From Dyadobacter sp. 50-39 (GTDB lineage Bacteria > Bacteroidota > Bacteroidia > Cytophagales > Spirosomataceae): DNA of 64,000 nucleotides. Below are positions 1 through 64,000 of this stretch, piece by piece. The notes beneath the pieces are model-generated. The model saw only the letters and a program-made list of their open reading frames with translations, was not told the origin of the DNA and did not search any database. The stretch is from assembly GCA_001898145.1 (NCBI GenBank), contig MKSR01000012.1, positions 1-64,000 on the forward strand, in the 5' to 3' direction. The stretch's first letter is position 1. The number at the start of each line of letters is the position of its first letter. The position numbers and the translations under genes are program-made.

Positions 1-975
1 TTCTGTCTGGTCTACCAAAAGCAAAGTCGCTGCTTTATTTTTGAGACAGATCTCGATTAACCTTTTGCTATATACGTGCTGCTTGTGGGCAACATATCGC
101 TTCTCTGATTGCATTAAATTCTCAATGGTTGATTGGCGTAGCTGTTCTCGGCTGTGTTGGTTCATGAAAGCCATGGCCTTCCTTTTTCGCCTGATTGCCG
201 CCTGGATCGCAAGTCGCTTGTAGAGATACTCGTCCTTGCTTCCGATTGTGTAGCGCCTATTGCCGATCAAGACCATGATCGGGTAGTCCAGCGACAAGCT
301 TGCCTCGGCGATAATATCTTCGTCGAGCTCGTGCTCAATGGGTTCCGTTTGAAAAACGGCAAGCATAAAAATCTTTCCTTTGTCCAGCGCCAGTGAGCTG
401 GTGCATAGTTTGACCTGGCTGGCCTCTAATCGTTGGAGCAGCTCCCGCTTATCATCACCTGCTCTACCCAGATACGTTTTGAAGGGCATATCAAACAGGT
501 TGAAATGGAACACCGCTCCTTCCCTACTGCTTCTGAACTTTTTAACATCGGTCCCTTTAAATGGGATCGGTATTTCCTTCCGGAAGCTAGGCAAGCTGCT
601 TTCGCCACTAGCCAGCGCCTTGCTCATTTTATTAAAGCTGGCCACCAGATTGCCATTCAAGGCGCTCATGATGTGCATCGGGATACTGCCCTTATAGTTT
701 TGGGCGAGCACCTGGTAGCTGGTATTCATCCTTGATGTCGAAAGCATACCATACTCGTCTTTTTTGATGTCAGAAAGCCTGGCCCTTACACCTTCTGTCA
801 AGTAGAGCATTTCCCTAAGCTGCTGCTGGACGTAATGATGCGTATAGATCTGGTTAGCGGCTTTGAAGCAGATGTAGCGCCATTGGTAGAGCGTATCGAT
901 AATCTTGTTTTTCTGATCGATGTCATCCGAATCGATCAGAAGCCGGATCTTCCGGGTAGTGAACAGCATTTCCAT
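1..975 (-). CDS. TnpB/Cas12f-like protein, predicted nuclease-dead (dCas12f-like); partial, cut by the window edge
   Basis: An uninterrupted frame of 325 codons runs from ATG at 975 off the left edge. The second half reads like the RuvC part of TnpB/Cas12f proteins: a beta-strand block (residues 219-241), a basic helix with repeated Arg/Lys (253-268), a second helix (283-310), then a hydrophobic strand (316-321). Where TnpB/Cas12f has GIDxG with the first catalytic Asp, this protein has EASLS (224-228), so the Asp is Ser226. Where the second motif has the catalytic Glu before Asp-Leu, it has LLLVDQ, so the Glu is Val321. Both visible active-site residues are therefore lost, which suggests binding without cutting. 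RuvC-III and any zinc finger lie outside the window. The ATG is 3 nt after the stop of the upstream sigma factor gene, so the two are surely co-transcribed. Known TnpB/Cas12f proteins bind a guide RNA and target DNA; an activator role here is inference. A plain degenerate IS605 OrfB is the main alternative. Confidence 0.72.
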   Translation of the reverse strand, partial: MEMLFTTRKIRLLIDSDDIDQKNKIIDTLYQWRYICFKAANQIYTHHYVQQQLREMLYLTEGVRARLSDIKKDEYGMLSTSRMNTSYQVLAQNYKGSIPMHIMSALNGNLVASFNKMSKALASGESSLPSFRKEIPIPFKGTDVKKFRSSREGAVFHFNLFDMPFKTYLGRAGDDKRELLQRLEASQVKLCTSSLALDKGKIFMLAVFQTEPIEHELDEDIIAEASLSLDYPIMVLIGNRRYTIGSKDEYLYKRLAIQAAIRRKRKAMAFMNQHSREQLRQSTIENLMQSEKRYVAHKQHVYSKRLIEICLKNKAATLLLVDQTE

Positions 976-978
976 GAT

Positions 979-1779
979 CTATCTGCCATTTTGTTTCCAG
1001 TGGTTTTTGATGAGCTGGTATGCTTTGATATAGTGCTGCTGAACCTGGGTCTGCGGATAGCCTAGCATGGAGGCGATGTCAGCAAAAGACTTCTTCTGTT
1101 CTTGCCTGAGCTCGAATACCTGAGCCTGCTCGCTACTCAGAATATGATCGTAAGGGTACGGCTGCTTTGCTTTTCTTATAGGCAAAGTCGCACGGGGTGC
1201 TACCATTTTTCTAAGCTCTTCCACGGCTTTTTGAATTTCGCTGCTCACATGCAGTGTAGTGGCTCCTATTCTTCTGGCTACCTCTTTCGGACTGTGTCCA
1301 TCCTTGAAATGAAGGCTCGCTATCAACTGACGCTGTTTGGGCAGAAATGAGATCGCTTTCGAGATATCCTCCCATCTTTTCCCCTCCGTGCCGTCCGCGA
1401 AGTAGCTATCCAGATCTGGCTTTTCGCCTAGAAGAGATTCCAAATGATCTAACTCAGTCATTTTTCGGTATATCTGGTATGCGGGCTTTTGAACCTGCTT
1501 CAAGAGTTGCCAACGTAGATTGAGACGAATAAACCGGTACGCATGAGGGAGGCTTTCAATCTGATCTCGGTGAGCCCAAACTTTAAGGTAACATTCGTGC
1601 AGGATGCAGCTTACCAGGAATTCGTCATTGACCAGCCGCCTACCAAGGTAAAGTAAGCTGTCATAAGTCCGCTTGTAAAAATAATTAAGCGCACGCTCTT
1701 CACCGCTGCGAAAAAGCGGCAGATATTGCTCATTACGAGCGGAAGTTCTAGAAAGTTCAAGAAGTGCCATGATAGACAT
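979..1779 (-). CDS. ECF-like sigma factor with an extra C-terminal HTH, partner of the dCas12f-like gene
   Basis: This is a 266-residue sigma-70 family protein read from ATG 1779; a TTG at 1791 would add four residues and ATG 1770 would remove three. Region 2-like sequence covers about residues 20-95 (LNYFYKRTYDSLLYLGRRLV, then HECYLKVWAH). A region 4-like helix-turn-helix covers about 140-195 (LPKQRQLIASLHFKDGHSPKEVA). Unlike a normal ECF factor of 170-200 residues, it continues with a second region-4-like segment at about 205-266 (LSSEQAQVFELRQEQKKSFADIA, then YIKAYQLIKNHW). No anti-sigma gene is adjacent. The next gene, 3 nt downstream, is the TnpB/Cas12f-like protein, which suggests that this factor is brought to promoters by a guide-RNA complex and not by its own promoter recognition. 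The sigma identity is fairly clear; the partnership is inferred from gene order. Confidence 0.8.
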   Translation of the reverse strand: MSIMALLELSRTSARNEQYLPLFRSGEERALNYFYKRTYDSLLYLGRRLVNDEFLVSCILHECYLKVWAHRDQIESLPHAYRFIRLNLRWQLLKQVQKPAYQIYRKMTELDHLESLLGEKPDLDSYFADGTEGKRWEDISKAISFLPKQRQLIASLHFKDGHSPKEVARRIGATTLHVSSEIQKAVEELRKMVAPRATLPIRKAKQPYPYDHILSSEQAQVFELRQEQKKSFADIASMLGYPQTQVQQHYIKAYQLIKNHWKQNGR

Positions 1780-1797
1780 TTTATAGCCCAACAGTTA

Positions 1798-1805
1798 CAA
1801 ATATA
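1798..1805 (-). promoter_or_regulatory. Possible Bacteroidota -7 box for the sigma/dCas12f operon
   Basis: Read on the minus strand this is TATATTTG, a match to the Bacteroidota housekeeping -7 motif TAnnTTTG. It would start transcription around 1791, about a dozen bases before the ATG at 1779, which favours that ATG over the TTG at 1791. I see no clear -33 TTTG at the usual spacing. Confidence 0.35.
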
Positions 1806-1884
1806 TACAAATCAATCTAAATGTGAGTTATAACCCACTTTATTTTTTCGCTTTTGCCCCCACCTTTCGCAAAATGCATGACAG

Positions 1885-2121
1885 GTGAAAGATCGCTATT
1901 CAAAGGAAATCATCCGATTTGGGGAACGCATTAGAGAAATTCGGCTTTATCGCAACATGATACAGCTCGATTTAGGCGAAGCTATCGGTATGGAAAGAAG
2001 CGAAATTAGTAAAATTGAAAATGGGAAGAAGAATGTCGAATTCAACACAATGGTCCGTTTGGCAGAAGCGCTCGCAGTAGAGCTGAGTGACTTTTTTACC
2101 CCTGTTTTTAAGCCTCGTTAA
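1885..2121 (+). CDS. XRE-family helix-turn-helix regulator
   Basis: A 78-residue protein that is essentially one HTH_3 (Cro/C1-type) domain. After an N-terminal helix (FGERIREIRLYRNM) come the turn and recognition helix (LDLGEAIGMERSEISKIENG) and a closing helix (MVRLAEALAVELSDFF). Small regulators of this type bind DNA as dimers, often as autorepressors in phages and islands. The frame opens at GTG 1885; the two upstream ATGs (1874, 1878) are out of frame. It is divergent from the sigma/dCas12f operon with about 105 bp between the starts, so it may control that operon from the shared intergenic region. That regulatory link is inference. Confidence 0.8.
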   Translation: MKDRYSKEIIRFGERIREIRLYRNMIQLDLGEAIGMERSEISKIENGKKNVEFNTMVRLAEALAVELSDFFTPVFKPR

Positions 2122-2338
2122 TGATGCATTCGGCACCTAGGAGGTAGCCAATCAAAACAATTGAAAATATCTTGAACGCAATCAGTTTAAGATCTAACTG
2201 CTATATTTTCAGAATTTACATACATCCCTCTCCGAGCCCATTAATTTTCTCTCGTGAATCTCCATACCAGGTCTAGTGCTATCTCGATGAGCCGCTAATC
2301 TAAATGCACGTGTTCAGCGCAAACGAAAGTTACAAAGC
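2122..2338. other. Non-coding stretch of the island
   Basis: AT-rich sequence after the XRE gene with no convincing reading frame, repeat or terminator. It leads into the structured inverted repeat at 2339-2457. Confidence 0.5.
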
Positions 2339-2457
2339 AAAAAATGACGGTTGCAAGCCTACACTTGGTCATCCAGCTTTTTAGCTTACCGCTCGCCAGC
2401 CGCACCTTAAACCGCAGGATGGGCTTGCAACGATGGGGACTAAGCCCGTCATTTTTT
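2339..2457. ncRNA. Structured element: long imperfect inverted repeat ending in a T run (candidate small RNA or DNA hairpin)
   Basis: A 12-bp outer arm (2339-2350, AAAAAATGACGG) is perfectly complementary to 2446-2457. A 9-bp inner arm (2351-2359, TTGCAAGCC) is perfectly complementary to 2422-2430. The two stems are contiguous on the left and separated by a 15-nt bulge (2431-2445) on the right. The 62-nt apical part contains smaller possible hairpins. On the plus strand the element ends in six T, as an intrinsic terminator would. It lies between the XRE gene and the integrase on the island. It could be a small structured RNA (even part of the guide system), a recombination or transfer hairpin, or a remnant of a miniature element. 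I do not recognise a family. Confidence 0.4.
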
Positions 2458-2710
2458 CATTGGATGAAAGGCAGCGATTGTCCTGAGCACAAAGCCGGGC
2501 TATTGCTACCTAAATCCCTTTCATTAGAAATCTCGAAAGTACTCCTAAAATGTATGTGGGAACGTATCGCCAGTACAACATTGGATGATTGTTTGATGGC
2601 TGGCTGAGGACGGGCTCATCTCTAATCTTGGTGGATTAATACAAACCGTCCGCGCGCTCCACAACTGAATCCTATCTACATGCGATTGCAAAATGTGAAG
2701 AAAGACAAAC
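2458..2710. other. Non-coding stretch before the integrase 3' end
   Basis: No convincing gene. A short open frame (2344-2607) overlaps the inverted repeat, but its protein has neither a domain nor Bacteroidota-like composition, so I do not call it. Confidence 0.5.
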
Positions 2711-3934
2711 CTAATCACTGTCTTTGATATGGAGTAGTTCAGATAGTCTTCTCATGTCCTGACTTAATTTTGAATCGACGACCTTTGCATATATTTGAGT
2801 AGTTTTTAAGCTACGATGTCCCAGCATTCTGGAGACACTTTCTATCGGAACACCATTAGACAGTGTGACTGTGGTTGCAAAGGTATGCCGGGCTAAGTGA
2901 AAAGTGATCGGCTTTCTTATATTACAAACATCCCCGATTTCTTTGAGATATGCGTTCATCTTTTGATTAGATAAAACAGGAAGCAAAAAACCTTGCTCCA
3001 CTCCTGCATGATTTGCATATTTTCTCAACAGGTTCGATGCTTGTGGCAGCAATGGAATTCTAGCAACTGAGTCGGTTTTTTGCCGTTTAATGTTAATCCA
3101 TTTTTCTCCGACCGCCCCTTCACCAATGTTCGACGCTTTTAACTTCGCAACATCCGCATACGCAAGCCCAGTGTAGCAGCAAAAAAGAAAGATATCTCTC
3201 ACCTGTTCAAGACGAGGAATATCAAAATTCTTACCTTCAATGGATTTCATTTCCTGCTCAGTTAACGCTGTCCGATCCACTTCGTGTTTTGCCATTTTGA
3301 ATGCAAAAAACGGGTCGCGAGGTATGAATTCACTTTTGACACAAATCAAAACGATTTTTTTTAAGTTGGCCAAGTATTTCATCGTAGCGTTATGTCCGAC
3401 TTTTTTGACGCTTTTGAGGTAAAATTCGAAGGCGGAAATAAATTGAAAATTTAGTTTCCTCACATCCATCTGTTTTGCATTGAATTTCCAAAAAATGAAT
3501 TCACGTGTGTGCCTTAAGGTTGTCTGATAGCGCATGTAGGTAGCATATGCGTACTCAATCCCAACAAGATCATTGACCTTTGAATTATGATCTTCAAACA
3601 CTTTCAATAAGTCAATTGATTTTTCGTCGACGCCTAACCACTTGTTTTTAAAAACTTCAATCGACATCACCAATCCTTCCTGAATAATTTGCCGTTGAAT
3701 CCCGTGCACCTTGCCGATAAGAGAATCCAAAAAACCATTGATTTCTCTGGCTTCGATTGATGATCCCTTGACTCTTCCGGAGCCAGCCGACCATTTTTCC
3801 TCCAGAACAGTTTTTCCTGTCGATGTCTCAAACCTTGATCCTCCAATAGTGACCCTGATATAAATTGGCAATTGGCGGTTTCGATTGATCTTTGACTTTC
3901 TAACTGAAAAAAGAACATTCATGCTTGCTTCCAT
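2711..3934 (-). CDS. Tyrosine recombinase / integrase (Bacteroidota phage_int_SAM_5 type)
   Basis: A 407-residue site-specific integrase. An N-terminal arm-binding domain (about residues 5-95, starting NVLFSVRKSKINRNRQLPIY) is followed by a SAM-like core-binding domain (about 105-215) and the catalytic domain (about 220-400). Visible catalytic positions are a Lys in IKRQKTD, H346 and R349 in HLARH, the His in MLGHRS, and the nucleophile Y382 in TQIYAKV. The usual first Arg is Ala258 in YTGLAYADV, a substitution familiar in Bacteroidota integrases and probably not inactivating. It lies about 440 bp from the 3' end of the tmRNA gene, a classic integration target, so it most likely mobilises the island that carries the sigma/dCas12f pair. 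ATG 3922 is an alternative start. Confidence 0.93.
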   Translation of the reverse strand: MEASMNVLFSVRKSKINRNRQLPIYIRVTIGGSRFETSTGKTVLEEKWSAGSGRVKGSSIEAREINGFLDSLIGKVHGIQRQIIQEGLVMSIEVFKNKWLGVDEKSIDLLKVFEDHNSKVNDLVGIEYAYATYMRYQTTLRHTREFIFWKFNAKQMDVRKLNFQFISAFEFYLKSVKKVGHNATMKYLANLKKIVLICVKSEFIPRDPFFAFKMAKHEVDRTALTEQEMKSIEGKNFDIPRLEQVRDIFLFCCYTGLAYADVAKLKASNIGEGAVGEKWINIKRQKTDSVARIPLLPQASNLLRKYANHAGVEQGFLLPVLSNQKMNAYLKEIGDVCNIRKPITFHLARHTFATTVTLSNGVPIESVSRMLGHRSLKTTQIYAKVVDSKLSQDMRRLSELLHIKDSD

Positions 3935-4033
3935 CTCTCCGTTTTTTTGTCTAAAAATATGTTTTAAAAACTAACCATTCAAGATGTTCATTTTGTAAAG
4001 ATCTTACTGTTTAACAGTACCTTACAAGTATTG

Positions 4034-4091
4034 ACGGGACGAATTCGGGACCAAATTTAGGACCGCTATATCAGTCCCGAATTCGTCCCGT
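4034..4091. repeat. Perfect 18-bp inverted repeat upstream of the integrase (putative arm or regulatory site)
   Basis: The left arm 4034-4051 (ACGGGACGAATTCGGGAC) is the exact reverse complement of the right arm 4074-4091, with a 22-bp spacer that contains a further half-copy (GGACCG). A third, imperfect copy (GTCCCCGAATTAGTCCC) lies at 4267-4283. Repeated sites between an integrase gene and its target gene are typical of integrase arm-binding or accessory-factor sites; that role is inferred. A hairpin in the integrase leader is the alternative. Confidence 0.55.
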
Positions 4092-4136
4092 GGCTTTTGT
4101 TAAAAAATGAATGTTTTGGAGTCGATAACAGAAATC

Positions 4137-4226
4137 AAAATGCCCGTAAATAGTTGATCTACGGGCATTTTGAGCATTTGATTGAACTTAGAGTGGAAGC
4201 GGAGGAAGTCGAACCACACCCACAAT
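4137..4226 (-). other. Diverged second copy of the tmRNA 3' end and terminator (old attachment site)
   Basis: The block has a terminator-like hairpin (perfect 12-bp arms 4137-4148 and 4160-4171) followed by a tmRNA-like 3' end (GTGGAAGCGGAGGAAGTCGA from 4193, then ACC). The same order and similar sequence occur at 4315-4391, where they form the true tmRNA terminator and 3' end. Such a diverged duplicate about 180 bp from the intact gene is what repeated integration at the 3' end of ssrA leaves behind. It could also be the remnant of a displaced tRNA-like gene end. Confidence 0.55.
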
Positions 4227-4309
4227 AAGCTAAAAACCAAACTCTTAGAAACCCACAACATTCATAGTCCCCGAATTAGTCCCTTAGTCTGAACTCGGAG
4301 TGGCAGGAA

Positions 4310-4345
4310 AAAGAAAAAGCCCGTAAATCAGTTTTACGGGCTTTT
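4310..4345 (-). terminator. Intrinsic terminator of tmRNA
   Basis: On the minus strand, directly downstream of the tmRNA, a 9-bp stem (4319-4327 with 4333-4341, core GCCCGTAAA) with a 5-nt loop is followed by a T-rich tract. Confidence 0.75.
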
Positions 4346-4368
4346 AAAAGATTTGATTATTACTCTTG

Positions 4369-4737
4369 TGGAGACGGAGGGAGTCGAACCCTCGTCCAGA
4401 ACAGGGAAAACCTGCGCCTTCTACATGCTTATCCGTGATTCGGTTTTCGAGCCTGACAAGGTTCCCGGCGGACCTGCGTCATAACCTTAGATGCAAGGGT
4501 CTCGTTGGTTTTACGCATCAATATACCAACCAGCGCTGCGGTTCGACACCTCTGGACCCACCCGGCAGCACGTTAGGTGGAGAGATGATGGCATTTGGTT
4601 AATCCTCCGGATTAAGCAGCCATGGCGTAAGTTGATTCGCCAGTTATTGTTTGAGAATATTATTTCCGGGAGGTACTCTCAACTCCCGACATGCTTACAC
4701 ACAAGCCCTCAGCCCGCTGTCAAAACCGGTCGCCCCC
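4369..4737 (-). ncRNA. ssrA: Transfer-messenger RNA (tmRNA, one-piece)
   Basis: The minus strand gives an RNA of about 369 nt. Its 5' end GGGGGCG (4737-4731) pairs with CGTCTCC at the 3' end to form a 7-bp acceptor stem with two G-U pairs. The 5' domain has the tmRNA signature GACCGGTTTTGACAGCGGG, and the 3' end has the T arm GAGGGTTCGACTCCCTC. The internal tag frame reads G-E-S-T-Y-A-M-A-A-stop (codons GGC to TAA), which fits Bacteroidota proteolysis tags such as GETNYALAA. CCA is not encoded. tmRNA rescues ribosomes stalled on broken messages and tags the product for degradation. Its 3' end is the apparent attachment site of the island to the left. Confidence 0.95.
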
Positions 4738-4896
4738 ATTTGGAAGTACAGCTTTGGAAAGCCAAAGTTTCGTTGCAGATAGGTTTACAATTTAAAATCC
4801 CGGAAAGTTCGGGCAGTTTTAAAAATTCTGAATGCGCAAAAATCAAATCACTGAAATACAAACCATTGCCCCCGAAAAATATTCATTTCGGCTGTT

Positions 4897-7203
4897 TCAA
4901 AACTCCCACCGGTAACTGATCACGGGAATCAACCCGAGCTGTTTCTGGGTCACGACCCTGCCTTTCACATTATCGTAAAAGCGGTACGCTTCATTCCGGG
5001 TAGCGGAAACATTCTGCAAATCGAGGGCCAGGGTGCGGCTGAAACCCGGACGGCCTTTTTTCCAGTAAATACGGAGATCTGGACGAAAATAGTCCTTCAT
5101 TTTCACGTTATATACGTATTGGTCGGTGTACACAGTCACATGGTACTTGCGCGATTCCTGCTCATTCACCTGCACATCCCGGAAACCGCCCAACCAAAGC
5201 ACCTTGGCATTGATGCCCCACAATCCGCCACGTTTGCCTTTGATCTCCTTCCCGCCGGTGAGACTGAATGTGTGCCGTCCGTTGTAGCGGCTGTCACGCC
5301 GCACACCATCGCCGAGGGTGTAGGTGGCGTCGTAAACGGACCCGGAAATGAGCAGGTAATAGCTGTCCGTCAGCAGTTTTTGATAGGTAACTTCCATTCC
5401 GATGTTTCGGGCTTTCCCGCGGTTTTCGAGCGGCAGAAAGACGATGTTCTCTGTTTGGTTCACGACCGAAAACCGGGCGTCCTGATTAACGGGAATTTGA
5501 AACTGCTGCTGCCAGTATGCTTCCAGTTTCAGACTCCCTGACTTCCCGAAATCGTGCTGGTATCCCAGTACATATTGGTTTGAACGTGAAGGTCCCAGAT
5601 CCAGATTCCCTCTTGAAATGCCGGTTTTTGAATAATCGGCTGCATACAGCTGCGGCGTCTGCATTTGCGAATGCAAACCGTAGGAGAAGCTCAGTTGCCC
5701 CCGCTCCGACACCTGCCAGCGAATGGCGGCACGAGGTTCGAGCGAACTATGCGAAAACTTGTCCTCCTCGCTGATCAGGCTAGCCATGGCATGCAGGCCA
5801 ATTTCGGTTGTGATAGCTGGTGTCAGCTGGTAGTTCCAGCTAATGAATGGCTGTACAATGCGGGTATCGAAATCCCTCACTGCATAAGGGCCATTCAGCT
5901 TTTCGGCGCGGTAAGTAAGGTAGGAGCCGACTTTCAAGCGGCTTTTGGCGCTGTTGCGTACGGTGAGGATAGCGCTGACGGAAACCGAACTTCTGATCTG
6001 GATGTCATCGTCGCCCGCCAATGCAGGAGTTGTCTGGCTCTCTTCAAAAATCGGGTTGGAGTCGCGGGATGTGCGAAGCCCGGAGAAAGCGCCGACCATT
6101 CGGAACGATGCTTTACGACTTACGGGAATGGTGTAGGTAATGCCCATTGCGCCCATTTCATTCTTATACAAGATATTGTAGCCGTCTTTCTGCACTTTCC
6201 ACAGGGTACTGTCGGTTTCACCCTTGAAATCATTGCTGCTAACGCCGCCCATTCCGAAGATCGTCAGATTACCGCCGCGTTTGTCCGGCAGGTTAATGTT
6301 GAAGGAAAGATCCTGAAAACGAATATCTTCTCCTCCGAATTTCACGCCCATGGCGCCGAGCAGCCCGGTGAATGAATAGCGGTAGTTGACGAGATAAGAC
6401 GCCTTCGATGTTTTGGAAAAAGGTCCTTCCACGGCAAAGTCCAGTCCCAGCAAGCTGGCTTGTGCAGTGTACTCGGTTTGTTCCCCGTTCCCTTTCCGGA
6501 GGTTCATGTCGAGAATGGCACCGGTAACATTTCCGTATTGAGCCGGAAAAGGGCCGGCCAGAAAATGGGAAGCGGCGAGCAGCTGAGTGCTCAGGATATT
6601 CACTCCGCCGCCCGTAGAAGTCGGCCTGTCGCTGAACGTACCTGCATTCGATAAATGGTTCGGGTTCACGATCTCCACGCCTTCGAGCCTCCATTGCATA
6701 CTGTTCGGCGAGTTGCCACGTACTACCAGTCCATTAGCCTGGTCATTGGCGGCGGCCACGCCCGGGAAGGAGGTCGCAACACGGGCGGGATCGAGATAGG
6801 TAGCGGCGTAGCGCAAGGTCTGCTCGGGGGTAATGGCCTGCACGCTGTTGAATGCCGGCGGCCTGCTGCCCGACACGGTTGCCTCCTGTAACTGCCCGCC
6901 GGAAACACTGAGCCGCACCTCCTGCACATTCTCTTTTCCCGATTCGAGGAGAAGCTCGGAGATCACAAGGGTCTGATACCCCACAAAAGATACTTTCAGC
7001 ACATGCCGGCCCACTCCTACCCCTTCAAACCGAAACTGCCCGGCATCGTCGGTGGTGCTGCCCTGGTCGTCGAGCTGCACGGTTGCCTTTGCAAGGGGCA
7101 AGCCCGAGTCGGCATCCTTTACGCTCCCGCGCACTATGGACGTGAACTCCTGCGCATGTACGATACTGAGGGAAAGAAGAAAGAGTAAAAATATGCGGAT
7201 CAT
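4897..7203 (-). CDS. TonB-dependent receptor with N-terminal carboxypeptidase-like domain
   Basis: A 768-residue outer-membrane protein from ATG 7203, chosen because it begins directly with a signal peptide (MIRIFLLFLLSLSIVHAQ); the frame is open to 7263 but that extension is not signal-like. After the signal comes a CarboxypepD_reg-like beta-sandwich of about 85 residues (VRGSVKDADSGLPLAKATVQ, then VSFVGYQTL). A plug region (about 110-240, with VVRGNSPNSMQWRLEG) and a beta-barrel ending in the aromatic terminus SYRWEF follow. Such receptors import a ligand across the outer membrane with energy from TonB. No SusD partner is adjacent and the substrate cannot be told. It is transcribed alone, divergent from hemF. 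Confidence 0.85.
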   Translation of the reverse strand: MIRIFLLFLLSLSIVHAQEFTSIVRGSVKDADSGLPLAKATVQLDDQGSTTDDAGQFRFEGVGVGRHVLKVSFVGYQTLVISELLLESGKENVQEVRLSVSGGQLQEATVSGSRPPAFNSVQAITPEQTLRYAATYLDPARVATSFPGVAAANDQANGLVVRGNSPNSMQWRLEGVEIVNPNHLSNAGTFSDRPTSTGGGVNILSTQLLAASHFLAGPFPAQYGNVTGAILDMNLRKGNGEQTEYTAQASLLGLDFAVEGPFSKTSKASYLVNYRYSFTGLLGAMGVKFGGEDIRFQDLSFNINLPDKRGGNLTIFGMGGVSSNDFKGETDSTLWKVQKDGYNILYKNEMGAMGITYTIPVSRKASFRMVGAFSGLRTSRDSNPIFEESQTTPALAGDDDIQIRSSVSVSAILTVRNSAKSRLKVGSYLTYRAEKLNGPYAVRDFDTRIVQPFISWNYQLTPAITTEIGLHAMASLISEEDKFSHSSLEPRAAIRWQVSERGQLSFSYGLHSQMQTPQLYAADYSKTGISRGNLDLGPSRSNQYVLGYQHDFGKSGSLKLEAYWQQQFQIPVNQDARFSVVNQTENIVFLPLENRGKARNIGMEVTYQKLLTDSYYLLISGSVYDATYTLGDGVRRDSRYNGRHTFSLTGGKEIKGKRGGLWGINAKVLWLGGFRDVQVNEQESRKYHVTVYTDQYVYNVKMKDYFRPDLRIYWKKGRPGFSRTLALDLQNVSATRNEAYRFYDNVKGRVVTQKQLGLIPVISYRWEF

Positions 7204-7382
7204 CTGTTGGGCCGGTTGAAATTCTAAAACTATCAGTGACAAAATTAAAGCGAATCGTTGCACCGGGTGTTTTTATTTTTCAAACATCACCAACGAATAA
7301 ATCAAACGCCGGCAAAATGGTCAGCTACCTCATTAAATCCGCCCGATGGTAGAAATGCCGCCCCTCCAAAGGCTATTTATCG

Positions 7383-7390
7383 TACTTTTG
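7383..7390 (+). promoter_or_regulatory. Bacteroidota -7 box upstream of hemF
   Basis: TACTTTTG matches TAnnTTTG and lies 24 bp before the hemF ATG, which gives a leader of about 18 nt. No clear -33 element is visible. Confidence 0.45.
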
Positions 7391-7414
7391 CCCCCATAGC
7401 ATTGAGTACCGTAT

Positions 7415-8326
7415 ATGACAGTCGATAGTATAGAATCGTTTTTCAAGGATTTACAAGACCGCATTTGTGCAGCCATCGAAACCACCGACGGCGGAGCGCA
7501 CTTTCACGAGGACCTTTGGCAGCACCATTCCGGCGGCGGCGGCCGCACCCGGTTGATCCAGAACGGCGCGGTGATTGAGAAGGGCGGCGTGAATTTTTCG
7601 AGCGTGAAGGGCGAAGTACATCCCAGGCTGCGGGCGCAGATGAACCTGTCCGAAGACGCAAGCCCCCAGTTTACGGCCACGGGCGTGTCCATCGTAATGC
7701 ACCCGCGCAACCCGCACGTGCCTATCATCCATATGAACGTGCGCTACTTCGAGCTCGACAATGGCACCTGCTGGTTTGGCGGCGGGATCGACCTCACGCC
7801 GCATTATGTGGTGGAAGAAGACGCCCGCGCATTTCACCAAACTTTGAAAGCGGCGTGCGACAAGCACCATCCCGAATTTTATCCGAAGTTCAAAACTTGG
7901 GCCGACGACTATTTCTTTATCCAGCATCGCAATGAGACGCGCGGTGTAGGCGGAATTTTCTTCGATTACCTCAAACCCGACGAGCCCGGAAACGGTCAGG
8001 GGATGTCCAAAACGCAGCTTTTTGAATTTGTCAAAGAAATAGGCGAGCATTTCGCGCCCATTTACACGGCGCTCATGCAGAAGTATGCGGATAAGCCTTT
8101 TACCGAAGACCAGAAACAGTGGCAATACCTGCGCCGGGGACGCTATGTGGAGTTCAATCTGGTGTGGGACCGGGGAACGAAGTTCGGGCTGGAAACCAAT
8201 GGCCGTACCGAGTCGATCCTGATGAGCTTGCCGCCCCAGGCCAACTGGGAGTACAATTTCAACCCGGAGCCCGGTTCGGCGGAGGCCGAAACCTTAGGCT
8301 GGCTCCGCAAGGGCGTGGCCTGGTAA
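7415..8326 (+). CDS. hemF: Oxygen-dependent coproporphyrinogen III oxidase
   Basis: A 303-residue enzyme of the HemF family, full length. It oxidatively decarboxylates coproporphyrinogen III to protoporphyrinogen IX with O2 in haem synthesis, in the cytoplasm. Family signatures are clear: the Gly-rich segment HHSGGGGRTRLIQNG (about residues 37-51), EKGGVNFSSVKGE, VSIVMHPRNPHVPIIHMNVR, WFGGGIDLTPHY, and the highly conserved RGVGGIFFDYL. The C-terminal part has YVEFNLVWDRGTKFGL and the family-typical ESILMSLPP. It overlaps the convergent menC gene by 33 bp at the 3' end. Confidence 0.97.
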   Translation: MTVDSIESFFKDLQDRICAAIETTDGGAHFHEDLWQHHSGGGGRTRLIQNGAVIEKGGVNFSSVKGEVHPRLRAQMNLSEDASPQFTATGVSIVMHPRNPHVPIIHMNVRYFELDNGTCWFGGGIDLTPHYVVEEDARAFHQTLKAACDKHHPEFYPKFKTWADDYFFIQHRNETRGVGGIFFDYLKPDEPGNGQGMSKTQLFEFVKEIGEHFAPIYTALMQKYADKPFTEDQKQWQYLRRGRYVEFNLVWDRGTKFGLETNGRTESILMSLPPQANWEYNFNPEPGSAEAETLGWLRKGVAW

Positions 8327-9394
8327 TTCCCAGGCTACCTCTTTCCGGTAGTACAATTGTCCGTTCTCAACGGTGAGCGGCGACTCGAAGTTGTTGGTGT
8401 AAAGCTGGCCGGTACCCAAGCCTTGCGGCAGCGGATTGTTGAATTTGGCCGTGTACTGTGCAATCGCATTCAGGCCGATGTTGGATTCCAATGCCGACGT
8501 GATCCACCATCCGATATGCAGCCGGTTTGCAATTTCTATCCATTCACTGGTCGCTGTAAAACCGCCGAGCAGGGTAGGTTTTAGAATGATAAAAGGCGGC
8601 GCCAGCTTTTTGAGCAATGCGAACTTGTCGCGGTAGCTGGGAATGCCTATCAACTCCTCGTCCAGTGCAACCGGTACCGGTGACGACGCGCAGAGTTCAG
8701 CCATCAGTTCATGCTGGCCCGCTTTCACAGGCTGCTCAATCGAATGCAGGTCGAATGCACTGAGCCTCGCCAGCCTTTCCTTCGCATTGTCCGCCGTAAA
8801 TGCGCCATTCGCATCTACCCTTAAAGTAATGGTGTCCTTATCAAACCTTCCTCTGACTGCTTCCAGAATCCGGCATTCCTCCTCGAAATCGATCGCACCC
8901 ACTTTCATTTTGAGGGTAGTAAAACCCTGCGAAAGCTTTTCCTCCACCTGCGCTAGCATATTTTCATAGGAGCCCATCCAAATGAGCCCGTTCATCAGAA
9001 TGCCGTGGCCGTTTTCTGAAAAGCCGTTTTTAAACAGCATTCGCCGACCGCCGTTCATGATATCCAGCAGCGCCATTTCCACACCGGCCCTAATGGAAGG
9101 CAGGTTTTCCGGGATCAGTTGTTCAATGATAATGCCGAGGTTGAACGGAAACACATCCAGGTCGAGCGAGTTGAAAATCAGGCAGACATCCGCCAGCTGC
9201 GCCTCGAAATCCGGCACATCGTCGATGCTCAGCCCGGGCAGCGGCCCGCATTCGCCATAACCGGCTACACCCGGTTTTTCGGAGTCGGTCACGATGACGA
9301 TCCAGGATGTTTTTTGTGTAAGTACCCCGCGAGAGGTGCCCGCTTCCTTCCGAAAATGAAGCGTATGTGGCTTATACACAATTTTTAAGGGCAT
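8294..9394 (-). CDS. menC: o-Succinylbenzoate synthase (enolase superfamily)
   Basis: A 366-residue enolase-superfamily protein, best read as MenC, which dehydrates SHCHC to o-succinylbenzoate in menaquinone synthesis. The N-terminal capping domain (1-120) contains GYGECGPLPG. The barrel shows the catalytic Lys pair region TLKMKVG, metal ligands in RVDANGAF, IEQP and ALDEEL, and the late motif ILKPTLLGG. Other members (dipeptide epimerases, N-acylamino-acid racemases) share these motifs, so activity is inferred from overall resemblance and from the need of a menaquinone-using bacterium for this step. It is convergent with hemF and their coding ends overlap. Confidence 0.85.
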   Translation of the reverse strand: MPLKIVYKPHTLHFRKEAGTSRGVLTQKTSWIVIVTDSEKPGVAGYGECGPLPGLSIDDVPDFEAQLADVCLIFNSLDLDVFPFNLGIIIEQLIPENLPSIRAGVEMALLDIMNGGRRMLFKNGFSENGHGILMNGLIWMGSYENMLAQVEEKLSQGFTTLKMKVGAIDFEEECRILEAVRGRFDKDTITLRVDANGAFTADNAKERLARLSAFDLHSIEQPVKAGQHELMAELCASSPVPVALDEELIGIPSYRDKFALLKKLAPPFIILKPTLLGGFTATSEWIEIANRLHIGWWITSALESNIGLNAIAQYTAKFNNPLPQGLGTGQLYTNNFESPLTVENGQLYYRKEVAWELPGHALAEPA

Positions 9395-9461
9395 GATTTG
9401 GCGGTGTCAGATTTTAAAAGGGGCACAATATTAGACAAAATTTACGTAATTATGCACCAGG

Positions 9462-10502
9462 ATGAAAGAGCTGCCCTGGATAAAAAATGCATTGCTGCCC
9501 CTCTCGTGGGTTTACGGTGCCATCACCGACATTCGCAATTTCCTGTTCGACAACGGCATCATGCACTCCGAAAAAGTACCGCAAAAAGTGATCGTGGTAG
9601 GCAACCTCACCGTCGGCGGGACCGGCAAAACGCCTGTTATCGAATACCTCACCCGTATTTTCGCAAAGCAGACACCGACGGCGATCCTCAGTCGCGGGTA
9701 CGGGCGGCGGACCACGGGATTCATCGAAGCCGACAGCTCAGCGACCGCAGCGACGATCGGCGATGAGCCATTTCAGTTTTATTCCAAATTCAGTCCGGAA
9801 GCCATTGTAGCCGTGTGTGAAAAACGCGTGGAAGGCGCTATGCAAATCCACAGAAGGTATCCCGGTATCAGGTTACTCCTGCTCGACGATGCATTCCAGC
9901 ACCGAGCGATCCGAAGGGACATTAATATCCTGCTCAGCGACTACAACAGGCCCTTTTATGAAGACCACCCTTTTCCTGCCGGCCGGCTGCGCGAGCGGCG
10001 TCGCGGTGCCCTGCGGTCCGATGCGGTGATCGTAACCAAATGCCCGGCCGAGCTGCCTGCGGACGAAAAACAAAATATAACCGAAAGCATCAGCCGCTAC
10101 ACGCGTGCCGGCATACCCGTCTTCTTCGCGACCACCCGCTACGACGTCCCGCGCTCGTACGAGGGCGCGCCTGTTGCGTTAAAGAATGTTAAAATGGCCG
10201 CGGGGATCGCAAATCCGTTGCCTTTCGCCGCATATTTGACCACCCGGTTCGGCGTTACAGACCAGCAGGTTTTCCCGGATCATTACAATTACACGCCAAG
10301 TGACGTCGAAGACCTGATTAAGAACCTAAAAAACGATACTTTTGTGGTCACGACTGAAAAGGATATGGTCAAATTAAAACCGTTGGTTGTCGCAAAAGGC
10401 TGCGCAGCCCGCTTTGCGTACGTTCCGGTTTCCGTGGATTTCGGAGATGAGGAACAGGCTTTTGTACAATGGGTCACATCACGGACCGGCGACCGGTTTT
10501 AA
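9462..10502 (+). CDS. lpxK: Tetraacyldisaccharide 4'-kinase
   Basis: A 346-residue LpxK that phosphorylates the 4' position of the lipid A disaccharide precursor at the inner membrane. The N-terminus is a membrane-associated hydrophobic helix (about 5-30, LPLSWVYGAI). The Walker-A-like P-loop follows (VVGNLTVGGTGKTP, about 45-58), and later motifs are AILSRGYGRRT, GDEP, LLLDDAFQHRAIRRDINILL and VTTEKDMVKL. Length and motif order are normal for Bacteroidota. Its stop lies just upstream of the putative porin gene, 23 bp away. Confidence 0.96.
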   Translation: MKELPWIKNALLPLSWVYGAITDIRNFLFDNGIMHSEKVPQKVIVVGNLTVGGTGKTPVIEYLTRIFAKQTPTAILSRGYGRRTTGFIEADSSATAATIGDEPFQFYSKFSPEAIVAVCEKRVEGAMQIHRRYPGIRLLLLDDAFQHRAIRRDINILLSDYNRPFYEDHPFPAGRLRERRRGALRSDAVIVTKCPAELPADEKQNITESISRYTRAGIPVFFATTRYDVPRSYEGAPVALKNVKMAAGIANPLPFAAYLTTRFGVTDQQVFPDHYNYTPSDVEDLIKNLKNDTFVVTTEKDMVKLKPLVVAKGCAARFAYVPVSVDFGDEEQAFVQWVTSRTGDRF

Positions 10503-10525
10503 AACGGCAGAAAGAGTTTCCCTCT

Positions 10526-12514
10526 ATGAGAATTGTTTTATATAGCTTCCTGTGTGTTTTATGCAGCTTTTTCCTAACCATCCCGACAGCCAGCGGCCAG
10601 GTGAAGCTTCCGGGCAACATACGGATGCCGGGCGGCAGCGGAGGAGGCGGTGGCGGTGGGCGCGGAGGCGGCGGACAGTCTATCCTCGACGATAGTACCA
10701 AAAACATCTACGGTCCCAAGACCACCCTGCATTTTTACGAGCACGACATCCTCAACAACCGCGATTCGGTGCGGTACCTCGTGGATACGAGTATGACGAA
10801 TTTCCATCGCTGGATGCCGGTGGACAAAGCCTGGGGCAAGCTTGTCGATCTGGGCAACAACGTCACGGCCACGCGCAATCTGTTTTTCCAGCCGCGCGAG
10901 GAAATCGGTACGCAGCTTGGCTTGCGGGTGTACGATGCCTATGCCATCAAGCAGGAAGATGTGGCTTATGTGGATACCAAATCGCAGCATACCGAGCTGG
11001 ATTTCATGTCGGGCCCGAAGAAGGCTTCTCTCGGGACATTTGCCTACACCCAGAACGTGCATTCGCGGTTCAACTTCGGGATGCGGGCTACGCGCCTGAC
11101 TTCCAACAAAGTATATGGTTTTGCCAATTCCATTGCCTCTGCGGCATTGCTCGGCCGGAACTGGACTTTTTTGGCGCACACCAGCTTTTTTTCCAAGAAC
11201 AAAAAATACCTCGTCCTGGCGCATTACCGGCATTTGAATATGAAGGTGTCGGAACAGGGCGGTGTCATACCCAATGTGGACGAGGCAGGCGTGGTCGAAA
11301 AGTATTCGTATGACGGCGCCGCCAAAATCAGCGACAATGCCAATTCATGGGAACGCCGCCATGTCTTCCATGTTTATCAGCAATACCGGCTGCTCAACGG
11401 ATTCCAGGTATTCCAGCAAGCCGACCTGCAAAGCACGATCGACCATTATACCGACCTGCAAATCCTGCGCGGCCTGGAAAAAGGCCTTTACCCCGCAGCA
11501 AAATTCAGTACCGCCCAGACCCGCCAGGACATTTACTACAAGCTTTTCGACAACAAGGTCGGCATTAAGGGTTTTTACGAAGGCTTCAATTACCGGGCTT
11601 ACGTAAGGCAGCGATTTTACGGTATGCGCGGCGGGGCGCAATCGCCCAACGAGACGGGCGATCCTTTTGCAACTTACCGCACAGGCCTGAAATTCGACAA
11701 CATCATTGGTGCCTGGCTGGGCTATTATTTAAAAGATTCCGTTCAGTACCTCACCGCCGAGGCCGACTTGAACCTGGGCAAAAATGTGGAGTACCGCTTG
11801 AAAGCCGAACTGAATACCCGTTGGGGGAAAGCGGGGTTCCAGAGCATTCAGACCGCCCCCGACCTGCTCGTACAGCGTTACCTGAACAACCATTTCGACT
11901 GGCGGAACAATTTCGATCCTACCAAGGTCCAGACGGTGTTCGCCTCGTTGGTACTGAAAACCAAGAAACTGGAATTCGTTCCCGAAGCGCAGGTCCACCA
12001 GATCAACGACTACATTTATTACGATACCGCCGCGGTGCCCCGTCAGCTCAATGCGGGTTTCAGGCTCCTGCGGGTAGGCTTTAATTCCGGCATTCATCTC
12101 AACCGCTGGAATTTCACGACGATGGCCTACCTCACACTGAACGATAACAAGGACGTTATGCGCATTCCGACCGTTTTCGCCAGCGGGGAAGCTACTTTCG
12201 ATTTCGTATACGCCAAAGTGCTCTTCTTCCAGATCGGCCTCGCAGCACGGTACCGGTCATCGTACCTGGCCGACGCCTACATGCCCGTCACCCAACAATT
12301 TCATTTACAAAACGATACACGGTTGAATCAGAATGTGGTGGTTGACGGCTTTGCCAATGTGCGCATCAAACGGGTAAGGTTATTCTTTAAAATGTCTTAC
12401 CTTAACCAGGGCGGCAACTTCGGCCTTTTCCCGAAAGGCTATTATGTGACGCCCGATTACCTGGGTCTTGCAAGGTCATTTTCATTCGGAATCAACTGGC
12501 CGCTGTTCGACTAG
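10526..12514 (+). CDS. Putative porin with Gly-rich N-terminus
   Basis: A 662-residue predicted outer-membrane protein. ATG 10526 is preferred over an upstream in-frame ATG at 10469 because it starts a signal peptide (MRIVLYSFLCVLCSFFLTIP, cleaved near ASGQ). After a low-complexity Gly/Arg stretch (about residues 35-50, with runs of 7 and 4 Gly) the rest is long, beta-strand-like and rich in aromatic residues, as in the Bacteroidota 'putative porin' family (Porin_10). It ends in a barrel-type segment (LARSFSFGINWPLFD). Its transport role is not known. It is probably co-transcribed with lpxK. Confidence 0.75.
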   Translation: MRIVLYSFLCVLCSFFLTIPTASGQVKLPGNIRMPGGSGGGGGGGRGGGGQSILDDSTKNIYGPKTTLHFYEHDILNNRDSVRYLVDTSMTNFHRWMPVDKAWGKLVDLGNNVTATRNLFFQPREEIGTQLGLRVYDAYAIKQEDVAYVDTKSQHTELDFMSGPKKASLGTFAYTQNVHSRFNFGMRATRLTSNKVYGFANSIASAALLGRNWTFLAHTSFFSKNKKYLVLAHYRHLNMKVSEQGGVIPNVDEAGVVEKYSYDGAAKISDNANSWERRHVFHVYQQYRLLNGFQVFQQADLQSTIDHYTDLQILRGLEKGLYPAAKFSTAQTRQDIYYKLFDNKVGIKGFYEGFNYRAYVRQRFYGMRGGAQSPNETGDPFATYRTGLKFDNIIGAWLGYYLKDSVQYLTAEADLNLGKNVEYRLKAELNTRWGKAGFQSIQTAPDLLVQRYLNNHFDWRNNFDPTKVQTVFASLVLKTKKLEFVPEAQVHQINDYIYYDTAAVPRQLNAGFRLLRVGFNSGIHLNRWNFTTMAYLTLNDNKDVMRIPTVFASGEATFDFVYAKVLFFQIGLAARYRSSYLADAYMPVTQQFHLQNDTRLNQNVVVDGFANVRIKRVRLFFKMSYLNQGGNFGLFPKGYYVTPDYLGLARSFSFGINWPLFD

Positions 12515-12535
12515 CCGGACAAACTTTGGATCAAT

Positions 12536-13132
12536 ATGGCTACTTCACTCACTACGCTCGGACTAGAACTTCCGACCGATCCCCGCTGGACTGACATCGC
12601 CTCCATGCAGATCGGCGATATTCTGATTGACCACGCCTATTGCGAACAGAAAGCCGCTTCCAGCTGCATTTCGCTCATTGTGCATTATCCCGACAAGGCA
12701 TTGCTCGTTGAAACCCTCACTCCCATCGTAGCCGAAGAATGGGGACATTTCCAGCGGGTTTTGAAGGAGTTGAAAAAAAGGAATATCCCGCTTGGCCGGC
12801 AACGGAAAGACGAATACGCGAATCAGCTTATGCAGCTCGTTACCAAGGGCGATGCCAACAAAATGTTCCTCGACCGGCTGCTTATCTGCGGGTTGATCGA
12901 GGCGCGGAGTTGCGAGCGTTTCAAGTTGCTTTCGGAAAACCTGGACGATGCGTCGCTGCAAAAGTTTTACCGCGAACTGATGATCTCGGAAGCGGGGCAT
13001 TACCGCACATTCCTGGAACTGGCCGAAACCTATGTGCCGGCCGGAAAAGTAAGGGCGCGCTGGAAGGAACTGCTGCACGCCGAAGCCGAAATCATGCACT
13101 CGCTGTCCCCGCGCGGCGACCGCATTCACTGA
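12536..13132 (+). CDS. miaE: tRNA-(ms2io6A)-hydroxylase
   Basis: A 198-residue MiaE-type di-iron protein of the ferritin-like fold that hydroxylates the isopentenyl side chain of ms2i6A37 in tRNA. Iron-ligand motifs are visible: the Glu in CEQKA (about 36), EEWGHF (about 67-72), IEARSCERF (about 121) and EAGHYRTF (about 151-158). Length is typical for the Bacteroidota form. The AddB-like gene begins 29 bp after its stop. Confidence 0.9.
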   Translation: MATSLTTLGLELPTDPRWTDIASMQIGDILIDHAYCEQKAASSCISLIVHYPDKALLVETLTPIVAEEWGHFQRVLKELKKRNIPLGRQRKDEYANQLMQLVTKGDANKMFLDRLLICGLIEARSCERFKLLSENLDDASLQKFYRELMISEAGHYRTFLELAETYVPAGKVRARWKELLHAEAEIMHSLSPRGDRIH

Positions 13133-13161
13133 CATATCCCGCATTTTCATCTGCATTCCTG

Positions 13162-16068
13162 ATGCCATCATTCCTGAACCTCGTCGCCAAACGCATTCTG
13201 GCCAACCATACCTCGCTCGACCACGTACAAATAGTGGTACCGACGCGCCGGGCTGCATTTTTCTTAATGCAGGAACTGGCCGGCGAAACCACCGAAGCGC
13301 TGATGAGCCCCGGCATTATGGCGATTGACGATTTCGTGGAGAGCATTTGCAGCCTCGAAATCGAGGACCCGGTGCACCTGCTTTTCGATTTATACGAAAC
13401 ATTCCGCGAAATCGACCCGGACGTGCAGTTCGACCGCTTTATGGGATGGGCGTCGGTGCTGCTGAGTGATCTGGATAAAATGGATCAGTACCTGGTCAAA
13501 ACCGATTTCCTGTTTGATTACCTCTCGGAGGCACACGCGCTCTCGCGCTGGCAGGAAAGTCTGCCGGAGGGCAGGTCGCTGCAAGGCGAAGGCGGCTCGA
13601 AGCAGTATTTCTCCCTTTTTGAAAACATTAATAAAGTGTACCGGTCGTTCAGGCAGCGGCTGCTCGCCAAAGGAAAAGCCTACCGCGGAATGGCTTACCG
13701 CGAGCTTGCGGAGGACATTCAAGCGATTGCAGCCGCACGGGCGGAAAACGAGCGGATTTATTTCGCGGGTTTCAACGCATTCACCACTTCCGAACGGACG
13801 ATCGTAACGGCGCTGATCAAAGCCAAAAAAGCCGAAGTACTGTGGGATTCGGACCGGTACTACATGTCGGAAAACACCGTGGTGGAGGCCGGTAAAAGCT
13901 TGCGAGAGTACCAGCGCAGCAAGGAGTTCGGCGAATGGAACTGGACCGGCGACGACCTGCTTTCCACCGAAAAGCACATCACTATTTACGGAGTACCCAA
14001 TGCGACCTTACAGACAAAGGTGGCCGGCGAGCTCTACCAACAGATGAAGCGCTTCGAGCCGGACGATGCCCCGATCCCTACCGCCATTGTCCTTGCCGAC
14101 GAGAACCTGCTGCTCCCTATGCTGTATTCACTCGACGAGGACGTGCGCGACCTGAACGTTACCATGGGGCTATCGATGCGGAATTCGCTGCTGTACACCC
14201 TGGTGGACGGCATTTTCGAATTGCAGCAGAATGTGGTGGAATTCAGGAGCCGGAGCGGGAAAACGATCCGCATTCCCAAGTTCGGCCATAAATCCATTGA
14301 TAAAATCCTGAACCACCCGTTTATCAGGCATTATGAGCATGTGGCGCTTTCGCCGCTCGAAGACGGCCAGACGATCATCCAACGGACGCTCCGGGAAATT
14401 ACCGAAGGCAACCAGGTCTTTCTCAGCTCCGAAGAACTGACTGCATTGGGTGACAATCATCCTTTGTTCCGGATCCTGTTCACGCATTGGCAGAAAAACA
14501 ATGCACAGCAGGTAATCCGATCGTTTTATCAACTCATCGAGTTACTTAGAGAAGTTTACAAGGATTACAAAAATGCGTTGGAAACAGAATATCTCTACCT
14601 TTTTTACACACTACTCAAACAATTCGAACAGACGATCGAGGAACGGGAGGAACTGATCACCCTACGCACGCTCAAATCTTTTATGTTCGAGCTGATCCGC
14701 CAGACGCGCATTCCATTCAGCGGTGAGCCGGTCAGTAACCTGCAAATCATGGGTATGCTCGAAACCCGCGCACTGGATTTCGAGCGGATCATTATTTTAT
14801 CCGCCAATGAAGGCATTATACCGCAGGCAAAGCGACAAAATTCGCTCATTCCATTCGATGCTGCGCAGGCGGTGGGACTACCGACCCACCAGCACCAGGA
14901 AGCCGTGATGTCGTATCACTTTTATCGCTTGCTGCAACGTGCTTCGGAAGTGCATATCCTTTATACGAGCACCAACGACGCGCCGGGCGGGGGCGAAAAG
15001 AGCCGTTTTGTAAGGCAAATCGAATATGAGCTGGCCGGATATAATCCCGGGATCCGCATTGAAAACAAGACCGTCGTTTTTGAAGCACACCAGCAGCAGG
15101 AACTGGAAGAAGTGGTACAAAAGGACGATGCGCTCATTGCCGCTATCCGCGCTTACCTCGATGGCAAAGGCATTTACCCGACGCACCTCAATGAATTTAT
15201 CCGCTGCTCCATGCAGTTTTATCTCAAACATATTGCCGGGGTAAAAGAAAAGGAGGAAGTGGAAGAAGAGCTTGGAATGGACAAGATCGGTACCTGGCTG
15301 CACGCATCGCTGGAACGCCTCGACCTCGAATTTTTCCTGCTCGACAACGATCCTTCCGACGAACAGATCACGACCGTACTCCGCGAGGAGTTCGACCGGC
15401 TTTTCAAAGGCTATGTGACCGACCTCGGCCTGAACCGCATTTACTATCAGATCGGCGAGCAGCAGATTCTTACTTTCCTACGGCACCATATTGCCCAGCA
15501 GCCGCGCAGGAAAATCCTCGCAGCCGAGCAACCGCTGCACACGCGCATTCAGCTCGTGCTGCAAGGCGCGTACACACCTGTGCGCCTGGGAGGGAAGATC
15601 GACCGCATTGAGCTGGGCGAAGACGGTACATTATATGTGATGGATTACAAAACCGGCAGCGTGGAGCTGACGGGCAAACAAAAGCTCGCCGACCCGATTG
15701 CGCGGGAAGAAGTGATCCGCACCGATCCCGACCGGAAAATGGGTTACGTGCGCCAGCTCTGGATTTATGAATACCTGATGTACCGCCGCATGAAGGAAGA
15801 AAAAGGGCTGAATTTACGCGGTATGACCTATAATTTCGGCGATTACGCCGTCAAGTCGGGCTTTTACTCTTTCCGGGACCCCAAAAACCTGATCGCCAAC
15901 CCGCTGGAACTGACCGAGCAGCTGGCGCCGGAGGAGTTCATCGAAAAATCAGAAATAATACTGACGGATATCCTGAATGTAATGCTCGATCCGGACATCC
16001 CGTTCCGCAAAACGGACGACCTTTCGACGTGCAAGTTCTGTGATTTCACCGGCATTTGCGGAAGGTAA
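13162..16068 (+). CDS. PD-(D/E)XK nuclease / AddB-like subunit with Fe-S cysteines
   Basis: A 968-residue AddB-type protein, start at ATG 13162 (MPSFLNLVAKRILANH); the frame is open further upstream, but that part lies inside miaE. The N-terminal half resembles an inactivated UvrD-like helicase (VVPTRRAAFFLMQELAGE in place of a P-loop). The C-terminal quarter is a RecB-family nuclease: LGGKIDRIE and VMDYKTGS carry the catalytic Asp and Asp/Lys. Four cysteines of an AddB-like 4Fe-4S cluster are visible as IRCSMQFYL upstream and CKFCDFTGIC at the very end. AddAB repairs double-strand breaks by end resection. No addA is in the window. Confidence 0.85.
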   Translation: MPSFLNLVAKRILANHTSLDHVQIVVPTRRAAFFLMQELAGETTEALMSPGIMAIDDFVESICSLEIEDPVHLLFDLYETFREIDPDVQFDRFMGWASVLLSDLDKMDQYLVKTDFLFDYLSEAHALSRWQESLPEGRSLQGEGGSKQYFSLFENINKVYRSFRQRLLAKGKAYRGMAYRELAEDIQAIAAARAENERIYFAGFNAFTTSERTIVTALIKAKKAEVLWDSDRYYMSENTVVEAGKSLREYQRSKEFGEWNWTGDDLLSTEKHITIYGVPNATLQTKVAGELYQQMKRFEPDDAPIPTAIVLADENLLLPMLYSLDEDVRDLNVTMGLSMRNSLLYTLVDGIFELQQNVVEFRSRSGKTIRIPKFGHKSIDKILNHPFIRHYEHVALSPLEDGQTIIQRTLREITEGNQVFLSSEELTALGDNHPLFRILFTHWQKNNAQQVIRSFYQLIELLREVYKDYKNALETEYLYLFYTLLKQFEQTIEEREELITLRTLKSFMFELIRQTRIPFSGEPVSNLQIMGMLETRALDFERIIILSANEGIIPQAKRQNSLIPFDAAQAVGLPTHQHQEAVMSYHFYRLLQRASEVHILYTSTNDAPGGGEKSRFVRQIEYELAGYNPGIRIENKTVVFEAHQQQELEEVVQKDDALIAAIRAYLDGKGIYPTHLNEFIRCSMQFYLKHIAGVKEKEEVEEELGMDKIGTWLHASLERLDLEFFLLDNDPSDEQITTVLREEFDRLFKGYVTDLGLNRIYYQIGEQQILTFLRHHIAQQPRRKILAAEQPLHTRIQLVLQGAYTPVRLGGKIDRIELGEDGTLYVMDYKTGSVELTGKQKLADPIAREEVIRTDPDRKMGYVRQLWIYEYLMYRRMKEEKGLNLRGMTYNFGDYAVKSGFYSFRDPKNLIANPLELTEQLAPEEFIEKSEIILTDILNVMLDPDIPFRKTDDLSTCKFCDFTGICGR

Positions 16069-16147
16069 TTTGCTTCCCGAAAAATACCCGCCGGGCCTTG
16101 CAACCATTATTTAAATAAAGCGATCTCTTAAAAAAATCGTTTACGGT

Positions 16148-16291
16148 ATGATCGTTGTAGCAAAATTGACCCTCTTCATCATCTGGCTTATGGCCTTTGT
16201 GGTAACCTGCCTGGTGATCGGCATTACATTCCCGGTGATTGTCTTGTTCGACAAGTTTCAAATGCATTTTAAAGGAGTATCCTTATCATAA
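16148..16291 (+). CDS. Small membrane protein, 47 aa
   Basis: A 47-codon frame (MIVVAKLTLFIIWLMAFVVT at the start). Residues 3-36 are almost wholly hydrophobic and form one or two membrane helices, followed by a short polar tail (DKFQMHFKGVSLS). An intrinsic terminator follows 26 bp after the stop. I recognise no family. Length, composition and the terminator make it a likely real gene. Confidence 0.55.
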   Translation: MIVVAKLTLFIIWLMAFVVTCLVIGITFPVIVLFDKFQMHFKGVSLS

Positions 16292-16316
16292 ACATTTCGA
16301 AGTGCCTCTCAAAAAT

Positions 16317-16348
16317 AAAGGCGGGTGAGTGATCTCATCCGCCTTTTT
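16317..16348 (+). terminator. Intrinsic terminator after the small membrane protein
   Basis: Stem 16317-16329 with 16334-16346 (core GGCGGGTGAG / CTCATCCGCC), 4-nt loop, then T residues. It can work in both directions and may also serve the convergent lipoprotein gene. Confidence 0.7.
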
Positions 16349-16366
16349 GCTGCATTGGAAATGCTG

Positions 16367-16846
16367 TTATTTCTTCTTGAATTCAAGGTACTGCTCCGTA
16401 TTGGCCGCCCCCGCGCTCGACTCCGAAAATTTGAGCGTGATATTGATCTGCGGCACACCACCTGCATTCACAACCCGGGTACCAATGCCGCTCAGCCGCA
16501 CATTCAATGCCCCACCGATCGACTGCGTAACATCCACTTTCTCGTTGATTTCAAAAGTGTCCTGCGCGGTTGCTTTCACAGCCACAAGGGGGAACTCCTG
16601 GGTAAGCGGAATAGTCGAACCGGGCACACTGATCTGCGTGTTTTTGGTATATTTAATGCTCAGCTGGTTTTTCGATTCCGTCGCGACCTCCCACTTGTGA
16701 TTGCTCGAAACCCCTCCTTCCACCGTAGTGGTCTCATACACGCCTACCATGTCCTTTGCATAATCCACTTCCGGCTCGGGGTCTTTCTTGTCGTCCTTGC
16801 AAGCGCCCATCAGAACTACCAGACAGCAAAAAATCAGCTTTTTCAT
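16367..16846 (-). CDS. Hypothetical lipoprotein
   Basis: A 159-residue protein with a lipoprotein signal (MKKLIFCCLVVLMGAC, lipobox LMGAC with Cys16) followed by acidic/basic DDKKDPEPE, typical of Bacteroidota surface lipoproteins. The mature part looks like a small beta-rich domain (YETTTVEGG, then NVRLSGIGTR). No family is recognised. It is convergent with the small membrane protein. Confidence 0.75.
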   Translation of the reverse strand: MKKLIFCCLVVLMGACKDDKKDPEPEVDYAKDMVGVYETTTVEGGVSSNHKWEVATESKNQLSIKYTKNTQISVPGSTIPLTQEFPLVAVKATAQDTFEINEKVDVTQSIGGALNVRLSGIGTRVVNAGGVPQINITLKFSESSAGAANTEQYLEFKKK

Positions 16847-16967
16847 ACTTCAATTTTAAGAGTAAACAATGTTTCAAATATAAACACGCATCCGAAATTT
16901 CCTACTATAACGGCACCGCCCCGGGATACGCATATCAGGGCAGTAATTTATTCAGTTCAAAACTCCT

Positions 16968-17921
16968 TCAAAACGGCAGCTTACCCAGGTCGACATTGCC
17001 GCCCGAAATAATGATACCTACCTTTTTCCCTTCAAAAACAGCTTTGTTTTTCAGCACCGCGGCGGTAGATACGGCGCCCGAAGGCTCCACTACTATTTTC
17101 ACGCGCTCCCATAAATAGCGCATAGCCTGCACGATCTCCTCGTCCGAAACCGTAAAAATATCCGTCACCTCCGATCGGATGATCGGGAAAGTCTTGTCGC
17201 CGAGGTGCGTAAGCAAGCCGTCCGCAATGGTATTGGCATAGGGCGCCCGCTCGATCCTGCCGGTCCGGAACGACAATATCGCATCCGCAGCGCCTTCGGG
17301 CTCGCCCGCATATACGCGTGTACGCGGGGAGAAGTACCTGGCCGACAATGCGGTACCGCTCAGCAGGCCACCCCCTCCCACCGGCGCGACGATCGCATCC
17401 AGGGTAACTTCCACATCCTCCAAAAGCTCCTTTGCAGCCGTGGCCTGCCCGGCAATCACCTCGTAGTTGTTGAATGGATGGATAAAAGTAGCGCCCGTAC
17501 GCGCCACGATCGCATCCACGGTACCTTGCCGGTCTTCGGGTGTGTTCTTGCAAAAGGTAATCGTCGCTCCGTAACCTTCCACCGCCGCTATCTTCACTTT
17601 GGGTGAGTTGTCCGGCATCACAATGTAGCATTTGGCCCCGACTTTCTGCGCGGAGAAGGCGATCGCCTGCGCATGGTTGCCGGAAGAATGGGTGATAACG
17701 CCATTGGCGAGCTGGTCGGCGGAGAGTGAAAGCACGGCATTCAGGCCCCCGCGGGCCTTGAATGAACCGATTTTTTGCAGGTTTTCACATTTGAAATATA
17801 ATTCCGCTCCCGACAGGTCATTCAGGAAATGCGAAGTGAAAACAGGCGTGTGGTGAATATAAGGTTTGACGAGCCCGTGGGCCGCCTCAATGGTTTCTCT
17901 GGTAGGTACAGTTCCTGTCAT
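16968..17921 (-). CDS. Threonine/serine dehydratase or serine racemase (PLP fold type II)
   Basis: A 317-residue catabolic-type threonine/serine dehydratase. Key motifs are the PLP lysine in SFKARG (about residue 53), the substrate loop SSGNHAQ, the phosphate-binding Gly loop VGGGGLLSG, and a C-terminal SGGN. There is no ACT domain, so it is not the allosteric biosynthetic IlvA type. The family includes threonine ammonia-lyases, serine dehydratases and eukaryotic-like serine racemases, and motifs alone do not separate these. It is monocistronic, with the OmpA gene terminator just upstream. Confidence 0.88.
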   Translation of the reverse strand: MTGTVPTRETIEAAHGLVKPYIHHTPVFTSHFLNDLSGAELYFKCENLQKIGSFKARGGLNAVLSLSADQLANGVITHSSGNHAQAIAFSAQKVGAKCYIVMPDNSPKVKIAAVEGYGATITFCKNTPEDRQGTVDAIVARTGATFIHPFNNYEVIAGQATAAKELLEDVEVTLDAIVAPVGGGGLLSGTALSARYFSPRTRVYAGEPEGAADAILSFRTGRIERAPYANTIADGLLTHLGDKTFPIIRSEVTDIFTVSDEEIVQAMRYLWERVKIVVEPSGAVSTAAVLKNKAVFEGKKVGIIISGGNVDLGKLPF

Positions 17922-17952
17922 ATCGGTATAGTATGAAAATTGTTCCTGCTAC

Positions 17953-17990
17953 TAAAAGAAAAAGGGCCCGTCTTGTTACCGACGGGCCCT
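17953..17990 (-). terminator. Intrinsic terminator after the OmpA-like gene
   Basis: Perfect 10-bp stem (17963-17972 with 17981-17990, AGGGCCCGTC) and 8-nt loop. On the minus strand it is followed by a T-rich tail. Confidence 0.8.
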
Positions 17991-18015
17991 CTTCTGAAAA
18001 ACTTTTCAGTTAACC

Positions 18016-18903
18016 TTATTTACCAGCATTTGGTGTATAAAGGTTGAAGAACTGGTCGAGTTTCGGGGTGATGATGATCTCCGTACGACGGTTCAGGCTA
18101 CGGTTTGGCGCTGAATCGTTAGCCACTTTGGGGAGGTATTCTCCACGGCCACCAGCGATCATACGAACCGGTTCAACACCGTATTTCTTTTGCAGTGTAC
18201 GTGCCACAGCAGTTGCGCGCAATACTGAAAGATCCCAGTTGTCAGCTACTTTATCAGTTGAGATAGGTACATTATCCGTGTGACCTTCGATCAGGATTTC
18301 GATCTCTTTGTAGTCGTTCAGGATCTTCGCCACTTTGCCCAACACGTTGTCAGCCGCAGAGTTGATCACAGAGCTTCCTGAGCGGAAAAGCATTTTGTCG
18401 GAGAGGGAAACGTAAACTACACCTTTTTTCACTTCGATCTGAACGTCCTCGTCGCTTACATCAGCCAATGAACGTTTCAGGTTCAGTACCAGCGCCATAT
18501 TCAAAGAATCCTTGTGCTGGATGCTTTTGTTCAAATCGCGGATCTGGGCACCTTGCTGGTCCATCATCGCGAGTGATTTCTTGATGCTTTCCGAACCTTC
18601 TTTCGAAATTACCGACAGGTCCGACATGCGATCAAGAAGGTTGTTGTTGTTCTTTTTAAGGAATTCAACCTGTTCTTCCAGCTCTTTCAATTTCGCATTT
18701 TTGCTGGTCAGTTCGTCATTTTTTGCCTTCAAATCATTATTCAATCCAGCAGTTCTGCTGTCACAATCATTCAGGTCGGCTCTTGCTTTGTCCAGTTGGA
18801 TTTGGATCTCATTGGCTTGCTTCTGTGCGGAAAGCAGTTTTTTCTTGCTGGCACATGAGCCCAGTACAAAGAGCATGGCAACGGCTAAAAGCGTTTGTTT
18901 CAT
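18016..18903 (-). CDS. OmpA-family peptidoglycan-binding lipoprotein
   Basis: A 295-residue protein from ATG 18903; an ATG at 18909 adds two residues. The lipoprotein signal MKQTLLAVAMLFVLGSCA is followed by a long coiled coil (about 20-120, rich in Lys, Glu, Leu and Asn) and a C-terminal OmpA domain (about 160-280). That domain shows the peptidoglycan-binding pattern: ILIEGHTDNVP, the LSVLRATAV helix and NRSLNRRTEI with the conserved Arg. It probably tethers the outer membrane to the cell wall. Monocistronic, with its own terminator. Confidence 0.92.
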   Translation of the reverse strand: MKQTLLAVAMLFVLGSCASKKKLLSAQKQANEIQIQLDKARADLNDCDSRTAGLNNDLKAKNDELTSKNAKLKELEEQVEFLKKNNNNLLDRMSDLSVISKEGSESIKKSLAMMDQQGAQIRDLNKSIQHKDSLNMALVLNLKRSLADVSDEDVQIEVKKGVVYVSLSDKMLFRSGSSVINSAADNVLGKVAKILNDYKEIEILIEGHTDNVPISTDKVADNWDLSVLRATAVARTLQKKYGVEPVRMIAGGRGEYLPKVANDSAPNRSLNRRTEIIITPKLDQFFNLYTPNAGK

Positions 18904-19036
18904 AATCATCAAAGGGTTGTTAAAAATAGATAAACACTGTTAAGTAAAACATTTGGTACTACACTGATCGCTATCAATAATCGAGCCACAAACGATTGAT
19001 GTCGCAACTCGGGGTGCTATCAAAACGCGAAAGTAC

Positions 19037-19076
19037 AAAAAAAGGGAACAATGTCGTACCGACACTTTCCCTTTTT
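19037..19076. terminator. Bidirectional-looking terminator
   Basis: An A-rich/T-rich stem (AAAAAGGGAA / TTCCCTTTTT) encloses an inner 5-bp hairpin (TGTCG/CGACA). It sits just after the GLPGLI gene on the minus strand. Confidence 0.6.
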
Positions 19077-19099
19077 CGCAAAGTAATATAGTATTTTAC

Positions 19100-19849
19100 C
19101 TAGTAAGGCATTGCCCAGAACGGCGCCCTTCGTGCTTTGACACTATCCTGAATGTGATCGGAAACCAGCGTCGCGTATTGCTTATCGTTAATTTTGCGTC
19201 CTTTCAGCTTTTTCGGAACGTTGATATCCTCCGCTGCGACCGGTTTCATTTTAATGTCGATGGCCGTCACGACCATATCGCCGTCATTCACATCCAGTTC
19301 GAGGATCATGCCAGGCAAACCGGCGTAAAGCTCCGGCCCGCCGGAAACCGGGAGATCGTTTGCAAACCAGGCCGCTATCTTCTGGCCTTTCACCGTATCC
19401 TCCGTAACCGCCATCATGCACATATGCCCCGCAATCTCCTTGATTTTATTCATCACCTTCCAGGTAGGGATCCTCAGAGAGTCCTCCACGATGTAGGTCT
19501 TGCCGAGCATGCCTATGACGTCTGTCTTGGTCTCCTTTTCAAAATTCCGGTAAATTTTATAGTCCCGCTCCGACCACGACCAGCCGTGCTCGTTCTCGAT
19601 TACCTTGGGATAGGTGTAACAGCTCTGTTTTTCATTGAAATACAGCACCATTTTGGTTTTGCTTTCGTCGTCCTTTCCCCATGTCTGCTCTATCCGCCCT
19701 TTTTCTTCGTTACTGAGGAATGTCAGCCGCGAATAGATCGCCGTCCACCGCATTACCTTTTCGTAGGTAATCTCCCCTTCCAGGTTTTGTGCAAATAATG
19801 GCGAGGAGGAGATTGCCATTATGAATATCCATAATCTGATAGTTCTCAT
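19100..19849 (-). CDS. GLPGLI family protein
   Basis: A 249-residue secreted protein with signal peptide (MRTIRLWIFIMAISSSPLFA). It has the family's eponymous motif in variant form (ELYAGLPGMILEL, about residues 178-190) and the usual preceding VSGGPE. The function of the family is unknown. Here, as commonly, it is next to an outer-membrane beta-barrel protein with a CarboxypepD_reg domain, 17 bp downstream of that gene's stop, so the two form an operon and probably act together at the cell envelope. Confidence 0.88.
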   Translation of the reverse strand: MRTIRLWIFIMAISSSPLFAQNLEGEITYEKVMRWTAIYSRLTFLSNEEKGRIEQTWGKDDESKTKMVLYFNEKQSCYTYPKVIENEHGWSWSERDYKIYRNFEKETKTDVIGMLGKTYIVEDSLRIPTWKVMNKIKEIAGHMCMMAVTEDTVKGQKIAAWFANDLPVSGGPELYAGLPGMILELDVNDGDMVVTAIDIKMKPVAAEDINVPKKLKGRKINDKQYATLVSDHIQDSVKARRAPFWAMPY

Positions 19850-19866
19850 GTGTTGTTTATAACTGA

Positions 19867-22671
19867 TTAAAAGAATCCATTACGTTTTACAGAAGCCGTC
19901 ATGCCGCGCATATTGTAGGTGAAGCTCAGCATGAAATACCGCGACAATGTAGCCACGCGGCGCTCCGAGTAATAATTCTGGTTTGCATTCTGGGTGATGC
20001 CGAGGTTTCTTTTGAAAACGTCGTTGGCTGTGAAACGGATCTCTCCCTTTTTGTTTTTCAGGATCAATTTGTAAACCGAGAGGTTCAGGATCGGCACTTG
20101 CTGATTGAAACCGAACTGGTCGTTCTTATAACTGCGGTAATTGAGCCGACCGCTGAAATAGATTTCTTTCGGCATTTTGATATTCATCTCCGCATTATAG
20201 TTTGCATTCAGGATTTTCTGGTTCTGGTTGGTATTGATCGAGTACTCCGTATTGCTGATGTTCCAGTTTGCATTGGTATAAAGCGTAAACGCATCGCTCG
20301 GGGTCAAATCCAGCCGTGCACCAAAGTTGTAGCCGTCAGTTTTCGTCTCATTTTTGACGTTATTAATATAAGTCAGGTTATTACTGAAACTAATCCCGGT
20401 ATTCACGCCAAATGTCGCCTTCGTTTTCTTCAACGGGAATCCGAACCCGATGTAGGTACCGTAGTTGTCCCCGCCGCTGATATTCATAGGCTTGGTAGTG
20501 GTCACCAGGTCGGCGCTGATCGTCCGGTTGTACACGATCTGGTCTTCGTTATAATTGTAGTATGCATTGATATACAAGTTGGTGAAGCTCGCCGGGTTGA
20601 ACATGTTGAAACCTGCGTAGGCATTGTGCGTGGTTTGCGGGATCAGGTCGGGGTTACCTTCCACGATATACAGCGGGTTGCTGTTGTCCACGATCGGCTG
20701 CAAGTCGGTAATTGACGGCTCACGCACATTCAGCCCGTATTCCGCATAGAGGTACTTGTTGTTTTTAAGGCTGTAATTCAATGAGACGTTCGGCACCATC
20801 TTCTTGAAAGTCCGGTCTACCCGGGTCATGTTCTGCTGCGACTCGTCGAGCGCAAACTTTCCTCTCAGGTCAAACTGCACCCCGGCAAGCCCCACCGCGA
20901 GGTTCAGCCCCTTGTGCGAGTAGCGCACGCTGGTACCGAGGCGGTTGAATGTAAAATCGTTGGTGTAATAGCGCGTCAGGAACGGGTTTACCTCGTTCAC
21001 ACTTCCCTCCACGTCAAATACATCCCGGTCGACCTTGTCCTTGCGCATACTGTAATTGTAGAATGTCTCCCAGAAAAACTTCTTCGCGAAGGGCTCCACA
21101 AATGACAAACTCCCTTTGAAATTACCGCGTGTGCTTTCGGTCTGCTGCAACTGGTTAATGACGCTGTTCTTCGTCGAATCCTGCAAGAACTGGTTCACCG
21201 AATTTTGCCGGCGGTCTTCGTCCGAATTGTTGATATTGTAACCTACACTCGCTGCGAAGTTGCGCCCTTTCTTTTTGAATTTGTGGCGGTACAGGAGCAG
21301 GTTGGCCATAGCGAACGAGTTGTAATCGCTCAGGTTGTTCACATCCGACCGGTTGGTCAGCATCCCTTCGTTGCGGTAGGACCTCGTTTCACTCGAATAC
21401 TCATTGTCGCCGCCATTGATTCGTGAGTTACTGATCAGGATCAGCGTGTTGAGCGAATCAATGTTGTGCTCGAAACGGAATGCGGGCCGGTGGTTGCCTG
21501 TGAACGCAAGCGTTTTGTTTTTACCATCAGTCAGATACGAACTGTTGTCGGTCAGGAAGTTCTCCGAGCTGGTACGCACGTCGGTAATCGATCTCGTAGA
21601 ATTGTAAAAATAGCTGGTACTTAGCTTTGTCTTTTTCGTATCGTAGTTGTAATTCGCGCCACCGGCCCAGTTTTTCGTGAAACCTTCCGATCCCTGCCCG
21701 CCCCAGTTGGGCTGTATCGTAATGTCGTCGCCGCCATAATAGCGACCGCTGCTGAAACCGAAATCGCCATCGTCGCCCCAGTTGAACGACTGGCTGCCTT
21801 TGAAATCCTGGTAGTCGTTCCTTGCGATCCCCGACTGGTTGGTATTGTTCCCGAATCCAAGCACGGCAAATTGCTGCTTTTCATTGAAACGGTTATAGCT
21901 CACCTTTCCTTCGAGCCGCGAATCCGTTCCCACTCCGGCCACGGCCTTCCCGAAGCCGCCTTTTTTATGGCTGTCCTTCAATTCCAGGTTCATGGTTTTT
22001 TCGCGCTTTCCGTCATCTACGCCCGTAGCTTTGGCTTGCTCTGTTTTTCCGTTGAATACCTGTACTTTATTAATGGCCTCGGCGGGCAGGTTTTTAGTGG
22101 CCATTTTCGGATCGTCGCCGAAGAAGCGCTTACCGTCTACCGTTACACGTTTGATCTCCTCACCCTGTGCGCGGATATTGCCGTCTCCATCCACCTGCAC
22201 GCCCGGAAGCTTGCGCAGGAGGTCTTCCACCGAAGAGCCCGGCGGTACTTTAAATGCCTTGGCATCAAACTCCACCGTATCCCCCCGTATGCTCAGCGGG
22301 GCCCGCGCCGTTTTAATCACCACTTCATATAATTCCTTTTGCAAAACCTTCATTTTTGCTTTGCCGATGTCCACAACTTCCTTGTTTTCAGGGTTAATTA
22401 TTTCCTGGTAAGGCACATAACCTACGTACGACACTTTAAAGATGTAGGTAACCCGTTTAAGGTTTTTCATTTCAAACGACCCGTCTTTCCCCGTCCTTCC
22501 GAAGTTGACGAGCGAGGAGTCTTTGGGCAGCAGCAACATGATCGTCGCTTCGGGCAATACCGCTCCGGAGGTATCGGTAACGGTTCCCTTTAATGTAAAT
22601 CGCCCTCCGGTCTGCGCGTGCGCAGCGAGCATGGAAAGGCATAAACATAACAGAAGTAGGATTTTTTTCAA
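19867..22671 (-). CDS. Outer membrane beta-barrel / TonB-dependent receptor-like protein
   Basis: A 934-residue protein starting at TTG 22671: the upstream frame hits a stop without an ATG, and the TTG directly begins a good signal peptide (MKKILLLLCLCLSMLAAHAQ). A CarboxypepD_reg-like domain (about 25-110, LKGTVTDTSGAVLPEATIML) is followed by a plug (GDTVEFDAKAFKVPPGSSVE, then LLRKLPGVQVDGDG) and an OMP_b-brl_3-type barrel to the C-terminus. It is paired with the GLPGLI gene. The substrate is unknown. Confidence 0.87.
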   Translation of the reverse strand: MKKILLLLCLCLSMLAAHAQTGGRFTLKGTVTDTSGAVLPEATIMLLLPKDSSLVNFGRTGKDGSFEMKNLKRVTYIFKVSYVGYVPYQEIINPENKEVVDIGKAKMKVLQKELYEVVIKTARAPLSIRGDTVEFDAKAFKVPPGSSVEDLLRKLPGVQVDGDGNIRAQGEEIKRVTVDGKRFFGDDPKMATKNLPAEAINKVQVFNGKTEQAKATGVDDGKREKTMNLELKDSHKKGGFGKAVAGVGTDSRLEGKVSYNRFNEKQQFAVLGFGNNTNQSGIARNDYQDFKGSQSFNWGDDGDFGFSSGRYYGGDDITIQPNWGGQGSEGFTKNWAGGANYNYDTKKTKLSTSYFYNSTRSITDVRTSSENFLTDNSSYLTDGKNKTLAFTGNHRPAFRFEHNIDSLNTLILISNSRINGGDNEYSSETRSYRNEGMLTNRSDVNNLSDYNSFAMANLLLYRHKFKKKGRNFAASVGYNINNSDEDRRQNSVNQFLQDSTKNSVINQLQQTESTRGNFKGSLSFVEPFAKKFFWETFYNYSMRKDKVDRDVFDVEGSVNEVNPFLTRYYTNDFTFNRLGTSVRYSHKGLNLAVGLAGVQFDLRGKFALDESQQNMTRVDRTFKKMVPNVSLNYSLKNNKYLYAEYGLNVREPSITDLQPIVDNSNPLYIVEGNPDLIPQTTHNAYAGFNMFNPASFTNLYINAYYNYNEDQIVYNRTISADLVTTTKPMNISGGDNYGTYIGFGFPLKKTKATFGVNTGISFSNNLTYINNVKNETKTDGYNFGARLDLTPSDAFTLYTNANWNISNTEYSINTNQNQKILNANYNAEMNIKMPKEIYFSGRLNYRSYKNDQFGFNQQVPILNLSVYKLILKNKKGEIRFTANDVFKRNLGITQNANQNYYSERRVATLSRYFMLSFTYNMRGMTASVKRNGFF

Positions 22672-22951
22672 GGCTAGTTTTGGTGGTTAGATAAGTAGAG
22701 GTTTGTAACTGGGGTATTACATTTCTGCAATTATATAGAATGGAAATCAGTTTCACAACTAAAAATATAGTTAAAAGCTGATTTTATAAGGATTCGAGAA
22801 TTATTTAACTTTTATTAAGACTAACAACCGTGAAAGTACACAGTTTGGTATATATAAGTTACTTTAATTCGATAAATTTTTTGTTAAATTATCTACGGCT
22901 GGATTTCATTGACCATATTTGCCCTCTAGTTGTTATTGTTTTAGCGTTGAA

Positions 22952-23467
22952 ATGAAAAGTATCGGAGTAATATCAGACACACACGGCTATCTGGATGAAC
23001 GCGTTTTCGATCATTTTGCAAACTGTGACGAAATATGGCATGCAGGCGATATAGGCTCCACTGAGATCGTGAGCCAGTTACAGGCGTTCAAACCCACCCG
23101 TATTGTTTTTGGGAATATCGATACCCCTCAAGTGCGTGCGTTGACGCATGAGAACCTGCATTTTGAAGTAGAAGGATTCCGGGTGTGGATCACCCATATC
23201 GGCGGCGCACCTACGCGCTACAACCCCCAGGTAATGCCGACATTGAAATCGAATACCCCTGATATTTTTGTCTGCGGCCATTCCCACATTCTCCGGGTGA
23301 TCCGCGACAAGTCGTTGAACAATATGCTGTACATCAACCCCGGTGCCGCGGGACGTGAAGGCTTTCACAAGTTCCGTACGCTGTTGCGTTTCAACCTCCA
23401 CGAAGGGCTCATCAGCCAGATGGAAGCGATTGAACTCGGCAAGCGCGGGGCGATATTGAATGAGTGA
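22952..23467 (+). CDS. YfcE/MJ0936-type metallophosphoesterase
   Basis: A 171-residue phosphodiesterase of the small calcineurin-like group; ATG 22952 gives the canonical N-terminus MKSIGVISDTHG. Metal-site motifs are SDTHG (8-12), HAGDIG, FGNID (for the usual GN(H/C)D), THIGG and CGHSH. Related enzymes hydrolyse phosphodiesters in vitro; the cellular substrate is unclear. The stop codon lies inside the first copies of the TGAATGAG repeat. Confidence 0.9.
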   Translation: MKSIGVISDTHGYLDERVFDHFANCDEIWHAGDIGSTEIVSQLQAFKPTRIVFGNIDTPQVRALTHENLHFEVEGFRVWITHIGGAPTRYNPQVMPTLKSNTPDIFVCGHSHILRVIRDKSLNNMLYINPGAAGREGFHKFRTLLRFNLHEGLISQMEAIELGKRGAILNE

Positions 23468-23615
23468 ATGAGTGAATGAGTGAATGAGTGAATGAGTGAA
23501 TAGTTCAGAAAATTTGTGGCCAGACTTCAATTTCTGACTCAATGAAGATTTATTCAATCATTCAATCATTCAGAATTCATTCACTCATTCAATCATTCAA
23601 AATTCACTCATTCAA
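23458..23615. repeat. Tandem 8-mer repeat in two inverted arms (TGAATGAG family)
   Basis: The left arm (23458-23501) holds five tandem copies of GAATGAGT-type units on the plus strand. The right arm (about 23552-23615) holds the complementary ATTCACTC/ATTCAATC units. The arms can pair into a long hairpin between two convergent genes. Stop codons of both flanking genes lie at the arm edges (GAG TGA on the left; TTT TGA then ATGAG on the minus strand). A related pair of arms is at 41110-41310. Confidence 0.85.
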
Positions 23616-24835
23616 AACGTCACCCTAACCACCTTCGTCTCGCTACCGCGCTGCAATTCCGCCTCCACGGTCTGGCCTTTTTCATGCTTGCCGAGGATTT
23701 CCATGTAGTCGTAAATGCTGCCGATGGGTTCGCCGGCTAGCTTAGTGATGATATCCCCGACTAATATCCCCGCCTTTTCTGCTGGGCGTGCTTTCGAAAC
23801 ACCGTCTATTTTGAGGCCTTTGCCGGTGTAGCTGTAATCAGGCATGACGCCTAGCGTTACTTTGAAATTACTGGTGGTGGTGCCGGAATGCGGGCTACCG
23901 GCGGTGAGAAACTCCGGATCGGAAGTTTCCTTGTCGAGCCCTTCCAGCAATTCCGCAATCAAGGTAAGAATGCGGGCCTCGCCTTCATAGTTGATCTTGT
24001 CGGGATCGTCGGAAATTTTGTGGTAATCGCCATGTCCGCCGGTAAAAAACTGCACGACCGGGATGTTTTTCAGGTAGAATGATGTGTGGTCCGAAGCCCC
24101 TACCCCCGACGAGTCAACGGTATACTTCAATTTCTGACGTTTGGCCAGATCCGGGATCAGTTTACCCCATACTTTACTCGTACCCCAGCCCGATACGATA
24201 ATGCCTTTCTGCTCATCGAGTCGGCCGATCATATCCATATTGATCATCGCCGGGAAAGTATTCAATGGAAGCGTCGGTTTTGCAACATAATGCTTGGAAC
24301 CCAGCAGCCCGAGCTCCTCTCCTGAAAACGCGATAAACAGGTAGTTATGCTTCTCCCTGACATTGTTGCCTGCAAAATAACGCGCCAGTTCCAGCACGCC
24401 GGCCGTTCCGGATGCATTATCGTCTGCGCCGTTATGGATTTTGTTCTTACTGTCGGGCGAAAGCGAGCTTCCCTGGAAACCCTTGCCCAAATGGTCGTAA
24501 TGCGCGCCGATCACGATGGTTTTTGCAGCGCCATTGTCCAGAAACCCCACCACATTCCTGCCGGTAACGTCGTGCGCCTCGCCATCGATACCCATCGAGA
24601 TTTGAAAAGGCTGGAAATAACCATTGGTCCCCGCAGGTTTCAAGCCGATTTCCCTGAAAGCCGACGCAATGTAGTTGGCCGCCCGTACTTCCCCGAGGCT
24701 CGCCGTACCGCGCCCTTCCAGGTCGTCGGATGCCAGGAATTCAATGTGCTTGCGGATCTGTGGCGTCTGAAACCGCTGCGCGGATGTTGGCCACGCAGAA
24801 GCGAGCGCAAGCAGCGCCGTGAAAAAATATTTCAT
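23612..24835 (-). CDS. M28-family metallopeptidase with C-terminal PDZ domain
   Basis: A 407-residue secreted aminopeptidase-type protein: signal peptide (MKYFFTALLALASAWPTSAQ), then an M28 domain (about 25-300). Zinc and catalytic motifs are IGAHYDHLG, NGADDNASG (bridging Asp), FSGEELGLLGS (catalytic Glu and zinc ligand), NMDMIGR and ASDHTSFY. A PDZ domain (about 325-405, GLKIDGVSKARPAEKAGI) ends the protein. It overlaps the stop of the upstream MerR-type gene by one base (TAATG), so both are co-transcribed. Confidence 0.92.
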   Translation of the reverse strand: MKYFFTALLALASAWPTSAQRFQTPQIRKHIEFLASDDLEGRGTASLGEVRAANYIASAFREIGLKPAGTNGYFQPFQISMGIDGEAHDVTGRNVVGFLDNGAAKTIVIGAHYDHLGKGFQGSSLSPDSKNKIHNGADDNASGTAGVLELARYFAGNNVREKHNYLFIAFSGEELGLLGSKHYVAKPTLPLNTFPAMINMDMIGRLDEQKGIIVSGWGTSKVWGKLIPDLAKRQKLKYTVDSSGVGASDHTSFYLKNIPVVQFFTGGHGDYHKISDDPDKINYEGEARILTLIAELLEGLDKETSDPEFLTAGSPHSGTTTSNFKVTLGVMPDYSYTGKGLKIDGVSKARPAEKAGILVGDIITKLAGEPIGSIYDYMEILGKHEKGQTVEAELQRGSETKVVRVTF

Positions 24836-25146
24836 TACAACACCTCCTGAATATCTGTTAAAAATTTCCTTACCCGCATCAGCCGCTGGATCAGCAGCTG
24901 TGCCTCTTCCTTTCTGCGAAGCTGTTCACGCGTGCCTTTGATCGTGCGCCCCTGCTTGTCGCGCTGGTGCATGATCTTGCGGATGATCTCGATGTCGCGC
25001 TCGGTGTAACGCCTGCGGTTGCGCGAATCGCGCTTAGGATTGAGTTGCGGAAATTTCTTTTCCCAGAAGCGCAATGCAGAAGGCTCGCAGCCCACCATTT
25101 CGGCAACTTCGTTGGTGTCGTAATATAATTTGGTATTGGGTTCCAT
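24835..25146 (-). CDS. MerR-family transcriptional regulator
   Basis: A 103-residue regulator with a MerR winged-helix domain: YYDTNEVAEMVGCEPSALRF (helix-turn-helix), WEKKFPQLNP, then NRRRYTERDIEIIRKI and a coiled-coil dimer helix. There is no separate effector domain, so it resembles the short MerR-like proteins of Bacteroidota whose signal is unknown. It is directly coupled to the M28 peptidase gene. Confidence 0.9.
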   Translation of the reverse strand: MEPNTKLYYDTNEVAEMVGCEPSALRFWEKKFPQLNPKRDSRNRRRYTERDIEIIRKIMHQRDKQGRTIKGTREQLRRKEEAQLLIQRLMRVRKFLTDIQEVL

Positions 25147-25187
25147 ATGTTCAAAAGCGGTTATTACAAAGATAATCGCGCCCGCTG

Positions 25188-25616
25188 TTAAACCCGGTTT
25201 TCGGACAAACTTTTGATTTTTTCCAATGCCGTGTCCGCAAATTCCACCGACGAAGCATAATAGTCTTTGCCGTCCGGCAGGACCGAAAAGTCGCCTATTT
25301 CCAAAGTCAGGAGCGTACCTGCCTCATCGCTGGCCAGCCGGTAGGTATAGTTGATATCGAACTGCGAAGGCGGCTGTCCCCATTTGGATACGTAAAGGGA
25401 AAAAGCGAGCAGCTCGTTGGGCTCATATCCTGTGACCGTCAGGCGGGTCATCCCCGTCCAGTCGATCACCCTGCCCAGTTCGAGATAATAGTCTTCGAAA
25501 TCATTCGGCAGATCGTCCCACTGCCTGATATATTTGGGCGCGATCAACACTTCCCACACCTTCGCGGCAGGTGCTTCGATGGTAACCTTTTTGCGGACTA
25601 TAAGCTCCTGTGCCAT
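25188..25616 (-). CDS. SRPBCC (START-like/AHSA1) domain protein
   Basis: A 142-residue single-domain protein of the SRPBCC fold. Typical features are VRKKVTIEAPAAKVWEVLIA at the N-terminus (the AHSA1 pattern), a central beta sheet (MTRLTVTGYEPNELLAF) and the long C-terminal helix (VEFADTALEKIKSL). Such domains bind hydrophobic ligands. No specific function can be assigned. It lies 41 bp upstream of the MerR gene on the same strand. Confidence 0.8.
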   Translation of the reverse strand: MAQELIVRKKVTIEAPAAKVWEVLIAPKYIRQWDDLPNDFEDYYLELGRVIDWTGMTRLTVTGYEPNELLAFSLYVSKWGQPPSQFDINYTYRLASDEAGTLLTLEIGDFSVLPDGKDYYASSVEFADTALEKIKSLSENRV

Positions 25617-25788
25617 AAAATGATATTTGATTTTCTTTTCGGATCAAGAAAAAACTGTGCCTTGTGTGGTTTACCAGGAAATACTTATCAAAAAAGTAAA
25701 AACACTTTTACTTATCTTCCCACTGACACGATTTTACTACTTTCGGTGTCAGATCATTGCATAACGAACAAGTAATTCATCAATCCGC

Positions 25789-26946
25789 ATGGGAATGGGA
25801 CAGGAGCAAGGCCCGGGCCGCGTCACTCGTGAATCCAAATTAGACAGCATTCAGGTTCTGAGGGGCATCGCTGCATTGTACGTCACCGTTTACCATTTGA
25901 AGGATGTGATCCCGGCCGACGCCGCCTTCCGCAAGGAAATTGATTTCTTAGCCGGATCCGGCCCCGCCGGCGTTGCGCTGTTCTTCGTGATCAGCGGGTT
26001 TATCATGGTGTACATTACCCGCAATACCGTGCCTTCCGGGCGAAATATTTTCCGTTTTACAGCCAAGCGACTTATCCGCATCTGGCCTGCCTATACAGTC
26101 ATCACATTGGCCTATTGCCTGCTCCACAGCAGGGTTTCACCCAATCCTGAATGGCCCTCCGATCTTCTGCGAAGTCTTCTGTTTATTCCGCTCGACACTA
26201 CGGAACCGCCCTTCTACGGGTACGCCGTGCTGAATGTGGGATGGAGCCTCAACTACGAGATTTACTTCTATTTGCTGATAGCCGTGTCGATGCTTTTTGC
26301 GCGGTTGCGGTGGTACGCATTCTTCCTGATGATCGCCGTTACGCTGGTGGGCATTCCTACCTATTACGGGACCTTTACATTAAGAGCGGATAAAATGCAG
26401 AGCCTGGGAGCCCCGTATCTCAACATGATCACGAACCCGATCATCTGGAACTTCGTGTCGGGTGTATTTCTCGGGCTGGCCTATTACCACGAAGCGCTCC
26501 ATGACCGGATCAGGGCTTTCCTCTCGTGGAACTATATAGCACCGACGCTTCTGTGCCTGGCGATATGGCAATTTCTTGCGGGTTTTTTTGGCGGCTTCGG
26601 GCCATTTGAATGGGGATTCGGCTCGACGGCAATTTTCGCCGTATCCGTATTCCACTACCAGGAGCGCATTCAGCGGTTCCCTGCCTGGCTGGTACGCCTG
26701 GGTGATATGTCATTTTCCATCTACCTGCTGCATGTACCTATCGTAGTCGGGCTCGGGTTCCTGTTCCGCAAGCTGGGTTTCCCGGTTTTCAGCGAAGGCA
26801 CAGCGATGTTTTTCCTGTCGCTGTCCTTGACGCTCATCGCGTCGCGCATTTCCTACGAGCTCCTCGAACTCCGCCTTACTTCGTACCTCAGCCGGCGGCT
26901 TAACACCGGCAAAAAGCTGCCCGTGAGAGAGCACGCCGGCAGCTAG
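25789..26946 (+). CDS. Acyltransferase-3 family membrane protein
   Basis: A 385-residue inner-membrane acyltransferase with about ten hydrophobic segments. The family signature is clear: IQVLRGIAALYVTVYH (catalytic His, about residue 37), then FFVISGFIM and FTAKRLIRIWPAY. Near the C-terminus is LGDMSFSIYLLHVPIV. Members transfer acyl groups to exported polysaccharides, lipids or peptides. No sugar or transport gene is nearby to indicate the acceptor. Confidence 0.92.
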   Translation: MGMGQEQGPGRVTRESKLDSIQVLRGIAALYVTVYHLKDVIPADAAFRKEIDFLAGSGPAGVALFFVISGFIMVYITRNTVPSGRNIFRFTAKRLIRIWPAYTVITLAYCLLHSRVSPNPEWPSDLLRSLLFIPLDTTEPPFYGYAVLNVGWSLNYEIYFYLLIAVSMLFARLRWYAFFLMIAVTLVGIPTYYGTFTLRADKMQSLGAPYLNMITNPIIWNFVSGVFLGLAYYHEALHDRIRAFLSWNYIAPTLLCLAIWQFLAGFFGGFGPFEWGFGSTAIFAVSVFHYQERIQRFPAWLVRLGDMSFSIYLLHVPIVVGLGFLFRKLGFPVFSEGTAMFFLSLSLTLIASRISYELLELRLTSYLSRRLNTGKKLPVREHAGS

Positions 26947-26949
26947 GCA

Positions 26950-28056
26950 TCATAGTTTGACGTCCTCCACGGTTTTATAGGCATTGTTGGTGATCTGCCG
27001 CGGGTTCTGCGACCAAAGCCTTTTCATAAAACCTGCATAGCGCCCTATCACATATTCTTCCGGGTAGCTCAGATGATGCCCTTCAAGATTTTCGAAGTTG
27101 AGCTCAAAGGGTATTTTAAACTTTTTGAGTTGATCTGCCACGGGTTTCGCCCCTACCATTCCGGGATAAGTGGGGCAGGAAAGGAAAGTCCCTCCATAGT
27201 AGGGCAGCACATTATCCCCTATCCGCTGGAAAAACACCGTCGGCATGGCATTGGATGCATTGATATAATCACTTTTGAAAATCCCGTAACCCAGCTGGGT
27301 AAGCAGTGCGCGAACACGGAACGGGCTGTCGTCGGCCTTCGGGTCCAGGCGGCCCAATGCTTTGGTAATGCCCGGCGCCAGCGCCTCAAAGTCAGCTTCA
27401 TTCATATACACCAGTGCCGTCACCGTAATAGCCCCCGCGCTGCTGCCGGCGAGCATGATCTGCCGCGTATCAATACCGAACTCTTCTGCGCGGTCCACAA
27501 AGTAGTGAATGGCCGCATAGGTATCCTGCACCGCCCGGTACACGGCCCTTATGGCTTCCTGGCTATTGCCTCCGCAGGCATACTGCTCGCTCGCCCCGTT
27601 GAACCCCAGCCGGTAGTTGATCGACGCCGCCGCGTAACCGCGCTGCGCCAACCCCCGTGCTTTCACCATTTCATTGCCGAGGTCGCCGAACAGGAACGCC
27701 CCTTCGTGAACCATGAGCACAAACGGCCGGTACTTCAGGGTATCGTTGCCGGGCGCGACAAACTCGTAATTCAGGTCGGTGGCTTTGCCGCGGTAATCGG
27801 CTGCATTGCCAAAAATGCCCTTTGTCGTTTTGAGGTTGCTATCCGTAAAAATCTTGTCTGCCCCGAACCGGGCAGTATTGGCAAGGGAAGAATCCGGATT
27901 TTTGGCCGGAATCGTGTCGATGATCACGGTATCGGGCTTGACGGGCACCGTCGTATCCTGCCCGTTCCCGGTGGGTTCGGGGGACGGGTAGCGGCAGCTC
28001 AGCAAGATTCCGATCAGTATAACCAGACCATACGTCCGGTAAAGTTGCTTCAACAT
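26950..28056 (-). CDS. Secreted alpha/beta-hydrolase (carboxylesterase-like) lipoprotein
   Basis: A 368-residue protein from ATG 28056, chosen because it starts a lipoprotein signal (MLKQLYRTYGLVILIGILLSC); upstream ATG 28104 is not signal-like. The hydrolase domain has an oxyanion-hole motif LMVHEGAFLFGD, the nucleophile elbow MLAGSSAGA and a late catalytic His in EGHHLSYP. This resembles BD-FAE and carboxylesterase-type enzymes. It is convergent with the acyltransferase gene. Confidence 0.82.
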   Translation of the reverse strand: MLKQLYRTYGLVILIGILLSCRYPSPEPTGNGQDTTVPVKPDTVIIDTIPAKNPDSSLANTARFGADKIFTDSNLKTTKGIFGNAADYRGKATDLNYEFVAPGNDTLKYRPFVLMVHEGAFLFGDLGNEMVKARGLAQRGYAAASINYRLGFNGASEQYACGGNSQEAIRAVYRAVQDTYAAIHYFVDRAEEFGIDTRQIMLAGSSAGAITVTALVYMNEADFEALAPGITKALGRLDPKADDSPFRVRALLTQLGYGIFKSDYINASNAMPTVFFQRIGDNVLPYYGGTFLSCPTYPGMVGAKPVADQLKKFKIPFELNFENLEGHHLSYPEEYVIGRYAGFMKRLWSQNPRQITNNAYKTVEDVKL

Positions 28057-28211
28057 TTGTAGGGTTAATAGTACTGGTACTGCCTCATCAGATGGTGGAA
28101 ACACAACGACCGCCCGGCAAGATAGCCCGGCGGTCGATTTACTTTCCGTGCAATCTCTACGCGAAATTACGCTGTTTTCACAATAGATGTTTCACCCTCA
28201 AAGCGATTGAC

Positions 28212-28421
28212 TTAATTATTTACGCTTTTTCTGATGCTGCTCGAATCCGTCTTGGTTTCCTGCTCTGGCTGATGGTAGAAATATCCCTCCGTTTTGTTCT
28301 TTTTTGCCACATCCGCCTGTTCCTTTTCGGTGTTGCCCTTTTGCATGGGTTTACCACACGATATCACGAACAGGAACAGGACTACTCCGGTGATAATGCC
28401 TATGGCTATGACCTTTTTCAT
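28212..28421 (-). CDS. Small putative lipoprotein or membrane protein, 69 aa
   Basis: The N-terminus is a signal/anchor helix (MKKVIAIGIITGVVLFLFVI) ending in SCGK, a plausible lipobox. The remaining 45 residues are polar and Lys/Gln/Glu-rich. No family is recognised. It shows Bacteroidota-like composition and a good start. Confidence 0.6.
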   Translation of the reverse strand: MKKVIAIGIITGVVLFLFVISCGKPMQKGNTEKEQADVAKKNKTEGYFYHQPEQETKTDSSSIRKSVNN

Positions 28422-28563
28422 GATTGATACCCGTTTAGTTTGTTGATTTTCAAAATCGGGTCCATTACAAAAAAGATACCAGCACCAACCGCCAGCAATC
28501 CGGCCGAAATGCTGCTGGTACGGTTTTTACATAAGTACGGCAAACCACCCACTATGTAAAGTC

Positions 28564-28743
28564 ATGGATATCATCATATTTCTCAAAGCAATCGGTAACC
28601 TTTTGTTCGCAGCGATACTGTTGCTGGCAGTAGCATTCTCTTCCGCGTTTTCGATATTGACCTATATGTTCCGCGGCTCCCGGCTGTCGGTAGCGGGAAT
28701 CAAAAACCTCGTAAGACGAAAGTATACGTCGCGCCGATACTAA
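28564..28743 (+). CDS. Small membrane protein, 59 aa
   Basis: The frame MDIIIFLKAIGNLLFAAILL... has one long hydrophobic segment (about 3-37) followed by a basic tail rich in Arg/Lys. Its TAA overlaps the TAG of the convergent response-regulator gene by two bases. No family is recognised. Similar short basic-tailed membrane proteins are common in this phylum. Confidence 0.5.
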   Translation: MDIIIFLKAIGNLLFAAILLLAVAFSSAFSILTYMFRGSRLSVAGIKNLVRRKYTSRRY

Positions 28744-29204
28744 GACAATAGATTTTGACGGAGCAGGAATTCCAGCTGGCCGTTGACATCGATCAGCTTT
28801 TCGATCAGCTCCTTGTTTTCTTCCCGCAAGTGGAAAATTTCGTAGGCATTCTTGATAATGATGCGAAGCTGCTGCTCGTCCCAGGGCTTGTTGAGATAGT
28901 AGTAGATATGCCCTTTGTTTACGGCGTCGATCACCGCCGTGATGTCGGTGTAACCCGTGAGCAGGATACGTACCGGATCTGCATAATCCTTTAAGACTTC
29001 GATCAGGAAATCCACACCTGTCATTTCAGGCATGCGCTGGTCTGTAATAATTACATGTACAACATTGTGCTTTAAAAGTTCAAGGCCTTCACGCCCCGAT
29101 GTAGCGATTAAAATGTTGAAGTCTCTTCTGAAAGCGGCCTTGAATGAGTTGAGGTTGTTGATTTCATCATCCACATAGAGTACGCTTATTTTTCCTTTTT
29201 CCAT
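28740..29204 (-). CDS. Response regulator (receiver domain with helical tail)
   Basis: A 154-residue receiver: acidic pocket VDDE (11-14), phospho-acceptor Asp55 in ITDQRMP, switch Thr in LLTGYTD and Lys in NKPWDE. A short coiled-coil tail follows (about 122-154) and there is no DNA-binding domain. It closely resembles the receiver of the hybrid protein at 34743-35834: same Asp55 position, DQRMP, TG(Y/H)TD and KPWD. It may be phosphorylated by the kinases of the operon that starts 390 bp away on the opposite strand. Confidence 0.93.
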   Translation of the reverse strand: MEKGKISVLYVDDEINNLNSFKAAFRRDFNILIATSGREGLELLKHNVVHVIITDQRMPEMTGVDFLIEVLKDYADPVRILLTGYTDITAVIDAVNKGHIYYYLNKPWDEQQLRIIIKNAYEIFHLREENKELIEKLIDVNGQLEFLLRQNLLS

Positions 29205-29593
29205 CCTGAATACTTGGTGCTTGACGGTTTCAGGCCCCTACCCGAAACCGAACTAATTGATAATATTATAATATTAATTCTATATTCGCATCAATAGCCA
29301 CAGCTCTTTCGACAAATATTTTAAGCGCGGCACAGGCACAAGCTTCTGCTAATAAGGGAATTTTACAGGCAACCGTCCAAATATTTTGTCCCCCATTGAA
29401 CCAGAGGTTAGTTTTACAAAAATAAATTCAGCAATTTGTGTAATTATTGAAGCGAGTAAAAATGCGTGAATATACGAGATTCAGGGTATGAGATAGCCGT
29501 TTAATTCAATTTTATACGAAGATCGGCACAATTTTGTGATTTGTTAAATCAGGCCACGGCCCATTGAAGGACAGGCTTCACAATTATTCTAAA
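29205..29593. other. Divergent intergenic region between the receiver gene and the Rv1355c-type operon
   Basis: About 390 bp of AT-rich sequence without a convincing gene. It holds an AT palindrome near 29260 (ATAATATTATAATATTAATT) and must contain promoters for both directions, but I see no clear -33/-7 pair. Confidence 0.4.
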
Positions 29594-31876
29594 ATGCACC
29601 ATTACATAGAAATCAACGATACTTATAAACCGGTTTTCATCCCCAAAGAGCGCCACGCAGATAAAGCAAATTTCCTCTCCTTCATTGAAGAATACCGCGG
29701 CAAGACCATCCTGGATTTGTTTGCTTCCCAGAAACAAGAACTTATCCGAATCCGACATCCCAAAAAACGGCTCACCGCTGCGGAAACAGAACAGAAATAC
29801 CGCGAATGGACCGATGGCAAAGATATTGATGCTGAGGGGGTATGGGTGTACTATCCCTGGTCGCAACGGCTGCTGCACCTGGTAGATGAAGCGGAGTTTA
29901 CAGCGCTCCGGACCAGCCGTAACCAGTACAAAATCACACCCGACGAGCAGCTGGAACTCTCCCGGCGTACGATCGGCATTATCGGGCTGTCGGTAGGGCA
30001 CTCCGTAGCGCTCAGCATTGCCACCGAACGGGCATGCGGAAAGTTGAAACTCGCTGATTTCGACACCATTGAACTCAGTAACCTTAATCGTATACGTACG
30101 GGGCTTCACAACATCGGGGTTAACAAATGCATTGTTACCGCCCGCGAAATCGCTGAGATCGATCCGTTCCTGGAAATCGAATGCTTCCCGGAAGGTATTA
30201 CCAAAGAAAATCTCGACGGTTTTCTGCTTGATGGCGGAAAACTGGACATTCTGGTGGATGAATGCGACGACATCGCATTGAAAATCAATGCCCGGCTCCG
30301 CGCCGCCCAGCTCGCCATTCCGGTTGTGATGGAAACCAGCGACCGGGGCATGCTGGATGTAGAAAGGTTTGATAATGAGCCAGAAAGACCAATTTTCCAC
30401 GGTTACCTGCAAGGGCTCCCGCTCGATAAATTCGAACAGATTTCCGAAGAAGACCGCCTGCCGCTTGTGCTAAGGATCGTGAATGCGATCAACGGCTCCA
30501 AAAGAGGCAAGGTTTCGCTGGTGGAAATAGGGCAAAGCATTGGAACCTGGCCGCAGCTGGCCAGCGCCGTGACGCTCGGAGGCGGTGTGGTAACCGATGT
30601 CTGCCGCCGCATCCTGCTCGGCCAGTTTCACGAGTCGGGCCGGTATTACATCGATCTGGAACAGCTCGTGGGTGATAAATCGGAGAAGCCGCAAGGTGCG
30701 TTCCGCCACAACCCGCATGCTCCTTTCGACTTCGCGGAGGCCGTTCGTATAGCTGAGTCGTTACCGCCTTCACAGGCGGATTCCATTGCCGAAAGTACGC
30801 TCACAGATATTGTGAATGCGGCATGCCAGGCCCCCTCCACGGGCAACGACCAACCCTGGAAATGGGTATATCACCACAGCAGATTATTCCTCTTTCACGA
30901 CCGTTTTCGATCATTCTCCTTCGGGGATTTCGACCAGATCGCTTCCAATATTTCTTTCGGCGCTTCATACGAGAATATATTACTAAAAGCCCATCAGGCC
31001 GGCCTCGGTGTGAAGGCCCTACTTTTCCCGCTGGGAGATGGATCGCCCCTCATCGCCGCGATCGATTTTGTTCAGAACGACGCTGCGGCCGAAGCTGTGT
31101 ACGCCCCCGAGTCGGTGGGCGTCATTTATGACCGCTGCACGAACCGCAATCCATCGATAGCCGTACCTATCCCCGAAGCTGTTTTTCAGCAACTGAAAGA
31201 GGCAGCTGAAAGCGTCGACGGTGCCCAATTCCACTATTTTTCCGATAAAGAACAGATCATGGCGATTGGCGGCATCATCGGCGAATGCGACCGTGTGCGC
31301 CTGCTGAACCCGGAGGGGCACTATGATTTCGTACACCGCGAAATGAAATGGACGCCTTCCGAAGCCGAGCTGTCCAGGGACGGGATCGATGTACGCACGC
31401 TTGGGCTCAACAATGCGCAGATAGCCGCGCTTTCGATCATCCGCGACCGTGAAATTTCGCAGACATTAAAAGGCGTCCAGGGCGGCGGTGCATTGGTGGA
31501 TGCTGCGCTCAGATCGGTCAGTACGGCCTCTGCGCTGGGTATGATCACCATGCCGAAATACAGTTACGAGAATTTTTTCAAGGGCGGAATGGCCATGCAG
31601 CGCCTGTGGCTTCGCGCCGAACAATTGCAATTTGCGATCCATCCATTAATTTCCCCGTTTTATTTGTTCCCTCGAATTACCAGGGGCAACAATGCCGGCC
31701 TCGACGAAGCCGAAGCGGCAAGATTAAGTACATTAAGAAAGAGATTCATGGAACTGGTTCCGTATGGTGAGGACGTGGCGGAAGTGTTCTTATTTAAAAT
31801 AGCACAGGCGGAGAAGCCCGGGATCAAAAGTTACCGATTGCCGTTAAACGAAACACTTTTTATTGTAAACCCATAG
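29594..31876 (+). CDS. Rv1355c-type fusion: E1/ThiF-like domain plus nitroreductase domain
   Basis: A 760-residue two-part protein from ATG 29594 (MHHYIEINDTYKP). The N-terminal third (about 120-300) is an E1/ThiF/MoeB-like Rossmann domain: TIGIIGLSVGHSVALSIA, DFDTIELSNLNR (the ThiF D-x-(V/I)-E-x-S-N-L-x-R pattern) and LVDECDDIALK. The C-terminal half (about 400-740) is nitroreductase-like: AACQAPSTGNDQPWKW (FMN-contacting Ser/Asn region), then ISFGASYENILLKAHQAGLG. Known families adenylate C-termini (E1) and reduce flavin-linked substrates (nitroreductase); the joint substrate is unknown. It heads an operon with a GNAT-like protein 6 nt downstream and histidine kinases. Confidence 0.85.
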   Translation: MHHYIEINDTYKPVFIPKERHADKANFLSFIEEYRGKTILDLFASQKQELIRIRHPKKRLTAAETEQKYREWTDGKDIDAEGVWVYYPWSQRLLHLVDEAEFTALRTSRNQYKITPDEQLELSRRTIGIIGLSVGHSVALSIATERACGKLKLADFDTIELSNLNRIRTGLHNIGVNKCIVTAREIAEIDPFLEIECFPEGITKENLDGFLLDGGKLDILVDECDDIALKINARLRAAQLAIPVVMETSDRGMLDVERFDNEPERPIFHGYLQGLPLDKFEQISEEDRLPLVLRIVNAINGSKRGKVSLVEIGQSIGTWPQLASAVTLGGGVVTDVCRRILLGQFHESGRYYIDLEQLVGDKSEKPQGAFRHNPHAPFDFAEAVRIAESLPPSQADSIAESTLTDIVNAACQAPSTGNDQPWKWVYHHSRLFLFHDRFRSFSFGDFDQIASNISFGASYENILLKAHQAGLGVKALLFPLGDGSPLIAAIDFVQNDAAAEAVYAPESVGVIYDRCTNRNPSIAVPIPEAVFQQLKEAAESVDGAQFHYFSDKEQIMAIGGIIGECDRVRLLNPEGHYDFVHREMKWTPSEAELSRDGIDVRTLGLNNAQIAALSIIRDREISQTLKGVQGGGALVDAALRSVSTASALGMITMPKYSYENFFKGGMAMQRLWLRAEQLQFAIHPLISPFYLFPRITRGNNAGLDEAEAARLSTLRKRFMELVPYGEDVAEVFLFKIAQAEKPGIKSYRLPLNETLFIVNP

Positions 31877-31882
31877 CAGTAC

Positions 31883-32575
31883 ATGGTAGCACATATTAAA
31901 GCATACCGTGCACCGGATGATGTGGAAACGAGCCTTAGATATGTAGACGGGCACCGTAAGGTACTGGAAGCATACGGCGTGAAGCAGGTGACATCGGCCA
32001 ATCACACCTGGTTGGAGGATCCGAATACTTATGTGATCATCGTGCAATCGGAAGACGGAAGAGACATTTATGGCGGTACCAGGGTGCAAGTACGCTCGGC
32101 GAACCTGAAAATGCCCATGGAAGATGCGATTGCGAAGATCGACAAGAGCATTTACAGCTATGTCGACAAGATCGGCGACTATAACGTAGCGGAATTTTGC
32201 GGGCTTTTCAATTCCAAAGAGGTGGCCGGTTATGGTATCGGCAGCGTATACCTGGGAAGAACGGCAATGGCTATCGCATCGAAAGTGGGAATAAAGTACT
32301 TAATGGGCCTGTGCTCCCCTATCACCCTGGTGATTAGCCAGCGAATCGGCTTTGAAGTGCTTACCGACCTGGGGAATAACGGAACATTTTATTATCCCAA
32401 AGAAGGTTTGATCGCCACCTCCCTGATCGCCAGGGACCTGATCAACCTGCCTTTTGCCACAGACGAGGAACGTGAAAAAATATTCAGCCTGAGAGAAAAC
32501 CCCACGCAAACCGTCGTTGAAACCGGCCGCCGCGGGGACCTGACCATAATTTACGATATCAATACATGGATGTAA
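31883..32575 (+). CDS. GNAT-like acyltransferase (FeeM/N-acyl amino acid synthase-like)
   Basis: A 230-residue protein with a GNAT-type core. The second half shows the fold's order: a strand ending in VAEFCGLF, GYGIGSVYLGRTAMAIASKV (acyl-CoA loop and helix), KYLMGLCSP, and QRIGFEVLTDLG as the final '+GF' motif. The N-terminal half is beta-rich. It resembles N-acyl amino acid synthases and autoinducer-synthase-like GNATs more than small acetyltransferases, but that placement is tentative. It overlaps the kinase gene by 10 bp, so a product or modification could feed into the kinase; this is inference. Confidence 0.6.
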   Translation: MVAHIKAYRAPDDVETSLRYVDGHRKVLEAYGVKQVTSANHTWLEDPNTYVIIVQSEDGRDIYGGTRVQVRSANLKMPMEDAIAKIDKSIYSYVDKIGDYNVAEFCGLFNSKEVAGYGIGSVYLGRTAMAIASKVGIKYLMGLCSPITLVISQRIGFEVLTDLGNNGTFYYPKEGLIATSLIARDLINLPFATDEEREKIFSLRENPTQTVVETGRRGDLTIIYDINTWM

Positions 32576-34746
32576 AGTTCTACCGTGCGATGATTGGAAA
32601 CCTCCTGCTATGCATAAGCATGCTCAACAGCGCTTACGCCGGGGAGGTTGTGTTCAAAGGGACGGATGTGACGATCGGCAAGCAGGTGGAAATCCTGGAA
32701 GACACCTCGGCGGCAATGACGGTCGATGAGGTCAAAGCCCACGGAAAGTTTATTCCCAGTACCGAGGAAACGCCCAATTTCGGGGTGAGCGCTTCGACAT
32801 TCTGGGTACGTCTCCAAATCCGCAACAACAGCGATGAAGACAACATCTTCCTCGAACTCGCCTATCCCCGCATCGAATCGGCCACCCTTTATTCAACGGA
32901 GCGCGGCAAGGAAAAAAAAGAAACCATTTCGTGGAACGACGCATTTGACAAGCGTCGTGTCAAACACGAGAATATCGTCTTTAAACTGGACATTCCCCGG
33001 AAGACGGCCCAAACCTACTATTTGCAGATCCATGGGAGCGAGCAGATCGTTGTCCCGCTCATCGTCCGCAGCGAGATGGGTCTTTTCCAGTTTGCATTGA
33101 CCAACGAAATCATTTCCGGTATCCACATCGGAGTGCTTTTCGTGATGATGCTCTATAACTTCTTCGTTTACTTTTCGATCCGGGAGAAAAGCTATCTGTA
33201 CTACGTGCTGTATATCCTGTTCATAGGACTAACCCAAACTACGATTACGGGTTATACATTCAAGTTCCTGTGGCCGGACACACCTGCTTTCAACGAATAT
33301 TCTATCATTCTCTTTCCCGCCCTGGCCGGAAGCTTTGCGTTGTTGTTTTTCCAGAACTTCCTCCATATCCGGGAACGCTCAGTCACCAATCACCGCATCA
33401 TCCTGGCAATCATCTTCACTTACGGCGTAGCGGTGGTTTTAAATCTGCTGGGGCTGAATATGGTAAGCTACCGCATTATCGACCTCCTCGCACCTTCCGC
33501 GGCACTTTTCGCATTGGGCGTGGCACTGATGCTATCCCTCGAGGGTTACCGGCCGGCGAAGTTCTTCCTGGTAGCCTGGCTGATATTCCTGGTCGGGATC
33601 GTGCTTTATTCGCTCCGTAACCTTAACTTACTGCCTTACAACAGCTTTACCAACTACACGATGCAGGCGGGTACCGCCATTGAGGTGATATTGCTGTCGT
33701 TTGCACTGGCAGATAAGATCAACATTTTCAAAAAAGAGAAAGAGATATCCCAGGCCCAGGCACTGCGCATTTCGATGGAAAACGAGAAGATTATCCTCGA
33801 ACAGAATGCTTTCCTCGAAAAGAGCGTCATCGAGCGTACGGCGGAGTTACAGTTTGCCAATACGGAACTCAACCTCGCGCTGACCAAGTTGAAAGACGCC
33901 CAGACACAGCTCCTCGACTCGGAGAAGATGGCGTCGCTCGGTCAGCTTACGGCGGGTATTGCACACGAGATCAACAACCCGATCAACTTCGTAAGCTCCA
34001 ATATCCGGCCGCTGCGCAGGGACATCGACGACGTTCTGGAAATCCTCGACTCCTACGATGGCATCCGGGAGATCGACTCGATCGAAGGGCTTCAGGGCAA
34101 GGTGAAGGAGATCGAGCAATTGAAATCGGACCTCGACCTGGATTACCTCAAAACGGAACTCGGCACCCTGCTGAAAGGCATGGAAGACGGCGCCCACAGG
34201 ACCGTCGAGATCGTGAAAGGGCTTAAAATATTCTCGCGGGTCGATGAAAGCGACCTCAACCTGGTCAATGTGAATGAGGGAATCGAATCCACACTCATCA
34301 TTCTCAATTACCAGATGGGCAGTTCGATTACGCTCGTGAAAGAGCTGGGCAATATACCAAGTATTGAATGCTACGCGGGCAAGCTCAATCAGGTGTTCAT
34401 GAATATCCTGACCAACTCGATCTACGCCCTGCAAAAAGAGAAACCGGAGGGTAAAACTCCGACCATCTGGGTAAAATCCTGGCTGAAAGACCCTGAAAAC
34501 GTGGCGATCTCGATTCGCGACAATGGGCCGGGCATGACGCCGGAGGTACGGGCCAAAATTTTCGAACCGTTCTTTACCACCAAGCAGGTAGGCGATGGTA
34601 CCGGTTTGGGACTTTCAATTGTCTTTAAAATTATCGAAGTTCACAGCGGTAACATTCAAGTTAACACGGAAGTAGGAGAAGGAACAGAATTTTTGATCAC
34701 ACTGCCGGTTAAAAGAAAAGTACGCCCAATCCCTGATTTTCAATGA
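32566..34746 (+). CDS. 7TM-DISM sensor histidine kinase
   Basis: A 726-residue kinase: signal peptide (about 1-25), an extracytoplasmic 7TMR-DISMED2-like beta-domain (30-180, FWVRLQIRNNSDEDNIFLEL), seven membrane helices (about 185-385) and a coiled coil (390-450). HisKA follows with the phospho-acceptor His467 in AGIAHEINNPINF. The HATPase domain shows the N-box ILTNSIYAL, IRDNGPGMTPE and GTGLGLSIV. 7TM-DISM kinases often sense small carbohydrate-like ligands. Its stop overlaps the next start (ATGA). Confidence 0.95.
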   Translation: MDVKFYRAMIGNLLLCISMLNSAYAGEVVFKGTDVTIGKQVEILEDTSAAMTVDEVKAHGKFIPSTEETPNFGVSASTFWVRLQIRNNSDEDNIFLELAYPRIESATLYSTERGKEKKETISWNDAFDKRRVKHENIVFKLDIPRKTAQTYYLQIHGSEQIVVPLIVRSEMGLFQFALTNEIISGIHIGVLFVMMLYNFFVYFSIREKSYLYYVLYILFIGLTQTTITGYTFKFLWPDTPAFNEYSIILFPALAGSFALLFFQNFLHIRERSVTNHRIILAIIFTYGVAVVLNLLGLNMVSYRIIDLLAPSAALFALGVALMLSLEGYRPAKFFLVAWLIFLVGIVLYSLRNLNLLPYNSFTNYTMQAGTAIEVILLSFALADKINIFKKEKEISQAQALRISMENEKIILEQNAFLEKSVIERTAELQFANTELNLALTKLKDAQTQLLDSEKMASLGQLTAGIAHEINNPINFVSSNIRPLRRDIDDVLEILDSYDGIREIDSIEGLQGKVKEIEQLKSDLDLDYLKTELGTLLKGMEDGAHRTVEIVKGLKIFSRVDESDLNLVNVNEGIESTLIILNYQMGSSITLVKELGNIPSIECYAGKLNQVFMNILTNSIYALQKEKPEGKTPTIWVKSWLKDPENVAISIRDNGPGMTPEVRAKIFEPFFTTKQVGDGTGLGLSIVFKIIEVHSGNIQVNTEVGEGTEFLITLPVKRKVRPIPDFQ

Positions 34747-35834
34747 GCGAAAAAGCTATCACCATTCTGTACATTGACGACGAGGAGCACAACCTGCATT
34801 CGTTCAAGGCCTCCTTCCGGAAGCAGTACGATATCACGATTACTTCATCGGTGGTAGAAGCAGAGCAGTTGCTGGATGAAAAGGATTTCTGTATCATCCT
34901 GGCAGACCAGCGAATGCCGGTTATGACAGGAGTACAATTCTTCGAGAAAATCAGGACGAAGTTCCCAAAACCGATACGTATCCTCATTACCGGCCACACC
35001 GACATCGGGGCGGCGATCGATGCGATCAACAAAGGGGAAGTTTTCAGGTTTATCGACAAACCCTGGGACTATAACTATGTTGAAAATGCAATTTCAAACG
35101 CATACGATATTTATAAGACCCGGGAGGACCTGAAGCAGCGCAACATCGAACTGCAAAAAGCGAATGAAGAACTCGACAAGTTCGTGTACAGCGCTTCTCA
35201 TGACCTGCGCGCACCGCTGATGTCGGTGCTGGGCATCGTGAATCTTGCATTGCTGGAAGACGATGTCAAGTCCCAGAACGAATACCTCGAACTGATCCGG
35301 CAGTCGGTAAAGAAGCTGGACACGTTCATTATCAACATCATAGACTACTACAAAAATGCACGCGGGGTACCCGTCGTAACCGATATCAGCTTCGAGGAGC
35401 TGGTTACCGAAGTGCAGGCCACCATCCAATACCTGCCCGAATACGGCAATCTGAAAATGACGACGGACATCCGGCAGGAAGGCATATTCCATTCCGACGT
35501 GATGAAGCTGCGGATCATTTTCAATAACCTCATCAACAACGCGATCAAGTTTCAGGATAAGTCCAAGCCAAGCCCGTTTGTCCATCTGACCGTCAAATCG
35601 ACGGATTCCAATGCCTGTATCATCGTGGAAGACAACGGTACCGGCATCAAGGAGTCGGATCAGGACAAAATTTTTAAAATGTTCTACCGGGCCGGTGCTA
35701 CCAACAGCGGCTCAGGGATAGGACTTTACATCGTGCATGAGGCGATCTCTAAATTGGGAGGGGAAATTAGCGTAACTTCAAAAATCGGACAGGGTAGTAT
35801 TTTTGAAATCAACATTCCTTCTATTAACAAATAA
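34743..35834 (+). CDS. Receiver-histidine kinase hybrid
   Basis: A 363-residue protein with an N-terminal receiver (1-122; DD12-13, Asp55 in LADQRMP, ITGHTD, DKPWD), a short coiled coil, then a HisKA domain with His153 in YSASHDLRAPLMSVLG. A HATPase domain follows (FNNLINNAIKF, VEDNGTGI, GSGIGLYIV). There is no membrane segment, so it acts in the cytoplasm as a phosphorelay intermediate below the 7TM kinase. It overlaps that gene by 4 bp. Confidence 0.95.
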   Translation: MSEKAITILYIDDEEHNLHSFKASFRKQYDITITSSVVEAEQLLDEKDFCIILADQRMPVMTGVQFFEKIRTKFPKPIRILITGHTDIGAAIDAINKGEVFRFIDKPWDYNYVENAISNAYDIYKTREDLKQRNIELQKANEELDKFVYSASHDLRAPLMSVLGIVNLALLEDDVKSQNEYLELIRQSVKKLDTFIINIIDYYKNARGVPVVTDISFEELVTEVQATIQYLPEYGNLKMTTDIRQEGIFHSDVMKLRIIFNNLINNAIKFQDKSKPSPFVHLTVKSTDSNACIIVEDNGTGIKESDQDKIFKMFYRAGATNSGSGIGLYIVHEAISKLGGEISVTSKIGQGSIFEINIPSINK

Positions 35835-35841
35835 ACCCGAC

Positions 35842-36231
35842 ATGGAGCCACTGCTTAACTTCTTTCTGATAGATGACAGCGCGTTCGATCTGTTCATCTA
35901 CGAAAAGTTATTGATCAAAAGCGGTATTACGAAGTCAGTCAAAACCTTCAATTCGGCGCGCGACGCCCTCAAACACCTCGTCGGCCAGGCAGAAAACCTC
36001 CCGGATATCGTCATCCTGCTCGACCTTCAGATGCCTGACATGAACGGCTTCGAATTCATCGACGAATTCGACCACCTTCCGGAACCCCTCCGGCAGAAAG
36101 TCCGGATCTTCATGCTGTCCTCGACGATCGACACGCGCGACATCGAGAAAGCCAAGGCAAGCCAGCACATTATCGATCTGCTCCCCAAGCCATTGGAAAT
36201 ACCTTTTCTGAAAAAGAAGCTCGCGATCTAG
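35842..36231 (+). CDS. Single-domain response regulator (Rcp1/CheY-like)
   Basis: A 129-residue receiver from ATG 35842, 7 nt after the hybrid kinase: DD11-12, phospho-acceptor Asp61 in ILLDLQMPDMNG, SS in MLSSTID and the conserved Lys in LLPKPL. An in-frame ATG at 35803 would place the start inside the kinase gene. With no output domain it is probably the terminal relay partner of the two kinases. Confidence 0.93.
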   Translation: MEPLLNFFLIDDSAFDLFIYEKLLIKSGITKSVKTFNSARDALKHLVGQAENLPDIVILLDLQMPDMNGFEFIDEFDHLPEPLRQKVRIFMLSSTIDTRDIEKAKASQHIIDLLPKPLEIPFLKKKLAI

Positions 36232-36623
36232 GCGCTTGTAGTATAATTTTTTTGGGACATGAAGTAAATGGACATGGAGAAACCCAATTTGTTCCGCATG
36301 CCATTGCCATATGTGACCCAAAACGGCCTATTTAGCACATTTAGAAAAATTCAATGATTAAATCAAACGCCTAGCAACTGATTGTCAAGCTAATAAGTTA
36401 ATTAGCGCTGCTATGCGTACCTCCACAAATTGTCCTATAATGTAACAATCCGCACGGCCATTGTCGAAAACGATGCGCCGGAGGGAAGCTATTTGCTGCG
36501 GTATACTATAATGTTTCAAATCAATAATATGATTTTTTAAATATTAAAAGATTTTACAAAGGGTTGGGTACGTTCTTATTGCAAACCGACCGACAACCAG
36601 TGTAAACCTTAACACAATGTTTA
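36232..36623. other. Non-coding interval after the signalling operon
   Basis: About 390 bp of AT-rich sequence. I see no gene, strong hairpin or repeat. Confidence 0.45.
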
Positions 36624-36812
36624 ATGAAAACTGATAGCAAAACCCTGGCCGAGATTTTGAAATTGCACGCACAGTACGTTAAAGAGGTTGAGTTCAGTGG
36701 TATCAAGCCCTTGTCAATGGAGATTTACAAAACAAACTCCCACAATTTTGTACGCTGGATACAAGACGAATTTCATCCCGGAAAAAAACTGCGTAAGGCG
36801 GCCCTGTCCTGA
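36624..36812 (+). CDS. Small hypothetical protein, 62 aa
   Basis: A basic, soluble-looking protein (MKTDSKTLAEILKLHAQYVK at the start, ending KKLRKAALS) with two predicted helices. It has a normal ATG and a strong terminator 42 bp downstream. No family is recognised. Confidence 0.6.
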   Translation: MKTDSKTLAEILKLHAQYVKEVEFSGIKPLSMEIYKTNSHNFVRWIQDEFHPGKKLRKAALS

Positions 36813-36853
36813 CTTACAAAAGCACTTATTTATACTCAACGTTTAGGACGTGG

Positions 36854-36890
36854 GCTGCCGGTGAATGGGAACACCGGCAGCTCTTTTTTT
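36854..36890 (+). terminator. Intrinsic terminator
   Basis: Perfect 10-bp stem (36854-36863 with 36872-36881, GCTGCCGGTG) and 8-nt loop, followed by a T-rich run to 36890. Confidence 0.9.
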
Positions 36891-36954
36891 ATACCGCGTT
36901 CTTTGCTAAGTTTGGGTAGATGAAAGGGAGTTTCCCCTGCTTACCATTGATATT

Positions 36955-37107
36955 ATGATTTTGACAATTTTCAACCTGCTGAAAGGCCGTTTCTCCAAAG
37001 ACGCCATCGAAGAAGCGAAGTCCAACGAGAAGGCTATGACCCGCCAGGAGGCATTGCAGCAAATGCGAAATATCGCCAGCCGCCGCTCGGGAAATAAAAA
37101 GAATTAA
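36955..37107 (+). CDS. Small basic protein, 50 aa
   Basis: The frame MILTIFNLLKGRFSKDAIEE... has a short hydrophobic start and then a Lys/Arg/Glu-rich helix ending RRSGNKKN. It is convergent with araD, with 25 bp between stops. No family is recognised; it is kept because of its codon usage and its place between a terminator and araD. Confidence 0.45.
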   Translation: MILTIFNLLKGRFSKDAIEEAKSNEKAMTRQEALQQMRNIASRRSGNKKN

Positions 37108-37132
37108 CCGGTGCGGCCCCCGCGGCTGCCCG

Positions 37133-37837
37133 TCAGCATCCCTGTCCGTAATAGGCATCCTTGCCATGCTTTCTGAAATAATGCTTGTCGCAAAGGCTTT
37201 GCTTGATCGCCGCCGCAGATGGATTGATCTGTAAGGTCAGGTAAGCCATTTTGGCGATTTCTTCCAGGACGATTGAATTGTAAATCGCCTTCGCAGGGTC
37301 TTTACCCCAGGTGAATGGGCCGTGGCAGGCCACCAGCACCATTTCCACTTCCTCATAGCTCAGCTTTCCTTCCCCGAACAGATCGAGGATCTGGTTCCCG
37401 GTTTCATGCTCGTAGTCGCGTTGGATCATGTCGTCCGACATTACTTCCGTCACGGGCACCGACACCGTCAGGTGATCTGCATGCGTGGTACCCAGGTTGG
37501 GAATCGGCCGGATCGCCTGCGCCCATGCCACCGCGTACGTGGAATGCGTATGACACACGCCCCCGATCGAGGGGAAACTTTTGTATAGCAATGTATGCGT
37601 TTTAGTATCCGACGACGGGCGCATATTGCCTTCCACCAGCACATTGTCCAGGTCCACGATCACAATGTCTTCCACTTTCAAACGATGGTAAGGCACGCCG
37701 CTCGGCTTGATGGCCACCACGCCTTCCGCCCGGTCGATACCGCTTACATTACCGAATGTCACGATCGCCAGCTCCTCCCGGGGGATTTCCATGTTGGCTT
37801 CGTAAACCTGCTCTTTGAGATATTGATATTTAGACAT
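37133..37837 (-). CDS. araD: L-ribulose-5-phosphate 4-epimerase
   Basis: A 234-residue class II aldolase-family enzyme that converts L-ribulose 5-phosphate to D-xylulose 5-phosphate. Motifs: TFGNVSGIDR, IKPSGVPY, the zinc-binding HTHSTYAVAWAQ, the second zinc region TTHADH, and ACHGPFTWG. The C-terminal YYGQ ends the family. It is 6 nt behind araA, last gene of the araBAD operon. Confidence 0.97.
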   Translation of the reverse strand: MSKYQYLKEQVYEANMEIPREELAIVTFGNVSGIDRAEGVVAIKPSGVPYHRLKVEDIVIVDLDNVLVEGNMRPSSDTKTHTLLYKSFPSIGGVCHTHSTYAVAWAQAIRPIPNLGTTHADHLTVSVPVTEVMSDDMIQRDYEHETGNQILDLFGEGKLSYEEVEMVLVACHGPFTWGKDPAKAIYNSIVLEEIAKMAYLTLQINPSAAAIKQSLCDKHYFRKHGKDAYYGQGC

Positions 37838-37843
37838 TCCGGA

Positions 37844-39334
37844 TTATCTGTAATAGGCTTCACTCCACCGCAGCTCGTTTTTCAGCTGACGCAGCGTGGT
37901 ATTTTTATCAATTACAACCAATTCAACGCCCACCATTTCGGCGAAGGTTTCAATGTGCTCTGTCGTGAGGTTCTGGCTGAATGCCGTGTGGTGCGCACCG
38001 CCGGCGTAAATCCAGGCTGCACAGCCGGTCTGCATGTCGGGCTGCGGCTTCCACAGCACACGCGCTACCGGCAGCTTCGGCAGTGACTCGGTTGCTTCGA
38101 CAGCTTCCACCTCGTTGACCAGCAAACGGAACCGGTTACCCATGTCCACCAGCGACACATTCAGTGCCGGGCCGGCCGGTGCGTTGAAAACCAGTCGTAC
38201 CGGGTCTTCCTTCCCTCCTATTCCCAGCGCATGAACTTCCGCCGACGGTTTCCCTTTTGCAATGCTCGGGCAGATTTCCAGCATATGCGAGCCGAGTACC
38301 AGGTTATTCGCGGGGTTGAAATGGTAGGTATAATCCTCCATAAACGAGTTACCTCCCGGAAGGCCGCTGGCCATTACTTTCAATGCACGCACCATCGCGG
38401 AAGTTTTCCAGTCGCCCTCGCCCGCGTATCCGTAACCCGCGGCCATCATCCGTTGCGAGCCGATGCCTGGCAGCTGTTTCATACCGTGCAGGTCTTCGAA
38501 TGTATTGGTATAGCCTTTGAAATTGCCGTCTGTAAGGAAGTATTTCAAACCCAGCTCAATCCTGGCGGCGTCGCGCAACGCCTGGTGCCGCAGCCCGCCG
38601 GTTTCGAGGCCGGCAGCGAGTTGATAAGCATCAGCATATTCGGCCGTCAAGGCAGCGATTTCGGCATCCGAAACCTGGTTGATCACCGCTACCAGGTCCC
38701 CTACCGCGTAAGTGTTCACAGAAAAGCCGAACGTCATTTCAGCCGCAACCTTATCGCCGTCCGTAACCGCCACCTCACGCATATTATCCCCGAAACGAAC
38801 GAATTTACCGCCTTTCAGGTCATGCCTGCCAGCCGCTACCCTCGCCCACTGGCCAATGCCTTCCACTACATGATCCTGCTGCCAATGGCCGACGATCACC
38901 TTACGGTTGAGGCGCATACGCGTCATCATGAAGCCGAACTCCCGGTCGCCGTGCGCCGACTGGTTCAGGTTCATGAAGTCCATATCGATCTCGGCCCACG
39001 GAATATCGCGGTTATATTGGGTATGCAAATGTAACAATGGCTTTTGGAGGATCTGTAAGCCGCGGATCCACATCTTGGCAGGAGAGAAAGTATGCATCCA
39101 CGCAATGATACCAATGCAATGGGTGGCGCTGTTGGCCTCCTGGATAATGTTGTAGATTTCGTCCGGCGACTTGACAACCGGCTTGAATATAACCCGCACG
39201 GGAACCTGCGCGGCATCGTCGAGGTAGTGGGCGATAATCTGGGAATGTTCATCTACCTGGCGGAGCGTGTCCTCGCCGTACAAATGCTGACTTCCGGTGA
39301 TAAACCAGACTTCAAACTGTTTTAAATCGAGCAT
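37844..39334 (-). CDS. araA: L-arabinose isomerase
   Basis: A 496-residue enzyme that isomerises L-arabinose to L-ribulose. Family motifs include [20 protein letters not shown] at the N-terminus, [21 protein letters not shown]-type catalytic and metal segments in [20 protein letters not shown] and FMEDYTYHF, and HHTAFS near the C-terminus. Full length. Its ATG overlaps the araB stop by one base. Confidence 0.97.
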
Positions 39335-40998
39335 CAGGTGAGCTGTAAATTGGCTTTTTGTAAAAATTCATTTTCGATATAAGCACCTGCTTCGAGGTAC
39401 TTCTGGTAAAGCTGCTGATAAACTGCCGATTGCGCCTCCCTTGGATGGTATACGGCGTCAAAACCGGAACTCATCGCCTCCTGCGCATCCTGCAAGCTGG
39501 TATGCACACCGGCGGCCACGGAAGCAAACATCGCTGCGCCCAATGCACAGGCTTGTTCGGAAGCTGCAACTTTAATCGGCATATTGAGCACATCCGCCAG
39601 CGTCTGCATCACAAATGCAGACTTCTTCGCTACTCCGCCGATGGCTATCACCTGGTGGATCGGCACGCCTTCGCTTCGGAAACGCTCCACAATGGCTTTG
39701 GAACCATATGCCGTAGCTTCCACCAATGCTTTGAAGATTCGGGCACTGTCGCTCGCCAGGTTCAGGCCCAGCAATGCACCTTTAAGTGTATGCTTCGCGT
39801 CGGGCGTGCGACGGCCATTCAGCCAGTCGATGGCGATGATGTCTTTCTCGGTAACCGGTAACTGGGCGGCCTGCCCGGCCAGGTGCGGGATCAGTTGCTT
39901 CGAAATCCGGGCTGCTTCGTCTTCGCCCAGCAATGTCCGCACGGGCTCGACGATCAGTTTGGAAAACCAGGCATAAATATCCCCGAAGGCCGATTGCCCC
40001 GCTTCCATGCCCAGCATACCAGGCACGATGGAGCCATCGACTTGTCCGCAGATGCCTTTTATGAGCAAATGCCCTACCTCGTCATTCGGCGCCACCAGCA
40101 TGTCGCAAGTGGAGGTGCCGATCACCTTACATAATGAATACGGTTCGATCAGCGCGCCTACTGCGCCCATGTGCGCGTCGAATGCGCCCACGCCTATGAC
40201 CACGTCTTCCGGCAGACCGAGTTTCCCGGCCCAGGCTTTGGAAATGGTGCCCATTACTTCGTCGGAAGTAGCGGTGTCGGCGAAAAGCCGGTCGCGAAGG
40301 CCGTCGAGGAGCGGATCGAGTTCCGTGAAAAATGCATTGGACGGCAGCCCTTCGAAGTCCTGATGCCATAATGCTTTGTGGCCGGCAGCGCACCGGGAGC
40401 GTTTCAATGCAAGCGGGTCGGTAATACCGGTAAGCTCAGCGGAGATCCAGTCGCAATGCTCCACCCAGGAGAATGCCCGTTCACGTACGGCCTCGTCCAC
40501 GCGCAGCGTACGGAGAATTTTAGCCCAAAACCATTCGGACGAATAGATACCGCCCACATATTTGGTAAAATCAATATCGTAGCTGTGAGCGAGCCGGTTA
40601 ATTTCTTCGGCTTCAGCATTGGCCGTGTGGTCTTTCCAAAGGATAAACATCCCGTTGGGATTTTCGGCAAATTCGGGAAGCAATGCCAGCGGCGTGCCTT
40701 GCCTGTCCACGGCCACAGGCGTAGAGCCGGTGGTATCCACGGAGATTCCCCGCACATTTTGACGCACCTCCTCCGAAGCCTGGTCCAGCGCATTCCGGAC
40801 GGCATTTTCCAGACTTTCAAGGTAATCCAGCGGATGCTGCCTGAACTGCGAAACGGCTGCATCGCAATACTTGCCTTGCTTCCAGCGCGGGTATTCCTGC
40901 ACAGCCGTGCCGACCTGCTCACCCGTGTCCGCATTCACCACCAATGCCCGCACTGAATCGGTACCGAAGTCGATACCGATGACGTAGTTCTCTTTCAT
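39334..40998 (-). CDS. araB: Ribulokinase
   Basis: A 554-residue FGGY-family kinase that phosphorylates L-ribulose. Motifs are [17 protein letters not shown] (phosphate-1 loop), [12 protein letters not shown], the substrate segment [42 protein letters not shown] and [14 protein letters not shown] (ATP-binding). First gene of araBAD. The start at 40998 is about 50 nt downstream of a candidate promoter at 41059-41066. Confidence 0.96.
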
Positions 40999-41058
40999 AA
41001 AAGCCGGTTTAGGATGTTCTCAGACCAATTTGACGGATTAATTTAACTTATCACCTAA

Positions 41059-41100
41059 CAAATATAAATAAAATTGTTTTTAGTGTATTGTTGACACAAT
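41059..41100 (-). promoter_or_regulatory. Candidate araBAD promoter with palindromic operator
   Basis: On the minus strand TATATTTG (41066-41059) matches the Bacteroidota -7 motif. About 20 bp upstream, in the -33 region, lies the palindrome ATTGT-GTCA-ACAAT (41087-41100). A repressor bound there would block the promoter. As the gene upstream encodes the Nudix-type AraR, this is a reasonable AraR operator candidate; the assignment is inference. Confidence 0.45.
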
Positions 41101-41109
41101 TTAATTTTA

Positions 41110-41310
41110 ATGATTGAATGAGTGAATGAGTGAATGATTGAATGAGTGAATAAGTCAATAGTCAAGTGTTGTCTGGAAGTGTCAAGAGATGTATTTATCG
41201 ACAATTGATGATAAACACATAAATGGCCACACCTAACTACTCAATCATTCAATCATTCATCATTCACTCATTCACTCATTCAGTCATTCAGTCATTCACT
41301 CATTGACTCT
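41110..41310. repeat. Tandem 8-mer repeat in two inverted arms, second locus
   Basis: The left arm (41110-41153) carries GAATGATT/GAATGAGT units on the plus strand. The right arm (41240-41310) carries the complementary ATTCAATC/ATTCACTC/ATTCAGTC units, with about 86 bp between. The stop codon of araR (TGA, 41300-41302 on the minus strand) is formed within the right arm. Same sequence family as 23458-23615. Confidence 0.85.
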
Positions 41311-42004
41311 TCATCGAATCCGGCATGAAATTCCAGAACGAGTGGAATTTTGTCTTGTATTTTTCCGAATCAAGTTTGTAAAGGGTCGCCTTTTTGGTGG
41401 CGCTGTTGTTGTTCTTCTGGCCGGTGTCGATGAGGAGGCCGGTAGAGAGAAGTTTGCGGCTGAAATTCCGGCGGTCGATGGGAATATTGTAAATGGCCTC
41501 GTAGAGTTTTTGCAGCTGAGGGATCGTGAAGCGCTCGGGCAGCAGCTCGAAGCCGATCGGGTGCAGGGCTGCATTGTATTTGAGGTGCTCGATGGCCCTG
41601 GCTACCATTTGTTCGTGGTCGAATATGAGCTTCGGGCGGGTATCCAGGCTGATCCAGGAAGCATTATGGCTCTTTACGGCTTCCGAATCGTGGTCGTCGA
41701 TCTTGATCAATGCGAAAAAAACTACGGAAACGGTGCGCTCGCCGGGGTCGCGGTTGGCCTTGCCGAAGGTTTCCAGCTGCTCTACGTAAATATCTTTCAA
41801 TCCGGTAAGATTGTATAATATCCTGACCGCCCCGTCGGCCAGGTCTTCGTCGGCATTGAGGAAGCCGCCCATCAGCGACCATTTGCCTTTTTCAGGCTCG
41901 AAATTCCTCTTGATCAGCAGCAGTTTGATATCTTTTCCGTCAAATCCGAAAATAATGCAGTCGATGGCCACGAGTATCCGTGAAGCCTGGGGATAGTTAG
42001 TCAT
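41300..42004 (-). CDS. araR: Nudix-domain transcriptional regulator, AraR type
   Basis: A 234-residue protein from ATG 42004; a GTG at 42007 is the only longer start. The N-terminal Nudix domain (about 10-140) has a degenerate Nudix box (GGFLNADEDLADGAVRILYN), so it is more likely a sugar sensor than a hydrolase. A C-terminal winged helix follows (about 155-225, FTIPQLQKLYEAI, then NFSRKLLSTGLL). This architecture is that of NrtR-like regulators and of the arabinose regulator AraR described in Bacteroides. Its place directly upstream of araBAD supports that role. Confidence 0.88.
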   Translation of the reverse strand: MTNYPQASRILVAIDCIIFGFDGKDIKLLLIKRNFEPEKGKWSLMGGFLNADEDLADGAVRILYNLTGLKDIYVEQLETFGKANRDPGERTVSVVFFALIKIDDHDSEAVKSHNASWISLDTRPKLIFDHEQMVARAIEHLKYNAALHPIGFELLPERFTIPQLQKLYEAIYNIPIDRRNFSRKLLSTGLLIDTGQKNNNSATKKATLYKLDSEKYKTKFHSFWNFMPDSMKSQ

Positions 42005-42171
42005 CACAAAATATTTCCCCGGCGAATCCCGGAAAATGTTAAGTTTATGTTAAGAAAGTAAAAAAAAAGTAAGAGATTACTTAATCTGTTTAAAGAGTTA
42101 AGTCACAAATTTAAGTACGAATTTTGTACCGCTTCTCAGCGAAATAATCAGATTATTAAAAGGCTATCTTC

Positions 42172-42759
42172 ATGATGAACAACTTTTACGCGACCTGTTC
42201 CGATGAAAATATCCTTGCGCTGATCAACGAGCAGGACGATGAGCTGGCCTTCGCGGAACTTTACGACCGCTATTTCAAAACCCTGTTCAACTACGCTTAC
42301 TCCAAGGTCAACGACCGGTTCACGGCGCAGGAAATCGTTCAGGAGCTTTTCGTCAGTCTCTGGCAGCAGCGCCGCCATAACCAGGTGCAATGCGGCAGGT
42401 CGTTCCTTTTTGCGATTGCCAAACGGCTTATCATCTCCTTCTACCGGAAAGAATATACCCGCCAGCACCACTACGGGCAGTGGGAAATCCACCGCAGCGA
42501 AACTTCCGAGCTGGCCGACCAGCCTACCCTTGCCTCCGACCTCCAAAGCCGCTACGAGGCAGGCCTGCATTTACTTTCTCCAAAGTGCCATGAAGTTTTC
42601 ACGCTGAGCCGGCAGGGGTTTTCCAACAGGCAGATCGGCGAGCAGCTCAATATCTCCGAAAAAACGGTAGAGCAGCACATTACCAAGGCATTACGCATTC
42701 TTAAAGAACATTTGAAGGAGCACATGATCTGTGCCCTCATTCTTTTTTCTTCGCTTTAA
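42172..42759 (+). CDS. ECF RNA polymerase sigma factor (FecI-like), unit 1
   Basis: A 195-residue ECF factor; ATG 42175 is an alternative start. Region 2 includes FAELYDRYFKTLFNYAYSKV, TAQEIVQELFVSLW and the HTH region 4 LSRQGFSNRQIGEQLNISEK. The C-terminus has a short hydrophobic tail (MICALILFSSL). It is followed by a FecR anti-sigma gene and SusC/SusD genes, the usual regulatory cassette in which substrate binding at SusC releases the sigma factor. Confidence 0.95.
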   Translation: MMNNFYATCSDENILALINEQDDELAFAELYDRYFKTLFNYAYSKVNDRFTAQEIVQELFVSLWQQRRHNQVQCGRSFLFAIAKRLIISFYRKEYTRQHHYGQWEIHRSETSELADQPTLASDLQSRYEAGLHLLSPKCHEVFTLSRQGFSNRQIGEQLNISEKTVEQHITKALRILKEHLKEHMICALILFSSL

Positions 42760-42831
42760 AAAAAATTTCAAAAACGACTAAGGGTTACCCTTCCGGCGCG
42801 CGACTTCTGGGTTGATAACATCCCCGATCTC

Positions 42832-43848
42832 ATGAAGCCAAACGGTATTCCGCCCGCATTACTCGAAAGATATCTGTCCGGTGAATGCACCGACGAGGAA
42901 AAGGAGCTCGTCGAAACCTGGTACGCATCGCTGCAAGGCGAAACACGCTACCTCGATCATTTGCCGGATGCGGAACAGGACGAAATGCGGCAGGCGACAT
43001 TCGGGAATATCCGCCGGGAACTGAATATGGTAGAAGAAGCGCCGGTACGATCATTCCCGTGGCGGTGGCTCTCCGGTATTGCAGCGTCGATCGCGCTCGT
43101 ACTGGGCGTTTACCTGGCTACGCAGTTCAAAAAAACGCCGGTTGCCAGCATTCCACAGCAGCTCGAACAACGGCAGTCTTCGGAGCTGGTCCGTTTTGAA
43201 AATACCGGGAGCCGCATCGTCACGCACCGGCTGCCCGACAGCAGCTCCATTGCCATGCACCCTCACGCCGTGGTGACTTACCCGGCCGGCTTCGACGCAG
43301 ACCGACGGCTGGTGACATTTTCGGGAGAAGGTTTTTTTGATATACAAAAAGATAAAAAGCGGCCATTCTACATTCAGAGCGGCGATATGGTAATCAAAGT
43401 GTTGGGTACCAGCTTCAATATAAGGGCGCCGCAGAATCGCAAGGTGTTTCAGGTGGACGTGGTGACCGGGACTGTGGAAGTGCGCACCTACGCGGAAACG
43501 AAGGAGTCGCAGCAGGTGATCCTGAAACCGAATCAGCAGGCATTGTTCGAGCTGGATTCTAAGCGACTGACATCCAAAACTTCCCCGCTGCAAGCCAAAA
43601 AGGAGATCTACGAGCCGGTTACCATTGTATTTGAAGAGACCCCGCTGAACAAGGTTATCGAACAGCTGGAAAAGCGGTTCAATGTATCGATTTCGCTGGC
43701 CAATCCAGGCCTGGCCAAATGCGGCCTGACAGCCAATTTCGAGTCGCAGACTTTCCCCGGCATTCTCGAACTTTTGTGCAGTTCGCTGGATGTAACCTAC
43801 ACCATTTCAGACAATAACATCACCATCAACGGAGAACCATGTGAATAA
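42832..43848 (+). CDS. FecR-family anti-sigma factor, unit 1
   Basis: A 338-residue membrane protein: a cytoplasmic N-terminal sigma-binding part (1-80, LLERYLSGECTDEEKELVET), one membrane helix (about 83-102, WLSGIAASIALVLGVYLA), the FecR beta-domain (about 115-225, FSGEGFFDIQKDKKRPFYI) and a C-terminal DUF4974 domain (265-338, IVFEETPLNKVIEQLEKRF). It holds the upstream sigma factor inactive until SusC signals through its STN domain. Confidence 0.95.
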   Translation: MKPNGIPPALLERYLSGECTDEEKELVETWYASLQGETRYLDHLPDAEQDEMRQATFGNIRRELNMVEEAPVRSFPWRWLSGIAASIALVLGVYLATQFKKTPVASIPQQLEQRQSSELVRFENTGSRIVTHRLPDSSSIAMHPHAVVTYPAGFDADRRLVTFSGEGFFDIQKDKKRPFYIQSGDMVIKVLGTSFNIRAPQNRKVFQVDVVTGTVEVRTYAETKESQQVILKPNQQALFELDSKRLTSKTSPLQAKKEIYEPVTIVFEETPLNKVIEQLEKRFNVSISLANPGLAKCGLTANFESQTFPGILELLCSSLDVTYTISDNNITINGEPCE

Positions 43849-43899
43849 TCCCTAATAGCCACCCATTCGTTTATGAACCCGTCCGTACCACCGTAAAAA

Positions 43900-43930
43900 A
43901 GGCCGGAAGTGTACCACCACTACCCGGCCT
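43900..43930 (+). promoter_or_regulatory. GC-rich hairpin between fecR and susC, unit 1
   Basis: A 7-bp perfect stem AGGCCGG/CCGGCCT with a 17-nt loop, preceded by six A and followed by TCAAAA. It may be a weak terminator or leader structure. A related GCCGG hairpin stands in the same place in unit 2. Confidence 0.5.
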
Positions 43931-44013
43931 CAAAATCCCATCCTTTGTCTTCGTACCACCGTTTCAAAAGGATGTTTTATCCAATAGTGCCTAACCATCA
44001 GACAATCAAAATT

Positions 44014-47000
44014 ATGCAAAAAACAGTACGTAACAAGCCGGTCGACTGGCGAAAAATTATGCGCATTGGACTGCTTCAATGGATTCTTGCCGTCTCGCTC
44101 GCAGCCGGCGGCTATGCGAAGGAAACTGCGGCCCAGTCTGTGCTGAGCAAGGACATGACGCTCACACTTCGCAACGTTTCGCTCAAACAGGCCCTGAATG
44201 AGATCCAGGCCCGTGCCAATACCCGCTTTGTTTACAGCAGCCGGGTTTCCGTCAAGGAGAATGTAACGATCGATGTCAAAAATCAGAAACTGTCCAAAGT
44301 GCTGGACCAACTGCTGGCCCCGCGCGGGATCAACTATAAACTTATCAACAACCAGATCGTACTCGCGAAGACCCGCGCGAGCCGGGAGGAGTCGGTGATC
44401 CCGGAACTGGAAGAAAAACTGCATCAATATGTGCTGCCTACCGAAATCCAGGTGCGCGGGACCGTGTCTTCGTCGGACGGGCAGGGTACGCTACCGGGGG
44501 TGAGCATCGTGGTAAAGGGTACTTCGCAAGGCACTACCACGGATGGCGACGGCAAGTTCGAAATCACCGTGCCGAATGTAGAATCGGCGCTGGTTTTCAG
44601 CTTCGTAGGGTATATTTCCCAGGAAATCGTGGTGGGTAACCGCACTGAGGTCAATGTAACTTTGCAGGCTGACAACAAAGCGCTGTCCGAACTGGTGGTG
44701 GTAGGCTACGGCACGCAAAAACGCGTGAACCTCACCGGCGCGGTGTCGCAGGTGCAGTCGAAAGACCTGGAAAACAGACCTTTGAACAACATGTCGCAAA
44801 TCCTGCAAGGCATGGTACCCAACCTGAACATTACATTCAGCACCGGTCAGCCCGGTAAGGGCGGCTCTTTGAACGTTCGCGGGGAAACATCGGTGAACGG
44901 CGGCTCACCGCTGGTACTGATCGACGGCATCCCGGGCGACATCAACCGGATCAACCCGGGTGACGTGGAGTCGGTTTCTGTTTTGAAGGATGCCGCGGCA
45001 TCGGCCATCTACGGTGCACGCGGTGCATTCGGGGTGATTTTGGTAACTACCAAAACTGCCAAGAACGGCAAAACGACCGTGTCTTACAGCAACAACTTCG
45101 GCTGGTCGAAGCCTACCATCCATACCGATTTCATGACCAATGGTTATGACTATGTGAAGATTAATGATGAAGCCTTCATCCGCGCTACCGGTAACAGCTA
45201 CACCCGCTATTCGGAGGAGGATTATAAGGAAATAGAGGCCCGCCGCTACGACAAAACCGAAAACCCGGCCCGCCCGTGGGTGGTCGTTAAAAATGTCAAT
45301 GGAAAAGACATTTACAACTATTATGGTAATTACGACTGGTGGAACACGATCTTCAACATGAGCCAGCCGTCGCGCCAGCACAACCTCAACCTTTCGGGCG
45401 GTACCGATAAGATCAACTATTTCCTTTCGGGTTCGGTGTATGAGAAAGATGGGATCATGCGCATTAATACGGATAAATTCACTTCCTACACACTGCGCAG
45501 CAAGATCAACGCCCAGCTGACGCCGTGGTTGAAAGTGAGCAACAATACCATGTATTTTGATTCGAAATACAAATATCCGGGCCTGGAAGGCGGTGCCAAC
45601 TCCAACTTTGTAGCCATTACGGTGCACGCGCTGCCGATTTACGCCCCGCGCAACCCTGATGGCACGCCTACTTACAATACGCTCAAAAACAACTACTCGA
45701 TCGGTGACGGCCTGTTTGCCAACCTGTTGAAAGGCGTAGCAGGCGGCGAACAGAAGGTACATGAACTGACGACCATCAACACGGTGGAAATGAACCTGGC
45801 CAAGAACTGGAACCTGACTGCCAACCATTCCTATTCGTTCTACATTTCCGACGACTGGTACCGTTCGGCTGTGGCTACTTATTCGATCCAGCCCGGCATT
45901 ATGACAACCGTGCCCAACTACAATACCGATCAGCTGAAAAAGACCTTCTGGTTCGACCCCCAGAATGTCGTGAATGTGTTTTCATCTTACAACCACACAT
46001 TCGGCAAGCATTATGTGAGCGCCACAGCGGGTATCAACTATGAAACCCGCAAACACCAGGTGCTCGCCGGTTCGCGCAAAAACCTGCTTTCGGAAAGCCT
46101 CAACGACCTGAACCTCGGTACAGGCGAGCAGCTTTCTGGCGGCGGCGCTTACCAGTATGAGCTTTTCGGTGCGTTCTTCCGGGCCAACTATGATTACCAG
46201 GGCAAATACCTCCTCGAAGTGAATGGCCGCTATGATGGTACTTCGCGTTTCGGAGAGAGCAAGCGTTTCGGATTCTTCCCGTCGGTATCCGCCGGGTGGC
46301 GCCTGAGCGAGGAGAACTTCTTCGAGCCGGTCCGCAATGCAGTGAACAACCTGAAAATCAGGGCATCTTATGGTACATTGGGTAACCAGCTACCTCCGAA
46401 GTTCAACGATAACCCAAGCTCTGCCAGCTTTTACCCTTACGTGCCGATGATGCCGACGGCCCAGTCGACCTGGATCACCAATGGCCAGAAGCTGCAATAC
46501 GTAAGCAGCCCTGCCCCTATTTCGGCCGGATTGACCTGGGAATCTGCCACCACCTCCAACATTGGTGTGGACGCAACTTTGCTGAAAAACCGCCTGAATC
46601 TCTCGTTCGACGGCTATATCCGCAAAACCACAGACATGCTCATCCCTGGCCAGGTGCTTCCGTCGGTTTACGGCGCTACCGTACCCACCCAGAATGCAGG
46701 TGATCTGCAAACGAAAGGTTTTGAATTATCGATCGCCTGGGCCGACATGTTCAAACTGGCCGGCAGGCCGCTTTCCTACAATGTATCCTTCATCGTTTCC
46801 GATTCGAAATCCAAAATCACCAAATACGACAACCCCAACAAAGTGCTTTCGAGCCCTTACGTAGGTCAGACGATCGGTGAAATGTGGGGTTATTCGATCG
46901 ACGGGATGTTCCAGAGCAACGAAGAAGCGCAGGCATTCAAAATCGATCAATCGTTCGTGAACAAGCAGCGCCTCAGCGCACCCGGTGAGTGGAGCAAGTT

Positions 47001-47625
47001 GCAGGCCGGTGACCTCCGCTTCGTAGACCTGAACGGCGACGGCAAGATCAACAACGGCTCGAATACGCTCGCCGATCCCGGTGATATGAAGATCGTCGGT
47101 AACAACCGCGTGCGGTTCCGCTACGGTATCAACCTGGGTGCTTCGTGGAATGGCTTCGACATTTCGGCATTGGCGCAGGGCATTCTTCGCAGGAACTGGT
47201 ATCCAGGCAACAATGCGGATAAGTTCTGGGGGCCTTATTCCCGTCCTTACTACTCATTTATCCCGAAAGATTTCGGAAACGATATCTGGACACCTGAGAA
47301 CCGCGATGCCTATTTCCCTGTTTTGCGCGGCTACACCGCATTGAACGACGGCGGCGACCTCCGTTCAACCAACGACCGCTATATCCAGAACGTAGGTTAC
47401 CTGCGTCTCAAAAATGTCGTGATCGGCTATACCGTGCCTGAGCGAATCAGCAAGCTGGTACGCATTCCGCGGGCAAGGATCTATATCAGCGGCGAGAACC
47501 TGCTGACCTATACCCCGCTCCGCTCGAAGTACATCGACCCCGAGCAGTTCGACGGCGACGGCACCAATGGACGTACTTATCCATTATCGAAAACCATTTC
47601 AGCCGGTCTCAACCTCACATTCTAA
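44014..47625 (+). CDS. SusC/RagA-type TonB-linked outer membrane protein with STN domain, unit 1
   Basis: A 1203-residue receptor; ATG 44014 (MQKTVRNKPVDWRKIM) is preferred, with ATG 43972 possible. After the signal segment comes an STN signalling domain (about 45-115, LTLRNVSLKQALNEIQARAN), a CarboxypepD_reg domain (about 145-225, VRGTVSSSDGQGTLPGVSIV), the TonB-type motif ELVVVGYGTQKR, a plug (GETSVNGGSPLVLIDGIPGD) and a large barrel ending in AGLNLTF. The STN domain is the part that talks to FecR. SusC proteins import oligomeric nutrients with a SusD lid. Confidence 0.96.
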   Translation: MQKTVRNKPVDWRKIMRIGLLQWILAVSLAAGGYAKETAAQSVLSKDMTLTLRNVSLKQALNEIQARANTRFVYSSRVSVKENVTIDVKNQKLSKVLDQLLAPRGINYKLINNQIVLAKTRASREESVIPELEEKLHQYVLPTEIQVRGTVSSSDGQGTLPGVSIVVKGTSQGTTTDGDGKFEITVPNVESALVFSFVGYISQEIVVGNRTEVNVTLQADNKALSELVVVGYGTQKRVNLTGAVSQVQSKDLENRPLNNMSQILQGMVPNLNITFSTGQPGKGGSLNVRGETSVNGGSPLVLIDGIPGDINRINPGDVESVSVLKDAAASAIYGARGAFGVILVTTKTAKNGKTTVSYSNNFGWSKPTIHTDFMTNGYDYVKINDEAFIRATGNSYTRYSEEDYKEIEARRYDKTENPARPWVVVKNVNGKDIYNYYGNYDWWNTIFNMSQPSRQHNLNLSGGTDKINYFLSGSVYEKDGIMRINTDKFTSYTLRSKINAQLTPWLKVSNNTMYFDSKYKYPGLEGGANSNFVAITVHALPIYAPRNPDGTPTYNTLKNNYSIGDGLFANLLKGVAGGEQKVHELTTINTVEMNLAKNWNLTANHSYSFYISDDWYRSAVATYSIQPGIMTTVPNYNTDQLKKTFWFDPQNVVNVFSSYNHTFGKHYVSATAGINYETRKHQVLAGSRKNLLSESLNDLNLGTGEQLSGGGAYQYELFGAFFRANYDYQGKYLLEVNGRYDGTSRFGESKRFGFFPSVSAGWRLSEENFFEPVRNAVNNLKIRASYGTLGNQLPPKFNDNPSSASFYPYVPMMPTAQSTWITNGQKLQYVSSPAPISAGLTWESATTSNIGVDATLLKNRLNLSFDGYIRKTTDMLIPGQVLPSVYGATVPTQNAGDLQTKGFELSIAWADMFKLAGRPLSYNVSFIVSDSKSKITKYDNPNKVLSSPYVGQTIGEMWGYSIDGMFQSNEEAQAFKIDQSFVNKQRLSAPGEWSKLQAGDLRFVDLNGDGKINNGSNTLADPGDMKIVGNNRVRFRYGINLGASWNGFDISALAQGILRRNWYPGNNADKFWGPYSRPYYSFIPKDFGNDIWTPENRDAYFPVLRGYTALNDGGDLRSTNDRYIQNVGYLRLKNVVIGYTVPERISKLVRIPRARIYISGENLLTYTPLRSKYIDPEQFDGDGTNGRTYPLSKTISAGLNLTF

Positions 47626-47640
47626 ATGGCATTCATACCG

Positions 47641-49371
47641 ATGAAAAAAATACTTAGCATTATCGCCATTTCACTCGGCCTGGTGGCTTGTGACCTGGAC
47701 CAGCTCCCGCAGGACGCTATCTCGCCGGAGACTTTCTTCAATACCGAAAACGATCTTTTGCTTTATACCAACTCATTTTACAATGCACTTCCCTCGGCGG
47801 AGGACGTATACAATGAGGACGTCGACAACATTGTCAAAACCAGCTTGCGTGACGAGTTGCAGGGGACCCGCATAGTACCTACCAGCGGCGGCGGATGGAG
47901 TTGGGGAAACTTGCGCAACATCAACTATTTCCTCGCCAATTCCGGCAAATGCCCCGACAAAAAAGCGGTGGCCAAATACAATGGTCTGGCGCGTTTCTTC
48001 CGTGCGTACTTCTATTTCGGCATGGTAAAGCGCTTTGGAGATGTGCCCTGGTACTCGACTACCATCGAGCTGGAAGACCAGGAATTGCTCACCAAAGCCC
48101 GCGACCCGCGCACGCTCGTAATGGACTCCGTGTTGGCCGATATCGATTACGCGATCGCCAACCTTGATGCCAGCCGCCAGGTGACCACCGTTACCAAATT
48201 CACCGCTTTGGCCTTGAAATCCCGCATTGGATTGTTTGAAGGGACATTCCGCAAGTACCATCCGGAATACAACCTGCCCAATGCCGACAAGTTCCTCGAC
48301 GCCTGTATTTCCGCTTCGGAAGATCTGATGAAAAACAGTGGCTATTCCATTTACAAAGCCACGCCGGCAACGGCCTATATGAAGCTGTTTTCGTCGGACA
48401 ATGCAATTCCCGACGAGGTGATCCTCGCCCGCGATTTCAGCGACGAGTTGCAGGTTTACCACAACCTCAACTACTACACGATGACGGCCTCCTACGGCCG
48501 CCCCGGCCTGGAAAAGAAACTGGTGAACAGCTACCTGATGGCAGATGGCTCCCGGTTTACCGACAAGAAAGGTTACGAAACGATGCAATTTTACGATGAA
48601 GTCCAAAACCGCGACCCGCGCCTGGCGCAGACCATTCGTACCCCGGGATATACCCGCATTGGAGAAACCGCGCAGCTGGTGCCGGAGTTTGGCGCTACCG
48701 TAACGGGTTACCAGCTCATCAAATTCGTGTCGGCACCTAAATGGGATACTTTCTCGAAAGACATTACCGATATGCCAATTTTCCGCTATGCCGAGGTTCT
48801 TCTGAACTATGCAGAGGCCAAAGCCGAAAAAGGGACCCTTACCCAGGCCGACCTCGATATTTCGACCAAGCTCACCCGCGACCGCGTGGGAATGCCGAAC
48901 ATCAATATGGAGCAGGCCAATGCAAACCCGGACCCTTACCAGGCGGCACAATACACGCAGATTACCGGCAAGAACCTGGGTGTAATCCTGGAAATCCGCC
49001 GCGAGCGCCGCATTGAGCTGGTGATGGAGAACTTCTTCCGCTGGGACGATATCATCCGCTGGAAAGAAGGCCAGGCTCTGACCAAACAGTTTAAAGGCAT
49101 GTACTTCCCAGGCCCCGGCCAGTATGACCTCGACAAAAACGGAAGCATTGATGTGGTGATTTACGAAGGTACCAAGCCTGATATCAAAGGCGCTCAGCTC
49201 CTGAAACTCGGCAGCGACGTTTCGCTGGAAAATGGCAACAAAGGCGGTAACATCATTATCAACGGGCACATTACCAAGAAGTTCGTCGAAAACAAGGATT
49301 ATCTTTACCCGATCCCGAAGCAGGAGCGCCTGTTGAACACCAACCTGACGCAGAACCCTAACTGGGAGTAA
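47641..49371 (+). CDS. SusD/RagB-type nutrient-binding lipoprotein, unit 1
   Basis: A 576-residue surface lipoprotein (MKKILSIIAISLGLVAC lipobox, Cys near 17) from ATG 47641; an ATG immediately after the susC stop (47626) would add five residues. SusD features are DQLPQDAISPETFFNTENDL, TPR-like helices (FTALALKSRIGLFEGT), IFRYAEVLLNYAEAKAEKG, and ILEIRRERRIELVMENFFRW with the conserved C-terminal WDDIIRWK. It caps the SusC barrel and binds substrate. Confidence 0.96.
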   Translation: MKKILSIIAISLGLVACDLDQLPQDAISPETFFNTENDLLLYTNSFYNALPSAEDVYNEDVDNIVKTSLRDELQGTRIVPTSGGGWSWGNLRNINYFLANSGKCPDKKAVAKYNGLARFFRAYFYFGMVKRFGDVPWYSTTIELEDQELLTKARDPRTLVMDSVLADIDYAIANLDASRQVTTVTKFTALALKSRIGLFEGTFRKYHPEYNLPNADKFLDACISASEDLMKNSGYSIYKATPATAYMKLFSSDNAIPDEVILARDFSDELQVYHNLNYYTMTASYGRPGLEKKLVNSYLMADGSRFTDKKGYETMQFYDEVQNRDPRLAQTIRTPGYTRIGETAQLVPEFGATVTGYQLIKFVSAPKWDTFSKDITDMPIFRYAEVLLNYAEAKAEKGTLTQADLDISTKLTRDRVGMPNINMEQANANPDPYQAAQYTQITGKNLGVILEIRRERRIELVMENFFRWDDIIRWKEGQALTKQFKGMYFPGPGQYDLDKNGSIDVVIYEGTKPDIKGAQLLKLGSDVSLENGNKGGNIIINGHITKKFVENKDYLYPIPKQERLLNTNLTQNPNWE

Positions 49372-49405
49372 TATACTATCCGACTGTTCCTAACCCTTAA
49401 TTTTT

Positions 49406-50635
49406 ATGCTTTCAGACAGAAGGTCGTTTTTGGAGAAAATGTCGCGGATCGGGGCGCTGAGCCTCCTGCCCGCGGCCGGCGCACAAGCTGCCGGTGCGGA
49501 TGAAACCGCCCCGGTGGCCGAAGAAAAGAACCATTTCGTAGCCGGCCCCTATTTGCAAAACATGGGTTCCAATGAGGTGACAATCATGTGGATCACCCAC
49601 AAGAATTGTTTCAGCTGGGTCGAATATGGCGCCGGCACTTACACCAGCAAGCGCGAGTTTGGCTACAACAACGGGCTTATCGAGGCGAACAACCGGATCA
49701 ACAAGATCACACTGACCAACCTCACGCCCGGTACCGAGCACAAATACAAGATCGTATCCACCGAGGTACTAGGCTACAAAGGTTCGAAAGTGGAATTCGG
49801 CGAGACGATCGCCAGTCTGATGTACGGTTTCAAAACCTGGGGACAGCAGGAGGACGAGTTCAAAATGGTGGTGTTCAATGACATCCACGACCGTCCGCAG
49901 ATCATCCCGCAACTTTTGTACCGCCATGGATATACGGGTAATACCAAAGACTACGACCTGGTGGTTTTCAACGGCGATTGCTTCGACTGGGTTACCGAGG
50001 AGCAGCAGATGGTCGACCATCTGATCAAACCATCGGTAGACATTTTCGCCACCGAATTCCCGTTCCTGCTCACACAGGGCAACCACGAATGCCGGGGCAG
50101 CTTCTCGCGCCACATTCCGGAGTATTATGCCTATCCCGACAATAAGTACTATTTTTCGTTTACCCGGGGGCCGGTACATTTTATCGTGCTCGACTCAGGC
50201 GAGGACAAAACCGACGACAGCGTCGAGTACGGCGGCTTGTCGGCATTTGACCGCTACCGTGAGGTGCAGAAGAAATGGCTGGAAAAGGAAATTGAATCGC
50301 CGGAATTCAAAAAGGCCGACTTCCGTGTGCTTTTGATCCATATTTCTCCGTACCATTCGGGCGACTGGCATGGTACCATGCACTGCCGGGCGTTGTTCGG
50401 GCCGGTTTTAAACAAGGCTAAAATCGACTTGCAAATCTCCGGGCACACGCACCGCTACATGACGCACGAGCCCGACGCGGACCACAACTGGCCGATCGTC
50501 ATCGGAGGCGGGCCGCTGGAAGGCAAAAGGACGCTGATCAAGCTCCACGCCACCCGCAAGCAGCTGGACCTGAAAATGATCCGCGACGACGGTGAGCTAG
50601 TGGGCAAGTTCCTGATCCCGAAGAAGAACAAATAG
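49406..50635 (+). CDS. Secreted calcineurin-like metallophosphoesterase (purple acid phosphatase-like)
   Basis: A 409-residue protein with a Tat-like signal (MLSDRRSFLEKMSRIGALSL, DRRSFL motif). A fibronectin-III-like N-domain (about 45-130, GPYLQNMGSNEVTIMWITHK) is followed by the metallophosphoesterase domain: FNDIHDRP, FNGDCFDW (GDxxD-like), TQGNHECRG, LLIHISPYHSGDWHG and SGHTHRY. This order is that of purple acid phosphatase-type enzymes. It lies 34 bp after susD and probably acts on the substrate of this uptake unit. Confidence 0.9.
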   Translation: MLSDRRSFLEKMSRIGALSLLPAAGAQAAGADETAPVAEEKNHFVAGPYLQNMGSNEVTIMWITHKNCFSWVEYGAGTYTSKREFGYNNGLIEANNRINKITLTNLTPGTEHKYKIVSTEVLGYKGSKVEFGETIASLMYGFKTWGQQEDEFKMVVFNDIHDRPQIIPQLLYRHGYTGNTKDYDLVVFNGDCFDWVTEEQQMVDHLIKPSVDIFATEFPFLLTQGNHECRGSFSRHIPEYYAYPDNKYYFSFTRGPVHFIVLDSGEDKTDDSVEYGGLSAFDRYREVQKKWLEKEIESPEFKKADFRVLLIHISPYHSGDWHGTMHCRALFGPVLNKAKIDLQISGHTHRYMTHEPDADHNWPIVIGGGPLEGKRTLIKLHATRKQLDLKMIRDDGELVGKFLIPKKNK

Positions 50636-50641
50636 CATTGC

Positions 50642-50684
50642 CCTACGGCAGCAAATCTATCCGGTTTGCTGCCGTAGGCTTTTT
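50642..50684 (+). terminator. Intrinsic terminator ending uptake unit 1
   Basis: Perfect 14-bp stem (50642-50655 with 50665-50678) and 9-nt loop, followed by CTTTTT. Confidence 0.92.
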
Positions 50685-50746
50685 AAGCCATTCGGTTACT
50701 TAAAATATTAACCCAACATTAAATAATCGCCGCCGCCCGTGCCGGA

Positions 50747-50777
50747 TTTTGGGCGACAAAGAAAAATGGTACATTTG
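50747..50777 (+). promoter_or_regulatory. Bacteroidota -33/-7 promoter for uptake unit 2
   Basis: TTTTG at 50747-50751 and TACATTTG at 50770-50777 are separated by 18 bp, a good match to the TTTG-(19)-TAnnTTTG housekeeping promoter. The start point would be near 50784, about 16 nt before the sigma gene's GTG. Confidence 0.65.
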
Positions 50778-50799
50778 CCTTTGACGTAACCCATTTTTC

Positions 50800-51381
50800 G
50801 TGGAACAGGATTCGGTACTTTGGCAAAAGTTCAGGGAAGGCGACCCGCTTGCCTTCGAGCAACTCCTGCGCAGCTACTACCGGCCGCTGTTCGACTACGG
50901 CAGGCGCTTCATCAGCGACCGTGATCATCTGAAAGACCTCGTACATGACCTTTTCCTGCATTTGTGGGAACGCCGCGAATCTCTCGGCAAGACCGACCAG
51001 ATCAAACCTTACCTGCTCACCAGCCTCCGCAACCGAATATTCAAGAATGCCAACCGGCCGGAAGTTTTTCTGGCCATTGAAAATGCTTCCGAGGATTTTC
51101 ATGAGACGGCACATTCCATTGAAAGCGAGCTGATCCTTACCGAGTTTGCAGCCGAAAAACTTTCCCGGATTCAGCACATTATCCAGTCGCTCACGCCCCG
51201 GCAGCAGGAAATTATCCACTTGAAATTCTACCAGGACCTTTCCAATGAGCGCATTGCCGAAATCCTCCGTATTTCGCGCCCCGCAACAGCTAACCTGCTG
51301 TACGAAAGCCTGAAAACTTTCCGGGAAAAGTGGCTTTTACTGGCCGGCCTCCTGCTGCTTATCCTCGCCGGCGGACATTGA
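50800..51381 (+). CDS. ECF RNA polymerase sigma factor, unit 2
   Basis: A 193-residue ECF factor starting at GTG 50800 (first residues MEQDSVLWQKFREGDPLAFE). Region 2: YRPLFDYGRRFISDRDHLKD, then LVHDLFLHLWERR. Region 4: LTPRQQEIIHLKFYQDLSNE and RIAEILRIS. The last 15 residues are strongly hydrophobic (WLLLAGLLLLILAGG), a possible membrane tether also hinted at in the unit 1 factor. It precedes a FecR gene and SusC/SusD. Confidence 0.94.
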   Translation: MEQDSVLWQKFREGDPLAFEQLLRSYYRPLFDYGRRFISDRDHLKDLVHDLFLHLWERRESLGKTDQIKPYLLTSLRNRIFKNANRPEVFLAIENASEDFHETAHSIESELILTEFAAEKLSRIQHIIQSLTPRQQEIIHLKFYQDLSNERIAEILRISRPATANLLYESLKTFREKWLLLAGLLLLILAGGH

Positions 51382-51471
51382 TCCGAAATTTTCTCAAATT
51401 TTTTCCGCATTCTTCCATGATCCGGGCGATCCCGGCGGATTATACTTTTAGAACACATTCATTTCAAACCA

Positions 51472-52551
51472 ATGCATCCATTTTACCACTACAACCTGGA
51501 AGATTTTCTGACCGACGACGATTTCAGAGGGTGGGTAAAATCGGGGCAGCCGCGTAACGATTTTTTCTGGGCCAAACTCCGCTCGGAGTATCCGGAAAAA
51601 GCGCTGCTGATGGATCAGGCGGCCGAACTGATCCTTACCTGGGAGAAGCAGCCCAGCGAGCTCACGCACGAGGAACTCGACCATGAGGTGAACCGGATAT
51701 TAAACGATTCGGTACGCACTTTACCGAAGCGCGATGCAAGCATTATCAGGCTGCGCTGGTGGTACGCCGCCGCCGCTGTCCTTATTCTGGTAGGCCTGGG
51801 ATGGCTGGTTTCCGGTAATGGGTCATTCCGGAAAAGCAATTACACGTATAAACAATACGTAGCCGCTTCGGCCGTGCCGTTGAAAGAGATCGTCAATAGC
51901 GGCAACGCGCCGATGAAGGTGAGCTTGCCGGATGGCAGTGAAGTGCGCCTCATGCCCGCTTCCGCGGTGAGCTATGCGCAGGCTTTTGTCCACAATCATA
52001 AGAGAGAGGTGTTTCTCTCGGGAGAGGCTTTTTTTGAAGTACAAAAAAACAAGGCCAACCCGTTTTTTGTGTATGCCAATGATCTCGTTACGCGGGTAGT
52101 GGGCACCAGTTTTACCATTAAATCCTCGGCGGAGCGTGTGGAGGTGATCGTGCGCACGGGAAAAGTGGCGGTGATGCAGGCCAAAGACCTGAAGCTCGAC
52201 AAGCCGGGCGTCGAAATGCTCCTTACCCCCAACCAGCAGGTGGTGTTCACTTCGGAGAAAGCCGTCCTTTCTCGCGGCATCACCGAAAATCCGGTAGCCA
52301 TTGCCCGTCCGGTCGTGAAACCCGATTTTACATTTGATAATCAGCCGGTTGGAGAAGTATTCAGGCTAATGCAGGAGACTTACGGAATACCGATCGTGTA
52401 CGACTCGACGCGGCTCGGAAACTGCTACCTGCGCGTGGCGCTACGCGACGAGCCCTTTTTTGACAAGTTAGGAATCATCTGCTCTACCATCGAAGCAAGC
52501 TACCAGGTAACCGACGGACAGGTCGTTATCACGGGGCAAGGCTGCGAATAA
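51472..52551 (+). CDS. FecR-family anti-sigma factor, unit 2
   Basis: A 359-residue anti-sigma: cytoplasmic N-part (1-100), membrane helix (about 102-120, WWYAAAAVLILVGLGWLV), FecR beta-domain (about 150-250, VSLPDGSEVRLMPASAVSYA, then LSGEAFFEVQKNKANPFFV) and C-terminal DUF4974 (about 285-359, FTFDNQPVGEVFRLMQETYG). Same role as in unit 1 but clearly diverged in sequence. Confidence 0.94.
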   Translation: MHPFYHYNLEDFLTDDDFRGWVKSGQPRNDFFWAKLRSEYPEKALLMDQAAELILTWEKQPSELTHEELDHEVNRILNDSVRTLPKRDASIIRLRWWYAAAAVLILVGLGWLVSGNGSFRKSNYTYKQYVAASAVPLKEIVNSGNAPMKVSLPDGSEVRLMPASAVSYAQAFVHNHKREVFLSGEAFFEVQKNKANPFFVYANDLVTRVVGTSFTIKSSAERVEVIVRTGKVAVMQAKDLKLDKPGVEMLLTPNQQVVFTSEKAVLSRGITENPVAIARPVVKPDFTFDNQPVGEVFRLMQETYGIPIVYDSTRLGNCYLRVALRDEPFFDKLGIICSTIEASYQVTDGQVVITGQGCE

Positions 52552-52618
52552 ACCAAGTTTTCTCCACCAAACCACCCTTCTACCCTATGGCTAAACCTTG
52601 ACCCAGATTCATTAAAAA

Positions 52619-52645
52619 GCCGGCAATGATTGCAGCATTACCGGC
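52619..52645 (+). promoter_or_regulatory. GC-rich hairpin between fecR and susC, unit 2
   Basis: A 10-bp stem with one mismatch (GCCGGCAATG with CATTACCGGC), 7-nt loop. It is in the same position as the hairpin of unit 1, before the susC start at 52741. Confidence 0.5.
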
Positions 52646-52740
52646 CTGATTCCCCCGGTTCATTTCAACAGAAGGACAGTTCCGCCAAAATCGGAACACG
52701 GGAGGGCTTTGTCCAGAATTCATCAAAACCATTCGAATTT

Positions 52741-55700
52741 ATGAAAAAAAGTAGTCGACCACTAACGTACCTGGTGACTGTGATGAAAATTGCATGCATA
52801 CCATTTATACTAACCCTGGTGTTCAGCACCTTGTCGCTTGCCAGTAACGGGCTCGCACAGGAGCTGCTGCAACGCAACGTTACCCTTAAAGCCGAGCGCC
52901 AGGAACTGCGCCAGGTGCTGACCAACCTCGAAAAATCGACGGGGGTGCGCTTCTCGTATGTACCCTCGCTGGTACGCAACCAGAAGGTGAGCGTTTCGGC
53001 CGAAAACCAGCGGCTGTCCGTCGTCCTCGACCAGCTGCTCGCGCCGCTCAACATCCGCTATTCGGTTTCCAAAGAATACATTATCCTGAACCGTAAGCCC
53101 AGCAAAGCCTCCGGGACAAACGACACGAGCCTGCTCGATATTTTCGGGGAGGAGGAGACTATGGACCGGATGATCCGTGGAAAAGTCGTGGCTTCCGATA
53201 CAAAAGAGGCGCTGCCGGGCGTGAGCGTGGTAGTGAAGGGCACCCAGCGTGGTACCTCGACCGAGGCAAATGGTACGTTTGAAATAGAAGTCCCCAACGG
53301 CGACGCACAGCTTATTTTCAGCTTTGTGGGATACCTCGCGCAGGAAGTGAATGTAGGAAACCAGTCGGAGCTCGAAGTGACGCTGCTTTCCGATACCAAA
53401 TCATTGCAGGAAGTGGTGGTGATTGGTTATGGAACGGTCAAGAAAGCAGATTTGTCCGCAGCGGTTTCTACCGTTCCCGATATGGACCAGATCAAAAACC
53501 GGCCCGTATTGAATGTCGGCAGCATGATCCAGGGCAAAGTAGCAGGCGTAACGGCCATCAGCAACGGCGGCCATCCCAACCAGGCCCCTAACATTACCAT
53601 TCGCGGTACGGGTTCACGCGGGGGTGAGAGCGTGCTGTACGTAGTCGACGGTGTGCCCAATGCGCCTTACAATCCGGCTGACATTGAATCGATTACCGTT
53701 TTGAAAGATGCGGCTTCGGCGGCTATCTACGGTGCATTCTCCGGCTCGGCCGGGGTTATCCTCATCACCACGCGCCAGGCCGCGCAAGGCAAGCCGAGCA
53801 TCGAATACAGCGGCTTCATGGGTATGAAACAAGCCTGGAAGTTACCGCAATCGCTCACTGCGGCTGACGAAGCGAAGGTATCGAACCTGGCTTACACGAA
53901 TGCCGGCCTCGCCCCGCTCGACGGCTGGGATGCTAGCAAAAACCCGTACGCACAGGTTACCCGCACCGACTGGATCGACGAGATCTTCCGCACGGGTCTC
54001 ATACAGCGTCATAATATCAGTTTCAATGCCGGCACCGACAAGTTTTCGACATTGCTGCAAGGACGCTATGAGCGCGACGAGGGCACGCTGATCAATACCT
54101 ACGCACAGAATTTGTCCGTCCGTTTCAATGCAACGTACAAGTTCACGGATAAGCTCAAACTCCGTCAGGAGCTTTTTTATAACAACAATGACAACCGCGG
54201 CACGGAAACTACGAGCGGTTACAGCGGTACCGTTCTTTCGGCCATTTACATGCCCCGCTCGGCCGTAGCTTATTATGATGACGGCACATTCGGCGGCGTA
54301 GGCCCCCGCGATTCCAAGTACCTCGGTATCCATGGCGACGCGATCAGCCCCGTGGGCACGTTGCTGCGCAACCGGCCTTACAACAAAAGCAACGACATGC
54401 AGTCGGTGACAGAACTGGGGTACTCCGATATTATTCCAGGCCTGAGCTTCCTTACCCGTTTCAGCTATCGTCAGAACAGCTCGTTATGGAAAAGCTTTGA
54501 TCCCAAAAGGACCGAACCGGGCAAGCCGAATAATCAGAATACGCTCTCTTATTCCACTAATCGCGGCTACCACTGGATCTGGGAAAATACGGCCAACTAT
54601 TCCCGCGTCTTCGGACGCCATAACGTAGGCGCAATGGCTTCCATGACCGCCCAGGAAAATGGCAACCGGAATTTCAGCATTGCTGCCAGGGGGTTCGAGA
54701 ATGAAGCCGACTGGGCGCAGTTCTTCGTGAATGCATCCATTTTTGATCAAAACCGTCCTTCGGACGATGAATGGAAAGACCGCAATGCATCGTATGTAGG
54801 ACGCTTGTCATACAGCTGGGCAGATCGTTATTTCGTAACGGCCAGTTATCGTTACGACATAGCCGGACGCCTCGCCGAAGGTTTCCGCGCCAAAGGATAC
54901 CCGGGTTTTACGGGTGCATGGAAAGTCAGTTCGGAGCCATTCTTCAACGTAAAAGGCCTCGATCTCCTGAAACTTCGTGCAAGCTGGGGCCGCATCGGCA
55001 ACATCGGTTCCATCGGCAGGTATTACGGCTATCCGAACCTTACGCCGAACAACACTTACCAGATCGGTAACGGCGCACCTATCAGCAATGGTTTGTATGT
55101 CAGTTCCAGATTCAATCCCGAGCTATCGTGGGAGACTTCCCAGCAAACGGATTTCGGCTTGGATGTAAGCTTGTTGAAAGAAAAGCTGACCATTACTGCC
55201 GACTATTTTAACAAACTGACTTACGACCTGATCAAGCAGCAGGACACCGAATGGACGAATACCAACGGTTATGGGGCGCCTTTCATTAACCAGGGCAAAA
55301 TCAGAAATACCGGCTTTGAATTTGCAGCCAACTGGCGCGACCAGGTCGGCGAATTCAGCTATGAGATCGGCGGTAACTTCGCGACGCTGAAAAACCGGGT
55401 GGATTATATCGATGAAAACCCGAAATCGGTGTGGACACATGGCGATGCTTGGAGAAGCATCCTGGTGCCTTTCCGCTCTACGGTAGGCCAGCCCTATTTC
55501 TCTTATTGGCTGATCAAGAATGCAGGTATTTTCCAAACCGACGAAGCCGCTGCTGCCTATGTAGGTCCTACCGGCGACCGCATTCAGCCTAATGCGAAAG
55601 CGGGCGACCTGAAATTCGTAGACGAAAACGGCGACGGCAAGATCGACGATTCCGACCGCGTGTACATGGGCAATGCGTTCCCGAAAGTGACCTACGGCAT

Positions 55701-56181
55701 TACCGCGAATGCGAATTGGAAAAACTTTGATTTCAGCATCTTCTTCCAGGGTGTCGGCGGAGTGAAACTGTTTAATGCATTCAAGCAATCGACCTTGAAT
55801 GGTGCTGAGCAGGGCTACAACCGCTGGGACAAAATTCTCGACGCATGGTCGGAAACCAATACGGGCTCCGACATCCCGAAAATCCGGGCTAACGATCCGA
55901 ACAAGAATTTCTCGACCAATTCGGACTGGTACCTCGAAAACGGCAATTACCTGCGTTTGAAAAACCTCATCATCGGCTATACGTTCAAAAGCAAACCGGG
56001 TAAGCCGAGCCTGCGCGTATACGTGAGCGGCGACAACCTCCTGACATTTACAAAATACTCAGGTATGGACCCCGAGATCGGCAGCCAGCTCATCGATGGC
56101 CGCTATACTGCACCGGGCCTCGACGGCGGCCAGTATCCGGTAGCCCGCGTTTACTCAGCCGGTGTGAAGCTGAAATTTTAA
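52741..56181 (+). CDS. SusC/RagA-type TonB-linked outer membrane protein with STN domain, unit 2
   Basis: A 1146-residue receptor from ATG 52741, which begins a signal segment (MKKSSRPLTYLVTVMKIACI); the frame is open upstream to 52630 without signal character. STN domain about 45-120 (LKAERQELRQVLTNLEKSTG), CarboxypepD_reg about 145-225 (IRGKVVASDTKEALPGVSVV), TonB-type motif VVVIGYGTVKKADL, plug with GTGSRGGESVLYVVDGVPNA, and barrel ending YSAGVKLKF. Paired with the SusD gene 35 bp downstream. Confidence 0.96.
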   Translation: MKKSSRPLTYLVTVMKIACIPFILTLVFSTLSLASNGLAQELLQRNVTLKAERQELRQVLTNLEKSTGVRFSYVPSLVRNQKVSVSAENQRLSVVLDQLLAPLNIRYSVSKEYIILNRKPSKASGTNDTSLLDIFGEEETMDRMIRGKVVASDTKEALPGVSVVVKGTQRGTSTEANGTFEIEVPNGDAQLIFSFVGYLAQEVNVGNQSELEVTLLSDTKSLQEVVVIGYGTVKKADLSAAVSTVPDMDQIKNRPVLNVGSMIQGKVAGVTAISNGGHPNQAPNITIRGTGSRGGESVLYVVDGVPNAPYNPADIESITVLKDAASAAIYGAFSGSAGVILITTRQAAQGKPSIEYSGFMGMKQAWKLPQSLTAADEAKVSNLAYTNAGLAPLDGWDASKNPYAQVTRTDWIDEIFRTGLIQRHNISFNAGTDKFSTLLQGRYERDEGTLINTYAQNLSVRFNATYKFTDKLKLRQELFYNNNDNRGTETTSGYSGTVLSAIYMPRSAVAYYDDGTFGGVGPRDSKYLGIHGDAISPVGTLLRNRPYNKSNDMQSVTELGYSDIIPGLSFLTRFSYRQNSSLWKSFDPKRTEPGKPNNQNTLSYSTNRGYHWIWENTANYSRVFGRHNVGAMASMTAQENGNRNFSIAARGFENEADWAQFFVNASIFDQNRPSDDEWKDRNASYVGRLSYSWADRYFVTASYRYDIAGRLAEGFRAKGYPGFTGAWKVSSEPFFNVKGLDLLKLRASWGRIGNIGSIGRYYGYPNLTPNNTYQIGNGAPISNGLYVSSRFNPELSWETSQQTDFGLDVSLLKEKLTITADYFNKLTYDLIKQQDTEWTNTNGYGAPFINQGKIRNTGFEFAANWRDQVGEFSYEIGGNFATLKNRVDYIDENPKSVWTHGDAWRSILVPFRSTVGQPYFSYWLIKNAGIFQTDEAAAAYVGPTGDRIQPNAKAGDLKFVDENGDGKIDDSDRVYMGNAFPKVTYGITANANWKNFDFSIFFQGVGGVKLFNAFKQSTLNGAEQGYNRWDKILDAWSETNTGSDIPKIRANDPNKNFSTNSDWYLENGNYLRLKNLIIGYTFKSKPGKPSLRVYVSGDNLLTFTKYSGMDPEIGSQLIDGRYTAPGLDGGQYPVARVYSAGVKLKF

Positions 56182-56216
56182 TTGCAAGAGATTCGACCAA
56201 ACAAAGACTTTGACTC

Positions 56217-57815
56217 ATGAAACATATCATTAAAAATGCGGGTCTTGCCATTGTAATGGCCGTTAGCGCGTCCGCATGTACCGAAAGCTGGGTGGATACC
56301 AAACCCAACGGCTCCCCTACCACGGCGTTCTTCTGGAAAAGCGATGAGGATTTGAACAAAGCCGTGGCCGCCATGTACGCGCCGATGGGCTACGAAAATA
56401 CCTGGGGACGTAACCTGTTCTGGATGCAGAACGCAAGCGACGACATCGTGACGGGCCGCGTGCGTGCAGAAAGCGATAACATCAAAAACTTCAATATCAC
56501 CGGTCGCGAAGGCTCCATTGCTAATTGCTGGAACGACGTGTACTGGATGCTGAACAAGGCCAACCAGGTGATCCAGGGCGTTCCGACGGCCACCGGCGTA
56601 TCCGATGCCGTGAAAAACCGTGCACTGGGCGAGGCATATTTCATCCGTGGTTTTGCGCATTTCTGGCTGGCTTATTCATGGGGCCATAAAGACCTCGGAG
56701 TACCGTTCGACGGGCCTGAGAACGCGGAATTCGGCAAACGCATTCCACCGCAGTTGCCTTCGGTAACCGACAACTACGCCCAGATTATCAGCGACCTGCA
56801 AAAAGCTGCGGACCTGCTCCCATTGTTCCAAACCTACGGTGCGGGCGATCAGGGACGTGCGCACAAGGCCGCTGCATGGGGTTACATGGTCAAGGTCTAC
56901 GCTTACTGGGCGCAATATGACGCTTCAAAATGGGCGCTCATTCCGGACCTGGCTGATAAGATTAAAAACGAAGGCGGGCGGGCGCTGGTAACCGGCAAGG
57001 GCAGTGCCGCAGCGAACTACCAGGCCGTTTTCACCATCGAAAACAACTGGACGAGCGAATACATCTGGTCGGTGAACTCGGGGATCCAGGGCGGTTCCAT
57101 CTTCCCGGGTGTGGCGTTGGAGAACAAGGGATGGGGTATTTTCAATGGCTGGGGCTATTTCCAGCCTACGGAAGAACTCTATGAGGAGTATGAAGCCAAG
57201 GACCCGCGCCGCGAAGTTACGATCCTGAAATTCGGGGATAAATTCACCTATTTCGGCAAAGAGCGCTCCTATTTCTCGACCAACAGCCTTTCCGGCTTCC
57301 AGATTCGCAAATACATGGAGCCTTACAGCTACGGCAGCAATGAGAATGCGGGAAGCAATACCATGATCAACCAGAATGGCGACGGGCCGTCGACCCGCCT
57401 GAACTTGCCGCTGATGCGCTACGCGGAGATTTTGCTCTTCAAAGCGGAGGCGTTGATCAAGCAGGGCAAGAATGCGGAAGCAGCCGCACCGCTGAACGAA
57501 ATACGCGCCCGAGTAGGGCTGGCGCCGATCGCATTGCCTACCCTCGCCGATCTCAAACATGAGCGCCGCGTAGAACTCGCCTGCGAATGGACCGATCGCC
57601 TCGCCGACCTGAAACGCTGGGGCGATTACGATAAGATCAATATGCCGCTCCACGGCCGCATTCACGAGAATAAAACCGATCCTGCTTCGGCTTACAAAAT
57701 ACAGGTGATATGGCCGGCACGCAGCTTCGACCCAGGCAAACACATGGCCTGGCCCATGAACCCCGATGAAATTTCACGCAGCAACGGCGCCTATAAGCAG
57801 ACACCGGGGTGGTGA
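56217..57815 (+). CDS. SusD/RagB-type nutrient-binding lipoprotein, unit 2
   Basis: A 532-residue SusD-like protein (signal MKHIIKNAGLAIVMAVSASA followed by Cys21 as lipobox). Features: WVDTKPNGSPTTAFFWKSDE, RALGEAYFIRGFAHFWLAYS, GVPFDGPENAEF, LPLMRYAEILLFKAEALIKQ and LKHERRVELACEWTDRLADL with RWGDYDKI. It follows SusC and completes the pair. Confidence 0.96.
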   Translation: MKHIIKNAGLAIVMAVSASACTESWVDTKPNGSPTTAFFWKSDEDLNKAVAAMYAPMGYENTWGRNLFWMQNASDDIVTGRVRAESDNIKNFNITGREGSIANCWNDVYWMLNKANQVIQGVPTATGVSDAVKNRALGEAYFIRGFAHFWLAYSWGHKDLGVPFDGPENAEFGKRIPPQLPSVTDNYAQIISDLQKAADLLPLFQTYGAGDQGRAHKAAAWGYMVKVYAYWAQYDASKWALIPDLADKIKNEGGRALVTGKGSAAANYQAVFTIENNWTSEYIWSVNSGIQGGSIFPGVALENKGWGIFNGWGYFQPTEELYEEYEAKDPRREVTILKFGDKFTYFGKERSYFSTNSLSGFQIRKYMEPYSYGSNENAGSNTMINQNGDGPSTRLNLPLMRYAEILLFKAEALIKQGKNAEAAAPLNEIRARVGLAPIALPTLADLKHERRVELACEWTDRLADLKRWGDYDKINMPLHGRIHENKTDPASAYKIQVIWPARSFDPGKHMAWPMNPDEISRSNGAYKQTPGW

Positions 57816-57880
57816 TGGAGATCCATTTGAATTTTCATCATGAGTTAACATTAATCGTATATTTTTGGCATTGACAACAG

Positions 57881-57905
57881 GAGACCCTTCGGGGTCTTTT
57901 GTTTT
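57881..57905 (+). terminator. Intrinsic terminator with UUCG loop after susD
   Basis: A 6-bp stem AGACCC/GGGTCT closed by TTCG, then TTTTGTTTT. It lies between susD and the phosphatase gene; a TATTTTTG -7-like box at 57860-57867 just before it could start a separate transcript. Confidence 0.65.
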
Positions 57906-57932
57906 ATAGTTTATCAATCATCTCTATACCCA

Positions 57933-58775
57933 ATGAAAAAAATTGCCCTTTACCTACTCGCATTCGTTTCGCTCGCCAGTGCAGCGCATGCGCAGAAAAC
58001 CGCAACTATGAATGTAGGTTCCTATAACCTGCGCTACAACACCCCCAATGACGGCGTCAATGCCTGGCCCAACCGCAAAGAGAATGTAAAAGGGCTCATC
58101 CGTTTTCATGAGTTCGACATTTTCGGCGTACAGGAAGCACTGGTAGGCCAGTTGAAAGACGTTGCCGAGCTTCCTGAATTTGCATATTATGGCAAAGGCC
58201 GTGACGATGGCAAGAAAGGCGGCGAGCATTCAGCCATTTTTTACAAAAAAGACCGCTTCAAACTGCTCAAATCGGGAGACTTCTGGCTGAGCGAAACCCC
58301 GGACAAACCGGGCCTGGGCTGGGATGCCAAATGCTGCAACCGCATTTGCTCATGGGCGCAGTTTGAGGATGTGAATACCAAAAAGAAATTTTATTTCTTC
58401 AACGTGCATTTCGACCACCAGGGCGTAGAAGCGCGCAGGCAATCGGGCCATTTGATGGTGAAAAAGATCAAGGAAATTGCCGGAAACAGTACCGTCATCC
58501 TCACCGGCGACTTCAACTCGACGCCGGATACCGAGCAGATGAAGACGATTGCCGGCCTGCTCAACGACAGCCACGATGTGACCAAACAAGCTCCTTACGG
58601 GCCGGAAGGCACGTTTAACAGCTTCAAATTCGACGCGGCCATGAAGACCCGCATCGATTATATTTTCGTGAGCAAAAATGTGGATGTATTAAAGTACGGC
58701 GTACTGACTGACTCGAAAGAACAGCGTTATCCGTCGGATCACCAGCCGGTGTTGGTGAAGGTGGCAATTAAGTAA
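57933..58775 (+). CDS. Secreted endonuclease/exonuclease/phosphatase family protein
   Basis: A 280-residue protein with signal peptide (MKKIALYLLAFVSLASAAHA) and an EEP domain: VGSYNLRYN, FDIFGVQEAL (metal Glu), FNVHFDHQGVEARR (catalytic His), ILTGDFNSTPDT (Asp/Asn), MKTRIDYIFVS and YPSDHQPVLV (catalytic His). Secreted members cleave phosphodiesters or phosphomonoesters in DNA, lipids or inositol phosphates. Its neighbourhood suggests work with SusC/SusD unit 2. Confidence 0.92.
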   Translation: MKKIALYLLAFVSLASAAHAQKTATMNVGSYNLRYNTPNDGVNAWPNRKENVKGLIRFHEFDIFGVQEALVGQLKDVAELPEFAYYGKGRDDGKKGGEHSAIFYKKDRFKLLKSGDFWLSETPDKPGLGWDAKCCNRICSWAQFEDVNTKKKFYFFNVHFDHQGVEARRQSGHLMVKKIKEIAGNSTVILTGDFNSTPDTEQMKTIAGLLNDSHDVTKQAPYGPEGTFNSFKFDAAMKTRIDYIFVSKNVDVLKYGVLTDSKEQRYPSDHQPVLVKVAIK

Positions 58776-58785
58776 GACTTCGGAT

Positions 58786-58998
58786 TTAAGACTCGGCAGC
58801 CGGTTTTGGTGATTGGATATTTCGGTCACCAGAGCCGGTTGCTTTTATTTTATCGAAATCAGGGAGGCCACACCTCTCCAAAATTTCATTGGCCCTGTCC
58901 ACCTTCTCCTTAAACAGGTTCATTTCTAGATACCTGTCTAGAGATTTGTCCACCTTTAAAGTTTTCGGTCTGAAACTTCTTTCGAGCTCTTTTTTCAT
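58786..58998 (-). CDS. Small protein partner of the DUF6934-like gene, 70 aa
   Basis: A basic, helical 70-residue protein (KSLDRYLEMNLFKEKVDRAN in the middle, then EILERCGLPDFDKI). It begins 6 nt after the stop of the upstream gene, so the two form a tight pair. No domain is recognised with confidence. Confidence 0.6.
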   Translation of the reverse strand: MKKELERSFRPKTLKVDKSLDRYLEMNLFKEKVDRANEILERCGLPDFDKIKATGSGDRNIQSPKPAAES

Positions 58999-59004
58999 TT
59001 TTCT

Positions 59005-59445
59005 CTACTTTTTCCTGATAACAAGAAATGCCTGATAATCGATCCCCGCTGTAAACGCCTCCCAAGCATCATTTTTTAAGCCGTAGACCTCAAAATCAGC
59101 ATTAATAACTTCCAGATTATTGGTTATTGCCATTCTGTAAAGTCTGGTTCTGGTTTTATTGCTCCCTTCTACGAATACTTTTGCATTTGGGAATCTGTCA
59201 GTAAAGTAATAGAGGGTCACCGCTACGGTTGCCATTACTTTCAAAGTGTCCCCATTATTCGTTACAACGCTATCGTCAAAATCACCCTCACGAATCTTAT
59301 CGCCGAACCCCAGATTGAATATACCTAATAATCTGGTTTTACTATATACAACCAGCTTCGGCACGTCACCTCGGGGCCCCTGGCTTACAAATTCGTAAGT
59401 CATAGACGTCTCACCTTTCGTTATTTCATATCGTTCATAGTGCAT
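59005..59445 (-). CDS. DUF6934-like hypothetical protein
   Basis: A 146-residue soluble protein with a single alpha/beta domain (YEFVSQGPRGDVPKLVVYSK, then NAKVFVEGSNKTRTRLYRMA). It resembles the Bacteroidota family DUF6934, which occurs as a two-gene unit with a small partner. The function is unknown; a toxin-antitoxin-like role is only a guess from size and pairing. Confidence 0.6.
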   Translation of the reverse strand: MHYERYEITKGETSMTYEFVSQGPRGDVPKLVVYSKTRLLGIFNLGFGDKIREGDFDDSVVTNNGDTLKVMATVAVTLYYFTDRFPNAKVFVEGSNKTRTRLYRMAITNNLEVINADFEVYGLKNDAWEAFTAGIDYQAFLVIRKK

Positions 59446-59499
59446 GTGGATGCGAATTTAAATATTAAATTGTGACAGTCTTTTCTAACTTTCCTGTCT

Positions 59500-60174
59500 G
59501 TGCTAACTTGTATTAACCGCCTGATCATTTGTGCATTGGCCAGCCTCGCATTCGCGTCGAAGGAAAGCGTCAAAATCAAAATTGTTGCCCCAACAGCCTG
59601 GAATGACCGGAAGGCGCTTTTGCTGACAAGGGAGAAAGGCTTTGCTGCGGTGGTGCATTCGATCAGGCTGGGATTTGATACCACGCACTTGAATATGGAT
59701 TCGGATTTGCTTCCTGATTTGTACCAGTTCCGGGTTTCGCGAAAGAAGGGTGCGCTCACATTCTTTTTTGATCCGGGCACGGAAATACGGCTGGATACGG
59801 TAAACCTGGCGAAATCGGCGGTGACTCACTCCAAAAGCAATGAAGAATGGCGGGAATATGAGACGCGGATACAGAACCCCTCCGACCAGCGCCTGAATGC
59901 ATTCGTACGCGCAGAAGCTAGTGCCAAAAAGCGGAACCTGGCCGACAGCTCCCGGTATTGGGTAACAGCGCAGACAGCCGAGCGCGAACAGCTATGGAAT
60001 GCAACGGCCGATTTCATTACGAATCGTCCGAAATCTTACGTAAGCTTGTACTTGCTGAAAGTCAACTGGTTTGCTCTCAAAAACAGGAACCTTTTTGAGA
60101 AGCTGGACCGTTCCCTGTCGCACCACCGGAACTACCGTTTTTTGAAAGACCGATCAGGTGGCAGAAATCCATAA
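59500..60174 (+). pseudogene. Truncated DUF4369/TlpA-like thiol-disulfide protein fragment
   Basis: A 224-residue frame starting at GTG 59500 with a weak signal segment (LIICALASLAFASKE). It resembles the N-terminal DUF4369 domain of Bacteroidota TlpA/AhpC-like proteins, including the final FEKLDRSLSHHRNYRFLKDR that normally precedes a thioredoxin domain. Here the frame ends nine codons later and no CxxC thioredoxin domain follows. It looks like the broken front part of such a gene. It precedes the amidohydrolase gene by 56 bp. Confidence 0.6.
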
Positions 60175-60230
60175 CGCACTCCGGAAAGGCGTGAAAGTAG
60201 ATTTGATTAACTCCCTGAACCCTGAAAACA

Positions 60231-61547
60231 ATGCGAAAAAACACGCTTCGGCTGATAACCTGCCAGCTTGCACTGATTACAGCATTATATAGTTGCAACA
60301 AAACACCCGAAAACCCCGCGACGAAACCGGTGCGAATCAGGGAAATAAATGAGAAAGAGATTGCTTCCAGGAAATCGACCATCGCAATTACCGGCGCAAC
60401 CATTATCGACGGGCGCGGCGGATCACCCATAAGCGATGGCTGCGTAATCGTGACAGATGGCATTATCAGTGCTGTCGGCAAAGCAGCGGATATTGAAATA
60501 CCAAGGAATGCACAGATTGTCAACGCCCGCGGCCTCACATTACTTCCGGGCTTTATCGATTCCCATTTCCATCTGGATGGCGTGCACGGGCTTCCCGCAC
60601 AATTTCTTCAAAACGGTGTCACATCAGTACGCGACCCGGGAGCGTGGATGGAAGCATACGCCGAAGAAAGGAAGAGCGGCCAGCCCATACCACGGCTTTT
60701 CCTTGCGGGCCCGCACATCGATATGTTCCCGCCCGCCTACCCACGAGACGCATACGTGGTCAGGGATGCCGACGAGGCCGTGCGCGAGGTGAACCACCTT
60801 GCCGATGAGGGAGCTTCGGTGATCAAGGTGTATTTCCGGCTGCCGCCGGCCATTATCGCCGCTGTCTGCAAAGCCGCCCATGCCAGGGGTATTCCCGTGA
60901 CCGGACACCTGGAAACGACAGAGGCCAAAGAGGCGATCGAGGCGGGCCTGGACGGGATCGAACATATCACTTCATTCGGTCTCACGCTCGTGCCGCAAAG
61001 AGAAGGAGAAAAATACCGCCAGATGGTCCTGGCCGATAACAATGCGCGTAAACAGGGCAGATACGAGGTCTGGAAAAACATCGATCCGGATAGTCCGGCT
61101 ACCGATTCCCTCGGTATTTTCCTTCACGGGAAAGGCACATTCGTGAGTCCGACGCTCGGCGCATTTGAGTACCAGGCGGCGACAGGACAGCCTACCGACA
61201 CAGCCCGTTTGGAAGGATTTGGTAAAATGAAAAAGATCACCGGCAAACTGCACCGTGCCGGTGCCCGGATCGTCGTCGGTTCGCATTCGATGATCACTTA
61301 TGCGGAAACCGGCTGGGCATTCCAACGAGAAATGGAGCTGCTGGTCGACAGCGGGCTCAGTCCCGCGGAGGTCATTACCGCCGGAACAATCCAGAATGCA
61401 CGGTTTTTCCGGATCGAAGATCGTCTGGGAAGCATTGAAAAAGGGAAACAGGCCGATCTGATCCTCATTAAAGGCGACCCTTTGAAGAACATCTCCGCCG
61501 CTCGGAACGTTAACAAGGTTATGCTAAATGGTGTTTGGGTTAAATAA
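60231..61547 (+). CDS. Amidohydrolase-family lipoprotein
   Basis: A 438-residue metal-dependent hydrolase with lipoprotein signal (Cys22 in LYSCNK). Motifs: ATIIDGRGGSPISDG, LLPGFIDSHFHLDG (metal HxH), VTSVRDPGAW, a Lys in SVIKVYFR (likely carbamylated), VTGHLETTEA (His), GIEHITSFG (His) and VVGSHSMITYAETGWAFQRE, where the usual metal Asp is not obvious. The C-terminus has LGSIEKGKQADLIL. It resembles imidazolonepropionase/prolidase-like Xaa-Pro hydrolases. The exact substrate cannot be told. Confidence 0.88.
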   Translation: MRKNTLRLITCQLALITALYSCNKTPENPATKPVRIREINEKEIASRKSTIAITGATIIDGRGGSPISDGCVIVTDGIISAVGKAADIEIPRNAQIVNARGLTLLPGFIDSHFHLDGVHGLPAQFLQNGVTSVRDPGAWMEAYAEERKSGQPIPRLFLAGPHIDMFPPAYPRDAYVVRDADEAVREVNHLADEGASVIKVYFRLPPAIIAAVCKAAHARGIPVTGHLETTEAKEAIEAGLDGIEHITSFGLTLVPQREGEKYRQMVLADNNARKQGRYEVWKNIDPDSPATDSLGIFLHGKGTFVSPTLGAFEYQAATGQPTDTARLEGFGKMKKITGKLHRAGARIVVGSHSMITYAETGWAFQREMELLVDSGLSPAEVITAGTIQNARFFRIEDRLGSIEKGKQADLILIKGDPLKNISAARNVNKVMLNGVWVK

Positions 61548-61583
61548 GTAAGAATAATTCAATTGCTTCTAAACGACTAGACT

Positions 61584-61876
61584 ATGAAAATCTCCCTCTG
61601 ATCGTCCTGAGTATATTGCTCCTCTACACTTCCCATCAGGCCGTCGCACAGGCCGAAGACGAAAAGCTGGATCTTCCCGGAGATAACCTCAATCTATATG
61701 CTGTTTTAAAGCTCTTTCAGGAATCCGAAACGCTGGAAGGCTTTGAACGAAAACTGAATGAGGAAGATTCGGAGATCAACAATCTCGACCTCGATGGCAA
61801 TCGGGAACCGTTGCCGAAACGCCTAATCCCGGCTACACGGGCAACGAGGGGTGGAACTGCCTGTCGTTCAGCATAG
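61584..61876 (+). pseudogene. Frameshifted and truncated secreted-protein gene
   Basis: From ATG 61584 the frame stops after five codons, but removal of two bases near 61597 (a CT duplication) restores a signal peptide (MKISLIVLSILLLYTSHQA). It then joins the downstream frame LDLPGDNLNLYAVLKLFQ ... FERKLNEEDSEINNLDLDG. That segment matches the start of a Bacteroidota secreted-protein family I know by sight but cannot name. After it the frame turns to unrelated sequence and stops, so the gene is dead on two counts. Confidence 0.6.
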
Positions 61877-61966
61877 TAAACGCCCGGCCCGGCAAACACT
61901 CGCAAGCCGTCCGGCGCCGACCGGCCGCCCAAAGAGCTCCCCGCGCTCATCGCGGGAGGGGGAGCG

Positions 61967-62284
61967 ATTTTACTGGATGAAAGTCTACCACGCAAAATAC
62001 GCTACGATTTTGCCCCTGGTCACGAAATCTGGTCAGTCCGGGACAAGGGCTGGCTTGGGAAAAAGAATGGGGAGCTACTTCGACTCATGAAACAAGAGGG
62101 CTTCGAGGTATTTGTGACAGTAGATCGAAATTTACCCTATCAACAAAATATTCAAAAGTTACCCGTGTCCATCTTTGTACTTTGTGCCTACAACAACCGC
62201 AGGGAAACGCTCAAAAAACTAATTCCCAAAATCTTGGAGAGAATCGCACAGGGCATCACCGAAAATGTAACCGAAATCTATTGA
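61967..62284 (+). CDS. DUF5615 PIN-like protein without a normal start codon
   Basis: About 105 residues match the DUF5615 PIN-like family over its whole length: ILLDESLPRK, GHEIWSVRDKGWLGKKNGEL, FEVFVTVDRNLPYQQN and FVLCAYNNRRETLKKL. The acidic positions of the PIN site (LDES, NGEL, TVDRN) are kept. The usual MK start is missing: the first possible codon in place is ATT at 61967 behind a purine-rich GGGAGGGGGAG, and the first ATG (62087) would lose a third of the domain. It may use a rare start or be a remnant. DUF5615 proteins usually pair with a DUF433 antitoxin; none is seen here. Confidence 0.6.
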   Translation: MLLDESLPRKIRYDFAPGHEIWSVRDKGWLGKKNGELLRLMKQEGFEVFVTVDRNLPYQQNIQKLPVSIFVLCAYNNRRETLKKLIPKILERIAQGITENVTEIY

Positions 62285-62971
62285 TCACAAGTCATCCAGA
62301 TACTTCTGCCCGCCCAGGTACCGCATTTGGCGAACGATCTGATTGGTACGCTTGTTCACATACGCAGACGGATTCTTGATCGAAAAACGGATCGGGTTGG
62401 GTAGCACGGCCGCAATGCGGGCTGCCTCGTAGCGCGTGAGGCGCTTCGCAGATTTATTGTAATAACGCAGTGAAGCAGCTTCGACCCCGAAAGTCATTTT
62501 CCCCATTTCAGCCACATTCAAATACACTTCCAGAATCCGTTCCTTACTCCACAGCACTTCGATGAGGACGGTGAAGTAGGCTTCCAGGCCTTTCCGGACA
62601 AAACTCCGCCCATGCCAGAGAAAGACATTCTTCGCAACCTGCTGGGTGATGGTACTCGCCCCGCGGGCCCGCTTGCGATCCTCGGTCATGGCATTGTAAA
62701 TCTGGTCAAAATCGAAACCCCAGTGGTTGGGAAAATTCTGGTCTTCGGAGGCAACAACGGCGAGGGCCGCTTCTTTGGAAATGTTCTCGTACGGCTCCCA
62801 ATCATGGTATATCTCGGTATCCTCATCCGCCCTGAATGCGTCTATCTTCCGGGAAATCATATAAGGCGTCACCCAAACGGGCAAAAACCTCAGAATAATC
62901 ACCCAAACGATGGAAAGCACGATAAAAGCGAGGAAGACTTTGAGCGCAATAAATTGCAGACGGCGGAGCAT
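62285..62971 (-). CDS. mtgA: Monofunctional biosynthetic peptidoglycan transglycosylase
   Basis: A 228-residue GT51 enzyme that polymerises lipid II glycan strands. One N-terminal membrane helix (about 8-30) and the GT51 motifs are seen: AVVASEDQNFPNHWGFD (catalytic Glu), GASTITQQVAKNVFLW, KERILEVYLN (second catalytic Glu) and AARIAAVLPNPIRFS. It has no transpeptidase domain. Normal length. Confidence 0.96.
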   Translation of the reverse strand: MLRRLQFIALKVFLAFIVLSIVWVIILRFLPVWVTPYMISRKIDAFRADEDTEIYHDWEPYENISKEAALAVVASEDQNFPNHWGFDFDQIYNAMTEDRKRARGASTITQQVAKNVFLWHGRSFVRKGLEAYFTVLIEVLWSKERILEVYLNVAEMGKMTFGVEAASLRYYNKSAKRLTRYEAARIAAVLPNPIRFSIKNPSAYVNKRTNQIVRQMRYLGGQKYLDDL

Positions 62972-63094
62972 AAAACTTTTTTACTTCTACAAATAGAAAC
63001 CAAGTAACAAAAACAGCGTACAAAGAACAGAAACTAATCAGGTTTAGGCAAAGAAATATGCGCCTTAATCGCCAAATTTTTAAACACGCTGTTT

Positions 63095-64000
63095 ATGAAT
63101 GAAGATTTACTGAGTTTCATCTGGCGCTTCCAGTATTTCGAAAAGAAGGGGCTGGAAACCGACGAGCATATGCCGCTTTCTATTCTCCGGCCCGGCCACC
63201 GCAACACAAACGCCGGTCCGGACTTTTCCGAAGCGCGGGTTTCGATTGACGGCGTATTATGGGTCGGAAGTGTCGAAATCCATGTGAAATCATCGGACTG
63301 GCGCCTGCACGAACACCAGCATAATGGCGCCTACGATGGTGTAATACTCCACGTGGTTTGGGAGAATGACCAACCGGCGATGCGGCGGGACGGTACTGCC
63401 GTGCCGACGCTCACGTTGGACGGACTGGTGAAAGCATCGACAATCGAACGCTACCGCTGCCTGCTCGACGAGAGAGACACCGTTCCATGCAACCGCCAGT
63501 TCGGCGACGTGGATTCAATCCGAAAATATGCCATGCTGGACAGGGTATTGCTCGAAAGACTTGAACGTAAGGCAATGGAAATTCAGCAGTTGCTCGAAAC
63601 GAATCAGCAGGACTGGGAGCAGACAGCCTACCAATGGCTCGGGCGGCATTTTGGCTTTAAACTTAATGACGCCCCGTTTCAAAGACTTACTACCATTGTC
63701 CCCTGGAAAATCCTCCGTAAACACACCGATCGCCTCATTCAGGTAGAAGCGCTGCTTTTCGGCTGCTCGGGGCTTGTTCCTCCTGATTCAGAGGATATCT
63801 ATGTTCGCCAGCTCCAACAGGAGTTCCGGTTTCTGAGCGCCAAGTACCGGCTGGGCGACGATGTCATGCGTTTGCATGAATGGAAGTACGCCAGGTTGCG
63901 GCCGGCAGGCTTCCCTACGGTCAGGCTGGCGCAGTTCGCGCGGCTGCTGTGCAACACCGGTGGCTTTTTGAGCCGGTTCGTTGTTTCGGAACATTTCGAT
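63095..64000 (+). CDS. DUF2851 family protein (partial, runs off the window)
   Basis: The frame from ATG 63095 (MNEDLLSFIWRFQYFEKKGL) continues 302 codons to the edge. It shows the DUF2851 pattern: ILRPGHRNTNAGPDFSEARV, VGSVEIHVKSSDW, HVVWENDQPA and a later helical part with QWLGRHFGFK. The family is common and often single-copy in Bacteroidota; its function is unknown. Roughly the last quarter is missing. Confidence 0.88.
   Translation, partial: MNEDLLSFIWRFQYFEKKGLETDEHMPLSILRPGHRNTNAGPDFSEARVSIDGVLWVGSVEIHVKSSDWRLHEHQHNGAYDGVILHVVWENDQPAMRRDGTAVPTLTLDGLVKASTIERYRCLLDERDTVPCNRQFGDVDSIRKYAMLDRVLLERLERKAMEIQQLLETNQQDWEQTAYQWLGRHFGFKLNDAPFQRLTTIVPWKILRKHTDRLIQVEALLFGCSGLVPPDSEDIYVRQLQQEFRFLSAKYRLGDDVMRLHEWKYARLRPAGFPTVRLAQFARLLCNTGGFLSRFVVSEHFD

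What the first reader, a model, noticed from the sequence alone, without database searches (positions are those of the whole stretch)
1..1779. Sigma factor paired with a nuclease-dead Cas12f/TnpB-like protein: candidate RNA-guided transcription activator
Seen: a sigma-70-type gene and a TnpB/Cas12f-like gene lie 3 nt apart in one operon. In the RuvC-like part the first catalytic Asp is Ser226 (EASLS for GIDxG) and the second catalytic Glu is Val321 (LLLVDQ). Known: TnpB/Cas12f proteins bind guide RNAs and DNA; I recall a 2025 report of dCas12f-sigma pairs in Bacteroidota that start transcription at guide-defined sites, often upstream of susCD-type genes, but I cannot check it. Inference: this pair is such a system, targeting sigma and RNA polymerase to a genomic site chosen by an RNA.
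Basis: partly seen in the sequence, partly recalled or inferred. Interest (0 to 1): 0.96.

Follow-up and report, generated by a model that had tools for sequence, protein, structure and literature searches.

The report
RNA-guided sigma factor on mobile element
A Bacteroidota bacterium carries, on what looks like a mobile DNA element, a gene pair for a disarmed CRISPR-like protein and its own sigma factor, a recently discovered kind of switch that lets a guide RNA choose where transcription starts; this is a clear new member, but what its guide aims at could not be found.

Summary
Confirmed, and extended off the window. The window starts at a contig end inside a dCas12f gene; a sigma gene lies 3 nt upstream. 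Two more copies lie in the genome, one complete (363 aa). It matches the PDB 'Nuclease-deactivated Cas12f' over its whole length (E 8e-109); the sigma matches 'RpoE' of one of the same entries. Catalytic Asp is Ser226, Glu is Val321, and the protein ends before RuvC-III. Behind the complete copy is a guide-RNA scaffold with covariation, found in 11 of 48 genus genomes, all with dCas12f. Sigma occurs in the same 12 of 48 genomes as dCas12f, 21 of 21 copies adjacent. So it is a new member of the dCas12f-sigma kind. Particular here: mobilisable-element context; an XRE repressor and palindrome that change together as cassettes between copies (17 of 17 typed loci, 4 untyped); a guide invariant over 15 nt in ten copies, self-complementary, and without an exact 11-nt seed match elsewhere in the assembled genome. 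In Flavobacteriaceae the same scaffold carries guides with chromosomal matches. The target here is unknown.

The parts
1..975 (-). dCas12f gene, cut by the contig end at codon 325 (complete homologue on contig C29, L004:7135-8226 minus, 363 aa)
979..1779 (-). Sigma factor of the RpoE/ECF type with a second sigma-4-like HTH at its C-terminus; start ATG at 1779 or 1770
1798..1807 (-). TATATATTTG, resembles the Bacteroidota -7 promoter element (motif recalled)
   Evidence: for the place; the reading is inference
1823..1838 (.). Near-palindrome GTGGGTTATAACTCAC (14 of 16 symmetrical), proposed operator of the XRE repressor (type C)
   Evidence: identical in 5 of 5 loci with this XRE type, this one included
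1885..2121 (+). XRE/HipB-like repressor gene, divergent from the sigma operon
2711..3934 (-). Tyrosine recombinase (integrase)
4368..4737 (-). tmRNA (ssrA) gene, probable attachment site of the element at its 3' end
   Evidence: use as attachment site is inference

Best explanation
The pair is a dCas12f-sigma RNA-guided transcription system on a mobilisable element. Shown by sequence: homology, dead RuvC, guide-RNA scaffold behind the complete copy, strict linkage of the three parts, mobile-element genes nearby, repressor and palindrome types that change together. Inferred: the XRE protein keeps the operon off; when it lets go, sigma and dCas12f are made, dCas12f binds the guide RNA transcribed from its 3' flank, forms an R-loop at a guide-matched site beside a 5'-G, and the sigma brings RNA polymerase to start there. 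What the guide hits in this organism is not known: no good match lies in the assembled chromosome, so the target is on an element not resident here, in an assembly gap, or recognised through a poor match.
For: PDB homology of both proteins. Catalytic positions lost in all 103 sequences where a residue is present. Scaffold with 14 predicted pairs, 8 with compensatory changes, in 22 places of 11 of 48 genus genomes, all 11 with dCas12f. Sigma in exactly the 12 of 48 genus genomes with dCas12f, 21 of 21 copies adjacent. Guide start calibrated in relatives: in Parapedobacter L133 a run of ten repeats, 6 of them ending exactly GGTATATACAAC, is followed by differing spacers, and in Flavobacteriaceae the stretch behind the same ATACAAC matches sites preceded by G upstream of sigma in 9 of 21 loci and elsewhere in the chromosome. 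Mobile context: relaxase homologue in 11 of 13 Dyadobacter loci of genome contigs against 8 of 67 others. XRE type and palindrome type agree in 17 of 17 typed loci of 21.
Against: No convincing chromosomal target for the guide in the own genome. The guide RNAs of the C12 and C48 copies are off their contigs and were not seen. In one Flavobacteriaceae locus (L144) guide and site differ inside the seed region (CTCTCTT against CTCACTT). Complex formation, guide processing and transcription starts were not tested. guided_TnpB scores below its cut-off.
Confidence: 0.82

Rival explanations
1. The guide RNA hits a chromosomal promoter of the host through a short or imperfect match, as relatives do upstream of a susC-like gene; I failed to see it.
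For: Flavobacteriaceae relatives have chromosomal sites, one seen upstream of a susC-like gene (named by eye), and these sites are not always perfect matches. The second, tandem guide of the more distant Dyadobacter group has 87 places at <=2 mismatches in 4 genomes (at least 4 of them the guides) against 17 for the reversed control; I did not work through them.
Against: First guide: 0 non-self sites in the own genome with an exact 11-nt seed on either strand and 0 non-self at <=1 mismatch of G plus 12 nt; the 11 non-self 11-mers in the five close relatives all overlap ORFs of 100 codons or more.
Confidence: 0.3
2. The dCas12f works as an RNA-guided repressor (TldR-like), and sigma is only a neighbour.
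For: Nuclease-dead TnpB homologues act as repressors (TldR; abstract and passages of PMC13418256).
Against: Sigma linkage is complete in the genus; in genome contigs 78 of 80 loci by tblastn, the other two have a sigma-like C-terminal frame several hundred nt upstream, read by eye. PDB entry 9n9q holds both the homologous dCas12f and RpoE.
Confidence: 0.06
3. The operon is a passenger whose guide has lost its target; the conserved 15 nt are held by the hairpin they form, not by a target.
For: No target found; both hairpin arms are conserved while the loop varies; one guide RNA in this genome (C41) has no dCas12f beside it.
Against: Of 21 Dyadobacter dCas12f copies 16 are intact at 363 aa, one has 359 aa and four are only cut by contig ends; guides differ between clades and between tandem copies.
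Confidence: 0.2

Closest known systems
dCas12f-sigmaE RNA-guided transcription (PDB 9n9c, 9n9m, 9n9o, 9n9q; the 2025 preprints on it are recalled, not held here)
   Same: Same two proteins in full length, same dead catalytic positions, same end of the protein, guide RNA encoded directly downstream
   Different: Here on mobilisable elements with exchanging XRE-palindrome cassettes; guide self-complementary and without a good chromosomal match; the published examples aim at susCD genes (recalled). An XRE gene and mobile genes also occur near some relatives, so these are differences of degree
TldR, TnpB-like nuclease-dead repressors
   Same: Dead TnpB-family protein guided by RNA, carried on mobile DNA
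   Different: TldR represses; no sigma partner (recalled); this protein is nearest to Cas12f
Active Cas12f / TnpB nucleases (9nzo, 9nzr, AsCas12f)
   Same: Homology over the C-terminal two thirds; scaffold ending in ..CAAC before the guide (recalled for Cas12f)
   Different: Catalytic Asp, Glu and the RuvC-III/zinc part are missing here

Membership tests
dCas12f-sigmaE RNA-guided transcription | Full-length homology to the solved dCas12f | tested here: met
   phmmer E 7.9e-109, residues 5-362 to 7-364
dCas12f-sigmaE RNA-guided transcription | RuvC catalytic residues lost | tested here: met
   Ser226, Val321, protein ends before RuvC-III; none of 103 sequences keeps Asp or Glu there (1 and 3 gaps)
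dCas12f-sigmaE RNA-guided transcription | Adjacent sigma homologous to 9n9q chain C | tested here: met
   E 1.4e-31; 21 of 21 genus copies adjacent
dCas12f-sigmaE RNA-guided transcription | Guide RNA encoded next to dCas12f | tested here: met
   Scaffold model R1 at L004:7057-7130 minus, 86.6 bits, behind the complete copy on C29; the window copy's own 3' flank is off the contig and was not seen
dCas12f-sigmaE RNA-guided transcription | Guide matches a site with 5'-G upstream of a gene | tested here: not met
   Own genome: none found for the first guide. Matching sites preceded by G do occur in Flavobacteriaceae relatives. The feature is recalled from the preprint
dCas12f-sigmaE RNA-guided transcription | Ternary complex recruits RNA polymerase and starts transcription | not testable with these tools
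   needs biochemistry
TldR repressor | No sigma partner (recalled) | tested here: not met
   Sigma partner present at all 21 genus copies
Active Cas12f/TnpB nuclease | Asp-Glu-Asp catalytic triad | tested here: not met

The most novel reading that the evidence does not exclude
A mobilisable element uses an RNA-guided sigma factor as its own switch: XRE repressor-operator cassettes exchange between copies the way phage immunity regions do, so that three copies of 86-95% identical dCas12f in one cell answer to three different repressors, and the shared guide, folded shut on itself, is aimed at a sequence not in the resident chromosome, such as an incoming helper element whose genes the complex would turn on.
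Probability: 0.25. Interest if true: 0.85.

Novelty: new member of a known kind. Interest (0 to 1): 0.55.

Why it matters
RNA-guided transcription initiation is a recent and rare kind of gene control. This set gives 21 Dyadobacter copies with a clean scaffold model, three repressor types with matching palindromes, a conserved guide with no known target, and relatives that run from single guides to CRISPR-like arrays. That makes two questions testable: how the system is switched on, and whether such sigma factors serve mobile elements rather than host genes.

Tried and rejected
Guide targets in the own genome. 15-mer at <=2 mismatches: 11 places against 11 for the reversed control, two of them the guides; of the other nine viewed, 7 overlap ORFs of 80 codons or more, and two (L070, L073) lie between ORFs but have two mismatches and no G before them. 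G plus 12 nt at <=1 mismatch: own genome 2, both guides, control 9. Exact 11-mers: G plus 10 nt gave one place in the own genome, inside an ORF, and three in two of six relatives, all inside ORFs; 11 nt without the G gave only the two guides in the own genome, control 3, and 11 non-self places in five relatives, all overlapping ORFs. Second guide of the 63%-identity group: 87 places at <=2 mismatches in 4 genomes against 17 for the control; not worked through, so a target of that guide is not excluded.

Targets within the fetched loci (about 9 kb either side): at 12 of 12 only the guides themselves in Dyadobacter; weaker matches (10-11 of 12) exist, three of them in the same gap between the 157-aa ORF and the relaxase gene (G059 both copies, G091), on the strand opposite to those genes. 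G146 has a 12-of-12 match inside an ORF.

Viral contigs, exact 15-mer: 28 stretches; I took these for chance without computing an expectation. Three are one sequence with a G before it and an ORF 37 nt on, not followed further. The Dyadobacter scaffold end plus guide pattern is absent there.

The likeness of the guide to the type-C palindrome (TGGGTTA, 7 nt) was taken as chance, since loci with other palindromes carry the same guide. A tRNA-like reading of the guide was dropped. A later guide start, after a CRISPR-repeat-like stretch (..GCAGGTAAC), was set aside as it falls into the terminator hairpin. Rfam showed nothing near its gathering score for the guide RNA or the Flavobacteriaceae leader (one locus each). 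dCas12f was not found in the plasmid or phage records at E<=1e-10, the scaffold not in plasmids; one viral-collection contig has the protein. The predicted structure is middling (pLDDT 73, pTM 0.52; 7 sequences) and adds little beyond sequence. Papers: searches listed no held paper on dCas12f-sigma; the preprints are recalled only.

Full report
What is there. The window is the start of contig C12 (554,952 bases) of a 7.7-Mb genome in 48 contigs. On the minus strand a sigma gene (979-1779) is followed after 3 nt by a Cas12f-like gene (975-1) that the contig end cuts at codon 325. Two further copies lie in the genome: C48, also cut by its contig end, and C29, complete. The genus is most likely Dyadobacter: relatives called 'same genus' lie on contigs whose lengths equal those of named Dyadobacter records.

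What the proteins are. The complete Cas12f-like protein is 363 aa and matches PDB 'Nuclease-deactivated Cas12f' (9n9c and three more entries) at E 7.9e-109 over residues 5-362; the next matches, Cas12f effector and nuclease chains, are at E about 1e-25. Foldseek of a middling model ranks 9n9m and 9n9c first, titled dCas12f-gRNA-DNA and dCas12f-gRNA complexes, released December 2025. The sigma matches chain C of 9n9q, named RpoE, at E 1.4e-31. Against active Cas12f the catalytic Asp aligns with Ser226 and the Glu with Val321. Of 103 aligned sequences none keeps either residue (1 and 3 gaps) and none runs beyond residue 363 (some Dyadobacter loci are counted twice, and some are cut by contig ends).

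The guide RNA. Behind the stop codon of the complete copy, and in the same place in relatives, lies a conserved RNA: three stems, then ATACAAC, then a stretch that differs between clades. On 32 chosen sequences RNAalifold predicts 14 pairs, 8 with compensatory changes. A covariance model finds 22 places in 11 of 48 genus genomes; all 11 carry dCas12f, and 21 of the 22 places lie behind a dCas12f gene, singly or in tandem. The exception is C41 of this genome, where the same RNA follows an integrase gene whose last four codons read as those of dCas12f (VLVE), as if the sigma-dCas12f segment had been cut out and the guide kept; misassembly is not excluded. In the twelfth genome with dCas12f (G087) both copies are cut by contig ends.

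Where the guide starts. In Parapedobacter (L133) ten repeats of 38 nt at 64-66-nt spacing (61-100% alike; 6 of 10 hold exactly GGTATATACAAC at the end, one of them a base out of register) are followed by differing spacers. Runs of 3 to 14 such repeats occur in 8 of the 68 loci L089-L156, of which 67 are not Dyadobacter. In 21 Flavobacteriaceae-type loci the stretch behind ATACAAC or ATACAAT is GCGTGGGCTCTCTTATTT or close to it; 9 of the 21 have a matching site upstream of their own sigma gene (L102, L104, L106, L108, L110, L113, L129, L144, L154), each preceded by G; L118 is too short to tell. In L108 guide and site share a change (CTCACTT); in L144 the site has that change and the guide has not. 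Across 11 genomes (a twelfth, L108's, was not held) the 18-mer at <=3 mismatches has 54 places, at least 13 of them guide RNAs, against 13 for the reversed control. Of ten further places asked for, six were displayed: two are guide RNAs and four (L168, L179, L177, L183) lie in one similar leader sequence, in L168 upstream of a susC-like gene and beside an XRE-like gene, both named by eye; the other four were not displayed. The leader folds well in the one case folded (L108). This calibrates guide start, direction and the 5'-G in relatives.

The guide here. In ten close Dyadobacter guide RNAs (C29 and C41 of this genome among them) the first 15 nt, TGGGTTAGCTTAATT, never vary, the next bases vary, and the following AAGCAAAnGTGnCCC is conserved and pairs back on the guide. 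In the own genome the only sites with an exact 11-nt seed are those two guide RNAs; in five close relatives 11 further sites exist, all overlapping ORFs. So no target of this guide was found. The guides of the C12 and C48 copies lie off their contigs and were not seen. A second, tandem guide in the more distant Dyadobacter group has many near matches, more than its control, that I did not work through.

Mobile context. Behind the C29 copy come an ORF of 157 aa without a family match, a relaxase and a NikA-like mobilisation protein. A relaxase homologue lies within the fetched flank in 11 of 13 Dyadobacter loci of genome contigs and in 8 of 67 others. In the window a tyrosine recombinase (2711-3934) lies beside a tmRNA gene (4368-4737), a usual integration site (established knowledge); the far end of the element was not seen.

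The switch. A small XRE gene diverges from sigma. In 21 Dyadobacter loci I grouped XRE proteins by identity and scored palindromes that I had picked by eye from the same loci: 7 loci type A (ACACACATGTGTGT, <=1 mismatch), 5 type B (TTAGTTATAACTAA, <=2), 5 type C (GTGGGTTATAACTCAC, 0); XRE group and best palindrome agree in 17 of 17. Not typed: both G087 copies (the script's nearest ORF was not an XRE; their palindromes are B and A), G096_C1a (a type of its own, whose motif I took from it) and G088_C10. This genome holds one copy of each type (C29 A, C48 B, C12 C) although dCas12f is 86-95% identical among them and XRE only 28-38%. Of 7 genomes with more than one copy, 5 have differing types (G087 by palindrome only; G088 with one copy untyped) and 2 (G059, G067) have the same type twice, so types do not strictly exclude each other. 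XRE homologues in the same place are also seen in some Flavobacteriaceae loci, such as L104, L144 and L152.

Linkage. The sigma was found at E<=1e-25 in exactly the 12 of 48 genus genomes that carry dCas12f, 21 copies, each adjacent. In genome contigs 78 of 80 loci have it upstream by tblastn; L111 and L137 have a sigma-like C-terminal frame several hundred nt upstream, read by eye. dCas12f is present in 17 of 222 family genomes at E<=1e-5, this one included; three of these matches are 25-29% identical and may be another branch.

Verdict. A real new member of the dCas12f-sigma kind, which is itself known from solved structures. Guide-directed recruitment of RNA polymerase follows from the family, not from a test here; the XRE switch and use by a mobile element are inferences from anatomy; the target is open.

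Noticed in passing
L133:9266-10140, L123:9492-10015, L132:5892-6287, also L121, L142, L145, L146, L147: CRISPR-like arrays (about 66-nt period, repeats ending near GGTATATACAAC) beside dCas12f-sigma pairs in Parapedobacter and Sphingobacterium, up to 14 repeats in one run: a CRISPR array that may feed a sigma factor. One spacer of L121 has a 14-of-14 seed match elsewhere in its locus; otherwise no convincing targets within the loci.
   Followed up: partly
L168:1300-1700, L179, L177, L183, and upstream of sigma in L102, L104, L106, L108, L110, L113, L129, L144, L154: A leader sequence of Flavobacteriaceae (starts about TTTGCGATTCTTC) that holds the guide match in a hairpin, upstream of sigma-dCas12f operons and of a susC-like gene; no Rfam match in the one locus tested.
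   Followed up: partly
L018:383-1809 (contig C41): Solo guide RNA next to an integrase gene that ends in the last codons of dCas12f.
   Followed up: partly
[not shown]
   Followed up: partly
L130:9087-9384 and L154:9087-9427: Three tandem guide RNAs with different guides behind one dCas12f.
   Followed up: no
L321:1-7786: A dCas12f-sigma pair with two scaffold matches on a 31-kb viral-collection contig, next to genes that look by eye like phage tail genes.
   Followed up: partly
L063 (G141), +258 from the dCas12f stop: In another genus of the family a susC-like ORF follows the guide RNA directly; no guide match was found before it.
   Followed up: partly
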